A stretch of 64,000 nt of DNA. Source: Pontederia crassipes. Taxonomy: Eukaryota > Streptophyta > Magnoliopsida > Commelinales > Pontederiaceae. Made by a program: the position numbers and the translations under genes. Positions 1-64,000 of the stretch are shown in pieces (within the stretch, counting starts at the first letter, position 1; the number at the start of each line of letters is the position of its first letter). The notes below the pieces were generated by a model. That model made no database searches and was not told the origin of the DNA. It saw only the letters and a list, made by a program, of their open reading frames with translations. The stretch is taken from NCBI GenBank assembly GCA_030549335.1, contig CM060186.1:19211189-19275188 (forward strand). Reading direction: 5' to 3'.

Positions 1-1256
1 CCACTTCATTTGTATGTGATCATCCACCTATAAAGGAGGGTTAATGAACTATGTATGGAGCATTCCAAGAAACCTTGATTACTATTTCTACATGCACTGG
101 CATTTTAAACAAGTTAAGGATATAATGTTTCTCCTACCATTGGTGTTGGTATGATGGGCCTACCACGTGTGCTGCTCCATCCGATTATGAACGGGCGTCG
201 GATGAAGCGAACTGCACATCGCATGCCCTTTAGCTCTCTTGAGTGCGCATCTGTTTGCGATTCGTGCGCATGAGCTCACGGTTCGCTCGCAGATGGGCCG
301 ATTTATTAGAGGTCCTAACTCTTCGCAATTCTAAAGAATGTGGCGCCTAACTGTGCCCTAGCTCCACTGCAGGAAAGACGCTCGACCTCCTCTGACTTTC
401 CATCATCACTGCTCGAGTTTAAATGTGACGGTGAAGACGCTCGGCGATCCCCCTCACTTCTCTTCTCTACCGTGGTATGCCCTAGATTGCGATGATGATT
501 TCTTTTTTTGGATTTGAGTTTTTGCTGAGGGTCTTGCTATTTTTTTGAGTTAATATCTTCTTGTCATTGGATCTTGCTGAACTCGACACCGCAGGAACGA
601 CGCCGGCTCGAGGTTGCCTCACCATGCCCTAGTTTCACCGCAGGAACGAACAATGTCTCAGGAACGATGACACTGCCCTAGCTCCACATTCAGCGGAAGG
701 ATCTCTATTTGTGTGGCATCTCTCTACCCACTTGGCGCTAGTGTTGTTTGTATATCTTCTACCTTATTCGTTAGTTTTTGTTTTCATCTTCTACCTTATC
801 TATTGGTGATAAGTACTTAGTTTTATATCTTCTACATTATTGGCCCTCCTGTCCCTATTTTATGTTTTGGTTAGCTCATTATTTGAATACTTCGGCTAGT
901 TAGGTGAACGATTATTTTGTCATTGGATGCACCTTGATGTTTTTGCATTTGATAGCTTTTACCTTAGGTGGATGCACCTTGCCTACCTTAGATATTATGT
1001 ATTAGGTCAATTTATGCATAGTTCATTCACCTTGCAATGAAATATTAAGCATCCACATTGAAGATGCAATGCAAAAATATGTTCTCATAATCCTTTTCTT
1101 TTTTTTGAGTTATGCTTTCCTCATAATCTTGTTCGTTTTAGTTGAAGGTTATTTCATGGATATAATGTAAGAGATTACAATTGAAAATGATTATATGGGA
1201 GAAGGAACTAGTGAGGGCTCAATGTTGAAAATATCCCAAAAGAAGAACATAATGTC
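1..1256. other. No gene seen; 5' flank of the FAR1-like relic
   Basis: No convincing coding region. Between about 350 and 700 there are diverged copies of a phrase built from GCCCTAG, CTCCAC and GCAGGAA (near 352, 630 and 673), then T-rich DNA to the FAR1-like coding remnant. This could be an old untranslated leader or promoter of that relic. No terminal inverted repeat could be recognised, so the left end of any enclosing transposon is unknown. Confidence 0.4.
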
Positions 1257-3426
1257 ATGCAGGTTTATTATGTCAAATCTTATGAAGTAACAAAGCCATA
1301 CGTGGGGATGATATTTGACAACGACGAGGAAGCATACAATTACTATAACATGTATGGAAAATTAGTTGATTTTTCTATTAGGAAGCAAGCTTCACATAAG
1401 TCCAAAGCTATGAAAAATGTGGTCAATATAATTTTTTTGTGTTCTAAAGAAGGACACAAAAGAGCAAGGCAAGGTATTGAAATAGAATTTAAACAAAGAA
1501 GAGAAGTAAGAGATGATTGTCTTGCTCATACATACATTGCTCTACGAAAATATGGAAAGTGGGAGATTAGAAAATTTGTGGAAGAATATAGTCATCCTTT
1601 AACAACTCCGTGAAGTTTTTACACTCTAAAAAAGAATTCAGGACTACTTTAAAAGAAGCTATTATTAATCTACGTGAGTTCGACATGAGTCCATCTAAAA
1701 TAGCTAGAGCTCTTAATATATCCGATGAACCACTCATCACAGCTCAAGAATGCATCGATCATTTGAGGAAAAAAAGAAAAATAAAGCAATTTTAATCATG
1801 AATGTCTTAACATCATATTTGTTTTTCAAAGTAAAATAAGCATTGACCGGAGTTGGATGGAGATGGCACTGTGTTTAATTTTTTTTGGGCTGATGGAAGG
1901 TCAAGGGATAGTTATTTAACATTTGGCAATGTTGTTGTATTTGATACAATATATCAAACAAATAACTTAAGAATGACATTTGCTCTTTTACTAGAATAAA
2001 TCATCACAGAAAATCATATTTATTTGGTTGTGCTTTACTTGCAGACGAAACAGAAGAGACATTCGTATGGCTATTTGAAAGATTCTCATAATGTATGTAT
2101 GGAAAGCATCTAGTTTGTATTATTACTGATCAAGATATCGCGATGAGTGATGTTATACGTAGGGTATTTCCGCACACTAAGCATATATAGCACATGGCAT
2201 ATTGTTAGAGATGCAATGATGCATTTACAAGATTTATATGCACATGACACATTTAGAGAAGACTACAATAAATGGCTATGTGGTTCATCAAGTATAGATG
2301 GATTTGAAGATGGTTGGATTTCTTTGGGAAAAAAAGAATTAATATCCCTGATGGACATTGGTTAGATGTCATGTACAATAGACGTGAACAATGGATCTCA
2401 TTGTATTTTAAAGATATTTTTACCGTAGGTATGCGTACCACTCAAAGAGCAGAAAGCATTAATGCATTTTTTATGATTTTGTCAATGCCAACACGTCGTT
2501 CTCAGCTTCATAGAACAATATGATAGGGTTGTTCAAGCACATTGTAGGCTTGAAGAAAAAGAAGATTTCAAAACCATGAATTCCAAACCTGCATATATTC
2601 TAAATCATCCATTAGAAGTACATTTTGGCGATATATATACACATGCCTTATTTTGTAAGTTCCAAGATAAATACGCACAATGTATGACTTCGCACGCCTG
2701 CAAGATTTATAAAGATGCTGAAAAATCTGTTTACTCAGTTTATCATGTGCAAGGTATTGATGGAGGTAAGAATATTGTGGAGTTAAGACATTTTGAAAAA
2801 AAATGTGTACAATGTTCTTGCAAAAAATTTGAACAAGAAGGAATGTTATGTTGTCACATTTTATGTGTTCTCTACAAAAAAAGACCAAAGTTTATAATCG
2901 AGGTATGCAAATACAATTTATGATAAGTCATCCTCTTGTAATGATTTCATAAGTCCCATTCGAAAATTAGGTTGGCAAAGCAACCTATGGAAAGTACAAG
3001 AGACGGGTTTGATTTTCGCAAAACATTTACACTTCGCTGCTCCACTTATCGATGATGTTATAAAAAAACATGATTGCATTTCATCATGCAAATGTACTTA
3101 CGGATGCAAATGAAGCAAACACAAGTGAGATTCATGCAAGTCAACACGCTACTACTGAATTTGTTATGAGCCAATCAAGTTGTATCAATTTACAAGAGGC
3201 CCAATTTGTAATATGTGATCCACATCGTGTGAAATCTAAAGGTAGACCAAAAAGTGTGGGAAGAATTAAATTTGGCATTGAAATTTTTATGTCCCAAAAA
3301 GAATCAAAGAAAAAGAATTGTGGAAAATGCGGGAAAAGCGAGCATGACAAAAGAACATGTCAATTTAAGGTAATTCATATTATTTTCCAAATTTTTATTG
3401 TCTACATAGTCATTTTTAAATTTTAA
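1257..3426 (+). pseudogene. FAR1/FRS-like (MULE transposase-derived) pseudogene
   Basis: FAR1-related sequences are plant transcription factors derived from Mutator-like transposases; close relatives are still transposases (Jittery type). The domain order is kept. A FAR1 DNA-binding region lies at 1290-1600 (DNDEEAYNYYNMYG near its start, SHPLTTP at its end). Transposase-core remnants follow at about 1840-2520, including a TTQRAESINAFF motif. A SWIM zinc finger lies at 2805-2875 (CSCKKFEQEGMLCCHI). A C-terminal zinc knuckle of form C-x2-C-x4-H-x4-C lies near 3320-3360. The reading frame is broken: a stop at 1611, a frame change to the 1610-1795 segment, several stops and shifts through the core, then two further open segments (2576-2923 and 3070-3426). 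FRS genes have introns, so some interruptions could be intronic, but the stops in the core argue for a dead copy. Whether it was a transposon or a domesticated gene cannot be decided without the termini. Confidence 0.8.
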
Positions 3427-4199
3427 CACCGGTACTTCATATTATAAGCAGGAAGCTCAAGGTCAAAAGGAACAATGTGATATATGATAATTTACCATGT
3501 GTTCTAATGTTAGTGTTTTTAGGTCTTAATTAGTAATTTTTTACTCATTTCAAGTTCTTTCTTATTTACTAAATTCATTTTTTACTCATTACAGTTTTTG
3601 GATTTCTGCATGAGTTCTTAAACGTGTTTGAATACTGCAGGTACTTATGACACTTATAATATGACATGGTGCTTCATATTCTTAAATGTGTTTGAATTAC
3701 AGTGTCTTGTTCTCCACTCTTTCAAATATCATGTTGTTGCATGATCTTTCACTTAATCTTATATGGTTCTCTCAATTGTTACATTATCATGTTGTGAATA
3801 TGTTTTTCTTGCTGATATGTTTTTCTTTACTTATGTGTTTCAGATAGTTTAGATGTGTAAAGGGCAGTGGCGCATGGATCTTGACTGTTAGGTTTCTCAT
3901 TGATTTCTTGCTTATATGTTCTTTGCGAGGATCTAGAGGCGATAGCGCATGGAAAAACTTTGTTTTAGCTTTTTCAAATTATTCACTACGTAGGCTGACA
4001 TTTTATCATTGCTCTTGAATGTTATTATGAAGTTTGTATCATGTATGTTCCTTTTATCATTTTCTCTTGACATTTTATCATTTGCTCTTAAATTTTTCTT
4101 GTTGTATGTTCCTTTTGTATCATGTATGTTATTATGAAGTAATCAGCAAGCAACAAGAACAATTAACTGGAATGTTTATTGAGTTATTCCTTTTATAGT
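3427..4199. other. No gene seen; T-rich intergenic DNA
   Basis: T-rich sequence with short imperfect repeats (for example ATTTTATCATT and CATGTATGTT phrases near 4000-4130). No coding signal. Confidence 0.5.
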
Positions 4200-4730
4200 G
4201 CATGAATGCTTATGAAGTAAACCATTCACCGCATTTACCCCCACATCCTCACCAATTACTTCTGGTGGATATTTAAAGTGAGGAAGCTTCCCATCAATGT
4301 ATTCTACATGCAGCCCTGGTCTCATCCAATAATCCGTTTGAGCTAACATACCCTCGAGACGAGCAGAATGCCCTGAGCAACCCTAAAGCCAAAGGTGGCC
4401 TTGATTGGATCTCGTAAGTTTTAGGCCTTGACAATGTTGTATTGTATATGCTTTCAAGTGCATTCCTAGAACCGGTCGGCAACAACTTGTACAGCTTGCC
4501 GGTGTTCAGTCATCCAGTCTATGGGTACAACTCCTGATGCAATCATCTCATATCTCGAACTTGAAAAACAAGGAAAAACCAAGCCAGGGCAGTCACAAAG
4601 TACAAGCTCGTCTGAAATTATCAATGTTTGGAAGTGCTTGGTCTTGCCAGATGTTGAAGTAACCCCTGTTTGCTTTTCGTAGCCCTAGTTGAATCATCCT
4701 ACAACGTTAATGCAACTCATATTATTTCAA
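4200..4730 (-). pseudogene. LSG1-type large-subunit GTPase fragment
   Basis: Reading leftwards from about 4725, the sequence gives a P-loop-side remnant (SCINVVG) and then, in one frame, TGVTSTSGKTKHFQTL, SDELVLCDCPGLVFP, SSSRYEMIASGVVPID and MTEHRQAVQVVAD. After a stop and a frame change it continues with RPKTYEIQSRPPLALGLLR, SRGYVSSNGLLDETRAA and, in another frame, EYIDGKLPHFKYPPE. This is the distinctive C-terminal half of LSG1, the circularly permuted GTPase that acts in cytoplasmic 60S maturation and release of the NMD3 export adaptor. The DCPG motif is G3. Only the C-terminal part is present, with a stop and frameshifts, so it is non-functional. No intron is evident in the region kept, which fits a retrocopy or a fragment carried by a transposon. 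Confidence 0.8.
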
Positions 4731-4864
4731 TGGAAGAAAAAAAAACTGATAGTTTTAAGTGTAAATAAGCACATCGACAAGATGATGCAGTCTTGGCATC
4801 ATAGGGAATATAAGAAACACCAGATGCATTTGTCGAATAAAAGTCATTACAATTAAAGCACCGA

Positions 4865-5375
4865 CTAAGCACCAACTATGCACCAACTGTTACATAAGCA
4901 TACTTTCATCACATAAACATAATTAACATAGCTACAACACCAAAAATTATAATAAGAAGTCCATAAAAAAACATTTAAACCATTCATATGTTCTTCAACT
5001 TTGCCTCTATTAATCATAATCTCATCTTCAATTTGATTCACTATTTCCAACCTATCAATCTTTCGTGATTGGACATAAGGATCCATCCATTTAAAATAAT
5101 TGAATGCTCGTTCTTGTTGCATAATAAAACAACAATTAGAATTACATAGTTAATTATAATGTAAGAAAAACTAATCATTAGATTCACCCCCAAAAATGGA
5201 TAATCGTAAAATCTACTACTAGAATTATTTTCAATCCTTCTTGTTGACAATGACATTTGAGAGTTGTCATCTTGTATATATGCAAATCTTGCACAAATTG
5301 CTTAACAAGAGTAATTATATCCTTTAACATTATATCCTTGCAAATCTTGCAAATCAACAAGACCAAATTTTGCAA
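4865..5375 (-). pseudogene. Possible GRF-type zinc-finger protein fragment
   Basis: Three overlapping minus-strand segments together recall a plant GRF zinc finger followed by a coiled tail: KCHCQQEG (C-x-C start), then NNSSSRFYDYPFLG in another frame (compare NPGRRFYGCP in the family), then NYFKWMDPYVQ and KIDRLEIVNQIEDEI. Two expected cysteines are missing and the frame changes at least twice, so this is at best a relic. The match rests on short patterns and could be chance. It lies next to the LSG1 fragment and the FAR1 relic, so all three may be passengers of one decayed element. Confidence 0.3.
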
Positions 5376-6289
5376 ATCTTCAGCGCGCGTGGTAGGCGAA
5401 TGGTAGGAGAAACAATATATTCTATAAACAATTAGGTAATGTTTTTTAATCTAAAATATGAGTTTGGTTTATCCAACGGCTTCCGGAGTTCAAACGTATC
5501 GTTCTGCTTCATCTCGTTATCTGCCAATCAAAACATGAACATGCATATAGATTGCTGATCGTGACAAACTGGGACGATATTTTTCTACTCAGCAGACCAA
5601 GTAATTAATTAATCATATAATTGCAGACAAGTAATTAATTAATTCGTACAATTATGCATGCATGAGCAAGAAAGAATATTCAATCTGTTCATATCAGCTG
5701 GCCAAGCAAATTATTGGAGCTTTCAAGACAGGAAGAAAATGTGGAACGAAGTAGTACTCCAAAACTGTTCTTTTCATCACTTTGCAGAGGCAGCCATCCA
5801 TCCATTTCAGCGGACAAAAATTTCCAATCTGATTTGAAACGGAGGAAAAAACCAGGACCGGGACCAAGTTGCATTTCTGATTAAAGATTGATGCAAACCT
5901 ACGTACCACGACTTTTCCTATTTAACTTACACTAGAACTTTCAATTAAAGATGGGAAAAAAAGAGTCTAAAGAATTATACTTTTCTCAACATCTTTAAGA
6001 TTTGATCTTGAAACTTACGTAGTATTATCATTGCTATATTGTGTTTTTTTTTTTTCTTTTGCTAATAGATTAATTCTTCTTCTTTCTTTGGAAAATGAAT
6101 TCGATATGTGGGCCTTTTGGGCTTTGGTCATATGAGAAGGCTGCCTAGATAACGTGTACAGGCCTCGCAACTAAAAATAAATAAGCGATTTGAGTTGCAT
6201 ACAGACTACAGCAGCATGAACACTTGAATCAACTCGTCACCATTGAACACATTTATGATTACAGAAGTTAAGCCCGTTGGATTATTTGG
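5376..6289. other. No gene seen
   Basis: AT-rich intergenic DNA with short direct repeats (AAGTAATTAATTAAT twice near 5600-5640). No coding, RNA or transposon-end signal recognised. Confidence 0.5.
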
Positions 6290-6299
6290 GACGCCACAA

Positions 6300-7330
6300 A
6301 TCAGCATGGATTTAATGGTTTTTTCCGGTTCAGCGTGGAAAAAAACCGGAAAAAGGGCGGGTCAGCGTGGAAAAAAAACCGAAGAGGGTCCCCCGCCGCA
6401 CGACCGTCGTCGTCCCCGCCGCATTGTGTTCGTCGCCCCGTGCCCTACTTCGTCACCCCGAGATTGCCTCCTGGTCGTCGCGAGATCGAAGGTGCCCTAG
6501 TGTCTCCCTTGCCGCGAGGCCGCCGCAAGTTCCCCGCCGCCGCCGCGAGGTCGAACGCCCCGAGTTCTTCCTTCTTCGACACAAGCCCGCTGCGTCATGA
6601 GGTCGGACGCCATGTGGTCTTCGCTGTTGCCGCCGCGAGTCTTCCTTCTCAGTGCTGCTAGGACGACGACGATGATGGTGCAGCTAGGACGATGACGAGC
6701 CCAGATCCGTGGTGGGGACGACAATGTGGTCGGCGGTTTCTCGTCAGGGATGAACTAGGGCATGGGCTTTTGCAGCTGGGACGACAAGCGCGAAGGGGCC
6801 AAGTGTCGTTGTCCCCGCTCCATGTGTCTAGTGTCGTCGTTGCCCCCGCCGTGCCTAGTGTTGTCGTCCCCATCGTGCCCAATGTCAGGTCTCTTCGCCG
6901 TCGTCGCGAGATCACTGCCGCCGCGAGGTCGTTGCCGCCGCGCCGAGATCTTCGTCGCCCCGTCACTGCCGCAAGATCACTGCTGTCGTCGAGGTATCTT
7001 CGACTCCCCGAGGTCGTCGCCACATGGTCTTCGTGCCCTATTTCATTTCACGCCCCGAGGTTGCCATCGCCGCCGCGAGATCGCCGACGCTATCACGATT
7101 CGCCCCATCCGTTGTCACGATCGCCATCTCCCCCTCTCGTAATTTTTTTCACGGCCTCACCCCGCATCAATTTCACCCCGAACCAGCTCGAAATGTTTGA
7201 ACCACGTGCATCATCCGCGGCCGTCGGATGCGGATCCAACGGCCACGGATGGGGGAGAACCATCCTCCTCCCTAAGAGGGGAGGATATACATTAACTCCA
7301 ATCAGCATATTATATATTAACAATAGAATC
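6300..7330. repeat. GC-rich degenerate repeat island
   Basis: Composition changes abruptly from AT-rich flanks to a tract dominated by variants of CGTCGCGAGATC, GCCGCGAG and CCCCGAG, starting with a doubled phrase (CAGCGTGGAAAAAAA at about 6332 and 6364). Open frames exist on both strands and in several frames at once, as expected from GC-rich repetitive DNA with few stops; none resembles a protein family. The right part contains a 40-bp imperfect palindrome at 7212-7251. It may be the inner part of a non-autonomous transposon, but no target duplication was found. Confidence 0.55.
7212..7251. repeat. 40-bp imperfect palindrome
   Basis: The two 20-base halves are inverted copies matching at 17 of 20 positions. 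The left half begins CATCCGCGGCCG and the right half ends CGGCCACGGATG. It could form a cruciform or bind a dimeric protein, or mark the junction of inverted-repeat arms. Confidence 0.75.
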
Positions 7331-8850
7331 TAAACATGTGCAATTTATTGCATAACAATTATAGATACATTAATTAAAGAGATCAATTATTTTGTTGGAG
7401 TGGTTCTCAGGTCATCTTCTCCTCTTTTCTGCGCCAAGACACGTTTGTACATGGACGATAACTATGAATAACCCCCACTCTGTTCCTATTGATGTGACTT
7501 ACTCATAAACTTGCAGCCTCTCGATCTTTGGATGCAATCACAGATGCACTAGTCCAGTACTGTGTATTGGAGCTCAAATGAAAAAAAGAAATATAATGCG
7601 AGAAACCCATGGCAGTGCATGAAACATGGCCATGTTCTTGTTATCCAATTGCATGTGAAGGGGACAAGGAAAGGATCGGCCGACTTGCACATCTATATTA
7701 TTTCAGTAGTCCCCCATCTGAATCTTCTCATCATGAACATGGATATAGTCAGGAAAACACCGTCTTTAATTTTGGTCCAGTAGTGTTAGGAAACATCCTT
7801 GGACTCTTTTAATGGCCTCCACATGGGGTCTGTCGAGCCATTTCACGTTATACGTACATTACATTACATATCCTACACTAGGAAGATGAATATTACGCAA
7901 GAGTATTTGCATTATATTATACGTAGCAACAACATATATGCACATATTGCATGCATGCAAAGAAGTCCTTTTTTTTTTAAATACTCCTCAGGATATTCAT
8001 GGTTATATTGGCGTGCAGAGTCAAGATAAAAAAAAATAAACAAAAAAATTCTCGATCAAATTGAAGATTTTAGAAATCGAATCCGGAGCACAACTCTGTC
8101 GAATTTTGATGCAATTATATCAAGGCATGTATAAATGATCCTAGTCAAATTGAGTATAGGCAAGGCAGCTGCTTATTACAGGCAGATGTGCAGTAAAATA
8201 GTCTAAAGGAGACCGGACCCTACCATGCATATCTAAAGGGTTCAGCATCATGCTAAACAACTGGATCATTATCAGAAAGTTCTGGCAATTATAAGCAAAA
8301 AGGCGAAAAAAGTTCATTGAACCTTTTAAAAGGACCGAGCAGCGATGGATTTGGATTAGCAGGCGTTTGTGGTCACGTATCTAGGAGTAAATAGTGCATC
8401 ATGGTTCGTGGTGAGAGAGAAAAAGAGGATGACAGATACCAACTTGAAGAGATCATGAAGTTGTGATCCATCAAATACTTCTGGATAGTGTGAATTTGCA
8501 TGTGTCTTGGTCCTACCCATATGCCTCCCTCATGTTCTCATGTGGTAGTAGGCTCAGACCAGCACATGCATGCCCTGATCCACCACCGGGGCCACTACAA
8601 ACAAACCTCCCTAAGCTTCATGGAGCAAGATAATGCCACTCACTTTACCCTGAAATATTCGAAAAAGCCATCAATGCAATCTTCTAATGTATGCACAGAG
8701 CTTTACTCGAGTTCAAGAGAAGGATCCTTGTGTGATTAAGAGACCCGGACAAGGGCTATTTGTATGGCCTGCACCATAACATGTCATGCCATGGCTACTA
8801 CATGCTACTACCCTCTTGTGGACCCTTGTCTGCAATTGACCTCTTCATCA
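7331..8850. other. Upstream region of the GASA gene, no gene seen
   Basis: AT-rich DNA with short frames of no recognisable family. The last few hundred bases are the expected promoter of the GASA gene and contain several GCATG/CATGCA motifs (8220-8230, 8563-8575, 8788-8795). Nothing in it was recognised as a transposon. Confidence 0.45.
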
Positions 8851-8853
8851 ACC

Positions 8854-8860
8854 TATAAAT
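8854..8860 (+). promoter_or_regulatory. TATA box of the GASA gene
   Basis: TATAAAT in CCTATAAATACC, 84 bases before the ATG. This predicts a transcription start near 8885 and a leader of about 60 bases, usual for a short secreted-peptide gene. Confidence 0.7.
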
Positions 8861-8943
8861 ACCCTGCCATACTTCCACTTCCCAGTACCACCGACTCTCA
8901 CATCTTTCCTTCCACACCTCGTCTTCACTGTTGTCAGTTTGAA

Positions 8944-9714
8944 ATGGCTAAGTTGGTCCTTCTGCTGGCCATTTCCCTCCTAGCTATTTGCATGGCTGAC
9001 TCCATGGTGAGAGGCCTCTTGGCAAAAGACCATCTTCTATCTGTCAATCCAGCCATTATATGCTAATGCATCAGAAAGAAAGTTTACCTCATCTGTGTAT
9101 GTGTTTACTGTAGGTGCTGGCCAAGGGAGCTGATCGTGCTGAGGAGGTGTATCATCCGGTAACATGATGACCCTCACACCTGTTATTTGCTACAGTATTC
9201 TGATTTTACTTTTGCTTTCAGAAAGAATCTGGTCCAATGTTGTGCTAATAATCACGCTTTTCTTTTCTTGACGTTTGATTTCTTCAGGCTTCGGGACAGG
9301 GGAGTCTTCGCAGCTACCGTAAGCACTTCTCCATCTTTCTTCTTTCTAATTTCACACCTTGAAGCTCTGGGGTCTAGATTCAATAAATACTAAATGGATG
9401 CAAAGTCTATTTTATTATGCAAATAAAAAATAGCCATGTAAACTCATATCATTAAATTCGCTTGTTAATTATTGGCACATGCTTCAAGTTTTGCATTACT
9501 TGACGAGATTATTTTTTTCTTTGGTGATTCAGAATGCCCAGCACAGTGCACTAGGAGGTGCTCCCAGACCCAGTACCACAAACCATGCATGTTCTTTTGC
9601 CAGAAGTGCTGCATGACGTGCTTGTGTGTGCCCTCTGGATTCTATGGCAACAAAGGTGAATGTCCCTGCTACAACAACTGGAAGACCAAGAGAGGAGGAC
9701 CTAAGTGCCCTTAA
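8944..9714 (+). CDS. GASA/snakin-family cysteine-rich secreted peptide
   Basis: Four exons: 8944-9006, 9114-9158, 9288-9318 and 9533-9714, all with GT-AG introns, encode 106 residues. Exon 1 is a signal peptide (MAKLVLLLAISLLAICMADS). Exons 2 and 3 form the short variable spacer. Exon 4 carries the GASA domain with all 12 conserved cysteines, including CMFFCQKCCMTCLC and CPCYNNW, and the family ending KTKRGGPKCP. The exon 3-4 junction restores the codon giving SYQCPAQC. GASA/snakin peptides are secreted to the cell wall, where family members affect growth, flowering and redox state and some are antimicrobial; many respond to gibberellin. Length, cysteine spacing and gene structure fit the family, and a TATA box lies 84 bases upstream. 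The copy looks intact. Which member it is cannot be told from sequence alone. Confidence 0.95.
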
Positions 9715-11250
9715 TACTTCGGCGAATCACTTGTTAATCTAACCTATTTTTATTCCATTCTACCAAATGAATGTTGCTAGTGTAGTGCCATTAATCACCC
9801 ACCAACTTAAGCATGGTGGAAGGCACAAATATGATTTATATGTAAGTTATATTCAAATTGAGCATCAATTATTGAACCCATCATATGATCGACTTCAATG
9901 CTGTTTTTGGCTATCTCTTACCTACACAATCACCAGCAACATGTTCTCACTGAATTCTGCTTTCAAAGAAAACTTTCAACACAAGGCATCAAAGAGCAAC
10001 TTTTGCAGGCGGTAAAAGAAGCCTCAGAGCTCCTAGACACGTGCATTTATCAGATGCTACGGGGCCAATGGATTATATCTAGGTTTCACTAAGCTTTGGG
10101 ATTAAGTCATCAGAATTTATCCTCAACTTTGGAACAAACCAGTCAGCGTAGAACATATTTGTGCTCACCGAATGAGATGACAAGATAAATGCATAAGAGC
10201 GTAAACAAAAACAAGGATTGAATAACTAGAACCAAACATTAATGTCAGCAAACATATTAAACCACTTCATCCAAAGCAAACTAGAGGAAGCAAGAACTCA
10301 ATCAACTAAACAGGGAAATCAATGCCAGCATTTAACTTGAATTACATCAACAAGGGGCAAAGTATCCCACTTGGATATAAGATGAAGTATACCAACGAGG
10401 GGCAATATCTGATCCAAACATATCAACGGAGTAATGAAGGGGCCTTTGAGTTCAAGTAGTACCAGAGGAGAGCATTGCACTTCCATGATGCTACAAGGCA
10501 TTCTGTAGCTTTCATGAAAATGTGGGTATCCATGTTTTAAAGTCAGCTTTATGAAGTTTCTGACATGAAACCTGGAGAAGTTTGATTTGGACCACTTAGA
10601 AACAAAATACAGTGTGACCATCTTCTGAGTTCATCTACAACCATAAATACAGTATATCAGATGTTTGAGACATTACATGGAATGAAAAAATACAGAAACA
10701 AGACCATCTGCAATCCCTAAATTTTATGGCATGAAGCAACACTGTCGCATTTGTAATAACGTTTAGAAAAATGTAACTCCCTGAGATCTGAGGTTCCGAG
10801 GGCCCAACTCAAAGAGTTATGTCGCTGCAAATTTTTCTGATCCTGCATTTGTCTGAGAGAATGCTACTTTTGCAATTGGTTGTATCCACCACGCCGCTAG
10901 CGCTGATGCCCGTGCATTAGCACATAGAATTCGAGCAGGCACGACTTATGCCGGACTGCTACATGATGAAGAACACTGAGAGTTGCCCCATCTTCTTAGG
11001 TAGATCAGATGCCTCCGCCAACATATTAGCCCTTGCTAACGGCTCGACCATTGGAGTCCTGGATGCCAAATCCCTATCGGCGATCCCATTGATTGAGCAC
11101 AAGTAATACATCCCAAGAAACGCATGTCGTAGACTCCGATCTGAATTCGAAACAACTCCTGACTACATCGATTTATGCGAGTCGTCAACCTCAACATTGT
11201 GGTCGATGCATGGCATCACAGTCAAGAAGGTCGCCTTTTTAGGACAGGTT
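9715..11250. other. 3' flank of the GASA gene and unassigned DNA
   Basis: The first about 100 bases after the stop are the likely 3' untranslated region. A 100-codon minus-strand frame at 10319-10621 has no recognisable domain. From about 10870 to 11250 GC rises and plus-strand codon-like stretches occur (for example NTESCPIFLGRSD and ILALANGSTIGVLDAK), but I cannot assign a family. It may be an old gene fragment like the PPR piece that follows. Confidence 0.35.
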
Positions 11251-11253
11251 CTC

Positions 11254-11600
11254 TCATTTAACGTCCTGCATAACAACAAAAGCGTCTCCTTTGGTTGGCC
11301 GTAAAGACCCAATCATCATTGTCCAGGTGACCACATTTCTATCAGGAATTGCTACGAACACTCCCCCAGCGGCCGACAAGTGGCCGCATCTCCCGTAAAT
11401 GGTGGACATGAGGGCGTTCAGGACGACGTACGAGCTGAAGCCCTCAGTCTTCAGCCTTCCTCTCGCCCTGCCCTTGTTGCCGAGGCTGGCACAGGCCCCG
11501 AGAACGGAAGGGATGGGAAGAGATGCCGGGAGCATGTCCTCATGGACGCCTGTGCAGCCGGAGAGTGGAGAGAGAGCTTCCAGAGTCTACCTTCGCGGGC
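11254..11600 (-). pseudogene. PLS-type PPR protein fragment
   Basis: The minus-strand reading contains PSVLGACASLGNKGRARG, YVVLNALMSTIYGRCGHL and VFVAIPDRNVVTWTMMIG. These are the consecutive helices of pentatricopeptide repeats of the plant PLS class (compare LPSVLGACA, NALIDMYAKCG and VF..MP.RNVVSWT in organelle RNA-editing factors). GVHEDM just upstream extends the repeat towards 11600. Only about two repeats remain, with no start, no transit peptide and no E/DYW tail, so this is a fragment of a gene rather than a gene. It ends abruptly at a foldback element. Confidence 0.8.
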
Positions 11601-11649
11601 GAGCGGTGGAGAGGATGTCTTTCGGTTTCACTTCGTAATATCATTTTTT

Positions 11650-11985
11650 AAAACTCATTGTCCGTCTATGTGACGTTGACAACATCTTTTCGCTTCTCTA
11701 CATTACAATATTAAAAAAATAGAACAAATAATTAAAAAATAAAAATATCACGAGACCGTCGGAGAGGAGCGCACGCCAAGGAGTCCCCTCCTCCCCTACC
11801 TCCGACGAGGAGAGGAAGGTCACAGATGGAGGGCGAGGCCGGAGGCCCTCGGGTCGGCGAGATCGCAGAGGGTGGAACGAGGCGTGCGCCGGGGGCGATC
11901 TCAGTGGTATTTTTATTTTTTTAATATTGTCATGTCAGCATAGAGAAAGAAGAAAATTTCTGTCAACGACATATTAGCTCTGCCA
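11650..11985. mobile_element. Foldback MITE-like element with GC-rich centre
   Basis: The arms are inverted copies: GTTGACAACATCTTTTCGC with TACAATATTAAAAAAATAG on the left, mirrored by the reverse complement of TTTTTTTAATATTGTCATG and AGAAAATTTCTGTCAACG on the right. AT-rich inner arms enclose a GC-rich core (11755-11900). There is no coding capacity. The ends are blurred and no certain target duplication was found. Confidence 0.5.
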
Positions 11986-12379
11986 TCAAATGACAAGCTA
12001 TAACAGATAAAATAAATTAAAAGATAAAAAATATTGCTAAAGAACGTAGCCTAATAAACTTTAAAGTTTGAAAGTATTTAATATAATTTTTTCGATGATG
12101 GAAAGATTTAGATCATTTAATGCAGTTGGAGCCCATGTTTATATTTGACTTATTTTAAGGCCTATTCGTTTCCAAACATTAGCCCGTTTGTCGACTTCAA
12201 TAAATAAATTATTACATCCGCCTATTATTAACCATATCAAAATAGGCAATAACCATTCTATTTTTTTATTACATCCGCCTCGTATTAACCATTCAATTAG
12301 CTTTACAAATCAAATGTCCTAAATAAATAAATTATTCTTTCCTTCTCTCATCTCTCCAATATAAGTACAATTAAAATAA

Positions 12380-12943
12380 GAATTATTTCCTCGAAACTCT
12401 TCTGAACTATAACGATTTTTCACGTCTATTTTTTTAACTCACTATAGCGCCCCTGAACTGCGCTGCATTTTTTCACTTTGATCCATCCGTTAACTTTTCT
12501 GTTAGTTTTACTTTTAAATTTATGAAATGACTAAATATTCTTCCATTGTATCTTTTAATATTTTTTAAAAAATAAAATAATATATTATAAAAATAAATAA
12601 ATAATGTGCGTGTGCGCTTGACGCTCACAAGCTGTGTGTGACGCTAGCTCATGTTTTTTAATTTTTATTTTTTATAATATATTATTTTATCATATGTCAG
12701 AGCACATTTTTAGTTTTTATACTATATTATATTTTTTAAAAATATTCAAATATACGAGAGAAGGGTAGTTTAGTCATTTCATAAATTATAAAAAATTTAA
12801 AAATAATAGAAAAGTTAACAAAATTTGATAAATCGATCAAAGTGAAAAATGCGACATAATTCAAAGAACACTGTGGTGAGTTCAAAAGTCAAGGAAAAAA
12901 TAGAAAATCGTCATATTTCAAAGGAGGTTTGAGGAAATAACCT
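12380..12943. mobile_element. Non-autonomous MULE-like inverted-repeat element
   Basis: Both ends read inward as TTATTTCCTC then AACTCTT or AACCTCC, continuing as diverged inverted repeats through TAACGATTTTTC and TTTTTTAACTCAC. The flanks carry a 9-base near-match, TTAAAATAA at 12371-12379 and TTAACATAA at 12944-12952 (8 of 9). A 9-bp target duplication with long inverted repeats is the usual mark of Mutator-like elements. The centre has AT-rich arms around a short GC-richer core near 12605-12650. It encodes nothing. Confidence 0.65.
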
Positions 12944-12989
12944 TTAACATAACTTTTCTTTTTAAAAGATATACAGTATATTATTTCAT

Positions 12990-14480
12990 AAAAAAATTAA
13001 ACAAAATAATTCAATTTGAGACAAATTAAAATTAATGTTTCATTTCTAATAGATAATGCACAAGTATAACAAAAAAAATATTTTAATTTTTAAAAGATAA
13101 TGTATTATTTCTAAAATGAAGAAATACCATTTGAGTATGATTATAATAAATAATCTTTCCTTTATAAAAGAGAAGAGGTAATGTATAAGCATAATAAAAC
13201 AAATAATATTTCATTTTTAATAGACAAAATGTATTATTTATGAAATTAAGAAATAATCTAATTTAATAAATTTAATTTGGGTCCAACATGAGATATTCAT
13301 GAGTCGAGTTAAACCCAACTCGTGAACAAATCAGACCCGATCCAACTAAATTTAATTAGATTATGTGAATGCACTTTGGGGATAGATTCAACAAAATTGA
13401 ATTGATTCCGATTGGATTGGGTCGGATCCGGTAATCAAGTCACCAGGCCATCAATTTTTATTTTTAAAATATTCTTTAATTTTTATTTTTTACATTATTT
13501 AGTATAAAAGTTCTCCTTAATATTAAATTTAAAGAATTAAAATAATTTCTCAATATTTAAATTTTATTTTAACATTTAACCTATTTATTCAACTTTTTAA
13601 AAATTAAAATAAAATCTATGATTAAAATTCAAATTAAAATAAAAAATAAAAAAATAAGTTATCGAATCGTGGCCCCGGTGAATCCGATGACCCAACCCGA
13701 CTCTAACCTAAAGAGGGTCGGTTCAGATATGTGTTGGAAATATCCAACACGTACTCACCCTCCTTCGGGTTGAGATTCGATTCATCGAGTTCACCGGGTC
13801 CAACCGACTTGATGAGCACCCCTAAGTCCAATTAAGATTAAATGTAAGGAAATAAATAATATTTTTTCTAAAATAAAAAAAAAATTATTTGTGGAGGTTA
13901 AAAGTAATAATTAAATTTGAGTATTTTGAAAATAAATAAATTTCCTTTTCTAAAAAATAATTTATAAGTATAACAAAATAAGTAAATTTTCCTTTCTAAA
14001 ATATAAAGAAGAAGCCTAATAAAATGAAAAATATTTTAATGTTTAAAAAATAATTTTTTAGAATAAAAAATAATTTAAAATAATGAATTTAATTTTAGTC
14101 CAATTAAGAGTAATATTTCCTTTCTAAAAGATAATGTACAAGCATCATCAAATAAGTAATATTTTCTTTTTAAACGATAATGTATTATTTTTAGAATTTA
14201 AAACTATTTTAAAATATTGAATTCAATTTGAGTTCAATTAAAATAAATAACTACTAAATAATATTTTCTTTTTCAAAGATAATGTAATTTAAAACAATGA
14301 ATTCAATTTGAGTCCAATTAAGGATAATCTTTCCTTTCTAAAACCTAATGTACAAGTATAATAAAAATAAATAATATTTTCTTCTTAAAAGATAATGCAT
14401 TATTTTCAAATTTATAAAAAATTAAAACAATGAATTCACTTTGAGCCCAATTAAGATAAAAGAACTTTTTTCTTTTTAAA
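12990..14480. repeat. Degenerate AT-rich tandem repeat, unit about 135 bp
   Basis: Recurrent ordered phrases (TTTGAGTCCAATTAAG, then TTTCCTTTCTAAAAGATAATG, ACAAGTATAATAAAATAA and AGATAATGTATTATTTT) appear near 13013, 13130, 13274, 14092, 14228, 14306 and 14441. Several spacings are near 117-144 bases. The array is old, interrupted and partly deleted, and a hAT-like element sits inside it. It could be a decayed minisatellite or internal repeats of a dead element. Confidence 0.6.
13287..13823. mobile_element. hAT-like non-autonomous element inside the AT-rich array
   Basis: The right end reads inward TAGGGGTG-type (AGGGGTGCTCATCAAGTCGG) and the left end CATGAGATATTCATGAGTCG; they align as diverged inverted repeats. 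The flanks GGGTCCAA (13279-13286) and AAGTCCAA (13824-13831) match at 6 of 8 bases, fitting an aged 8-bp hAT target duplication. Both match the array phrase TTTGAGTCCAATTAAG that the element interrupts. No transposase is present. Confidence 0.5.
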
Positions 14481-15036
14481 AACAAAAGTATATGTGGCAT
14501 ACCATGTTCATAATTTAAGATTTTTTTTTAAAAAAAATTTCAGTACTTTAGATATGTTTTTTAAACAAAAATATAATGACGGAAAATTTGTTTTATATAT
14601 AGGTAGTTTCATGTGGTGTATTTTTTTCAAAGTCGATAAATTATTTTATCATTATTATTTAATAAAAATTAGTTTGCATAATTTAAAAATATAATTATAT
14701 AATTATTAATTTTTGCTGTCTCCGTGGGATGGACGCTACATTAACAATGTAAGTGCAGATTTTTTAGTAAATAAATAATTCCTATTGTAATATAGAGTGC
14801 ATTACTATTTTCTTAAATAGAATTTTAGAAATCGAAGTTTAAATGTGAAAAAGGAGAAAGAACGAAAGATAAAAGAAAAAAAATTACCTCCTCGAAATTG
14901 AAGAATAGAAGTAAGAGATGTCCAAATTTATATTGGCCAAAGACACTAGGATTCTTTTTACAACTTCAACATCTATCGACTCAAAACAAATCAGGTTGTT
15001 TCGTTTCTTTTTTTACATTTATATTTTTCATTATAC
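14481..15036. other. No gene seen
   Basis: AT-rich DNA with homopolymer runs. Nothing recognised. Confidence 0.5.
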
Positions 15037-15555
15037 AGGTAAATTAGATGATTAGTCTCCCAACTTTATTTCAAACTGGTCCCTCAACTTCAATTTATAA
15101 TCAGAACGTCCTTCATTTTTTATTTTTTTGCACGATTAGTCCTCTTGATCGGTGACTGTAGATTTTTCCATTGCCTTGCATACGTGGCCGACACATGAGT
15201 CGTTTCTCTCTCATTCACGTCATTTAAGTCATCCACGTCATTTAACGCTACAAAATCGATTAAATTACACGGATCGTCCCCCAACTTTGAATCGATTTCT
15301 AAACGGTTCTCCAACTTTGATATTATTGCATGATTCTTCCACTTGACCGGTAGAGATAATCTTCCAATTTTTTTGCTAACGTGATGTAATAAAATATAAT
15401 AAAAAAATAACTAGCTGGCATCATATAATAAAAATAATATTATAAAAATTTAAAAGCGTGGGCGAGCTAGCAGAGAGGGTGTCGCCCCCCCTCTCCAAGC
15501 TCGTCCTCTGACGAGTTGGCACAGGGGGCGTTGGCCCCTCTCTTCAAGCTCGCCC
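15037..15555. mobile_element. Single arm of the foldback MULE family
   Basis: This stretch follows the left arm of the complete element at 29879-30841 closely: GGTAAATTA...GATTAGTC, CCTCAACTTCAATTTATAATC, ACACGGATCGTCCCCCAACTTTGA and CACTTGACCGGTAGAGA all recur in order, ending in a GC-rich core (CCCCTCTCCAAGCTCG). The mirrored right arm is missing. The arm stops at the LTR-like block, so the element is truncated or was disrupted by it. Confidence 0.75.
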
Positions 15556-16340
15556 TGTAGGATCTCAAAGGACACCAAGAGGAGGGGTGAATTATTGTTT
15601 AATCGAAAATGTCGATTTCACAAAATTCATCGCGGAAGCATAAAACCGATTCTTAAAAACCTTTGCAATTCAGATTATAAACACAATATTAATGGAGAGA
15701 GAGAGAGTGAGAGAAATCAAACACGATGAACACAGGTGGTTGTTGACGAGGTTCGGCCACACCTTGGCATACGCCCCCGCTCTGACTTCTCGACCTCGAA
15801 ACTATCGGAGATTCCACTAATTCCTTCATTTGTTCTAAATGGGGCAAGGAAGAAAGCACTTTGCACAACCACATTTTTCTCCACTTCGAGAGGCAAGGCA
15901 ACCTCTCCTCCTAAGAAACTAATCTTTTCTCTCGCTTAAGAGGTAAGATTTGGAACATCTTTTACACAGGAGCTCTCACAATTTTTCTGAAAAATAGTTT
16001 CTCTCTTTTACAATAGAACACTCACAAGAAGAGAAGAGAGAAAGAAAGAAAGCTCTAAATGATAATTTCAGGAGAAATGATCTTCTTTTGATTTCTTAAA
16101 GTTTTGCTTTGATGCTTGAATTGATTACTTTTTCTTCTGGCCTTGGCACTCTTTTTATAGGCTCTAATATGTGAAAAATTCGTTCAGAATTAATTTTACA
16201 TTTTTATCCTCAAAATATAGTCGTTACTGTTCATTTCAGTAATGGACCGATCGACCGAATTTATGGATCGATCGACCGATCTATATGACCGTTCGCTCAT
16301 TTTCCTGATTTGTCGCAGCTATGGCTCTAGGAGTGCAATG
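15556..16340 (-). mobile_element. LTR-like block (possible solo LTR), fossil
   Basis: The left edge reads TGTAGGATCTCAAAGGACAC, a TG-type LTR terminus, directly abutting another element. On the minus strand a TATA box (CCTATAAAAAGAG, about 16152-16163) sits about 0.6 kb before the TGTAGG edge, as in an LTR promoter with long R-U5. It also has repeated GATCGACCGA motifs near 16245-16290. No coding region or second LTR is adjacent. The right edge and target duplication are not resolved, so the call is tentative. Confidence 0.4.
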
Positions 16341-16390
16341 TGGTACCACCTATGGCTCTAGGAGTGCAACAACTGAAAAAAAGACATGAA

Positions 16391-16585
16391 CCTGCACATA
16401 AAGTAAAAATCATATATACTGCATACATTTTATAATCTCCATGTCATAATATTTACTGTTGTACCTGCACGTAAAGTAAAAAAATCATATATACTGCATA
16501 CATTTTATATTCTCCGTATCTTAATATTTACTGTTGTACCTGCACATAAAGTAAAAAATCATGTATACTGCATACATTTTATGCA
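16391..16585. repeat. Tandem repeat, about 74-bp unit, 2.6 copies
   Basis: CCTGCACATAAAGTAAAA begins units at 16391, 16464 and 16539, each followed by ATCATATATACTGCATACA. The first two units share ATATTTACTGTTGTA; the third is cut short. Few differences between units, so fairly recent. Confidence 0.8.
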
Positions 16586-17072
16586 CACAATTGTAAACCT
16601 GCCAGAACTGGATTATAGACCTTGGGGGGATATTAAGCCATGTAGTCATAGGAGTTGTTTTCATAAAATTCAGGTCAACACGTGATTATGCATGAACCTG
16701 AAGCAGAACCGGGCTGCATTGGCCAGATAAACGCCAAACTTTCATTCCCAATTCGATTAGTCAGATATTGGTATGATTGTGAGAGAGTATCGAATAAGAT
16801 TTGTATATTAATTACAATATTTGAATTTTTTATTTTTTCAAGTTGTGCATTATTTTTTAGTGTTATGTTTTTATTTTTTTTATAAGTACAAAAGTTAGGC
16901 AGACAACCAACTGACTATTAAGTTTTTTAGCAATTGTCATAAGTGTCAAGGCAAAGAAAAAATTGGAAAATAAAAAAAAAGTTTGTGTAAGTTTTTATAC
17001 AAAAAATTATTTATTCATCCACCTTATATATTCTTTTACTTTTTTAACATATTATGTTTGTGCTGAATTCAG

Positions 17073-17339
17073 GAATATTACAATGCATCTTTTAACACCA
17101 AATATGATTCAAATGTTAGCTCTCAATCAGGATTTGATACTGCTACGTGGATTGATGCGGTAGGAGCTTTAACAAAAGGAAGAGTATATGGATTTGGTGT
17201 TGGAAAATATGCTCTATCACTAGTAAATAATTTAAGTTATGGCATATCAAAGCACACAGGTGAATCTTCTTCAAATGTGGTTACTGAGGATGATTTGCAA
17301 TTTATAAAAGAAGAAGTGCAACAAGAAAGTGAATGTTGA
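17073..17339 (+). pseudogene. CACTA-associated Transposase_24-like C-terminal exon
   Basis: An open 89-codon exon follows an acceptor-like TGAATTCAG at 17064-17072 and ends at TGA 17337-17339. It contains FDTATWIDAVGALTKGRVYGFG, typical of the C-terminal segment of plant En/Spm-associated transposase proteins (compare W..A.GG..KGRVYGLG). It ends in an acidic stretch (EDDLQFIKEEVQQESEC). The upstream exons are not recognisable in the AT-rich DNA before it, so the gene is partial. Its place just inside a CACTA-type 3' end supports the call. Confidence 0.65.
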
Positions 17340-17666
17340 AAAGTGAATGTTGAAATGGAAAAACGTATTCGTGCACTTGTATTATAAATTACAAATGTAT
17401 GAACTGTATGATCTCTAACATGTTTAGAAATGAATATCTTGCATTGTATTATTTTTATTGTATAATTATTTATGTGTGGTAGCATATTTAGAAAATAAAT
17501 TATAACATAATTGTCATAATAATTCATTAAAAATTCTATAAAATTATCATATTAAGTAATTACATAAAATTCCGTCACAATTTTATCAAAATAATTAATA
17601 GCGAATCATCACAATTTTGTCATAAAACATTGACGTAAAGTTTGCCATAAGTCTATCACAATCATA

Positions 17667-18597
17667 TAGGGCTGAGCACGGGCCGGTCGATCCGGCCCGG
17701 CCCGACCCGGAAAACTGGAAAAATAACCCGGCTCGGATTAGATCCGGGCCGGGACCGGGCCTCTGGAATGGAAAACCCGCCGGTATCGGGTCGGGACCGG
17801 GTCTACAATGCAGATACCCGATCCGGACCCGACCTGATATCATTTACTATATAAACCTTCTCTCTCTCTTTTCCCTCTCTTTTACTCAATCCGCCCTCTC
17901 TCTCTCTTTTTCTCTCTCTCTCGCCCTCTCCCTCTCTCTCCCCCTCTCCCTCTCTCTCACGACGGCGGCGATGGCGGTGACCCTCGACTCCGGCCGTCCT
18001 CTCCTCCCCTCTCCTCTCTCTCTCTACTCCGGCCACCTGACGGCCGCCTGCGGTCAGATCCGGTTGCTTGACGGCTGGATCGGTCGCTTGGCGGCCGGAT
18101 CGGCTGCCTGCGGGCGACCGGATCGGCCACCTGCGACCAGATTCGATCGCCTGGCGGCCAGATCCGGTCACTTGGCGGCCAGATCCAATCGCGCGGTTGG
18201 ATCTGGCGACGCGGATCGGCCGCTCGCGCGGCCGGATGGGCCACTGGCGGCCAGATCCGACCGCTGGATCCGCCAGGCAACCGGATCTGGCCGCGTCAGT
18301 GCCCGATCCGGCCGCTCATCGATCGTTGGCGGCCAGATTCGGCTATCAGGCGTCGGATCTGACAGCCAATGATCGGATCGGCCGCCAGCGATCGGATCTG
18401 ATCGGCCGCCACCTGCCAGTATTTCGGATTCTCGGACGCAAACCCGATTCGATTCCCGGTCTATCGGGTCTGACCCGGTCCCGAACCCGGCCGGGTTCGG
18501 GTCCGGTACCGGGTCGGAAAATTTTTGACCCGGCAAAAGTCGGGCCAGGACCGGGTCCGCCTAGACCCGGACCTGGTCCCAGGTTTGCTCTGCCCTA
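17667..18597. mobile_element. hAT non-autonomous element with perfect 8-bp target duplication
   Basis: The ends read inward TAGGGCTGAGCA and TAGGGCAGAGCA. They are flanked by identical 8-bp CAATCATA at 17659-17666 and 18598-18605, diagnostic of hAT. The subterminal DNA is rich in GACCCGG and CCGGGTC. The interior holds a CT-rich microsatellite (17855-17960) and then a GC-rich array of GATCCGGxCG and GGCGGCCAGATCC variants (18000-18420). Long frames through this array on both strands are artefacts of the repeat; no transposase is encoded. It was inserted into the CACTA subterminal region. Confidence 0.9.
18000..18420. repeat. GC-rich degenerate minisatellite inside the hAT element
   Basis: Variants of GGCGGCCAGATCCG, CGACCGGATCGG and CTTGGCGGCC recur every 20-40 bases. 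Their self-complementary GATCCGG/CCGGATC cores give dense hairpin potential. The boundaries of the unit are irregular. Confidence 0.6.
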
Positions 18598-18939
18598 CAA
18601 TCATAGTCGTCACAATATGATCATAACTAATTATCACAACTATGTCATAAAAATCATCACAAGATATATCCGTCACAAATTAATAGTCAGTAATGTGTCA
18701 CAAAATCATTACATTTGTGACGGAATACTCATTTTATTAATTATTCTATCAAACTTTTGTGACAAATTTTTTTTTAATCTTGTGACGAAAATAATCCATC
18801 ACAACATAATTTGTGGGTAAAAAATCAGTGACGGATGTAGATTGTCACAAGTCCATCACTGAAGAGCATCTGTGACGGAATAAACTTATATTGTGACATA
18901 ATTATCTGTCACATATACCTTGTTTTCTTGAAGTGATAA

Positions 18940-20560
18940 ATGTATAAAATTTAATGCTAAGAAGAATAGTTGAGTGACAGGGTGAAAGAGATGATTAACC
19001 ATTTTGGTTGGAGCTTTTCTTTGAAAATTGCTTGAGGACAAACAAGTATCTAAGCTTGAGAGTTAAGCTTGGGAGAGTTTGATGCATGCAAATTATAACA
19101 TATAATTAGCCATGCATTTAATCACATTTCGATTCATTTTCATATAGCATGCATCATTTTTTGGCCTTATTTTTTTTAATTTTATAAAAATAAAATCTAT
19201 CCAAATTACATGTTTTATTATAGAAAACGTAATAGAGTTGAGTAAGGAATCTACAGAAATAAATGGCATTCAAATCGGAGTTAAAACAAAGCTAAAAAGT
19301 GCAAATTAATGAAGACTGCCAGAGCTGAATTGAATATAATGGGTCGTTATATGACTGTAACGCTCATAACAGCAGGAGCATGAACATCTCGTTATAGCTC
19401 GTTATAGCTCGTTAAAATGCCCAATTTCAGTCCTACTTCGATTTGGACATTGTAATGGTCGTTAAATCCATGTTATGGACCGTTACGAACGCTATTTTCG
19501 AGATTTTGTCGACTTTTTTTGGGTAGTTCAAGTCTAAATCGAACTCAAACTTTATCCTAAGTTCAGGGATGATTAGAAAACATATTTACTCAAATTTAAA
19601 AGAGTTTTGGATGATATTAAAGACCTATTAAAGTTTATTTCCGAATTTACTTGTTTTAACATGAAAATACTTCAAATTAAATCGAAACTCAACGAAAATC
19701 CTTGGAACCCTGGAGGCTATAAATAGAAGCCCTAGAAGATAGAAAAATATGTGCTTGAGACTTTGAGAGTCGTTCTTATTGCAAAAGAGATAGATTCAAG
19801 TTGAACAAGATTGATGGAGAAGAACGAGGAGCAACTCAGCGTCAGAGCTCCGAGATCATTCCAGAGATCGTCTAAAGAAAGAATTCTTATTCTCTCCCTA
19901 TTGTTTGGATGCTCTTTACTCATACCGTTTATGCTTAATTAATTCTGTAATAGAGATATTTAATATTTATGAGAAAACTACATAAACTATTTGTTAGATT
20001 TGGATTAATATAATTATTTCAATTTCTTTTGATTATAATTGTTGTGCTTAATGCTTTTTATTAAGATTATTATATTCTGAGATAAAACTACAAACTATAT
20101 CATGGGTGATTAGGTTTAGGATTTAATAATTCTCATCGAATTGATTCTTAACTTAAAGTTGAAATAATAATAAGTCATAACATGAAACTAGTAACTCATC
20201 GTTTGTGCTAGATTTTGTGCCGTCTATCAGTTTTTACCCAGTGAGAATAATTGTTAGTTTAGAACTTATAACTTAATGCAGCTAAATATTTTCTTAACTG
20301 AAAATTAACTCAACGTTTGTGATCCTAAATTTTGCAAGACTTGAGATAGTTTGATCTACTTAACGTAGAGATCAATAATTTAAGTAATCCTAATCCGTCT
20401 TAAGAATCGAACTTATCTATCATTGTTATAATTCAATCATCATCATGAAACATGCTAGTTGATCATTATCTTTAATCATCCATCATCCTTAGGCTCAACA
20501 CTATTTTATTTTATAGTATTTAATTCTACATATTTATTTTCTGCTTTTATATCACAACAC
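18940..20560 (+). mobile_element. Ty3/gypsy-type 3' end and LTR remnant, fossil
   Basis: A purine-rich tract near 19066-19079 (AGCTTGGGAGAGTT), preceded by GCTTGAGGACAAACAAG, matches the usual 3' end of the internal region of plant Tat/Athila-like gypsy elements. The next bases, TGATGCATGC at 19080, would open the LTR. A TATA motif (GGCTATAAATAGAAGCC) lies near 19717. The LTR probably ends near 20550-20560. Little internal sequence remains and no partner LTR was seen, so it is a degraded remnant of uncertain age. Confidence 0.45.
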
Positions 20561-20629
20561 CCTTTTATTCTCTTAGTAGATTATTAGGATAGATTAGATT
20601 TAACTAGATTATCGACATTTTCTCCACTC

Positions 20630-20745
20630 CATCCTTCGTGTCACTATATCGTCACAGGATGGTTATTCCAATTTCATCTTTCGTGTCACTATATCGACAC
20701 AGGATGTTGAACCTGCTCCTCGTATCACTATATTGACATAGAGTA
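20630..20745. repeat. Three short tandem repeats, 39-45 bp apart
   Basis: TTCGTGTCACTATATCG with a trailing ACAGGATG occurs near 20635, 20680 and, more diverged (CTCGTATCACTATATTG), near 20719. Probably part of the adjacent retroelement remnant. Confidence 0.6.
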
Positions 20746-20759
20746 AATCGGACCACAAT

Positions 20760-22340
20760 CAGTCTACCCAGAGTTTGGCCAATCCTTCAAGGTGAAAACA
20801 CTCTGACGTATGTGGATTTTAACATGTAATGCACATGATTCATGAATGCAATTTTCAAATAAAAGTTTAGAATTAGAAACCATCATATAAATTTTCCTTT
20901 TCAAAAATCAAATATTCATTTCAATTTCACAAGGATAAACTTTGACGGATTTCCAAAATTCATAATAAAATGTCACAAGTCATATGATGACACACATATC
21001 AAGCATACAAATAAGTATGAATATGCATGAAAGAAAATGTCACGAAAATTTATTCCACATCGAGTGGAAAATTATCATCACTCCGAAGAATTAAGCAATT
21101 TATATCATTTGAGATAAGTTCTCTCATCTTGGATTCGTCGAGTCCTAAATTATATCCTAGTCCGAATCCAATCAAAAGTAAACACAATCTATCATATTCA
21201 TTACTTAATTAACTAATATTATAAAATTAAAATTTGGTAATTCACTCTTCACAACAACTTAGTGTGCTTATCATAAACTAAGTTCTATTATGGATTTGCT
21301 ACAACACTTACCAAGAAGAAAATAAAGGCCTCGTCAACTAGTAGTGGCCTAATCGAATCTCAACAAACAACGAATTGTCGTCTTCCGATTAACAACCCCC
21401 TATAAGCAAAAATTCAAATCAAACTTTAAACAAGTTATAATTAGGTCCTTAACTACATTATAAATAATTAATTTTAGCTATCCACTCATTCATACCACAA
21501 CTACTACAGTCACCGCTCTCAAAACCATAGCTGCACTCGTCAAAACGTCGAACAATCGCCAAAACGTTGAAAAGCCTTCGAACTTCTTCTTCATCAATAA
21601 CAAAATAAAGTTACTCTAAATTTGTCCACAAAATTGAAATCCAATCATATGCACATTTCATTCACTTACCAACCGCGATATGAGGATGAGTCGTTGAAAA
21701 GGTCGCCGAAGAACGATCAAAATCCGAAACCAATGAACCTAAAAAGGGTTAGCAATTAACTTTTATCGAAAACAATTTGCGCCATTTCTCCCTCACATGT
21801 GCACCTACCAGCGCGTCGTGATGAGCTCGGCCAGAACTCCCTGTTAGCTCGCTTCAGAAAAATTTGCCGAAAAATTCCAACTCGATCACCTACGTGATTT
21901 GGAACAAGAACACGTTTAAAACTCATAAAAATGATCATAATCAACTTGAGGATTATATACAGCTCACTAGGAGAAAGTTCGGCCGAATCGGAGTCGAGAA
22001 ACGTCGTCGTTGAACTTCCCCTCTTTCTTGTGTTCGGCACTTACTGTGTCATGTGGACCGATCATCTCCTGTCCCATGTCAAAATGTTCATCTCATCACC
22101 CTCTTTCCAATGACATTCTCATACGTAAAAAATGGCGATCGGACGACGGAGAACAGGTGGCCGGAATAAAGGGCATCGAGCGGCACTGTAGCGGTTGGGG
22201 AGGAAGAAGACGAGCACTCCTTTTTTTATACACGTCACTTATTTTTTTTTATTTTTTACTTTTATTGCTGTCAGTCCTGCATAAAGACAAAAAAGCCCAT
22301 ACTTTTTAAATAAATTCCATCTTTATTTTTCTTTAAAATG
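20760..22340 (-). other. Unassigned DNA, possibly an old LTR-type promoter block
   Basis: No gene seen. On the minus strand near 22222-22235 there is a TATA-like GTATAAAAAAAGGAG followed by a C-rich leader (CTTCCTCCCCAACCGCTAC) and GC-rich DNA, an arrangement common in LTR promoters. No LTR edges, primer site or coding sequence could be defined, so the call is weak. Confidence 0.25.
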
Positions 22341-22359
22341 TGCATAACATTACACTTTA

Positions 22360-22701
22360 GGACACCTTTGATTTGATTCTAACTTTAGTACTAATTAATT
22401 AGTTATAACTTAATATATAGTAAATTAGTATATAAGTTATAACTAAGTTATAAGATAGTTAAGTACCAATTTACTTAGTATAACTTAGTTTAGTTATAAC
22501 TTAGTATATACTATATAGTAACTTAGTTATAAGATAGTTAAATACTAATCTACTTAGTTTTAACTTAATATATAATAAATTAGTACTTAACTAACTATAT
22601 TAGTATACTACTAATATATATTTATTAAAATACTTACCAATTAATTTTATGTATAAGATTATAACTTATAACTTAACTTAGGATAAAATGAAGGTGTTCT
22701 C
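22360..22701. mobile_element. AT-rich MITE (Stowaway-like)
   Basis: Imperfect inverted ends: GGACACCTTTGATTTGATTCT on the left and, reading inward, GAGAACACCTTCATTTTATCC on the right, both followed by TAA and CTTAG/AACTT phrases. Both sides have TA. The interior is a palindrome-rich mosaic of TTAGTTATAACTTA and TAGTATATA. No coding capacity. The ends differ by small gaps, so the family is not certain. Confidence 0.5.
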
Positions 22702-22703
22702 TA

Positions 22704-24833
22704 CCTCATCTTGTTACCTATCTTCTTCATCATTAGATCTTTATCCAATTATAATAAACTATTTGAAAGATTTAATCATGAACTGTTGGATGAAGATATG
22801 ATGATGTAAAAGATATGGAATAATATGAGATAGGAACACTAACATTAAACCATATAATTTATTAGTTATTATTCAATTAGTCATTTTATAAATTTATTTA
22901 CATAATAATTATGAATTAAGGACTTAATGTATTTGAAAATTTAACTATGTAATAATTATTGTATAATAATAATTAAAATAGTTACTACTCACTAAGTCAT
23001 ATATTATAAAATAATTAATAATACTAATTACATTATATAATGATTTTAAGTAAACTACAAAATTGGAAAAGTTTAAATTGGAAGGTAAAAAAATGGGCCA
23101 TCCGACCCGGTCCGACCGGATCCGGACCATGTTGAGGTCGAAAACAGATCATGCGACACGAACGGCCCGTAGCACGATCAAACATAAGTTGATCAGCCTG
23201 AGCACGACATCACACAATACGGCTCGCTTGTCCATCGTGGGATCAGTTAGTAATAAGTTTGTCTAAGTTTAAAGAGATGAGTTCAAAAATTTGTCACAGA
23301 TTTAATCGAATGACAGTAGAATGGGATCTATGTCATAAAGTAAATTTCAGACTTTCATTTATATTAAACCCTATTTTTAAGAATAATTTTCTTTACTGTG
23401 TACTAATTATTTCTCTAGGTTTTTTTTGTTGCCCCTATCTTTCTGCTCTACCTTCTAATTCTTTTGTTGTTTTGAATGTTTTTTTTTGTGTTTAAGAATC
23501 TCATATTGTTATTATGTTTATAACTCCTTTCCCCCAACGGCAAGCTAACGCCCACGCACGTAGTACACCTATATAATTTAGAATAAGATTTGATGGGCAT
23601 GATACCCACTTAGATATTTTTCTAGTATAATGCCGAATATCGTAAAATGATATAAATATCAGGATTCAACTATCCAAAATCGTAGAACATTGTTTTTATA
23701 TTTCATGATAAGATAAAATCTCGAATATACCATATTAAACTCAAAAGAAAGAAAAACTATTATATATCCATTTAAGAAATAAAAAAGCTAATTAGATTAA
23801 CTTCTCATTTCCATTTATGTTTTCTAGTTTCTATCAAAGTTTGATTGTAATTCTTAATTTCGATTCTTCGAGAACTTTATAATTTTATTTCGCCTTTTTT
23901 TCTGTTTTTTGAACGGTTATATGTTTGCACACCTTTACACAATGTGACATTTAATTAACTTTAATTAGGAACAATAAAATAAAATGGATAACGAATAAGA
24001 AACAGTCCATCCATGCCTCGGCTCTTTCCATTCTGCGCTTTCCAAGTGGCATTAAGTTGGATCAGAGAAGAAAAGGCTTTCGCTCATGTGATCAGAAGGC
24101 AGACCAACAGGAGTTGCAGGAAAGTCGTTGCTCATATGAATCAGAGACACTTTTTTGCTTTCCAAATTGACGCCACCGTATCATGCCACAATCACCTCCT
24201 CAGTTCGATCACATGACAACATCAAAGCAGAAAAACTGCCTTCCTCTGAGATCAGCTGACCAACGCCGGTAGGTGGCTCTGTTTGTTTGCATGAATCATG
24301 CATTCTGCATCACCATGAAACGAGAAAGATATGTGTATGAATATATTGTCATCATCCTTCCTGTTCCTACTGCTACTTGTGGTAATCAATTGTTCTGTCA
24401 AATCCTGCATCTGACAACCTTTGGGGATTTCTCTCTTCTGATTCTTCTGGTAAGAGTGCAAGTTCTTATTTCAGAAAAAAAAAAGAAAGAGTGCAATTTC
24501 TATCTGATAAGACAGAATCTGCTCCAGGTGGTACGAGTGCATATAAGCTTTGTAACTGTTCAGTAATTGTGCTGCATTTTTTTTCCATCTAGGTATTTGA
24601 TAAATGACATAAAAAGGACAAAAGCTTCTCCTGTTTCAGAAGAAAATTTGAGTCGGATATCATATGCCTTCAGAAGCCAACATGTTCAAGATTTTGCTGT
24701 TCTTTTTCCATGGTTATAAGTTTTAACTGAGGGTTTGTCCATTATTGGAACCATGATATGCAAGTTGCAACTTTTATATTGATTGATCTCTAGATTTTGG
24801 AGCTCATCGTCTAGGCTTTTGAAACTGGTTATC
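22704..24833. other. No gene seen up to the GT47 gene; probable promoter and leader at the right
   Basis: 22704-23050 is very AT-rich. At 23090-23225 there is a small GC-richer patch with CCGACCCGGTCCGACCGGATCC, similar in flavour to the hAT ends elsewhere in the window, but no inverted repeat or target duplication was found. From about 24000 to 24833 composition is genic and the 5' untranslated region of the GT47 gene must begin there. The transcription start was not located. Confidence 0.4.
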
Positions 24834-26532
24834 ATGCTTGATAGAAAGTTGAACCTTCTGGTCGTTGAGACCAGAAGACTGCTCCTCTATGTTGTCACAC
24901 TGTGTATTTTCCTCTTATGCGTCTCTTGTCTCACTCTTCTGAGACCTGGTACTAGGTCCTTGATACCCGAATCAGTGTTCATACTACTTCGGTCTAGTGT
25001 TGCATCGGTCCCGGACAATTCCAATCTTCCGCGTTCAGAGCCCTTGATCTCTTCTTCGATTGTTGCAACCAAAAATGAAAACATAGTAGGAAAGCACATC
25101 GTTCTTGGAAGTTCCAGTGAAACTGGTAGTTCCATAGAGCAAGTGACCAGTAAAGGATGCGACTCGAACCGGTCCGCCATCAGGGTTTATATGTATGACT
25201 TGCCTCCTGAGTTCCATTTTGGCTTGCTGGGTTGGAAGGGGGACAAGAATCAGATTTGGCCAGATGTCGGCGCAGTTGATCGGATTCCATCCTATCCAGG
25301 TGGGCTGAACTTGCAGCACAGTGTAGAATACTGGCTTGTTCTGGATCTTCTTTCTTCAAGAGTCCCCGGGATGGACAGGCCTTGCACAGCAACCCGGGAG
25401 ATGAATTCAAGTAATGCAGATGTTTTCTTCGTGCCGTTCTTCTCATCTTTGAGCTACAACCGGCATTCCAAAATTCGTGGCAGAGGAAAAGTTAACAGAA
25501 ACAAGTATCTGCAACTTGAGCTGGTGAAGTTCTTGGAGATGCAAGATGAATGGAGGCGAGGAGGCGGAAAGGATCATCTGATCGTTGCTCACCATCCCAA
25601 CAGCATGTTGGAGGCCCGGAGGAAGCTTGGCTCGGCAATGTTTGTTCTTGCAGACTTTGGAAGGTACCCAGCTGAGGTCGCCAATCTACGGAAGGATATA
25701 ATAGCTCCTTACAGACATGTAGTGCATTCAGTTGGCAACGTTTCCGCCCCATTCCGCGATCGGCCTATATTGGCATATTTCCAGGGAGCAATTTACAGGA
25801 AGGACGTAAGTTTCAATCACTTCTATGTTATCACCTTTTACTACATTTTTTCTGTAAATGTTGGTGTTCAGTGTTCAAGTTATGTTTCACAAGTTGCATG
25901 TTTCAGAAGATTGTTTTTTTGGTAAACACGTTAGGACATTGTTTAGAGTCAATCCTGGTGCTCATTCTCTTTATGGGTCATCATAGCATTCATGCCTCTT
26001 TTATTTGGTTTTGGCAAATGAAATGTTGTTTCAGGGAGGAAAGATTCGGCAGAAGCTTTATCAACTTCTGAAGGAGAAAGATGTGCACTTTGCTTACGGA
26101 AGCGTCCGGGAGAACGGCGTGAGGCACACCGGTCAGGGGATGGCCTCATCAAAGTTCTGCCTGAACATTGCCGGAGACACCCCATCCTCAAATCGGCTTT
26201 TCGATGCCATCGTGTCCCACTGTGTTCCGGTGGTGATCAGTGATGAGATTGAGCTCCCATTTGAAGATGTCTTGGACTACTCTGAGTTTTGCATCTTTGT
26301 GCGGGCTTCTGATTCTGTCAAAAGAGGTTTCCTTTTGAATCTACTCAGGGGAATCAAAGAAGACGAGTGGACTAAAATGTGGCGCAGGCTGAAGCAAATA
26401 GCTCATCACTTTGAGTATCAGTACCCGTCCAAGCCGGAGGATTCTGTTCAGATGATCTGGGATGCGGTTGCTCGAAAGATCTCTTCGATCCAATTGGATG
26501 TCAACAGAGACAACAGGTTTTACAGATCATAA
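24834..26532 (+). CDS. GT47 exostosin-family glycosyltransferase (ARAD-like)
   Basis: Two exons, 24834-25805 and 26035-26532, joined at GAC/GTAAGT...TTTCAG/GGAGGA in phase 0, encode 489 residues. An N-terminal cytosolic tail and a hydrophobic segment at about residues 16-36 (LLLYVVTLCIFLLCVSCLTLL region) make it a type II membrane protein, as expected in the Golgi. The exostosin domain starts near residue 116 (IRVYMYDLPPEFHFGLLGWKG). It includes PGGLNLQHSVEYWL and ADVFFVPFFSSLSY and, across the splice site, IYRKDGGKIRQKLY, then SKFCLNIAGDTPSSNRLFDA and SDEIELPFEDVLDY, the conserved GT47 nucleotide-sugar region. Plant GT47 enzymes build wall polysaccharides; this subgroup is usually annotated as probable arabinosyltransferase ARAD-like, but the true donor and acceptor are unproven. 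The first ATG in frame was chosen. The gene looks intact and converges with the CLE gene 650 bases downstream. Confidence 0.93.
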
Positions 26533-27187
26533 TCGATAAAAGCAAAGTAAGTTGAGAGTTTCAGTAGTCAGGTAATCAGTCTAATTACATCGTATAATAT
26601 AATACTTCATGTAAGAAATTGATAAATCTTCACACCAACGAATGGAATTTATGCTCTTTTTTATAGACAAATTTCTGTCCCTACAAATTGCTTGATTCAA
26701 TACTTTGCATGGGTTGGACATGCAAGCTGCCATCATTGGGTGCACTCACAGGATGCAATTTTAATTCTAAAAGGGAAAAATAGATCGTCCAATAGAGTTG
26801 CTAAGCTCAATTCATTTTCCTGGTTCATATTTTGAACAGCAGAACATATTCGAAAAGTAGAGATAATGTCAGAAGATGGTTAAACTGTTTGGCAGAAAAA
26901 TCACAGGTTTATCCTTTCTAACAAAGCCAACGTAGTGATATCGCTGTAATCCTGCAACAAGTTTCTTACTCTGAATAGGTCTGTACAAATAAATCAGGAA
27001 GAACAGATAAACCAGGAACAACAAATAAATAGTAAAGGAGAAACCAAGTGTGAAGCGTACACCAGGAAGAACAAATAAATCTTTCAAAGGGGATTAGACC
27101 TTATACTTCCATGGACTTTCTTCGTTGGAGAAACCGTTTGCCTCCTGGAGTTCCGGTTTCTGAAAGTGGCAGTCAGCTTCAGGCTTT
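26533..27187. other. Convergent intergenic region
   Basis: 3' flank shared by the GT47 gene (plus) and the CLE gene (minus). AT-rich; both genes probably end transcription here. A short minus-strand frame at 26869-27087 is hydrophobic low-complexity and not credited as a gene. Confidence 0.5.
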
Positions 27188-27478
27188 TCAGCATCTATTA
27201 TGTATAGGGTCTGGTCCTCTCCAAACTCTTCTTTTGCTCGTACTGTTAGGATCAAACGTTGAACGTTCGGTTCCAGGGTTCGTGTTCATGCCAGTCTTTG
27301 ACGATGGTTCTAGTTCTTCTCCCCGCCTCAGGACGAAGTTCATGTTCCTGGCTCCACACCCCTTCTCCGTGCTGCAAGCTAACAACATTATGCACAGAAT
27401 GATTGCAAGGAATCTGTGAGTGCAGAAAACTGTTGCTTCTCCACTTGGCCAAGGTGATCCTTTTCTTTTACGCGTCAT
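27188..27478 (-). CDS. CLE-family signalling peptide precursor
   Basis: A single-exon 96-codon frame. Residues 1-21 are basic then polar. A signal core FLAIILCIMLLA (23-34) follows, then a variable linker, and a CLE dodecapeptide at residues 83-94, RRVWRGPDPIHN, ending in RC. The box sits at the extreme C-terminus after SK, the place where CLE precursors are processed. CLE peptides are secreted ligands of LRR receptor kinases (CLV1/BAM/PXY class) in meristem, vascular and root signalling. GPDPIHN is shared with the CLE25/26 group, and R-R-V-x-R-G with Arabidopsis CLE45 (RRVRRGSDPIHN). An in-frame ATG 55 codons upstream (27643) exists, but the ATG at 27478 places the hydrophobic core correctly and gives a usual length. 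Unusual: tryptophan at peptide position 4, where most CLEs have proline. The gene is distinct from its neighbours and looks intact. Confidence 0.88.
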   Translation of the reverse strand: MTRKRKGSPWPSGEATVFCTHRFLAIILCIMLLACSTEKGCGARNMNFVLRRGEELEPSSKTGMNTNPGTERSTFDPNSTSKRRVWRGPDPIHNRC

Positions 27479-29270
27479 TGCTGTATCTGCAAGTCTTTGC
27501 TGTTGGATCAGACCACCCGAAACACCACTCGGAGAATTTGGATGCATTTCAATCATATGCCTGCAGCCTGAAGCAGAGGTAAGGCTGCTCGGAAAAGCTT
27601 CTGACAGGAATGAATAAAGAGATCGTTGCACAAACAACACCATGGGAGGCTAAGCATCTTTCCATCGGTCCTCCTGTCTTCTCTGCTCCATATCCACTTC
27701 ACTAAGCTCACACTTTGTCCCCTCTAAAGATCCTCTAAATGCTTTAAGGTGCACAGAAAAAGGAACTGGTACTTGGTTTCTTGTGCTAAATGAGCTACTT
27801 TTTATGCTTTTTCCCGAGCCAATGCATTCATATACCAAACCTTTTTCCTTGGGTTTTGCCGTTATCTTCAATAAGTTTCCTCATCTATTGTCTTCTATCC
27901 ACGATGTACTGTTTCATTATTCGAACTGATTCTAATAATGGCACTGCATAATCACGTGAACTTTGTAGGTTTCAAAAAGCACAAGTTTGCATCAAACTCT
28001 AGTAGAAACCAACGGGATGGCATGAAAGAAATACAAAGAAAATGGAGGATTGGTGATGATAACGAAAGGGAATTGATTGTTCTATATTTCTTGTAACGTT
28101 CTTTTATCTTTGAAATAAAGTGTAAAAAAAAAAGGAATAGTGACATCTGCTGCTTAACTTTTCTTTCAGGGTTGAACTTCAAAAATTAAAGTATTAGTTC
28201 AAGTTTGATGGGCATAATTAGTTAAGAAGATTGCGTCAGTAGATTTAAATTAATCAAGTTTTAGTAGCCATGAGATTGAATTGATAATAAATAAACATTA
28301 GCAAATGTACTATTTTTATATTATGAATGAGTAAAGTCGTTGGTTAATAACTAAGATCTCATTTTAACCTTACTAATTGAGAAATTAAGAAAATGATAAA
28401 TTTTAAGAGCAATTAAAACAAGAGAAACAAACTAAAGAAAATTATTACTTGGAAAAATAATGATTTGATTACTATGACACATAATTTATATAACTGCAAT
28501 GCAAGTGATCTTCTCAAATTAGAAATACTCTAATCAATAATAAAGTTCAACTAAGTTTTAGTTAACCAATGTTCAAAGCTTTGATTATTATCTTACGAAT
28601 AATTAGAATAAATTAAAAATTAAATCAAAAGATGCATGCCATCAAAATTTTGATTAAAGACTTTTTCAAATCATCTTAATAACAAGACAAGGTTTCTTAC
28701 GATTTTATCAATTGTGGTATGCACGAAATAAAATCAATTATATAAACTATTATGAAACCAATTACATTTCTTTTCCATATATCAATCAATTCATAAATTC
28801 TAACATCAATAGAAAACATTAAACATGAACATATATACTATTAGTGATCGGAAATAAATTAATATAAAAATGATTCCAATACATAAATATGATTTAAATT
28901 GACCCAAATAAATAACTACTCTAATAAACATAACATCAAATTTCATACGAGTATTAAAAAGGGACAAGGAAGACTACTTGTAGTCGTGAACTTTGTTTTC
29001 TTGACTCCCAAAAAATGCTTCATGAATTCTCTTCTTGCTTTGAAAATAACGCCCACAGGATGATTTTGGCCTCCTATAATTTATTTCATGTCCAGAATGA
29101 TGACGACAGACTTCCAATTGAAATTTAGATAAAATTCACCCACAAAACAAAATTAACGATTTCACTTTGAGACAGTGTTTCATGGCCATTAGAAAACTTT
29201 TAAACTCATGAATAGGATTCAAACCCATGAACAAATGCATTCACAAATATGATACAACACGTGAATTGTC
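27479..29270. other. CLE upstream region, then AT-rich DNA without genes
   Basis: 27479-28000 is the upstream region of the minus-strand CLE gene. A second open frame at 27650-27871 is not recognisable as a protein. 28200-29270 is AT-rich with no recognised element. Confidence 0.45.
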
Positions 29271-29639
29271 TATTTTTTTTTGTAAAAAAAAAAGATCATC
29301 TATTTATCTATTGATGTAAAAATTAGAACTCTCATGATACAAAAGGGCTCATTCAGCAAAAATACATCAATTGATGTAAGCCTACTATAGTTAGCAATAA
29401 AATCCACCATGCTATTAAATTGTCTAAAAATATGGCGAACCACAAAAAACTTAGAAGCGTTGGCTACATTTCAAATATCGTTCATGATATTTTTTATCCT
29501 CCATGAAGGATTGTTGAAGGACTGGATCTGCAGTGAGTCGGCTCACATACAATCTTCCTATGTCCCAGCTCCGCACATTTGAAGGCACTTAACTTCATAG
29601 CTCATGTCTCGATTCAAAATAGAGTGGAAGTTGCCTAGA

Positions 29640-29770
29640 GAAGATCATGCACATGATATAAGCAAGAAACTTGCTCCTCGTATCTCCTCGAGTTCAATAA
29701 ATGAACCATCAGTATTGAGTAAGATCCAACCTGGAGATGGGGGTTCCCACTTGATCCAGATAGATCACAT
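29640..29770 (-). pseudogene. LINE RNase H domain remnant (RVT_3 type)
   Basis: The minus-strand reading gives IKWEPPSPGWILLNTDGSF followed by RGASFLL. The NTDGS motif carries the first catalytic Asp of the plant LINE RNase H-like domain. The frame is lost soon after. It belongs to the LINE and is separated from the zf-RVT part by the inserted MULE. Confidence 0.75.
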
Positions 29771-29878
29771 AATGGTGGGCCCTCAGGATAGTGGATTTGT
29801 AAAAATTCTTCAGCATTTCCTTGCATCCAAAATCACATAGAAAATGTGGTAGATGAGGTGGAAGACAAGAGGATATCG

Positions 29879-30841
29879 GGGTAAATTACACGATTAGTCC
29901 CACAACTTTGAGTCATTTTCAAGCCGGTTCCTCAACTTCAATTTATAATCAGAACATCCTTCATCTTTAATTTTCTTGCATGGTTAATCCTCTATAGTGG
30001 ATTTTCCGGTTGTCTTGCGTACGTGACTGACACGTGAGCCGTTTCTCTCTCAACCACATCATTTAAGTCATCCACATCATTTAATGTTACAAAACCGGAT
30101 AAATTACACGGATCGTCCCCCAACTTTGAGTCGATTTTTAAGCGGACCCTCAACTTTGATATTATTGTACGATTCATCCACTTGACCGGTAAGAGACAGT
30201 CTTTCGATTATTTTACTGACGTGACGTAATAAAATATAATAAAAAATTAATTTATTGATATGGCACAATAAAAAAAATAATATATTATAAAAAATAAAAA
30301 ATGCCAGAGGACGTCGACGAACTCATGAGGGAGCATTGGTGCCGCTTGTGCGAAGCTCGCCAGAGGGAGAGCTTGGAGAGGGAGGCCGGCACCCCCCTCT
30401 GCTAGCTCGTCCACATCCTTAAATTTTTGTAATGTTATTTTTTATTATGTGATATTGGTTAGTTAAATTTTTTATTACATTTTATTACGTCACATCAGTA
30501 AGATAATCGGGAGATTATTTCTACCGATCAAGTGGATGATTGTGCAATAATATTAAAGTTGGGGGACCATTTAGAAATCAACTCAAAGTTGGGGGGACGA
30601 TCCGTGTAATTTACCCGATTTTGTAATGTTAAATGACGTGGATGATTTAAATGACGTGGATGAGAGAGAAATGGCTCATGTGTCAGCCACGTATGCAAGG
30701 CAATAAAAAATCCACTATTACCGATCAAGATGACTAATCGTGTAAGAAAATCAAAGATGGAGGATGTTCTATTACAAATTGAAGTTGAGGGATCAGTTTA
30801 AAAATGACTCAAAGTTGGGGGACTAATAGTGTAATTTACCC
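29879..30841. mobile_element. Foldback MULE with about 420-bp inverted arms and perfect 9-bp target duplication
   Basis: The element starts GGGTAAATTACACGATTAGT and ends with the inverted ACTAATAGTGTAATTTACCC. The inverted match continues through nearly the whole length (CCTCAACTTCAATTTATAATC, ACACGGATCGTCCCCCAACTTTGA and CACTTGACCGGTAAGAG on the left have mirrored copies on the right). An AT-rich segment and a GC-rich core (30300-30415) form the loop. The identical 9-bp AGGATATCG flanks both sides (29870-29878 and 30842-30850), diagnostic of Mutator-like elements. No transposase is encoded. It sits inside the LINE. A single arm of the same family lies at 15037-15555. Confidence 0.93.
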
Positions 30842-30917
30842 AGGATATCGTTTCTGAGTTTCCAAATTCCTCAAAAAAAGTAGGAAATGTAGATAGTAAC
30901 TTGAGTCTAGAGTCCTT

Positions 30918-31127
30918 TTAAAGTTGGGCGCCCTCATGAATACATGTGCCTAAGGACCATGAAGATAGGTGAGTAACGGTCAGTTTATTTTGAGCAAGAG
31001 TCCAGAGCTGAAGATTGATAGGACAATAAAAGAATAGATGAGTTGATGTTTCCAAAAATTGATTACAAAGTGGACAACCGATATTCTTTGTGGCAATAAA
31101 CTTGAGGATTTTGTCCTTGGTAGACAA
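30918..31127 (-). pseudogene. LINE zf-RVT domain remnant
   Basis: A 69-codon stretch with STKDKILKFI, C-x2-C (CPLC) and STHLFFYCPI. This is the zinc-binding module after the reverse transcriptase in plant LINE ORF2 (compare T.D.L......C.LC....E...HLFF.CP). The surrounding frame is broken. Confidence 0.8.
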
Positions 31128-31595
31128 ACGACCATGAGAAAGTTTCCAAAAAATATATGGATTTTTCTATAAACAAAGATTTTTCAAATCATCTTCCACC
31201 CCATCTAACCATTATTACTAGGTGCAGTTAGCACATGCTTATGTAGGAATTGATACTTAATATTTGAGATACCCAACGAATCAGATTCCCATATCCACTA
31301 GTCATCCTTGGGATAAGCAGGTAAATATATAGATAAAATTAAAGCAGTTAAGTCCATACCAAAAGAATCTACAATTAAATCATAGTTCCACACATTAGTC
31401 ACAATTAAGTTAGTTACATTTATAACATATAGAGGGGAACGAATGTATGGGTTTTAATGCTAGGGGAGTGCAAAAAATCCACGCATTATACATGACATTT
31501 GTTGTCCTACCATTTCCAATATATTTTTTGAAACCCAACTTAACACTATGCATTGTTGTCATGATCATCTTCCAAGACTCTAACATAGGTAGGTT

Positions 31596-31909
31596 TTGGG
31601 TGGAGGTGTCCGAGGGTGAATAGAAGAGTACTTGTGCTTGACTAATTGACACCAGATGTTGTCATAGTCATTCAATAAATTCAAAATTCTACTAGCTAAT
31701 AGTGAGGTTTTAATGTGTGCAATGTTTCTAATGCCTAGGCCTCCCTCAGTTTTTGGGTGGAGGTGTCCGAGGGTGAATATAAGAGTACTTGTGCTTGACT
31801 AATTGACACCAGATGTTGTCATAGTCATTCAATAAATTCAAAATTCTACTAGCTAATAGTGAGGTTTTAATGTGTGCAATGTTTCTAATGCCTAGGCCTC
31901 CCTCAGTTT
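31596..31909. repeat. 157-bp tandem duplication within the LINE
   Basis: The block starting TTTTGGGTGGAGGTGTCCG and ending CCTAGGCCTCCCTCAG occurs twice, 157 bases apart (about 31596-31752 and 31753-31909), with one visible difference (GAATAG versus GAATAT). The duplication postdates decay of the LINE frame. Confidence 0.9.
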
Positions 31910-32764
31910 TTGGGTTCTGAACCATTTCCCAGCAGATGAGATGAGAGACTCTCTTATTACCATTATTTGACCATAAAAAAGTTTGAGTGAAGAAATAATG
32001 ATGGAGGTACTAGAACCCAAGGAGTAGTTGGCAATGAGGCAAGGACAATTTTCATGAGTGTGATACGGCCAGCTTGGTTCAAGATTTTCATTTTCCATCA
32101 AGAGAGTCTAAAGGAAGATTGTTCTTTAATACTGAAGTTCTTGTTGGAGATAGGGACTCTTAGGTAAGTAAACGAATAAGATCCTATATATTCATGTGGA
32201 GAAATGATTTCAATTTCTCTTTTCTTCTATGGTTAAATTTATCGAACAGATAAAATTCAAATTTAGCATAATTTACTTTTTGATTGTTAAGGACTTATAT
32301 TGATTAAAGATGTGTAAAAGTTTCTTACAGTTAGAAGATGTGACAGCCATGGATAGCAAAAAGTAAATGATTAAGTGAGAAGTTATTGATTATTAAAAGT
32401 AACTGATTAGGTGAGAAGTTATTGATTTTGAAGGGAATAATTCACCCATTGAGACTTCCTGGTCAATCATAGGTGTTAAGAGTTGTGTGGTTATAATAAA
32501 TAGGTTAGAGGAAAGTGGGTCATCCTACCTAATGCCTTTGAAGTTTTTGAAAGATGGGGACATGAACCATTTTTGGAGAAAGAGAAAGTTGGGGATGCGA
32601 TACACATCTTGATCCACTTCCTAAATCTGATTGGGAAATTCATTCGGTGTAATGCCTCAAGGATAGAATTTCAAAAATTCAATCAAAGGCCTTCTCAAGG
32701 TCAATCTTAATAAACATGTGCTTTCTTCTACCCTTTCTCATGTTGTGTACAAGTTCTTGGGCAA

Positions 32765-33004
32765 TTAAGATGTTATCTTGGACGAGTATGTTAGCCACAT
32801 AGGTTTTAGCCTATTAGCTAAAATTTTAACAATAAATTTGTATAGTACATTACATAGGGAAATTGGTTTATAGTCAGTCACTCTCTTGGGGATTTTCTTT
32901 TTTGGTATAAAGATCAAAGAGGTGTGGTCTAAGTTTGTGGGTACGTTTGAGTTTTGAAAGATAGATTGAATGTGCCTAATTATGTTAGGTCCAATGATAT
33001 CCAA
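32765..33004 (-). pseudogene. LINE reverse transcriptase remnant
   Basis: A 79-codon stretch with TSLIFIPKKKIPKRVTDYKP followed by ISLCNVLYKFIVKILANRLKP. This is the highly conserved RT1/RT2 region of plant LINE reverse transcriptases (LIPK...DFRPISLCNV.YKII.K.LANRL). The rest of the RT, including the catalytic FADD, lies in broken frames to the left. Confidence 0.88.
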
Positions 33005-34850
33005 TAGTTCTTATAGACCTCTATGGTGAAATCTTCAAGTCCAAGGGCTTTGCCAATAGGCATAGCCTAAAGGCTATCTTTGATTTCAGTAGTAATAATA
33101 AGGCAGATAAGGAGGCTTGCCAGGAGTCATCTAATGTAGGAAGGGTAGGCTACCCTAAATTTACTCTACCATTTTAAAGTGATGTTATTCTAGATTTACT
33201 CCACCATTTTAAAGTGATTTGTCCTAAGTAAGCAGCAAGCTTACTGTATAGAGGCCTAAACTTTAAAGATTCCTCGTGAGTTAGCTCACTATTAGCATCC
33301 TTTTGTTCAAGTTATTTGATATTATATTGTGCCATATTAGTCCTATTTTCTACACTTCTCAATTCATGTTTGTTCCAGTATAAAGTTTTACGTCTGATAT
33401 CTCTTAAAGCATTAGAATAGTCGTATAGAAGTTAGAGTTGTGACACAGCTTCCATGCCCTTTGGACAATATTCTTGGCTTGAGGATGCTCAAACAAAAGT
33501 AAGGGTGCATGATCTGAGGCTTCTTTGTGTAAAGTTTGTAGAGTAAAGTTTGAACAATGGAGTAGCCATGTTTGATTTTCTAGGAATCGATCAATCCTAC
33601 ATAGAATATGTGCCCCTTATCCTATTATTACACCATGTGAATTGCGTTCCTACAATGGTAGGTCAAAAAGCCCTTGTTTATATATTAATTTTCTAAAGGT
33701 CCTAACATATTTTGTTAATTTAAAAGCAAGACCCTTTTTTATCTTCGGGGTGGAGAATACTATTCATGACAATAATGGCCCATGCCAAGTCATCCATATT
33801 AAATCTCATTAGATCATGTCAGAGTAAATTACGTGTTATAGGAGATATGCTTGCATAAATAGGAAGAACGAGAAATCACCAAGAGTAACTATAGCATGCA
33901 AGGCCTGGCAAGAAGTTTGGAAGATGTTACCTAGATGTCGCTACCCAGTTACGCTAGAGTAATACCACCCGCTGCTCCAATATCAATGTAGTAGGTGCCC
34001 TGTCAATCTTTTCCTGATCTACGTATAACAAATTTAGATTTATCTGAAGTTATATGAGTTTCGAGGAGTACCAAAATATCTTATTGTGTATTCCTAATTA
34101 AGTCTATGAGGCGATTGCGGACTTTTCCTCTGTCGATGCCCCGATAGTTCATTGTAATATCTTCATGTGGGTGGTTGAACTGGGGCCGAGAGCTTCGGCT
34201 CATGTACATTCAAATCCTGCACAAAAGAGTCACTATCTTTAGTGTATGAGGTTTGTTTAATATGTCTTACCTGAATATTGTGCTTAGGATTTTTCTTTTG
34301 TTTCAAGGATGGAGGAGGAAGGGAGAAGCACTATTTAGCCTTTCGGATTCTCTTGCTCTTGACCATAGTGTAGGGTGTCAGGTGTGGGTCACTACGTTCC
34401 TCTTCGGATGCCTCTGTCGAGATTCGTCGACTCTAGAATCTGCCCAAACACCCGCTTTACCATGACTACATGCATTGATTCATCGATCTGCGCTCCGCTA
34501 GAGTTTCCACTACCCAGAGAGAGAGAGGAAGGGACAATGTGTTGCCAGAATTGTGAAGGGACAATGTGTTGCCAGAATTGTGAGGAGAGGGAAAAGGGGC
34601 GCGTGGCAAAGACATCTCCCGGAGGTGCATTTACCCGCGTGTATCACGGGGCGTTTTCCCGAGAATGTCCCCATGGCACGTGGGGGGCGCTCACTAGGCC
34701 ACGTGGAGGAGGGGAGTCGCGTGATAAGGGAGGAAAGTCACGTGCTCGCAAAGTGATGGCGTCGAGTCGACCGTTAGTCACGTGGCCACCCGATTGCCAT
34801 TTGAATGATAAGGATTTAGGGTTTTAGCGTGTCATCCGAAAGCCTCAAGA

Positions 34851-35276
34851 TCACTGTGTCGTTCCGATCGAGCGCACCGTGACCCGGATGGCAAGGTGGA
34901 GCAAAAGAGGGGAATGTTGTTGTAGAGGACTCGCTGGAAATATTGTGACCTGTCCGGCAAATGAATCCAATCGGCCAAGTTCATCTCCACACAGACCCCT
35001 AACGTATTTGATTCTTTCCCCTTGAATGGTGATGTCATTGATCTTCAGTGGGGTGCCGAACTTTCCTACAATGCGAAGGATAGAGGTTGGGAGTTTGATC
35101 CAGATTGGCGATGCCATGAGATGTTCATCTAGTGGTCGAAAGAAGTGTTTGGGGAGGGAGATGTGCATGACGTTGTCATTGAGGGTCCATGGTCCCCTCG
35201 TCAAGACCCGCTTCCGATCCTCCAGATCTGCAAAGTGAAACAAGAAAAAGGAGTTAGCCAACTCTGTGAGCTTCAA
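34851..35276 (-). pseudogene. LINE ORF1 (DUF4283) remnant
   Basis: A minus-strand frame with FLFHFADLEDRKRVLTRGPW, then SLPKHFFRPLDEHLMASPIW, KLPTSILRIVGKFGTPLKI and KYVRGLCGDELGRLDSF. This is the plant-specific DUF4283 RNA-binding region of LINE ORF1 proteins. The zinc knuckle that normally follows is not clear and the frame ends early. The plus-strand frames over this place are shadows. Confidence 0.85.
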
Positions 35277-35640
35277 AGAAGCCTTTAATTACCACAGTTT
35301 TTGTAAATCCTCGCACAACTGCTCAAGCGGGACTGAGCTGTTGATGAGACGACCTAGCAGAGATTATTCGAGGGCCGTAAATCACTCAAACACTTCCTCC
35401 TGTGGTATCACGACTTCAACCTCGATGGAGTCTTGCAGACGTTTCAAATGAGCTTCGGATAAGTGATGAAAAGGATTAATGGTGATGCCACTTGATTTGG
35501 TGGTTAGTGCACTGAGATAACTAGCTTTGGAAGATTAGGAAAGAGGATGGGGACCGCTCCAAGGATGGAGGAACAAGATTGGGGAGGAGGAGGGCGAGAG
35601 AGAGGTCAGGGGCATCGGTTCGGGAGTCATTCAGTCGCGG

Positions 35641-37029
35641 AGAAAACTTAATCGTCTATCTTATTTTCTCCTTTTTCTCACATCCTTGAACATTTTTTAT
35701 GACCCATAAACCTTTGAGATCCATGTCAAACTTTTGTTAGATTTTAACTTCTTTTGGACCTGAAATTCTATTTCTTGTATTCCTAAATAAAATCAAGATA
35801 AATTTAAATGGAAATCAATTGTAAAAGATAAATTTGAAATTTTAATAAAACAAATTCATATTTAAATTAAATTAATTTCTAAAGTGTTATCAAATAAAAA
35901 TGAAATAATCCATAATTTTTTTTATGCATCAGTAGTCTTGAGTAACGAGAGTTCCAAGTGGGTATAAAAAAGTAGAGCATTAAGTAAATCTTCTTTTAAT
36001 AGTGATTGCACATACCTCGTTGTATCATGATTCAACTTAATTACTGCTGATTTCTTCAAAATATGATGTGAGGGTTTTGCTTAGGTGAAAGTTTCAGGAG
36101 TTTAGTTAGCTTGAGAAGTTTGAGTAAATGATCACATTGCCTACTCTCAAAAGCTCACAACACTTTGCATGAGCTTGGAGTGCAAGATCAGAATTGTCCA
36201 GCAATAATTTGCTGAACAAAAAAAAAAAAGCTTTGCTTGAGGACAAAAAAGTTAGAAGTTTCCGCCTCCACCATTGAGCTAATCATGACAAAATTGTATA
36301 TATATAATATTGGTATAAAAATACAACAAAGTAAACTAAAATATTCTAACTTCTAAGATCAAGCACCAAAAATTTTACTCGGATATTACTTAAACGGCAA
36401 TAAGATTTTAGTCTCGACTTAGAACTCAATTTGGCGTTCTAACACAGTAAAGGAAGTCATTTTAGCCCATCATGGGGACCCAACTACATGACTCATCAAT
36501 GCTAAAAAAAATCCAAATCTATTTCAGAAACCTCATCCTCCTCTGCTACGGGTGATGGATAAAGATGAGAGACGACCGAGCGGTTTACGTGATAAAATAT
36601 GGATCACATACGATTAAACAAATCAGAACCATCACAGAGCGGGCAGTTAGAACAAACACAGGATGGCACAGTTGTACAGAATGTTCTTCTGATACTTTGT
36701 TAACTGTAAAAAAAAAAGTTTCATCATTCCAACTTCATGATCTCTTTCTTTTGAGTAAAAATTCGATATTGTGATATTTTCTTACCGAAACCTGAACCTC
36801 CCAGGACTAGTTGTATCCTTTTCGTTGGCCCAGTCAAACTTGGGGAAGCCGATAGGAAGAAGACGAAACAGTCTGCATGGAGAATAAGAAGCCAAACAGG
36901 CAGTGGGTGAAGGGAAAAAAATCTCCTTTTGGTCGTCGCCTGACTTTGATGACCGAGAATTCGATCCCCCTTCTAATCTCTTGAGGTCTTGGCGCAGCTC
37001 TCTTCGTCTTCGTTTTGTCTTCTCCTCCA
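35641..37029. other. No gene seen; upstream of the C4-hydroxylase gene
   Basis: AT-rich DNA. A phrase GCTTTGCTTGAGGACAAAA at about 36230 recalls the 3' internal end of some gypsy elements but stands alone and is not credited. The last few hundred bases are probable promoter. Confidence 0.4.
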
Positions 37030-37036
37030 TATAAAA
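37030..37036 (+). promoter_or_regulatory. Probable TATA box of the C4-hydroxylase gene
   Basis: TATAAAA in CCATATAAAACGGG. About 100 bases downstream TCTGGTGAGTG (37137-37147) looks like a splice donor, and TTTCCAG just before the ATG (38007-38013) like an acceptor, so a leader intron of about 0.87 kb is plausible. Inference only. Confidence 0.45.
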
Positions 37037-38019
37037 CGGGATCAACCTCTCCTGAGAGCCTGAAAAGGTACCAAACAGCATCAACCAACAGTAATTTTCT
37101 AGCATTCAATTACACTTGCTTTGGATTCCATTTCAGTCTGGTGAGTGGCTCAGATCATCAAGTTTGGTCTTTTAGTTGCTTTTGTTTTGATGTTGTTCGT
37201 GGAAGTTGATGTTTCTGGTTGATCTTTACTGAACGAATTCATCCAACTTTTCAAGAAAAAAAGATTTTTGACAATCAGACTTTGGATTCTGTTTTCGTTG
37301 ATGTTTGTGAAGTCAGGAATTGTATTATGCCCACTCTCAGGGCGCCTTCTTGTGATCTTCTGTTGCAGTTTGGCCCTTTTCGTCATGGCAATTCTAATGC
37401 TTTCATCGGTCATCATGAGTCTTTGTCACATATAAATAACTTAAGTTGATCCATTTGATGAAGATCCCCTCTTTTATTGAGGGGAAAAGAACATACTCTG
37501 ATTTTGGTTTCTGTAATTTATTTGTGAACATATGACTCATGCCAAGTTCCGGGTTTGATCTTCTGATAAATTTTGGTCCTTTCCTCAATGAGGAATTAGA
37601 TTGTAGCTTTTCTAAATTATCCAAAGGCCTTCTCTCTCATACACCCAGTTGCCAATTCCACCTTTCCTGATTCAATTTGGTCTCCAGAGCCCCTTCTCTG
37701 TATCAGAAAGTACTTGATAACAAGAAAATATTATATTTTTCCTCGATCTTGGATGCATGACAGACGACTTCTCATCACGCTAAACAAAAGTTTATTTATT
37801 TATTTAATATTGTCGACAACAGGTTGGCTTTGTTCCCTTTTAGTGGGAACCGGAAAAAAAAGTGATGATAACAATTCAGTGTTCAATTATCCTTTTGAAC
37901 CACTTGTACGCTGCTTACAGAACCCAATTTTCTGCAGCACTTGAACAACACACAACTAGACAAACCTCAGAAAGACTCATCTGTCAGCTGCAACTAACAG
38001 AGGTGATTTCCAGATAAAG

Positions 38020-40129
38020 ATGGTGGACTTCGCCATCTCAGATGAGCTGCTCGGAACCTTCGTGCCCATCGCCGTCTACTGGCTCTACTCGGGACTGTAC
38101 GTGGTGCTTGGGATGAGCGGCATGGAGCAGTACAGACTGCACACCAGGAGCGAGGAGGATGAGAAGAACGTAGTCTCCAAGGGCACCGTTGTCAGGGGTG
38201 TCCTCGTGCAGCAGGCGTTCCAAGTTGCTGTCTCGCTCCTACTGTTCACGGTACGCGGTCATTAGATTCCAATTGCTTCTCTTCTTTACCACTTAGTGAT
38301 CATGTTGAGGTCCACCATAAACCATATCGATTGCCAGCTGTCAGAGATATGTTGATTGGCCAATCTGCATTACTTTCGTCTTCCATTCATCATTTGCATG
38401 TGGCTTCTACACTTTTAATTCATATTCTAACAAGGCAGAACAAAAATGAGAACAGTATATAAATATGAAGTGGTGCAAGTGTTCGCGTCCATGTGAGGTG
38501 TCCAACATATAGAAGAGGAGCAATACTCTCTCTGTTGGTTGTTAAAGTGGTCACAAGATCAATTTGCCAACCCACAAAACAAAGCACAGCTCATCTTGAT
38601 CAATTGACAATTATGTGTTCTGCCAATAGTAAAGATTTCAAGTGGTTACATATATATATCAGATTCTCTTCTTTAGGATTCAGTTTAGAAGTTTATTGAT
38701 GAGTTAAGTGTGGAAAATTTATGTTGTAGAACTTTATAAAAATAAGGGTTGTATGTTTACTTTAACCTCCTCGATCGGCGTAGCTCCATTTGTACTCTTT
38801 TGTCACTTGTCCGGTCAACGAGCTCGAGAGTACTGGGTCTAACTTCTAAGTTCTAAGAATAACCCTCCGAGGGTGGATGGGTGGGTGGAGACTTCCAAGG
38901 TTATTTTCAACATGTTTATAATTCTTCAATAAAAACTCTTTTGTAATCCGAGAAAGTAGTATAATTAGATATAAATCTCTCAAATATTACTTTTTGTATA
39001 CATGATCTCACTTGGCATGTATAATAATAAATACTTGAGGAGTGGAAAGAATCAGAATCACTACTTCCTACCTGTTACAGACCATATAATGACCTTACTG
39101 GTGGTAAGGAGTTTGATTTTTCATTTTTCACTAGAACATTAGAATCGAAAGGCTACAAATGAAATATCAAATAGTGAGTTAACTTATGTGAACAGTATGC
39201 TAAAAAAATTACTGTATCTGTCATCTTCTTGTCATTCTATTAGTGATCATAATTGTCATATTATATTACAAATAGATCTACTGATGCTGGATATATACAG
39301 ACTACATACCACATACAATACAAGAGTTCTCTTTTAGTTTCTGCAGTGAATGACTGGATGCTTGAACATTTTTTTCTTTATCGAAAAGTTTATTTGTTCT
39401 TTTTTTTTTGTAATGAGTTGGATAGGTGCTGAAACATTTTCCTCTGAACATCATCATAAAATTGGCAAAGGCATGCATTTATGTGTAATTGAATTCATTT
39501 TAGTTTTCGGGGGAAATCTGAATTATATATATATATTTCTTCGTTTTCTGAACCAATCTATATATGTGCAGATCGTGAGCGACGACAGCGGCGTGCGGCC
39601 GCCGCAGCCATCGGCGCTGGTGGTGGCGGCGCAGTTCGCGGTCGCGATGTTCGTGATGGACACCTGGCAGTACTTCATGCACAGGTACATGCACGTGAAC
39701 AAGTTCCTGTACCGGCACGTCCACTCCAAGCACCACAGCCTGGTGGTTCCGTACTCGTTCGGCGCCCTCTACAACCATCCGCTCGAGGGCCTCGTCCTGG
39801 ACACCGTCGGCGGCGCGATATCCTTCCTCGTCTCCGGCATGACGCCGCGGACGTCCATCTTCTTCTTCTCCTTCGCCACGGTGAAGACGGTGGACGACCA
39901 CTGCGGGCTGTGGCTGCCGGGCAACCTCTTCCACCTCCTGTTCAGCAACAACAGCGCGTACCACGACATCCACCACCAGCTCTACGGCAACAAGTACAAC
40001 TTCTCGCAGCCCTTCTTCGTCGTCTGGGACAAGATCCTCGGGACCCACATGCCCTACTCCCTCCAGACCAGGGAGGAAGGAGGCCTCGAGGCGCGGCCGG
40101 TGCCTCCCATCAAGAAGAAGGATAACTGA
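38020..40129 (+). CDS. SBH: Sphinganine C4-monooxygenase (sphingoid base hydroxylase)
   Basis: Two exons, 38020-38250 and 39572-40129 (ACG/GTACGC...GTGCAG/ATCGTG, phase 0), encode 262 residues, the usual length of plant SBH1/SBH2. The enzyme hydroxylates C4 of dihydrosphingosine to make phytosphingosine (t18:0), using cytochrome b5 electrons, in the ER membrane. It belongs to the fatty-acid hydroxylase superfamily; the three di-iron histidine boxes are complete: HRYMH (114-118), HSKHH (128-132) and HDIHH (208-212). The conserved VSGMTPRTSIFFFSFATVKT and DDHCGLWLPGNLFH segments are present. The N-terminus starts MVDFAISDELLGTFVP as in the family. The C-terminal KKDN is a dilysine ER-retrieval signal. 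Exon 2 is very GC-rich, the intron AT-rich. The last 61 coding bases and the 3' flank are repeated downstream, but the gene itself is whole. Confidence 0.95.
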
Positions 40130-42273
40130 GCAAAGATTTTTAATTTAATCTGCTTGTTAATTTGATCAGAAGGACTAGCTAATTAATCACCATGCACGCG
40201 TGCATGCATGTGTTTTTTACTTTTTACGACTGGTACCATCGTTGTACTGGAATTTGATGTACCAGCATTGCACAATGAGTGTTCATAGAGCAGCATGGAC
40301 GAAGATTAAATGGAGGTCAGATAGAGAAGTGCAGACACCATCTTCTCATAGCCAGCTGCCTCCTTTTATGTACAAAAACAATCCTACTTTTTTAATTCAA
40401 TAGTATATTTTTTTGTCTAGTTTGATGCTTGAACATTACCGTGTTCAACAATCTTTTGTCTTCCGTGGAAGATGACAACAGCCACAAAAAAAAAAAAAAA
40501 AGAATGTGGGATGAGATTGATATTTGATACTTGCCCAATATAAGGGTCCGTTTCCATTATATTTTTAATTTATTTCATTAGCTCCAAAGTAACTTTTTAT
40601 TAATTAGGATAATAATATTCAATTATACTTATATTAATTTTAATGTATTGAAATTTTAAGATAAATATAATAGGAACCCGAAAAAATGTGATTCATTTCT
40701 AAATTATTTGTTAATTTAGGTTTTGACTATAACATTAGCATTCTACTTTGTAGGATTCTAGAATTGTTAGAAGTTCATCCTTAATTGAATATGTTAAATC
40801 ATTGATCATGGTAATAAAATTGTGATATTTTTCTCACATCTTATCCCAATAATTGGTATTGGATCTATTTTGAGATTGAGCAATTTTTTTCCTCAATTAT
40901 CTATCACTCGTGACCTTGTTCACATTTGGATCGCACCATAGTCGTTTGTGCTTTGAGACCTGTGGAGTGCGAAGTTTTCCTTTTCATTCTTGTAACCAAG
41001 GTTGTTTGGACCGGACCGGACCGGCCGGTCCGACCGGTCCAACCGTCGACCGCCACTTGAGACGGGTTTGGTTCGATCCTAAAACCGGAGTGACATTTGA
41101 ACCGTTTTGAACCGATCAAAACCGGACTAAAACCGTTGAACCGCCGGTTTTAGGGCAACCGGCCGGTGTACCAGCAGGGAGGAAGGAGGCCTCGAGGCGC
41201 GGCCGGTGCCTCCCATCAAGAAGAAGGATAACTGAGCAAAGATTTTTAATTTAATCTGCTTGTTAATTTGATCAGAAGGACTAGCTAATTAATCACCATG
41301 CACGCGTGCATGCATGTGTTTTTTACTTTTTACGACTGGTACCATCGTTGTACTGGAATTTGATGTACCAGCATTGCACAATGAGTGTTCATAGAGCAGC
41401 ATGGACGAAGATTAAATGGAGGTCAGATAGAGAAGTGCAGACACCATCTTCTCATAGCCAGCTGCCTCCTTTTATGTACAAAAACAATCCTACTTTTTTA
41501 ATTCAATAGTATATTTTTTTGTCTAGTTTGATGCTTGAACATTACCGTGTTCAACAATCTTTTGTCTTCCGTGGAAGATGACAACAGCCACAAAAAAAAA
41601 AAAAAAAGAATGTGGGATGAGATTGATATTTGATACTTGCCCAATATAAGGGTCCGTTTCCATTATATTTTTAATTTATTTCATTAGCTCCAAAGTAACT
41701 TTTTATTAATTAGGATAATAATATTCAATTATACTTATATTAATTTTAATGTATTGAAATTTTAAGATAAATATAATAGGAACCCGAAAAAATGTGATTC
41801 ATTTCTAAATTATTTGTTAATTTAGGTTTTGACTATAACATTAGCATTCTACTTTGTAGGATTCTAGAATTGTTAGAAGTTCATCCTTAATTGAATATGT
41901 TAAATCATTGATCATGGTAATAAAATTGTGATATTTTTCTCACATCTTATCCCAATAATTGGTATTGGATCTATTTTGAGATTGAGCAATTTTTTTCCTC
42001 AATTATCTATCACTCGTGACCTTGTTCACATTTGGATCGCACCATAGTCGTTTGTGCTTTGAGACCTGTGGAGTGCGAAGTTTTCCTTTTCATTCTTGTA
42101 ACCAAGGTTGTTTGGACCGGACCGGACCGGCCGGTCCGACCGGTCCAACCGTCGACCGCCACTTGAGACGGGTTTGGTTCGATCCTAAAACCGGAGTGAC
42201 ATTTGAACCGTTTTGAACCGATCAAAACCGGACTAAAACCGTTGAACCGCCGGTTTTAGGGCAACCGGCCGGT
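40069..42273. repeat. Tandem duplication of 1,099 bp at the 3' end of the hydroxylase gene
   Basis: 40069-41167 recurs as 41175-42273, a constant shift of 1,106 bases, separated by the 7-base filler GTACCAG. I found no difference by eye, even in the 16-base A-run (40486-40501 and its copy). The unit starts inside the last exon (CAGGGAGGAAGG), spans the stop, the 3' flank and AT-rich DNA, and ends 171 bases into a hAT element. The second copy gives the hydroxylase a displaced copy of its final codons with no promoter. Such identity means a very recent event or an assembly artefact. Confidence 0.95.
40997..41167. mobile_element. Truncated first copy of the hAT element end
   Basis: The first 171 bases of the hAT element at 42103-42862, created by the tandem duplication. 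It has the left target-site copy CTTGTAAC (40989-40996) but no right end. Confidence 0.9.
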
Positions 42274-42862
42274 TCAAATATTAGAAAAAATTGGACAAAA
42301 TGTGAGCCCACTAAGTTTTGAACCCATGACCTCTTAAACAACTTAATGTGTACATTCCACTATGCTATGTTTATTCATTTGAATACTAAGTTATTTTATA
42401 TTATACAATAGTTATCATCACTCATTTATCAAATTATTTTTTTAATAAGAAAATTTATAATATTTTTAAATGTCAAATATTAAATATGAAAAAATTAGTT
42501 ACCTAATTAAATTAAAAAATAGAAACTACAATAATCTTTCTAGTTTAAGTAAATATTAATAGTTGAATTTGATAAATATGAATTTGTAAATTATAATTGA
42601 ATACATTAAAATCACATAAAACTCATATCAATAGTTAAATATGTCACATTTGATTTCTTAACTTAATTAAAATGATTTAACCATATGTACTTTGATATAG
42701 AAATATATTAATTATTGATAAGAATATATAAGTATTATAGTTTATCTTTTTATATTATTTTATTAATATTCGGTTCGACCGTCCGGATTAACCGGTTCGA
42801 CCGGTCTAACCTGACCCGGAGACCTATCCGGGTCGACATCCGGTCCGGGTCTTACAACCTTG
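42103..42862. mobile_element. hAT non-autonomous element with perfect 8-bp target duplication
   Basis: The ends read inward CAAGGTTGTTTGGACCGG and CAAGGTTGTAAGACCCGG. They are flanked by identical CTTGTAAC at 42095-42102 and 42863-42870, an 8-bp hAT-type duplication. The subterminal zones are packed with ACCGG and CCGGT in both orientations; the middle is AT-rich and non-coding. A tRNA-like stretch lies inside on the minus strand near 42302-42366. It resembles the hAT at 17667-18597 in GC-rich palindromic ends, though the terminal bases differ. Confidence 0.92.
42302..42366 (-). repeat. tRNA-like stretch (possible SINE head or captured tRNA)
   Basis: The minus strand reads TAGCATAGTGGAATG, which fits the pol III A box TRGCNNAGYGG. 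About 30 bases on, GGTCATGGGTTCAAAAC resembles a B box with a weakened GGTTCRANNCC. No acceptor stem pairing or CCA is visible. Spacing is tRNA-like. It lies in a hAT element, so it is a relic at best. Confidence 0.4.
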
Positions 42863-42870
42863 CTTGTAAC

Positions 42871-43689
42871 AATCAGAAAAAAGTTTAAGAAGATAAAATA
42901 GGAATGAAACGGTCAGATAGGGAGGTGATTAGGTAATGGGATTATGGAGATAAAAAGGGGATAAGATCATAGGCGGATTTCATGGGATTCAAAACTTACA
43001 GCAATATATGAGAGGTTATGAAAAACAATCAAAACTCTTTTCCATTCCCAAACAAAAATCTATTCTTTTTTCTTTTTTTTTTCCCTTTGTTGTACGTCCC
43101 CAAGGTCAAAACTTCGTCATCTGTGGTAAAAGCAGTCGAGCTTTGCAATCCCCTTCACCCTTGCTAGTATTCTATGTTGCACAACACCCTGACTTCGGCT
43201 GTCCTACAAGTGGAGGTCGGTCGGACGATTTGCAACAACATCATGGACGAGGAGGAGGGAAAAACATTTGATCCGAGCAGGACAACAAGGACAAACACGG
43301 AATCAGGTGGGTGATTCCTAAAATCACCTTGCATGATTTTAAATAGATTTAGTCAGTCCTTTCTCAAGATTGTTTAAAGCATGAAGAACATGAAGAAGAC
43401 AATATGATGATAGAAATGTTGTTTGATCTAAGTGCTATTGCATTATGTTGTGATTGTTTGATTAGCATTTTTTGTACGTAGGAAATAGAATTGTTTGTGC
43501 TTGATCTGCCATGACCTAGGATAGTGTAATTGTATTGACATATGTATTTCATCCCCTTTGTATTCACATTTAATACATGTTCATAGATTTAACGATCATA
43601 TATTTGTCAAGAACCCTCAACATTTTGAATTATAAAGGAACCCAACATAAATTTCAAGGACCCAACCTAGATCCATGTTGAAAATGACC
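42871..43689. other. No gene seen
   Basis: Intergenic DNA between the hAT element and the gypsy element. A short plus-strand frame (43008-43271) has no recognisable domain. Confidence 0.4.
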
Positions 43690-45090
43690 GTAATGACTCG
43701 CCTTTAGGCCAGTAATAACTCACCCTCAAGCTCGTACCATTACGCCTGCATGCTCGTGCTTCATTGGCACATCTGTGCTATTACATCTGTACGGTTGTGC
43801 CAATCCACTCGCACGCCTGTGCTATTACACAGTCGAACGAACTCAACAGGTTAGGCCATAAATCGGTCGATAGAGTGATTGAACCAATCGACCGCTCCAA
43901 GCTACAGACCGGTTGATCGCTCAACAGAGCCGGTCGACTAATACCCAGAACCGACCCGGGTATTACACAACTCAGACCGGGTTTGCTCCTTGTTTAACTC
44001 ATCAGCCGAGTCTAAGCTACGAACCCGGCCTGGGTCACCTTGTACCCAGCCGGGTTATAACAATCCGAAACTCCATATTATGTTTCCTACTAGATCTTTG
44101 ACTTTTATCCGAATGCTATCTATTTCGATGTTGATTGAACTCGATTATGACCATGATTTATCCTTGATTTAAGATATTGACCATAATATTGATTCACTCT
44201 ATTGTCGATCCATTGTTTCCCACATCATGAAGAATTATGAATGACAAGTTTCTAAAGTGATTAACAAGTTAAGATGAAAGATGAATACTGGGTTGTCAGC
44301 CTATACCAAATGCCTCAAGATAATGGTCGCTCCCTTGGTCATGATTTGATCACACATTGACCCACACAAGGGTGTATAATTTCGCTCAGCATACCCCATG
44401 AATAATCTAAAGGCACCTAAAATTATCTGATTTCTAAGTATGGTTCAAGATTAAGAAGTATGTTCAAGTAAATTAAGCATGAATATCAAGTCAAGTATCG
44501 TTATGATTTATGTCATGATTATCAAACCTGCTATTGATTCTAAGTTTGTCATGTATCACATGATCTGACTGCTTATCGACATCTATTGACTTACATTATT
44601 CATGATATGTGATGACTCCATGCTCAATCCCTTGCCATGATAAGTTTATATCATCATTTTTTATTTACACTATTTAAGGTTATGCATTGTATACTTTATT
44701 AGTTCTCCACTAGGCTGTAAAGTTTGCAGGAGGACTTCCTTCTCTATGTTTGATTTTCACAAGGCCAAGTTAGTGATGGTGTTGAGTTGGTGTGCTGCGA
44801 CAGAGCTCAAGCGACGATAAAGCACATGAACCAAATGGCCTAGTTGTGTGTTTTTCTTTTTCGTATTTATTATGAACTATGATATAATCATGATACTATT
44901 CTTTGAGATCATGTAATAACGTTTCAACATCAGCTTCTTATATTCTTTTCACATCTCCCTTTTATTTCATTGCTCACATGTCACCATTCTTGACCGAGTC
45001 CTGGTCAATAGATTGGTCAATACCATAGCGTTTGTAGCGATCTCATATTGATCTTCGGCACGTGATGTTGGTCGATTTGAGGGCGTTACA
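43690..45090 (+). repeat. Left LTR of the gypsy element
   Basis: Matches 49770-51123 in order along nearly its whole length, from GTAATAACTCACCCTC to GGGCGTTACA. The primer site follows at once. The left edge is uncertain by some tens of bases. It contains TCGACCG/CGGTCGA-rich DNA near 43865-43940. Confidence 0.85.
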
Positions 45091-48000
45091 TTTATGATAT
45101 CAGAGATAAAGTTTGGAATCTCTTGATGTCTTATAGTATAGGATAGTATGGTAAAGGTTCATGTGCTATCATTGAGCAGTCTCCACACCCTCCACCGAAA
45201 AGAACTATAAGTCAAGTTTATGTTCATGCTATTGTATGGATTGTTAATGTATTATTCCTTTATGATTAAAGGATGATCGTGTTTTTATGATTAAGGGATA
45301 AGCATGTCGAGACGATTAGAGATGATCTAGGAGCGGGAGGCCAGATCAGCCCAGATTGTTCTTGATGCACCAGAGGGCCCAGAAGGCCCAGTCACTGAGT
45401 CCCAAACAATGGCCCAGTGAGGTCGTGGACGTGGTCATGGTCGAGGTTGTACCCCAGGTGCGGACGAGGCTGAGGCCGTGGTGCGAGAGCACAGTCACAG
45501 GAGGAGTATTATGATGATCTGCCCCACCTGAGGGTAGTCAGACAAGAGGCAGCCAGCCACCACCTCGACGACGTACACAGGGAACTCGACAGGAGTCATT
45601 AGAGAACACGATCCAAGCATTTTTTAAGTTGATGAGATGCTCTGACAGATGTAAGGTCTTATATGCCACGCACATGCTTACTGAGACTGCGATGGGTTGG
45701 TGGAAGACTATAAATGCCACCAAGTTCAAGGGGCAAGAAGAAGAAGATATTCCACAGGCAAAATTCAAGGAGGCGTTTGAGACTCGTTATACACCTGAGC
45801 ACGAGCGTATTAATAAGCAAGAAGAGTTCGTATAACTGCAATGGCGGACTACCACACTTAGTTTATTCAATTGGAACAGTATTGTCCGATGTCATTCGTG
45901 GGGTGAGCCAAAGCCAATAAGTTTATACATGGGCTGCAACAAGCACTGAAGTCTGAAGTATTAATAGGAGACTGTGACAGTTTGGAAAATACAGTGAGAC
46001 TGGCCACCAAAATGGAGAAAGATCAAACAGAGCTAAAGCGAAAGCCCCAGTCAGGCCAGTGGAGCAGCACCAATCGCAAACTGATGATCGTCGATCATTC
46101 AGAAGGGACAATCGTCGCCATAGGCCCTACCCACAGAGGAAGGCTCCACGACATGCTCAAGCACAGCCAAGCCCTGCACCATTGCAGCCTTAGGTAATAA
46201 GAAGAATATGTAAGTCTTTGTTTTATGCCAATGATACAGTGAATGACATGAAACTTGGTGTTTAACAATTGAGACAGCTGCCGCTGCCATCGCGTCAGTC
46301 ATAGGTACCACAACAGAGGCCTTTATGCCCTCACTGTGGTCGTTATCGTGATGGGGAGTGCCGTAGGAGAAACGGTTTCTGTATTTAGTGCAGCCAACAG
46401 AAGCACTTTAATTGCCCTCAACTCATGAGAGAAGGCCGAGGGAATCGGGGCGCTGGAGATGCCAATCCTGTCGTGTAGGGTCGTGTGCACAACATGGAGA
46501 CAGATGCAGTGCTCAACGACAATGATGTCATTAGAGGTACTCTTCCCATTGCTGATTTATCTGCCACTATCTTATTTGACTCAGGGGTCACGCACTCATG
46601 TATTTGGAGTTATGTGCTCAAGCTCTTAGATTACCTCTACAGCATATGTCTCATGCTATGATTGTGAGGACACCTATGGAGACCCTTCACACTGCCAAGT
46701 ACATCCTGAATGTACCAGTCACCGTAGAGAAGAAGAATTTTTCTACAGATTTCATAGTCATCCTGATGGTAGACTATGACGTTATCCTCGGGATGGATCG
46801 GCTATCTTATCACGACATAGCTTTGCACTATAAGCAGAAGAAGATCATTATAGGTGCTCAAGACAAGCCCATGGCGATCATCAGAGGCACTCCATCGACT
46901 AACAGTAAAGTTATTGTCTCAACGATGAAAGCACAGAAGCTACTTCAGAAGGGATGCAGTGGATACTTAGCAAGTGTAGTCAAGACGAATGCACATGTCA
47001 CTGAGCTCCAGCAGATAGATGAGTTGAGAGAGTTCTCAGATGTGTTCCCAGAGAACACCTACATACTACCGCCAAAGCGTGAAATCAACTTCAACATAGA
47101 GCTCCTATAGGGACAGCACCCATCTCCAAAACACCTTATAGCATGGCACCCGTAGAGATGCAAGAGTTGAAGAGGCAGATACATGAGCTACTGGATAAAG
47201 GTTTCGTACACCAAGCGTCTCACCTTGCGGCGCACCAATCTTGTTCATCAAGAAGGACGGCTCTATACGACTTTGCATCGACTATAGGATGCTCAATAAA
47301 GTGACAATGAAGAACAAGTATCCCCTAACTCGCATTGATGATCTCTTCGATTAGTTGTCCAATGCATCAATATTTTCCAAGATCGACTTACGTAGTGGCT
47401 ATCATCAATTGAGAGTTATTGAGGAGGATATAACGAAAATTATTTTTCGATCGAGGTATGATCATTACAAGGTTTTGGTCATGACATTTGGATTGACGAA
47501 TGCTCCCGCAGCGTTCATGAATTTGATGAACAAGGTCTTCCAGCCATATCTAGATCAAATTGTCATTGTGTTTATTTGTAAATGACATTCTGATCTACTC
47601 ATCCTGCCTAGAGCAGCACCGGGAACACCTCAAGATAGTGCTAGAGGCCCTGAGGCAGCACAAGCTTTACGATAAGTTTTCGAATTATGGATTCTGACTG
47701 AAGGAGATTATATTTCTTGGACATATAGTATCTAAGAAGGGCATTTCAGTGGATCCAGCGAAAGTGGAGGCAGTGACAAACTAGGCAAGGTCGAAGAATG
47801 CATCTAAGATTCATAGTTTCCTCAGCTTAGTAGGTTATTATAGGAGATTCATCAGGGACTTCCAAGATCATTGCACCTCTTATGAACCTCACTAAAGTGT
47901 GAGTAGAGCTTCCAAACCCCGAAGGACCGTTTGACTTCGGCACCAATCCTCACCATACTGACAGATAGTGGAGGTTATGTGGTCTATAGTGATGAAAGTG

Positions 48001-49769
48001 AAATAGGCATGTGATGTGTACTGATGCAATATGATAAGGTCGTAGCCTATGCTTTCCAATAGCTGAAGAAGCATAAGGTCAACTACCCCGCTCATGATCT
48101 GGAGTTGGCGGCAGTAGTATTTGCTTTGAAGATCTAGAAATACTATTTATATCGAGAGACATTTGAGATCTTCACCGATCACAAGAGTCTCAAGTACATC
48201 TTAGACCAAAAGGATCTTAACATAAGACAGCGTCGATGGCTAGAGCTCCTAAAGGATTATGAATTTGCTATCAATTACCACACTGGCAAAGCAAATTCAA
48301 TTGCAGATGCATTGAGCAGTAAGTGGGAAGGCTCGCTAGCGTACATCAGACTACATGAGTACGAGATATTGCAAGAGATTGATCAATGGTGCTCCAGACT
48401 TGGCAGGAATGGCGCCCTATGGATGATGCATCAGATGAGACCCAACTTGATTGATAGGATCATAGTGGCCCAGAAGGTAGAGGTGTCAGAATGAGCTAGT
48501 AGACTTTCAGATTTCAGCAGATGAAGGAATCATATACAAGAATAAGTTATGAGTTCCAGCAGATGTAGTCCTTCGACGAGAGGTACTAGATGAGTGCCAC
48601 AAGTCAAATTTCGCTATCCACCTCGGCAGTAACAAGATGTACAAAGACGTACAGTGTAGCTACTAGTAGTTGGACATGAAGAAAGAGATAGCAGAATATG
48701 TGTCAAAATGCTTAGTGTGCCAGCAAGTGGAGTCGAGCTTTAGAAATCGTATGACAAGATGAAGCCTCTAGAGATTCCACAATGGAAGTCGGATAATATT
48801 ATCATGGACTTTGTGTCCAATTTGCCCAAGTCTAAGAAGGGTCATGATGTCACATGGGTGCTCGTGGATTGATTCACAAAGGCGGCGCATTTCATCAACA
48901 TCCAATGGAAGCAATCTGTGGAGAGCTTGTTGGACTTATACATGAGAGAGGTGGTCAGACTATATGACATTCCCGCATCTATACTATCTGATCGGGATTC
49001 CAGGTTCACCACCAGATTTTGGAGGAGTATGCAACAAGCTTTCGGCACGAGACTTAGTTACAGCACAACATTCCATCTTTAGACAGACGGACAGTCTGAA
49101 AGGACCATCCAAACGTTAAATTAAGGACATGTTGCGAGCATGTGCAATGAATTGACAGGTGACTAGGATGAGCACATTCATCTAATTGAATTTATTTATA
49201 ATAACAGTTACCATTTTAGCATCAGTATGAGACCCTTCGAGACTTTGTATGAACGACCTATCATTCACCTGCCCACTAGGGTGAAGTCAATGAGGAGAAA
49301 ATCATGAGCAAGGAAGAAATAAAAGAAGCAATGGAGAATGTTGAGAAGGTAGAGTTAACTAAGCAGAGAATGAAGAATGCACAGGGAAGGCAGAAGAGTT
49401 ATGCTGATAAGTACAGACAAGAGCAATTTTTTCAAGCTAGTGATTAGATTCTGCTGAAGGTGTCCCCTATGAAAGGGGTTATAAGGTTCATCAAGTGAGA
49501 AAAGCTCAGTCCTCGGTATGTGGGTCCCTTTGAGTTAGTAGGCGAGACAGCTTGTAGATTGACTCTGCCCCCTTCTTATGGACGAGTACATAATGTGTTT
49601 CATATGTCCATGCTCAAGAAGTACAAACACGATGTCGCTAATGTTCTACGGATTGAGGATCCAAATCTAGCTGTAGACTTGACCTTTGTCGAGTATTTGA
49701 TGCATATCGTGGAGCGCAAAGTGCAACGTCAGAAGAACAAAGATGTACCTATGGCTAGAGTAGTTTGGC

Positions 49770-51123
49770 GTAATAACTCACCCTCATGCCCGTATCATTA
49801 CGCCTGCACGCTCGTGCTTCATTGGCATGTCCATGCTATCCTGCCTGTACGATTGTGCCAATCCACTGGCACGCCCGTGCTATTACACAGTCGGATGAAC
49901 TCAGCTGGTTAGGTCATAAATCAGTCGACCGAGTGACTGAACTGATCGACCGCTCCAAGCTACAGACCGGTCGATCGCTCAACAGAGCCGGTCGACCAAT
50001 ACCTAGAACCTGAACCATGTATTACTCAACTCGAACCGGGTTTACTCCTTATTTAACCGATAGATCGAGTCTAAGCTACGAACCCGGCTCGGGTCACCCT
50101 GTACCTAGCCCGGGTTGTAACAATCCGAAACTCCATATTATGTTTCCTACTAGATCTTTGACTTTTATATGAATGCCATCTATTTCAATGTTGATTGAAC
50201 TCAGTTATGACCATGATTTATCCCTGATTTAAGATATTGACCCTAGTATTGATTCACTCTATTGTCGATCCATTATTTCCCACATCATGAACAATAATGA
50301 ATGACGAGTTTCTAAAGTGATTAACAAGTTAAGATGGAAGATGAATACTGGGTTGTCAGTCTATGCCAAATATCTCAAGATAAGTCGCTCCCTTGATCAT
50401 GGTTTGATCACCCTTAACCCGCATAAGGCTATATAATTTCGCTCGGCATACCCCATGAATAATCTAAAGGCACCTAAAATCACTTGATTTCTAGGTATGA
50501 TTCAAGATTAAGAAGTATGTTCAAGTAAATTAAGCATGAATATCAAGTCAAGTATCGTTATGATTTATGTCATGATTATCAAGCCTGCTATTGATTCTAA
50601 GTTTGTCATGTATCACATGATCCGACTGCTTATCGACATCTATTGACTTACATTATTCATGATATGTGATGACTCCATGCTCAATCCCTGGCCATGATAA
50701 GTTTATATCATCATTTTTTATTTATACTATTTAAGGTTATGCATTGTATACTTTATTGGTTCTCCACTAGGCTGTAAAGTTTGCGGGAGGACTTCCTTCC
50801 CTATGTTTGATTTTCACAAGGTCAAGTTCGTGATGGTGTTGAGTTAGTGTGTTGCGACAGAGCTCAAGCGACGATAAAGCACATGAACCAAAGGGCCTAG
50901 TTGTGTGTTTTCTTTTCTGTATTTATTATGAACTATGATATAATCATGATACTATTCTTTGAGATCATGTAATAACGTTTCAACGTCGGCTTCTTATATT
51001 CTTTTCACATCTCCCTTTTATTTCATTGCTCGCATGTTCTATAGATTGGTCAATACCATAGCATTTGTAACGATCTCAGATTGATCTTCGCCACATGGCG
51101 TTGGTCAATTTGGGGGCGTTATA
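49770..51123 (+). repeat. Right LTR of the gypsy element
   Basis: Begins just after the chromodomain-like segment, at GTAATAACTCACCCTC, and ends GGGGCGTTATA. Collinear with the left LTR. Confidence 0.85.
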
Positions 51124-51273
51124 GTTCTTATTGCAATTGTAGTAGTTAACATTCTATTCGGATTGTACACATTATTCTTCTCAATTTGTTGGTCCCGTCG
51201 TAGTCCAAATATGCATCAGCGGCGTTAATCATATGCCCGCCTTTCTGCTTATGCTAGCTCTTGTGGGCCTTAA

Positions 51274-51700
51274 AGTCACGTTTGGTTCAAAAGTCGTTAA
51301 GGAAAAAGATGGGAAGGCAATAAAAAAGAATAGAGAATAATTATTCTTTGGATGACATGAGTAATGGAAAGAGAAGAGAGTGAAGATTTAACTAACCCGA
51401 GTTGGATCAATGAGGATGGTGTTATAATAAATTTACTTTGACGATTTTATTCCTTATGTGTATATTTATATGTTAAGTTTATAATACTAAATATTGAAAT
51501 TCATTTTAATTGTAAATTTTTTATTCTTTCCACCCCGATTTAGAGAGGAAAAAATGAGATATTAAGGGGAAAAAAGGAAAAAGTTCCTTAATTTTTTCTC
51601 AAACTAAAACTTTAAATAAACGTGGGGAACATATTCTCCTCATTTTCCTTCCCTCCCTCCCCGTCCTTTATCCACCTTTCACCTCTAACCAAACAGACCC
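51274..51700. mobile_element. Tourist-like (PIF/Harbinger) MITE
   Basis: The ends read inward AGTCACGTTTGGTTC and GGGTCTGTTTGGTTAG, with TAA on both sides (51271-51273 and 51701-51703), the 3-bp target typical of PIF/Harbinger. At 427 bp it is non-coding, and the GTTTGGTT motif is common in Tourist ends. The inverted repeats are diverged. Confidence 0.55.
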
Positions 51701-51703
51701 TAA

Positions 51704-52805
51704 GTGTTTGCAAGGAACATGATTTCAAGTTTTTTTTGTTATTGTGCATTCTACCAATATTAGCTAATACGACCTACCACTATTAACCAATACAATCAAT
51801 ATTGACCAATATGAGTCGCTTGCATGATCGGTACGTCGAGATTGACCAATATGCACTACCATCATTGATAAAATATGATTAGTATTAAGAAAATTGAAAG
51901 GATTTCAGTCCGACCATATTTTCCAATACGGTCATATAAATTCATTCAGGCATTTCACTCATGTTTCTTCTATTTTAACTCGGGTTTGTTCCTAAATCCT
52001 CACTAATTATAACACTTATTTGGGCTCATCTAACATCATAATCATATTTTTTTAGACTAAGTTCAACCTATTTTACATATTAAATCTCTAGAATTTGTCA
52101 TGGCAAAAGAAAATTCCAAGTTCTTTTTTTTCCATTGCAAAGGGAGCTCCACAAAATTAATGCAAAAAAGTAAAGACTGAAAATAAAAATGCACATGCAT
52201 TCACATTGGAACTCATGACCTTTTGGTCTTCGAGTGAAGTTATGTGTAACTGTGCTACACCATTGTTCGTAGAAAATTCCAATTTCTAGATATCTAACAA
52301 TAAACCCTAGTTTTATTCTATCAATCTAGGGATATCATTTATCATAAGAATATTTAAAAATAATAACATAACTTTGATTTCAAAATTGAATTGAAATGAA
52401 ATGAGCTCGTTTAATTTTTTTTAATAAAGATCATTTTCAATACATTTCTTCTTCTTTTTCCTTTTTCCAGAAGCGTTTATTTTGCTTGCCCTATCATGTA
52501 GCTTGTTTATCTCCAAGAGCGTTCATCATGAAGAAAGAATGGAGTTCTAAACCCTAATCTTCATGGATGAAAAAATGGGTAAAAAAAAGAAGGTTTGGTA
52601 GCTAGTTGGAGAAAAAGGTGAGATGTGTTTTAGGCTTTTATGCCTATAACTTTTGTGATCATATTTTATTAGGATGAAAATGTTCTTGGAATTTTGCATA
52701 TTTACAAGGAATCTTACATTCTTGGGTATGTGCTAAAGGATATTGATTGTGATGTCTAAGATTCTCCAAGTTTAGAATAAGTAGATTATTGACATTTAAT
52801 AAATC
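51704..52805. other. No gene seen apart from a SINE-like head
   Basis: AT-rich DNA. Early part (51760-51910) repeats ACCAATA and TTGACCAATATG phrases. Nothing else recognised. Confidence 0.4.
52195..52272 (-). repeat. tRNA-like stretch, possible SINE head
   Basis: The minus strand reads GTGTAGCACAGTTACAC (A-box-like) and, about 30 bases on, AAGGTCATGAGTTCCAATG (B-box-like). The pair resembles the one at 42302-42366. No poly(A) tail or target duplication was identified. Confidence 0.35.
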
Positions 52806-53197
52806 AATTAAATTGTTGAAGACCAGCAATACCCTCCAACTTTAGTTTATAATATTAACGCCCTTCATATTTTAACTCATTTCACCGAATGTCCTATTCA
52901 CCATTGATCGCCCGTTCTCCAGTCGCCCCGCTGACGTGGTGACACTCTCTCCGTCACGCATGCAAGCATTCGACATGGCAATGTCACACAAACTATTCTC
53001 CACGTCAACAAATTATTAAAAAATAAAATAAATATAAAATAAGAATATAATAATAAATTATAAAAGGGCCCTCCCTCCTCTCTCTCTCTCTATGGCGTCC
53101 TCGTCAACAAGAGGTGAGTCGGCGGCGGCCAAAGGGAGAAGAGGAGGGGTGGCCACCCCCACCCCTCTCCTCACCTATGGGCGGCGCCCTTCCCCCC
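52806..53197. mobile_element. Single arm of a foldback MULE-like element
   Basis: Shows the same plan as the complete element at 29879: an outer arm with CCCTCCAACTTTAGTTTATAA and GCCCTTCAT phrases and CCACGTCA, then an AT-rich stretch (53010-53062), then a GC-rich core (53065-53197). The mirrored arm is absent. The older LTR element begins immediately after the core, so the insertion probably disrupted it. Confidence 0.5.
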
Positions 53198-53398
53198 GTG
53201 CGTGTCACGGGATCATTCTCGGACACTAGACCTCGTGCGGCGACTAGGCAGATAGGCACATAGCCAAGTCTGTTTTGAGTAGCAGTGGAAGATTTATGGT
53301 CGAGACGATTATGCCGAGAGTCGCTCTTATAGACATTTAATCACGGACACGACCAAAATGTTGGACTACTCGTCATAGGTCCATGAAATTAGCGCGTT

Positions 53399-54065
53399 TG
53401 TCACGGGGTCATTCTCGGAAACTAGACCACGTGCGACGACTAGGCGGATAGGCACCTAGCCAAGCTTGTTTTGAGTTTGCAGCGGAAGTTTTAAGGTCGA
53501 GACGACTATGCCGAGAGTCGCTCTTATAGGCATTCAATCACGGACATGACTAGAGTGTTGGACTACTCGATATGAGACCATGGCATTAGCGCGTTGCGGC
53601 ACTAATGTAGGCGCTTGGGCGCTTAAAGTCCGAAGGGGCGACGAAGGGACCACGGGATGCCACGAAGGGACACCGATGTGGGTTGCCACCCCACGCTCAA
53701 GGCCATGACACTAGAATTAAAGGAGAGCTTACTTGTATTAAATATGATGAAACATAACATACAATTGAGCCTCGAAAGGCACTAGTGAACTCCTCCCAGT
53801 GTACCGTAGGTATAGGAGTCTTGTTACATATTGAAGATGCAAAAGACGTAACCTACGGGAACGTCACCTACTTGGCCATTCATAAGGACGGTCTTACAAG
53901 ATAAATGCCCTAAGGGCGGATAACTTGGTACTCCGCAATATTACGCAGTGTGGGGCGGCTGCATGTGTTCCATGTTTTCGGCGCTAAGCGGCCGAGGGCT
54001 ATAAGTTGAGCGGCACTAGTGCCGCGAGGCTTCACGCTTCGTGTCACGGGAAACGCCCCGTGACA
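53399..54065 (-). repeat. 3' LTR of the younger nested element
   Basis: 667 bp, TG...CA ends, next to the purine tract at 54066. Its pair is 57071-57736. Confidence 0.88.
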
Positions 54066-57000
54066 TTCTCCCCCACCAAAGTTAGCGACGCCCCCGACGC
54101 CGTTGTCCGGGCTTCCTCGGGGCCTTCGTCTTGAGTCTTGACTTCGCTTGTCTCGTTCAATTCTGCCTTCTTTGCCTTGACTTTGACTTCACCAGCATCA
54201 CGCAACGCCAGGAATGCCCGCTCCTTGGGGTCTCGCTGAGGACTCCTCCCTCAAGCATGCTTCGCTCGCTGATCCTTCGTCCAATCCGGGGTCATCACTT
54301 GTGCAGCGCCAGTGGAGTCCGCCATGTGCGGTCTGACTTCATCAAGCAACTATCCGTCCATCAAGTCTCTGTTGGCTTCATTTCTCTTCGACTTGCGCAG
54401 TGCCAACTTGTGTGGTTTGGCTTCTTTGGGGGTGAAACAACTCTTGTATGCCTTCAGGAATAGCGCAGAGAAGAGTTGTCTTAGGGTCGTGTAGAACACG
54501 ATGAAGAGTCTCGCCATTCGACCTGCATGACTTGACTCGATGCCTTCATGTTGTGGATGGCCGCAGCATAAGGTCTCTCTTCCGTCGAATGCGAAGTACG
54601 GGACCATCTCACCCTCGATGATCATTCTTGAATTTCGACGGCTTGAAACAGCACAAGCTCTCCGATGTCGATGCTTGTAGCTTGTCTGCTTCGAGTGCTT
54701 GGGGTCGTTATGATGAGCGACAAGAGTCTTCCCACGGATACTTTGGGACGCTTCAAGTCTCTTTGTGGGTTTGACTCAACGTCTCTATGTTGCAAATAAT
54801 TGCAACGTAGAGTCTTCCATATCTCTGCCGAACGAAAAGCGCAGGACCACCTCCTCCTTGGTGATCACATGATGTTTCGGCAGTCTTGAGACGGGACAAG
54901 GTTCTTTGATCTGACAATCCACGCCTTGCCCATCCAAGTCGCCATAGTGGACGACGAGAGTCTCCCAACGTTCCCTTGTGGTTCAACTCGCTATCTCCAA
55001 GTTGCAAATGGCTGCAACGCTGAGTCCTTCATCCGTCGAGCCTTGAGAACAGCTCCACCTTACCCTTGGTGGGCAAGAGATATCTCGACGGTTTGAGGTG
55101 GAGCAAGGTTCTTTGGTATAACATTCTACGCCTTGTCCACTCCCAGTCGCTATAGTGAGCGACGATGAGGGTCTCCCCACATGTGCCTGTGGTTCGACTC
55201 GCTTCTCCTGCTTCGATGGACGATCTTTGTCTTCGGCATAAGTAGCTTCCTCATTGCGACTTGAGCTTCTCTCCCCCACCATTGCCCTTGTCCAAGGGCT
55301 TTGGTGGTATGGCACTTGTTCCGATTGACTTGGCATCGTCGACTATTGAGCGGAGGTTGGACGATCCGGTCGTTCCAACTCCTTCCTAGTCCAAAGCTTC
55401 TAACTCCTCTGCTTGAAGAGCACCAACACTGGGTCTTCCTCCTCCCGAGAACACTGTAGGCGGAGCTCGGTGATTCCTTTCACTTCCTCCTTCAACATGC
55501 CCATCTGGCCGATGTTGAACAATGCGATCTTGACCTCCAGTCCCAACTTGTCAGGGCTTGCATAATTGATGAACTGTCACTTCTTCTGTCCCATGTCTGG
55601 GATGCATGTTTGCCACATTCTACATTATCGCGATGGCAACGCCATCCTGAGTTTGTCACATCTTGCAGGGTTCTTGGGATATGCCTTCTTCCGATCCTGG
55701 GATCTCCTTTGAAACTTTGACAATCCCTTTGGGGTATGGACGGGCGAGATCATTGTGCTCGTTCACGAAGAGGAAGCACCTTAGATGCTCGTCCGTCCGC
55801 ACCTTGGACAAAGTAATGCCACTGTGTCTGTCATCCTAGATCATACACCTTTGACATACTCGTCCACCGGGCGACTTGACCCTTGCGAAAGAGTAGCCGT
55901 TCTGGGCCTTCACTGATCAGGGCGGATGCTTGTGAAGACGCTCCGCTTAGATGAGCGGACTGCGGTTGGTGAACTCGTGGCATGAGCTCCCAACATTACC
56001 TCCATCTCCATTCGAAGGGACAACATCGCCAATGTGTCTTTCAAAACCTTCGCATTGCGATCTTTGGAGGTCGCTTCAATTACTCGAGGCGATGTCCGAA
56101 AGGAAAGGGCACTCCTTCCTTCGGTTGGCGGCAGAACACTTGACAGCAGTATGCCAAGGTTCGCCGATGCTCGACGCTCAGACTATTTGCCAAATTGGTC
56201 ACTGCGTTGAGGCGTCGATTTGCGTTGGCATGTATCAGGTTCGTCTCACTCCTCGATGGATGACATCGCGCCGCTTGCGGGACGACACTTAACGAGGCAG
56301 ACAAGGCTGACAACTCGTCCGCGAGTGTTTGCAAGTAATCAATGCTTTGCTCCATTCCTGAAAGTCATCGTGGCGTGGCAGGCGATGCTGCGGCATGACA
56401 AGATGCTTGTGATTGATGCTCCTTGGTCGAAAGGATGATATTCTTTGGCCGAAAAGGGACCATGAACCTTGATATTTGTCTTTAAGCCAACTTTTCTCGT
56501 GAAGCGGTTGTGCACTTTACGTTGCATGACTGAGCATGCGATGCGACGTCACGAAATACCGAGCAGCGCCAGGTCGTCATGATAGTGCATGACCGACAGT
56601 CCCTGAATGTGACACGGGTCCTCCGAGTTACACGACGCTCGTGTAAGCGATCTCATGATATGAGCAGCGCAAGACTATCATGCGGAGCATATGACCACTC
56701 TTTGACGCAGCGCGACACTTCAGGATTCCCGACTATATACCTGGGGTGGTTGATCTGCTCGAGTGAGCGACGCATGATCGTCCCGGTTAGGCAGGGCGAT
56801 CAATCCATCATCATAATGCATGACGGACGTTCTTTGACACGACACGGGTGTATGAGGAACATGTTGCGGGGCACGACTGGGCGTGCGGCGAGGAGGCTTG
56901 CTATGCATTCCTCGTTGGTGTCCACGATCAAATACCATGGTACCAGTGCGCCTGGGCGTGATGGAGTATTTGAGCGGAAGCACATTTCCTACGCCAGGGC

Positions 57001-57070
57001 ACGTTGCGACGACACAAGCGAGTCATCGTCGCTGGGTAATCTGAGCAGGAAGAACTGCTCTGATATCACT

Positions 57071-57736
57071 TGTCACGGGGTCATTCTCGAAAACTAGACC
57101 ACGTGCGGCGACTAGGCGGATAGGCACCTAGCCAAACCTGTTTTGAGTTTGCAGCGGAAGTTTTATGGTCGAGACGACTATGTCGAGAGTCGCTCTTATA
57201 GGCATTCAATCACGGACATGACTAGAGTGTTGGACTACTCGTCACGAGACCGTGGCATTAGTGCGTTACGGTACTAATGTAGGCGCTTGGGCGCTTAAAG
57301 TCCGAAGGGGCGACGAAGGGACCACTGGACGCTACGAAGGGACACCGATGTGGGTTGCCACCCCACGCTCAAGGCCATGACACTAGAATTAAATGAAAGC
57401 TTACTTGTATTAAATATGATGAAACATAACATACAATTGGGCCTCGGAAGGCACTAGTGAACTCCTCCCAGTGTACCGTAGGTATAGGAGTCCTGTTACA
57501 TATTGACGATGCAAAAGACGTAACTTACGGGAACGTCACCTACTTGGCCATTCATAAAGACGGCCTTACAAATAAATGCCCTAAGGGCGGATAACTTGGT
57601 ACTCCGCAATATTACGCAGTGCGGGGCGGCTGCATGTGTTCCATGTTTTCGGCGCTAAGCGGCCGAGGGCTATAAGTTGAGCGGCACTAGTGCCGTGAGG
57701 CTTCACGCTTCGTGTCACGAGAAACGCCCCGTGACA
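57071..57736 (-). repeat. 5' LTR of the younger nested element
   Basis: 666 bp, next to the primer site at 57058-57070. Collinear with 53399-54065. Confidence 0.88.
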
Positions 57737-60700
57737 CGTTGCGGCGCTTGGTTAAGTCCCAAGGGGCAACCAATGTACCACGGGGCACCAAGAAGGGTCT
57801 CTGATGTAGGTTCCCACCCCATGCTCAAGGCCATGACACCAGAATTAAAGAAAGCTTGCTTGTATTGAATGCGATGAAACATAATATACATCTGGGCCGC
57901 GGAAAATACTAGTGAACTCCTCCCAGTGTATCGTAGGTATAAGAGTCTTATTACATATGGAAGATGCAAAAGACGTACCCTACGAGTAATGCCACATAAC
58001 TTGATCATTCATAAGGATGACCTTACAAGATAAATGCCTTAAGGGTGGATAACTTAGTACTCCACAATATTACGCATTGCGGGGTGGCTGCATATGTTCT
58101 ATGGTTTCGACACTGAGTGACTGAGAGCTTTAAGTTGAGCGACACTGATGTCGCGAGACTTTGCACTTTGTGTCATGGGAAAACGTCCCGTGACATTCTC
58201 CCCCATCAAATTCGACGACGCCCCCGACGCCGTGTTTGGGCTTCTTCGAAGCCTTCGTCTTCAATGTTGACTTCGCATGTCTTGTTTGGAATCCACCTTC
58301 TTTGCCTTGACTTTTATTTCACCAGCGTCACGTGGCATTAGAAATGTCCGCTCCTTGGGACTCGCTGAGGACTCCTCCTTCAGGTCTGATTCGCTTACTG
58401 ATCCTTCGTCCAATCCGGGGTCGTCACTTGTGCAGCGCTAGTGGAGTCCGCCATCTATGCGGTCTGACTTCATTAAGCAACTATCCGTCCATCAAGTTTC
58501 TATTGGCTTCAGCTTCTCTCGACTTGCTTAGTGTCAACTTGTTTGATTTAGCTTCATGGGGTGAAACAACTCTTGTATGCTTCAGGAATAGCTCAGGGAA
58601 AGAGTTGATTCAGGGTCGTGCAAAACATGATGAAGAGTCTCGTCATTCGACTTTCATGACTTGACTCGATACCCTCATATTGCAGGTGGCTGCGACATAA
58701 GGGCTTCCTTCTATCGAAAGCAAGGTATGGGACCATCTCACCCTCGATGGTCATTCTAGAGGCTTGAAACAACACAAGCTCTTTGATAATAGTATTTGCA
58801 ACTTGTTTTCTTCGGATGCTTCGGGTCACTATGATGAGCGACAAGAGTCTCCCCACGGATGCTTCGGGATGCTTTGGGTCATCTTGTGGGCTTTGATTCA
58901 ATGTCTCTATGTTGCAAGTGGTTGCAACGTAGAGTCTTCCATCCATCGATTGAAAAGCACAAGACCACCTTACCCTTGGTGATCATTTGATGTTTCGACG
59001 ATCTTTGGAACGGAACAAGGTTCCTTGGTGTAGCACCCATGCCTTGTCCATTCCAAGTCGCTATAGTGAGCGACGAAAGTCTCACCACATTCTGGTTCAA
59101 CTCACGGTCTCCATGTTGCAGATGGCCGCAACGTAGAGTTCTTCATCCGTCGAGTGCAGGACCACCTTACCCTTGGCAATCATTTGATATCTCGATGGTT
59201 TGAGGTAGAGCAAGGTTCTCTGATATGGCACTCTCTACCTTGTCCACTTCAAGTCGCTATAGTGAGTGACATTTGAATCTCCCCACATTCACTGTGGCTC
59301 AACTCGATCCTCCTACATCGATGGGCTTGGTCTTTGTCTTTGGCATAATAGCTTCCTCTTTGCCACTTGAACTTCTCTACCCCACCATTTTCCTCGCCCA
59401 AGAGCTTTGTTGGTATGACACTTGTCTTGGCATGAATGCTTTGGCAGCGACGACTAGCGAGCGGAGGTTGGGCGATTCATCGTTCCAACTCCGTCCTAGT
59501 CCAAAGCTTCAACCCATCTGCTTGAAGAGCACCAACGTTGAGTCTTCATCCACCTGGGAACACTATAGGCGGAGCTCAGTGATACATTTCATGTCCTCCT
59601 TCAACATGACCTTCTAGCTGATGCTGATCTTGACCTTGATCTTCGGGCCCGACTTGTCAAGACTTGCACAATTGACGAACTACCTTATGTCTCCGTCCCA
59701 TGTTCTCAATGGGATCCATGTTTGCCACATTGTCGCGATGACATTGCCATCCTGAGTTCACCACATCTTGTGGGGTTCTTGGGGTATGCCTTCTTCCGAT
59801 CCTGGGACCTCTTTTGAATCTTCGGCAACACCTTTGGGTATAGACGGGATGACATCCTTATGCTACTTCGTGAAGCCTTCGCGAAGAGAATGCACCTTAG
59901 ATACTTGTCCCTCTGCAATATGGACGAAGTAATGTCATTGCGCTTGTCCGCAAAAATCATGCACCTTTGACATGCTTATCCAGTGGGTAGCTGACCTTGT
60001 GAAAGAATAGTCGTTCTAGGTCTTCACCAATCTACGAGGATGCTCGTAAAGATGCTTCGCTTGGATAAGCGGATTGTGGTTGGTAAACTCATGGCATGAG
60101 CTCCCAACTTCACCTCCATCTCCATTCGAAGGGACAACATCGCTAGTGTGTTCTTCGAAACCTTTTGAAGTCTGATCCTTGTAGGTCACTTCAATTACTT
60201 GAGGCGCTGGCGGAGAGGAAAGGGCACTCCTTCCTTCGATTGGTGGCGGAATGCTTGACAACAGCATGCCAAGGTTCGTCGATGCTCGACGCTCAGATCA
60301 TTTGCCAAATTGGTCATTGAGTTGAGACATCGATTTGCGTTGGCATGTAGCAGGTTCGTCCGAATTCTTGATGGGTAACGTTACGCCGCTTGCGGAACGA
60401 CAGTTGACAGGGTAGGCAAGGCTTGACGGCTTGTCCCAAAGTGTTTGCAAGTAATCAATGCTTTGCCCCATTTGTGAAAATCATCTTGGCGTGACAGGCA
60501 TAACTGGCGGCACGACAAAATGCTTGTAAATAATACTCCATAGTCGAAAGGATGATGTTCCTTAGCCGAAAGGGAACATGAATCTTAATGCTTAACTTTG
60601 AGCCAACTTCTCCCATAGAGCGGTTGTGTGCTTCACGTTGCATGACTGGACATACGATGCGACGTCACCAAAATATCGAGTAACACCAGATTGTCATAAT

Positions 60701-61166
60701 AGTGCATGACTGACAGTCCCTGAATGTGAGACGGGTCCTAATTACACGGCATTTGCGCAATGTGACCTCTGGTATGGGTGGCACAAGACCATCTGCGGAG
60801 CATATGGCGCGACACTTCAAGATTCTTGACTGCATACTTGAGATGGTTGATCTGCTTGAGTGAGCGACGCATGACCGTCCCAGTTAGGTGGGGCAATCAA
60901 TCCGCCATTATAGTGCATGATGGACGTTCTTTGACACGACACAGGTGTACGAGGAACTTGCTATGGGGCACGATTGGGCGTGCGGCTAGAAAACTTGCCA
61001 TGCATTCCTCTATGGCGTCCATGCTCAGGAATGATGGCATTAGTGCACCTAGGCATAGTAGAGTTTTTGAGCGGAAGCGCTTTTCTATGCTAAGGCACTT
61101 CGCGACGACACAAGTGAGTCATCGTCGCATGGTGATTCGAACAGGATGAACTGCTCTGATATCACT

Positions 61167-61799
61167 TTTCACGGGGGGGCATTCTCGGGCACTAGACCTC
61201 ATGCAGCGACTAGGCGGATAGGCACCTACCCAAACCTATTTTGAGTAGCAATGAAAGATTTATGGTCGAGATAACTATGCCGAGAGTGTTGGTCTATTCG
61301 TCATGGGTATGTGGCATTAGCGCATTGCGGCGTTAATGTAGGCGCTTGGACGCTTAAAGTTCGAAGCGGCAGCCGATGTACCACGGGGCACTAAGAATGT
61401 TCTCTGATGTGAGTTACCACCCCACGCTCAAGGCCATGACATTAGAATTGAAGAAATCTTACTTGTATTGAATATGATGAAACATAATATACATATGAGC
61501 CTCGAAAGGTACTAGTGAACTCCTCCCAATGTACCGTAGGTATAGGAGTCTTATTACATATGGAAGATATAAAAGACATACCCTACGGGTAACGCCAATG
61601 TAACTTAACCATTCATAAGGATGACCTTACAAAATAAATGCCCTAAAGACGGATAACTTGGTACTCCGCAATATTACGCAGTGCAGAGTGGCTGCATGTA
61701 TTCCATGATTTCGGCACTGAGCGGCCGAGAGCTTTAAGTTGAGCGACACTAGTGCCGCGAAACTTCACGCTTCGTGTCATGGAAAAATGCCTCATGACA
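61167..61799 (-). repeat. 5' LTR of the older element
   Basis: About 633 bp; its pair is the split LTR 53203-53398 plus 57737-58195. It has the same ordered phrases (GGCGGATAGGCACCTA, ACTCCTCCCA.TGTACCGTAGG and ATTACGCAGTGC) as the other LTRs of the family. Confidence 0.85.
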
Positions 61800-62377
61800 C
61801 GCATAGTGGGAGAGGCGGGCCATATGATCAAATTTTGGAGCATTAGGTGTTATGAATGAAGTGAGGTTGTGAGGTGTACTCCATTGCATTAGCTGATAGG
61901 GTGTGCATACATAAGTGTAATTGGTGCCCACTACTTTCAAGATTGCATATATACATTAATATCATTTTGTTTAACAAAATATCTACACTAACTATATAGC
62001 TAGATAACTATTAGTAAAATAATGAAGTATTGTAATAACAAGCTTACCTAATAAATTTTAAAACATAAAAGCATAGCAATATTGTCATGTTATATTGCTC
62101 AAGAAATTCATGTTCTAAATAACTTAACTATTAGGAGTTAATTAGAAGGATGATCTAATAAAAAAATTGATATTTAAAACATATAGTAAGATTATATAAA
62201 AATATAAGTAAGTTAATGTGAAGAACGTAAATAAGAAAATATAAGTTTGCGTCACATGAAAAAAAAAAGAGTAGGAAAAAGAAAGGGGGAGAGAGAGAGT
62301 AAAAAAAACACATCAGGCCGAAAAAAAAAGTGAAGGTAATCGACACACCTTTGGGCCACAACGCTCGCCATTGGCTG
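61800..62377. other. No gene seen
   Basis: AT-rich intergenic DNA with A-runs (62258-62335) before the GC-rich putative promoter and leader. Confidence 0.45.
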
Positions 62378-62379
62378 TG

Positions 62380-62596
62380 GCTGAGGCCCGTTCGTGCGCC
62401 TTCCCATGCCCCCTGTTCACAATACAAGGGAAGGTAACCGAGTGGGCCGCGATTGCATCGCCTAGCTCACTTTTGCGACTTTTTGGACGTACCTTTTACG
62501 CCATTTCTTCGTACAGAAACTGCTCGTCTCGTCTCGTCTCCTCCCTCCTTCCCCAAACCGAAGCGCCAAAGAGCTTTGCCTCCAGAGCTATCGAGG
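62380..62596 (+). other. Putative 5' untranslated exon of a gene extending beyond the window
   Basis: GC-rich, pyrimidine-rich DNA (CGTCTCGTCTCGTCTCC at about 62525) ends in AGCTATCGAG/GTACGAATTTG near 62595, which looks like a splice donor after a non-coding first exon. No TATA box is obvious and no coding exon follows within the remaining 1.4 kb, so this is inferred from composition only. Confidence 0.3.
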
Positions 62597-63082
62597 TACG
62601 AATTTGAAGCCTTCTTTCTCCTACTCTGTGTGTTTGAATTGGTCTCAATCTTACGCTTGGGGTGGCTTTGTCTCTTGCGCCAAAGTGTTCAACAGTTGCT
62701 GCAGCGGGTAAATACATGAGTTGGATTCTGCAGCCCGTTTCAGACGGCGCAGTGTTTAGAAATTTAGGACCATCATAACTATATACTATCCATTCTACCG
62801 CCCTTTTCACCCAATTGTCGCCGCCGCCTGCAGCCGGTTGTTACCGCCTGCCGCCGTGTGTTGACGCCTGTCGCCGTGTTTTCCAGCCGTCTGTCGCCTG
62901 GCGTTTCTGCCACTCGCCGTGAATCGCTGGTTCTCTCCTTCTCCTCCCTCCCTCAATCTCTCACACTCGCTGTCGTTGTTCTTTTTCTGTCGCACCCATT
63001 CTTTTTTCTTTCGCTGGTCTGCTCCTGCTCCCTGCTCACCTGCGCGCTGAGGTCGCACTGTTGTCTCCCTCCTTGTTCGCGG

Positions 63083-63255
63083 TAGCAGGGAGACCCGGCG
63101 CCTCTCGGGCGACTTCCTGCTCCCACGATCAGGGAGCGCCGAGGTCTCCCTGCCCTCGCGAGCAGGGAGGCACACGAGAGGTGCTGGAGTCTCTCTGCTG
63201 CTCACGAGCAGGGAGGTGCCGAGGTCTCCCTGCTCGCGCAATGCAGTAGGGAGGC
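63083..63255. repeat. Hairpin-forming GC-rich repeat
   Basis: Four or five units alternate GAGCAGGGAG and CTCCCTGCTC with GCCGAGGT between them. The cleanest is CGAGCAGGGAG (63205-63215) facing CTCCCTGCTCG (63226-63236), a perfect 11-bp stem with a 10-base loop. Adjacent units can also pair with each other. Confidence 0.75.
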
Positions 63256-64000
63256 CGGCCTGAGTTCTGTGCATGTTTAAAACTTTAAGTTAGGAATTAG
63301 GATTGTATAAGTGCATGTTTAGTTAGGTTTGAATTAGGTTCTGATTATTGTATGGAATGTTACAAATGTGTTAGTGTTACAGTCACATATTTAGGTAAAG
63401 AAAAATGACATCTGATTTGAACACTTTGCTTTAGTTGCATTAGTCTTTTATGCATATGCCAATTCCTTATTTTGATAGAACTTGACTCGTGATACATCAT
63501 GTGATGTTTTGTTATTCTGAATTTTAATGACTTGGATGGTAAAACTTATTTTAGTTTTGGTAATTTGAAATTTTGCATTGATCCTTTGACATGTTGTTTG
63601 ATATTTGATAACTTGATGAAAATTTTACTTTATTATAATAAAACTATAATATTATATTTAGTTTCGTGCTAATTAATATATTAAAAATAATTTGGTAGAA
63701 TCAGTCCAGTCGTGTTATGTATTCACAATTTAAGTTTTCGTGCTAATTAATATATTGATCCTTTGATGTGTTTGACAACATTGGTGAGATCAATTGATAT
63801 GTGACAATACAATTGAATCCTTTTCATTCGGAGTGTGCTGATAACTTCTGATTTATCCTATTTAATATTGTCAAAATCGGGTCCCAACACGTAAAAACGT
63901 ATGACTTTACGATTCCACGTTTGAAAAACATGCTCGAGCCTACCCTGGATTGAATCCGGCCAGCACGCGGTAGAATCGCGTGCTGCAACGAAGCTCGTCT
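63256..64000. other. No gene seen
   Basis: AT-rich DNA. TTTCGTGCTAATTAATATATT occurs twice (about 63662 and 63737). The last 100 bases become GC-richer (GGTCCCAACACG, ATCCGGCCAGCACGCGG) and may enter another repeat or gene cut by the window end. Confidence 0.4.

Follow-up and report, generated by a model that had tools for sequence, protein, structure and literature searches.

A diverged CLE45-type peptide gene with tryptophan at box position 4 in Pontederia crassipes

The window, the 64,000-nucleotide stretch of DNA analyzed here (C4:19211189–19275188), carries on its minus strand an intact 96-codon frame at 27188–27478, which runs from ATG to TGA without an internal stop and ends in SKRRVWRGPDPIHN-RC. 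An earlier note had read this frame as a 96-residue CLE precursor with tryptophan at peptide position 4, and we verified its coordinates, its intactness, and its C-terminal box. The final residues of the 96-aa precursor are KRRVWRGPDPIHNRC (longer tail, SKRRVWRGPDPIHNRC). Residues 83–94 form the conserved 12-residue CLE box near the C terminus, RRVWRGPDPIHN (27197–27232, minus strand), in which Trp4 is read directly. Ten of the 12 residues equal the CLE45-type box RRVRRGSDPIHN; the two differences fall at positions 4 and 7 (R4W and S7P), and the CLE45 residues at positions 1–3 and 8–12 are all retained. The precursor is short and its middle is variable, with 38–46% identity to its three nearest relatives (L004, L005, and L007).

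Hydropathy marks a hydrophobic core, FLAIILCIMLLAC, at residues 23–35 (27374–27412, minus strand), which would be the core of a presumed signal peptide. The 12-residue stretch of highest hydrophobicity starts at residue 23 and has a mean Kyte–Doolittle value of 3.29, above the 2.61 and 2.96 of L004 and L007. The core lies 22 residues in, after a stretch with a charge of +4 and a changed start. By hydropathy alone, secretion of the precursor is plausible. Translation may start farther upstream, since the same frame stays open there, with ATGs at 27643, 27556, and 27547, and would encode 151 aa from the first of these. Profile searches of the frame against Pfam and NCBIfam gave no matches. CLE45-type relatives were likewise without a CLE match (five tested in Pfam and two in NCBIfam), and the sole profile matches of L007 were unrelated and below the cut-offs.

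The note had also described a single-exon CLE gene beside the 3′ end of a GT47 gene, and this is how the locus reads: the CLE frame has one exon and stands tail to tail with a GT47 (exostosin) gene (PF03016 by Pfam; 24834–26532, plus strand; exons 24834–∼25800 and ∼26036–26532, limits approximate), with 655 bp between the two stops. As a marker of synteny, the GT47 gene was rejected. The GT47–CLE neighborhood is not conserved, since no G-x-[DN]-P-I-H-N place lies near the GT47 paralogues, which are found on C7, C8, and C12 and are at most 73% alike. Farther along lies a fatty-acid hydroxylase frame (PF04116 by Pfam; 39350–40126, plus strand). Two tandem 1,099-bp copies, 100% identical, occupy 40069–41167 and 41175–42273, the first starting inside the end of the hydroxylase frame; either they arose by duplication very recently or they are an artefact of the assembly. 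The window also contains a GASA (gibberellin-regulated) exon (PF02704, 9469–9711). Further frames, at 1215–1610, 34851–35288, and ∼45518–49912, include ones with a FAR1 domain (PF03101) or DUF4283 and ones that look retroelement-like by eye.

We searched the window's own genome (1.13 Gb, 43 contigs) for the box pattern G-x-[DN]-P-I-H-N and found 23 places, compared with 2 for the reversed control. Read in frame, three of these (L002, L003, and L010) lack CLE context, which leaves the window gene (L006) among 20 that have it. Nine are CLE45-like with Arg4 (L004, L005, L007, L008, L009, L013, L016, L019, and L020), six encode RVPNGPDPIHN (L014, L015, and L021–L024), and four are TDIF-like (L011, L012, L017, and L018). 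A pattern requiring Trp4 matched one place in the genome, the window gene, and none in the control. The string RRVWRGPDPIHN and shorter strings with Trp4 had no match in the main texts searched, which include few subscription papers; the positive control RVRRGSDPIHN occurs in five of these papers. Searching the genome with the L004 protein returned 18 places at E values up to 10, with the window gene seventh (E = 0.005). Besides the pattern search, this was the only search to link the window locus with its relatives; genome searches with L004 DNA, window DNA, and the upstream-frame peptide described below did not. Another place found with the L004 protein, L056 (C11:23076940–23077113), is 61% identical over 59 residues to L004 residues 21–79 and has no box; it is possibly a CLE-less relative or an effect of composition alone.

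In a tree of the 10 CLE45-like precursors of this genome, with the RVPNG genes left out, the window gene grouped with L004, L005, and L007 at 99/98. The window gene has the longest branch (0.85, with 0.4 for the next), and a long-branch warning was raised. All three relatives carry the box RRVRRGSDPIHN and share with the window gene the box frame and an (F/Y)DPx..S stretch before it. They differ from the window gene in having Arg4 and Ser7 and in being longer; the window precursor has a shorter spacer and a longer stretch before the hydrophobic core. The likeness continues into upstream DNA, where L004 and the window share four collinear stretches (78% over 99 bp with E = 4e-16, 89% over 37 bp, and two shorter ones), and the upstream DNA of L005 and L007 is also collinear with the window. 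The first block lies at 27580–27678 on the minus strand (77.8% over 99 bp with L004 and L005; 74.2% over 124 bp with L007, partly beyond these limits) and the second at 27757–27792 on the same strand (89% over 37 bp with L004 and L005; 91% over 35 bp with L007). Against L008, L009, L013, L016, L019, and L020, the upstream DNA gave nothing at an E value of 0.05, L016 coming closest with 85 bp at 0.058; a multiple alignment showed a short upstream likeness of the window to L013, L016, L019, and L020.

The hydroxylase, a genome search showed, has paralogues near all three relatives: at C3:31.444–31.489 Mb with the CLE gene at 31.531, at C4:13.895–13.937 Mb with the CLE gene at 13.970, and at C4:52.207 Mb with the CLE gene at 52.252. 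At these places the minus-strand copies and their CLE gene stand in divergent orientation, which is also the arrangement of the window; C3:31.489 and C4:13.937 each hold a plus-strand copy with the reverse orientation. No G-x-[DN]-P-I-H-N place lies within 1 Mb of the hydroxylase matches on C2, C5, C6, C17, C18, C23, and C30. Within this genome, both the tree and the hydroxylase synteny show common descent with CLE45-type genes. On this sequence evidence, the window gene is almost certainly a CLE45-type paralogue rather than a new class of ligand. The tree grouping, the collinear upstream blocks, and the hydroxylase neighbor in the same divergent orientation mark it as the product of a segmental, probably whole-genome, duplication that shares an ancestor with L004, L005, and L007 and has diverged since.

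Relative to these paralogues, the 5′ end of the gene shows signs of remodeling or decay, which the note did not mention. The start Met of L004, L005, and L007 stands directly before the hydrophobic core and aligns with Thr16 of the window precursor (ACA, 27431–27433, minus strand), and translation in the window must therefore begin elsewhere. Opposite the ATG at 27478, L004 and L005 have an upstream ATG that heads a 12-codon stretch unjoined to the CLE frame. In both of our alignments, the window lacks the TATA-like site (read by eye) that is TATATAA in L004 and L005 and TATTTAA in L007. In one alignment the window sequence is interrupted by 118 gap columns, which hold 99 nt of L004, 96 nt of L005, and 118 nt of L007; in the other, window DNA is aligned with the TATA-like site. 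The size of any promoter deletion is therefore uncertain. Separately, L060 (C9:65245119–65245282) is 74% identical over ∼160 bp to the L004 DNA that separates the upstream frame from the start codon.

Upstream of the paralogues lies a 23-codon frame, MERYLASQGFVFxSSLFIPVRxF, which is kept at positions 887–958 of L004 and of L005 and at 913–984 of L007; its relative in the window, MERCLASHGVVCATISLFIPVRSF... (27549–27665, minus strand), is changed and longer. A genome search with the upstream-frame peptide matched L004, L005, and L007 and missed the window copy. Between the window and L004, differences at codon positions 1, 2, and 3 of this frame number 3, 5, and 8, a weakly coding-like distribution. 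In L013, L016, L019, and L020, the DNA is alike at the end of the upstream frame, and the likeness extends beyond the stop; a 21-codon frame occurs there in L013 and L016, and none of at least eight codons occurs in L019 or L020. The conserved stretch may encode a regulatory upstream peptide; it is no less likely to act as a DNA or RNA element. PMC9305500 mentions neither CLAVATA nor CLE45.

We looked for a second copy of the window gene in the genome. In a protein search, 1 of 13 candidates matched at an E value of 0.001, and this was the gene itself. A first search with window DNA scored 40 of 876 candidates, mostly a repeat near the end of the query, and for this reason we chose a repeat-free stretch, which found itself alone. 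Both DNA searches missed known distant paralogues and thus speak only against a close copy. L004 and L005 differ by 62 mismatches in 3,047 aligned columns, which indicates that C3 and C4 carry partner copies at those loci. At the window locus, no partner was found in the genome for the CLE gene, for the GT47 gene (best other match, 73%), or for the hydroxylase (best others, 84–85%). The L004 protein search of the genome found no close partner of L007.

To compare constraint with decay, we counted changes in the last 22 codons. Between the window gene and L004 there are 21 base and 6 residue differences, the same numbers as for L005, and none of 5,000 random placements was as conservative; from L007 the gene differs by 19 bases and 7 residues (15 of 5,000). 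This test sums both lineages, and over the two together these codons look protein-constrained, with few changes clearly the window's own. From Lys82 to Asn94, in a comparison of 14 rows that left out six L021/L024-type and TDIF-like places, the codons unique to the window are three synonymous ones (AAA, GAC, and CAT) and two replacements (R4W and S7P). Two more window-only synonymous codons, CCT and AGA, lie just outside, and Pro7 is also present in the RVPNG rows. Three synonymous changes against two replacements are too little to prove continuing constraint.

Position 4 had been proposed as a receptor contact at which Trp would change receptor preference. The structural record speaks against the contact: Hyp4 faces the solvent and is not recognized in the TDR–TDIF crystal structure (PMC4979064), and Ala at Hyp4, Ser5, or Hyp7 has no significant effect on TDR binding, the peptide being anchored by positions 1–3 and 8–12 (PMC5383425). 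These data come from TDR and not from BAM3, whose ectodomain binds CLE45 with a Kd of ∼120 nM (PMC5538625). Since the placing of CLE45 on BAM3 was inferred from another complex (PMC5538625), Trp4 may yet be of consequence for BAM3 or for a co-receptor. An altered receptor preference is therefore a weak proposal, against which stands structural evidence from one receptor, TDR. The background given for position 4 was right about Arg4 in CLE45, but a residue other than Pro is unexceptional there, since Arabidopsis boxes have Pro, His (CLE16 and CLE17), Lys (CLE20), or Arg (CLE45) (PMC5538625); it is Trp that is exceptional. Arabidopsis CLE45 (RRVRRGSDPIHN, a BAM3 ligand; PMC5538625) shares 10 of 12 residues with the window box, including positions 1–3 and 8–12, Arg5, and Gly6, and has Arg4 and Ser7 where the window box has Trp4 and Pro7. 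CLE25 (RKVPNGPDPIHN) and CLE26 (RKVPRGPDPIHN) have G-P-D-P-I-H-N in common with the window box, CLE26 also Arg5, but both carry Pro4 and Lys2 (PMC5538625). Among the CLE motifs of 69 species, the commonest in monocots is RRVRRGSDPIH, and aromatic residues, Trp included, are described as very scarce (PMC7552357). The W-type CLE candidates reported there resemble the window gene in having Trp in a CLE45-related motif, but their Trp is at position 1, and all 13 are from dicots (PMC7552357).

We regard it as somewhat better than an even bet that this diverged segmental duplicate is still a gene for a CLE45-like ligand. If transcribed, its precursor would be secreted and then cut to approximately RRVWRGPDPIHN, with Pro7 now open to hydroxylation, and the mature peptide would signal through the BAM-type receptor kinases that recognize CLE45 peptides, as a CLE45-like ligand that is either redundant or weakened. 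Because the linker with Trp4 and Pro7 points away from the receptor in TDR–TDIF, little change in receptor choice would be expected. The same origin could instead have led to a decaying duplicate that no longer works as a ligand, with a frame that remains open owing to its short length and the recency of decay, and with Trp4 as drift; we find this the less favored reading, though a serious one. The loss of the aligned start codon and of the TATA-like site, the longest branch in the tree, and the lack of a second copy in the assembly, though L004 and L005 form such a pair, would all fit decay, and the gene's role could be filled by the nine other CLE45-like loci. Yet the frame has neither a stop nor a frameshift, residues 1–3 and 8–12 are all retained, constraint is seen in the last 22 codons when the two lineages are summed, the upstream blocks persist, and another in-frame ATG precedes a strong hydrophobic core. 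Between a working ligand and a fading duplicate, the call appears to be about even.

That Trp4, with Pro7, made a neofunctionalized ligand by altering receptor or co-receptor choice or processing is improbable in our estimation. The scarcity of Trp in CLE motifs (PMC7552357), the lack of any other match to the Trp4 pattern in this genome, and the placing of the two replacements among otherwise retained residues agree with such a change, whereas a position 4 that faces away in TDR–TDIF and tolerates Ala (PMC4979064, PMC5383425), and that already varies among Arabidopsis CLEs (Pro, His, Lys, and Arg; PMC5538625), argues against it. We likewise doubt strongly that a Trp4 preference (co-receptor, receptor, or processing) was fixed in a working ligand after duplication along with a remodeled promoter and start. 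A chance open frame ending in a CLE-like string would explain the missing Pfam and NCBIfam matches, but the CLE45-type relatives tested also lack a CLE match, and homology beyond the box, seen in the tree, the common upstream blocks, and the common hydroxylase neighbor, rules it out for practical purposes. The box and the (F/Y)DPx..S stretch shared with three longer precursors, and pattern counts that exceed the reversed controls, likewise put the frame beyond chance.

The window gene is thus real and of an ordinary kind for a plant, with an unusual Trp4. With it, the genome has a diverged CLE45-type duplicate alongside its nine other CLE45-like loci. If active, it would offer a natural test of whether CLE position 4 matters, given that TDR structures show it facing away; if inactive, it would illustrate the fading of small duplicates. 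Elsewhere in the genome, the four TDIF-like loci (L011, L012, L017, and L018) carry at least two TDIF-like motifs per precursor, for example HEVPSGPNPIGN and EAVPSGPDPIHN; genes with several TDIF-like motifs are reported from switchgrass (PMC8496505).
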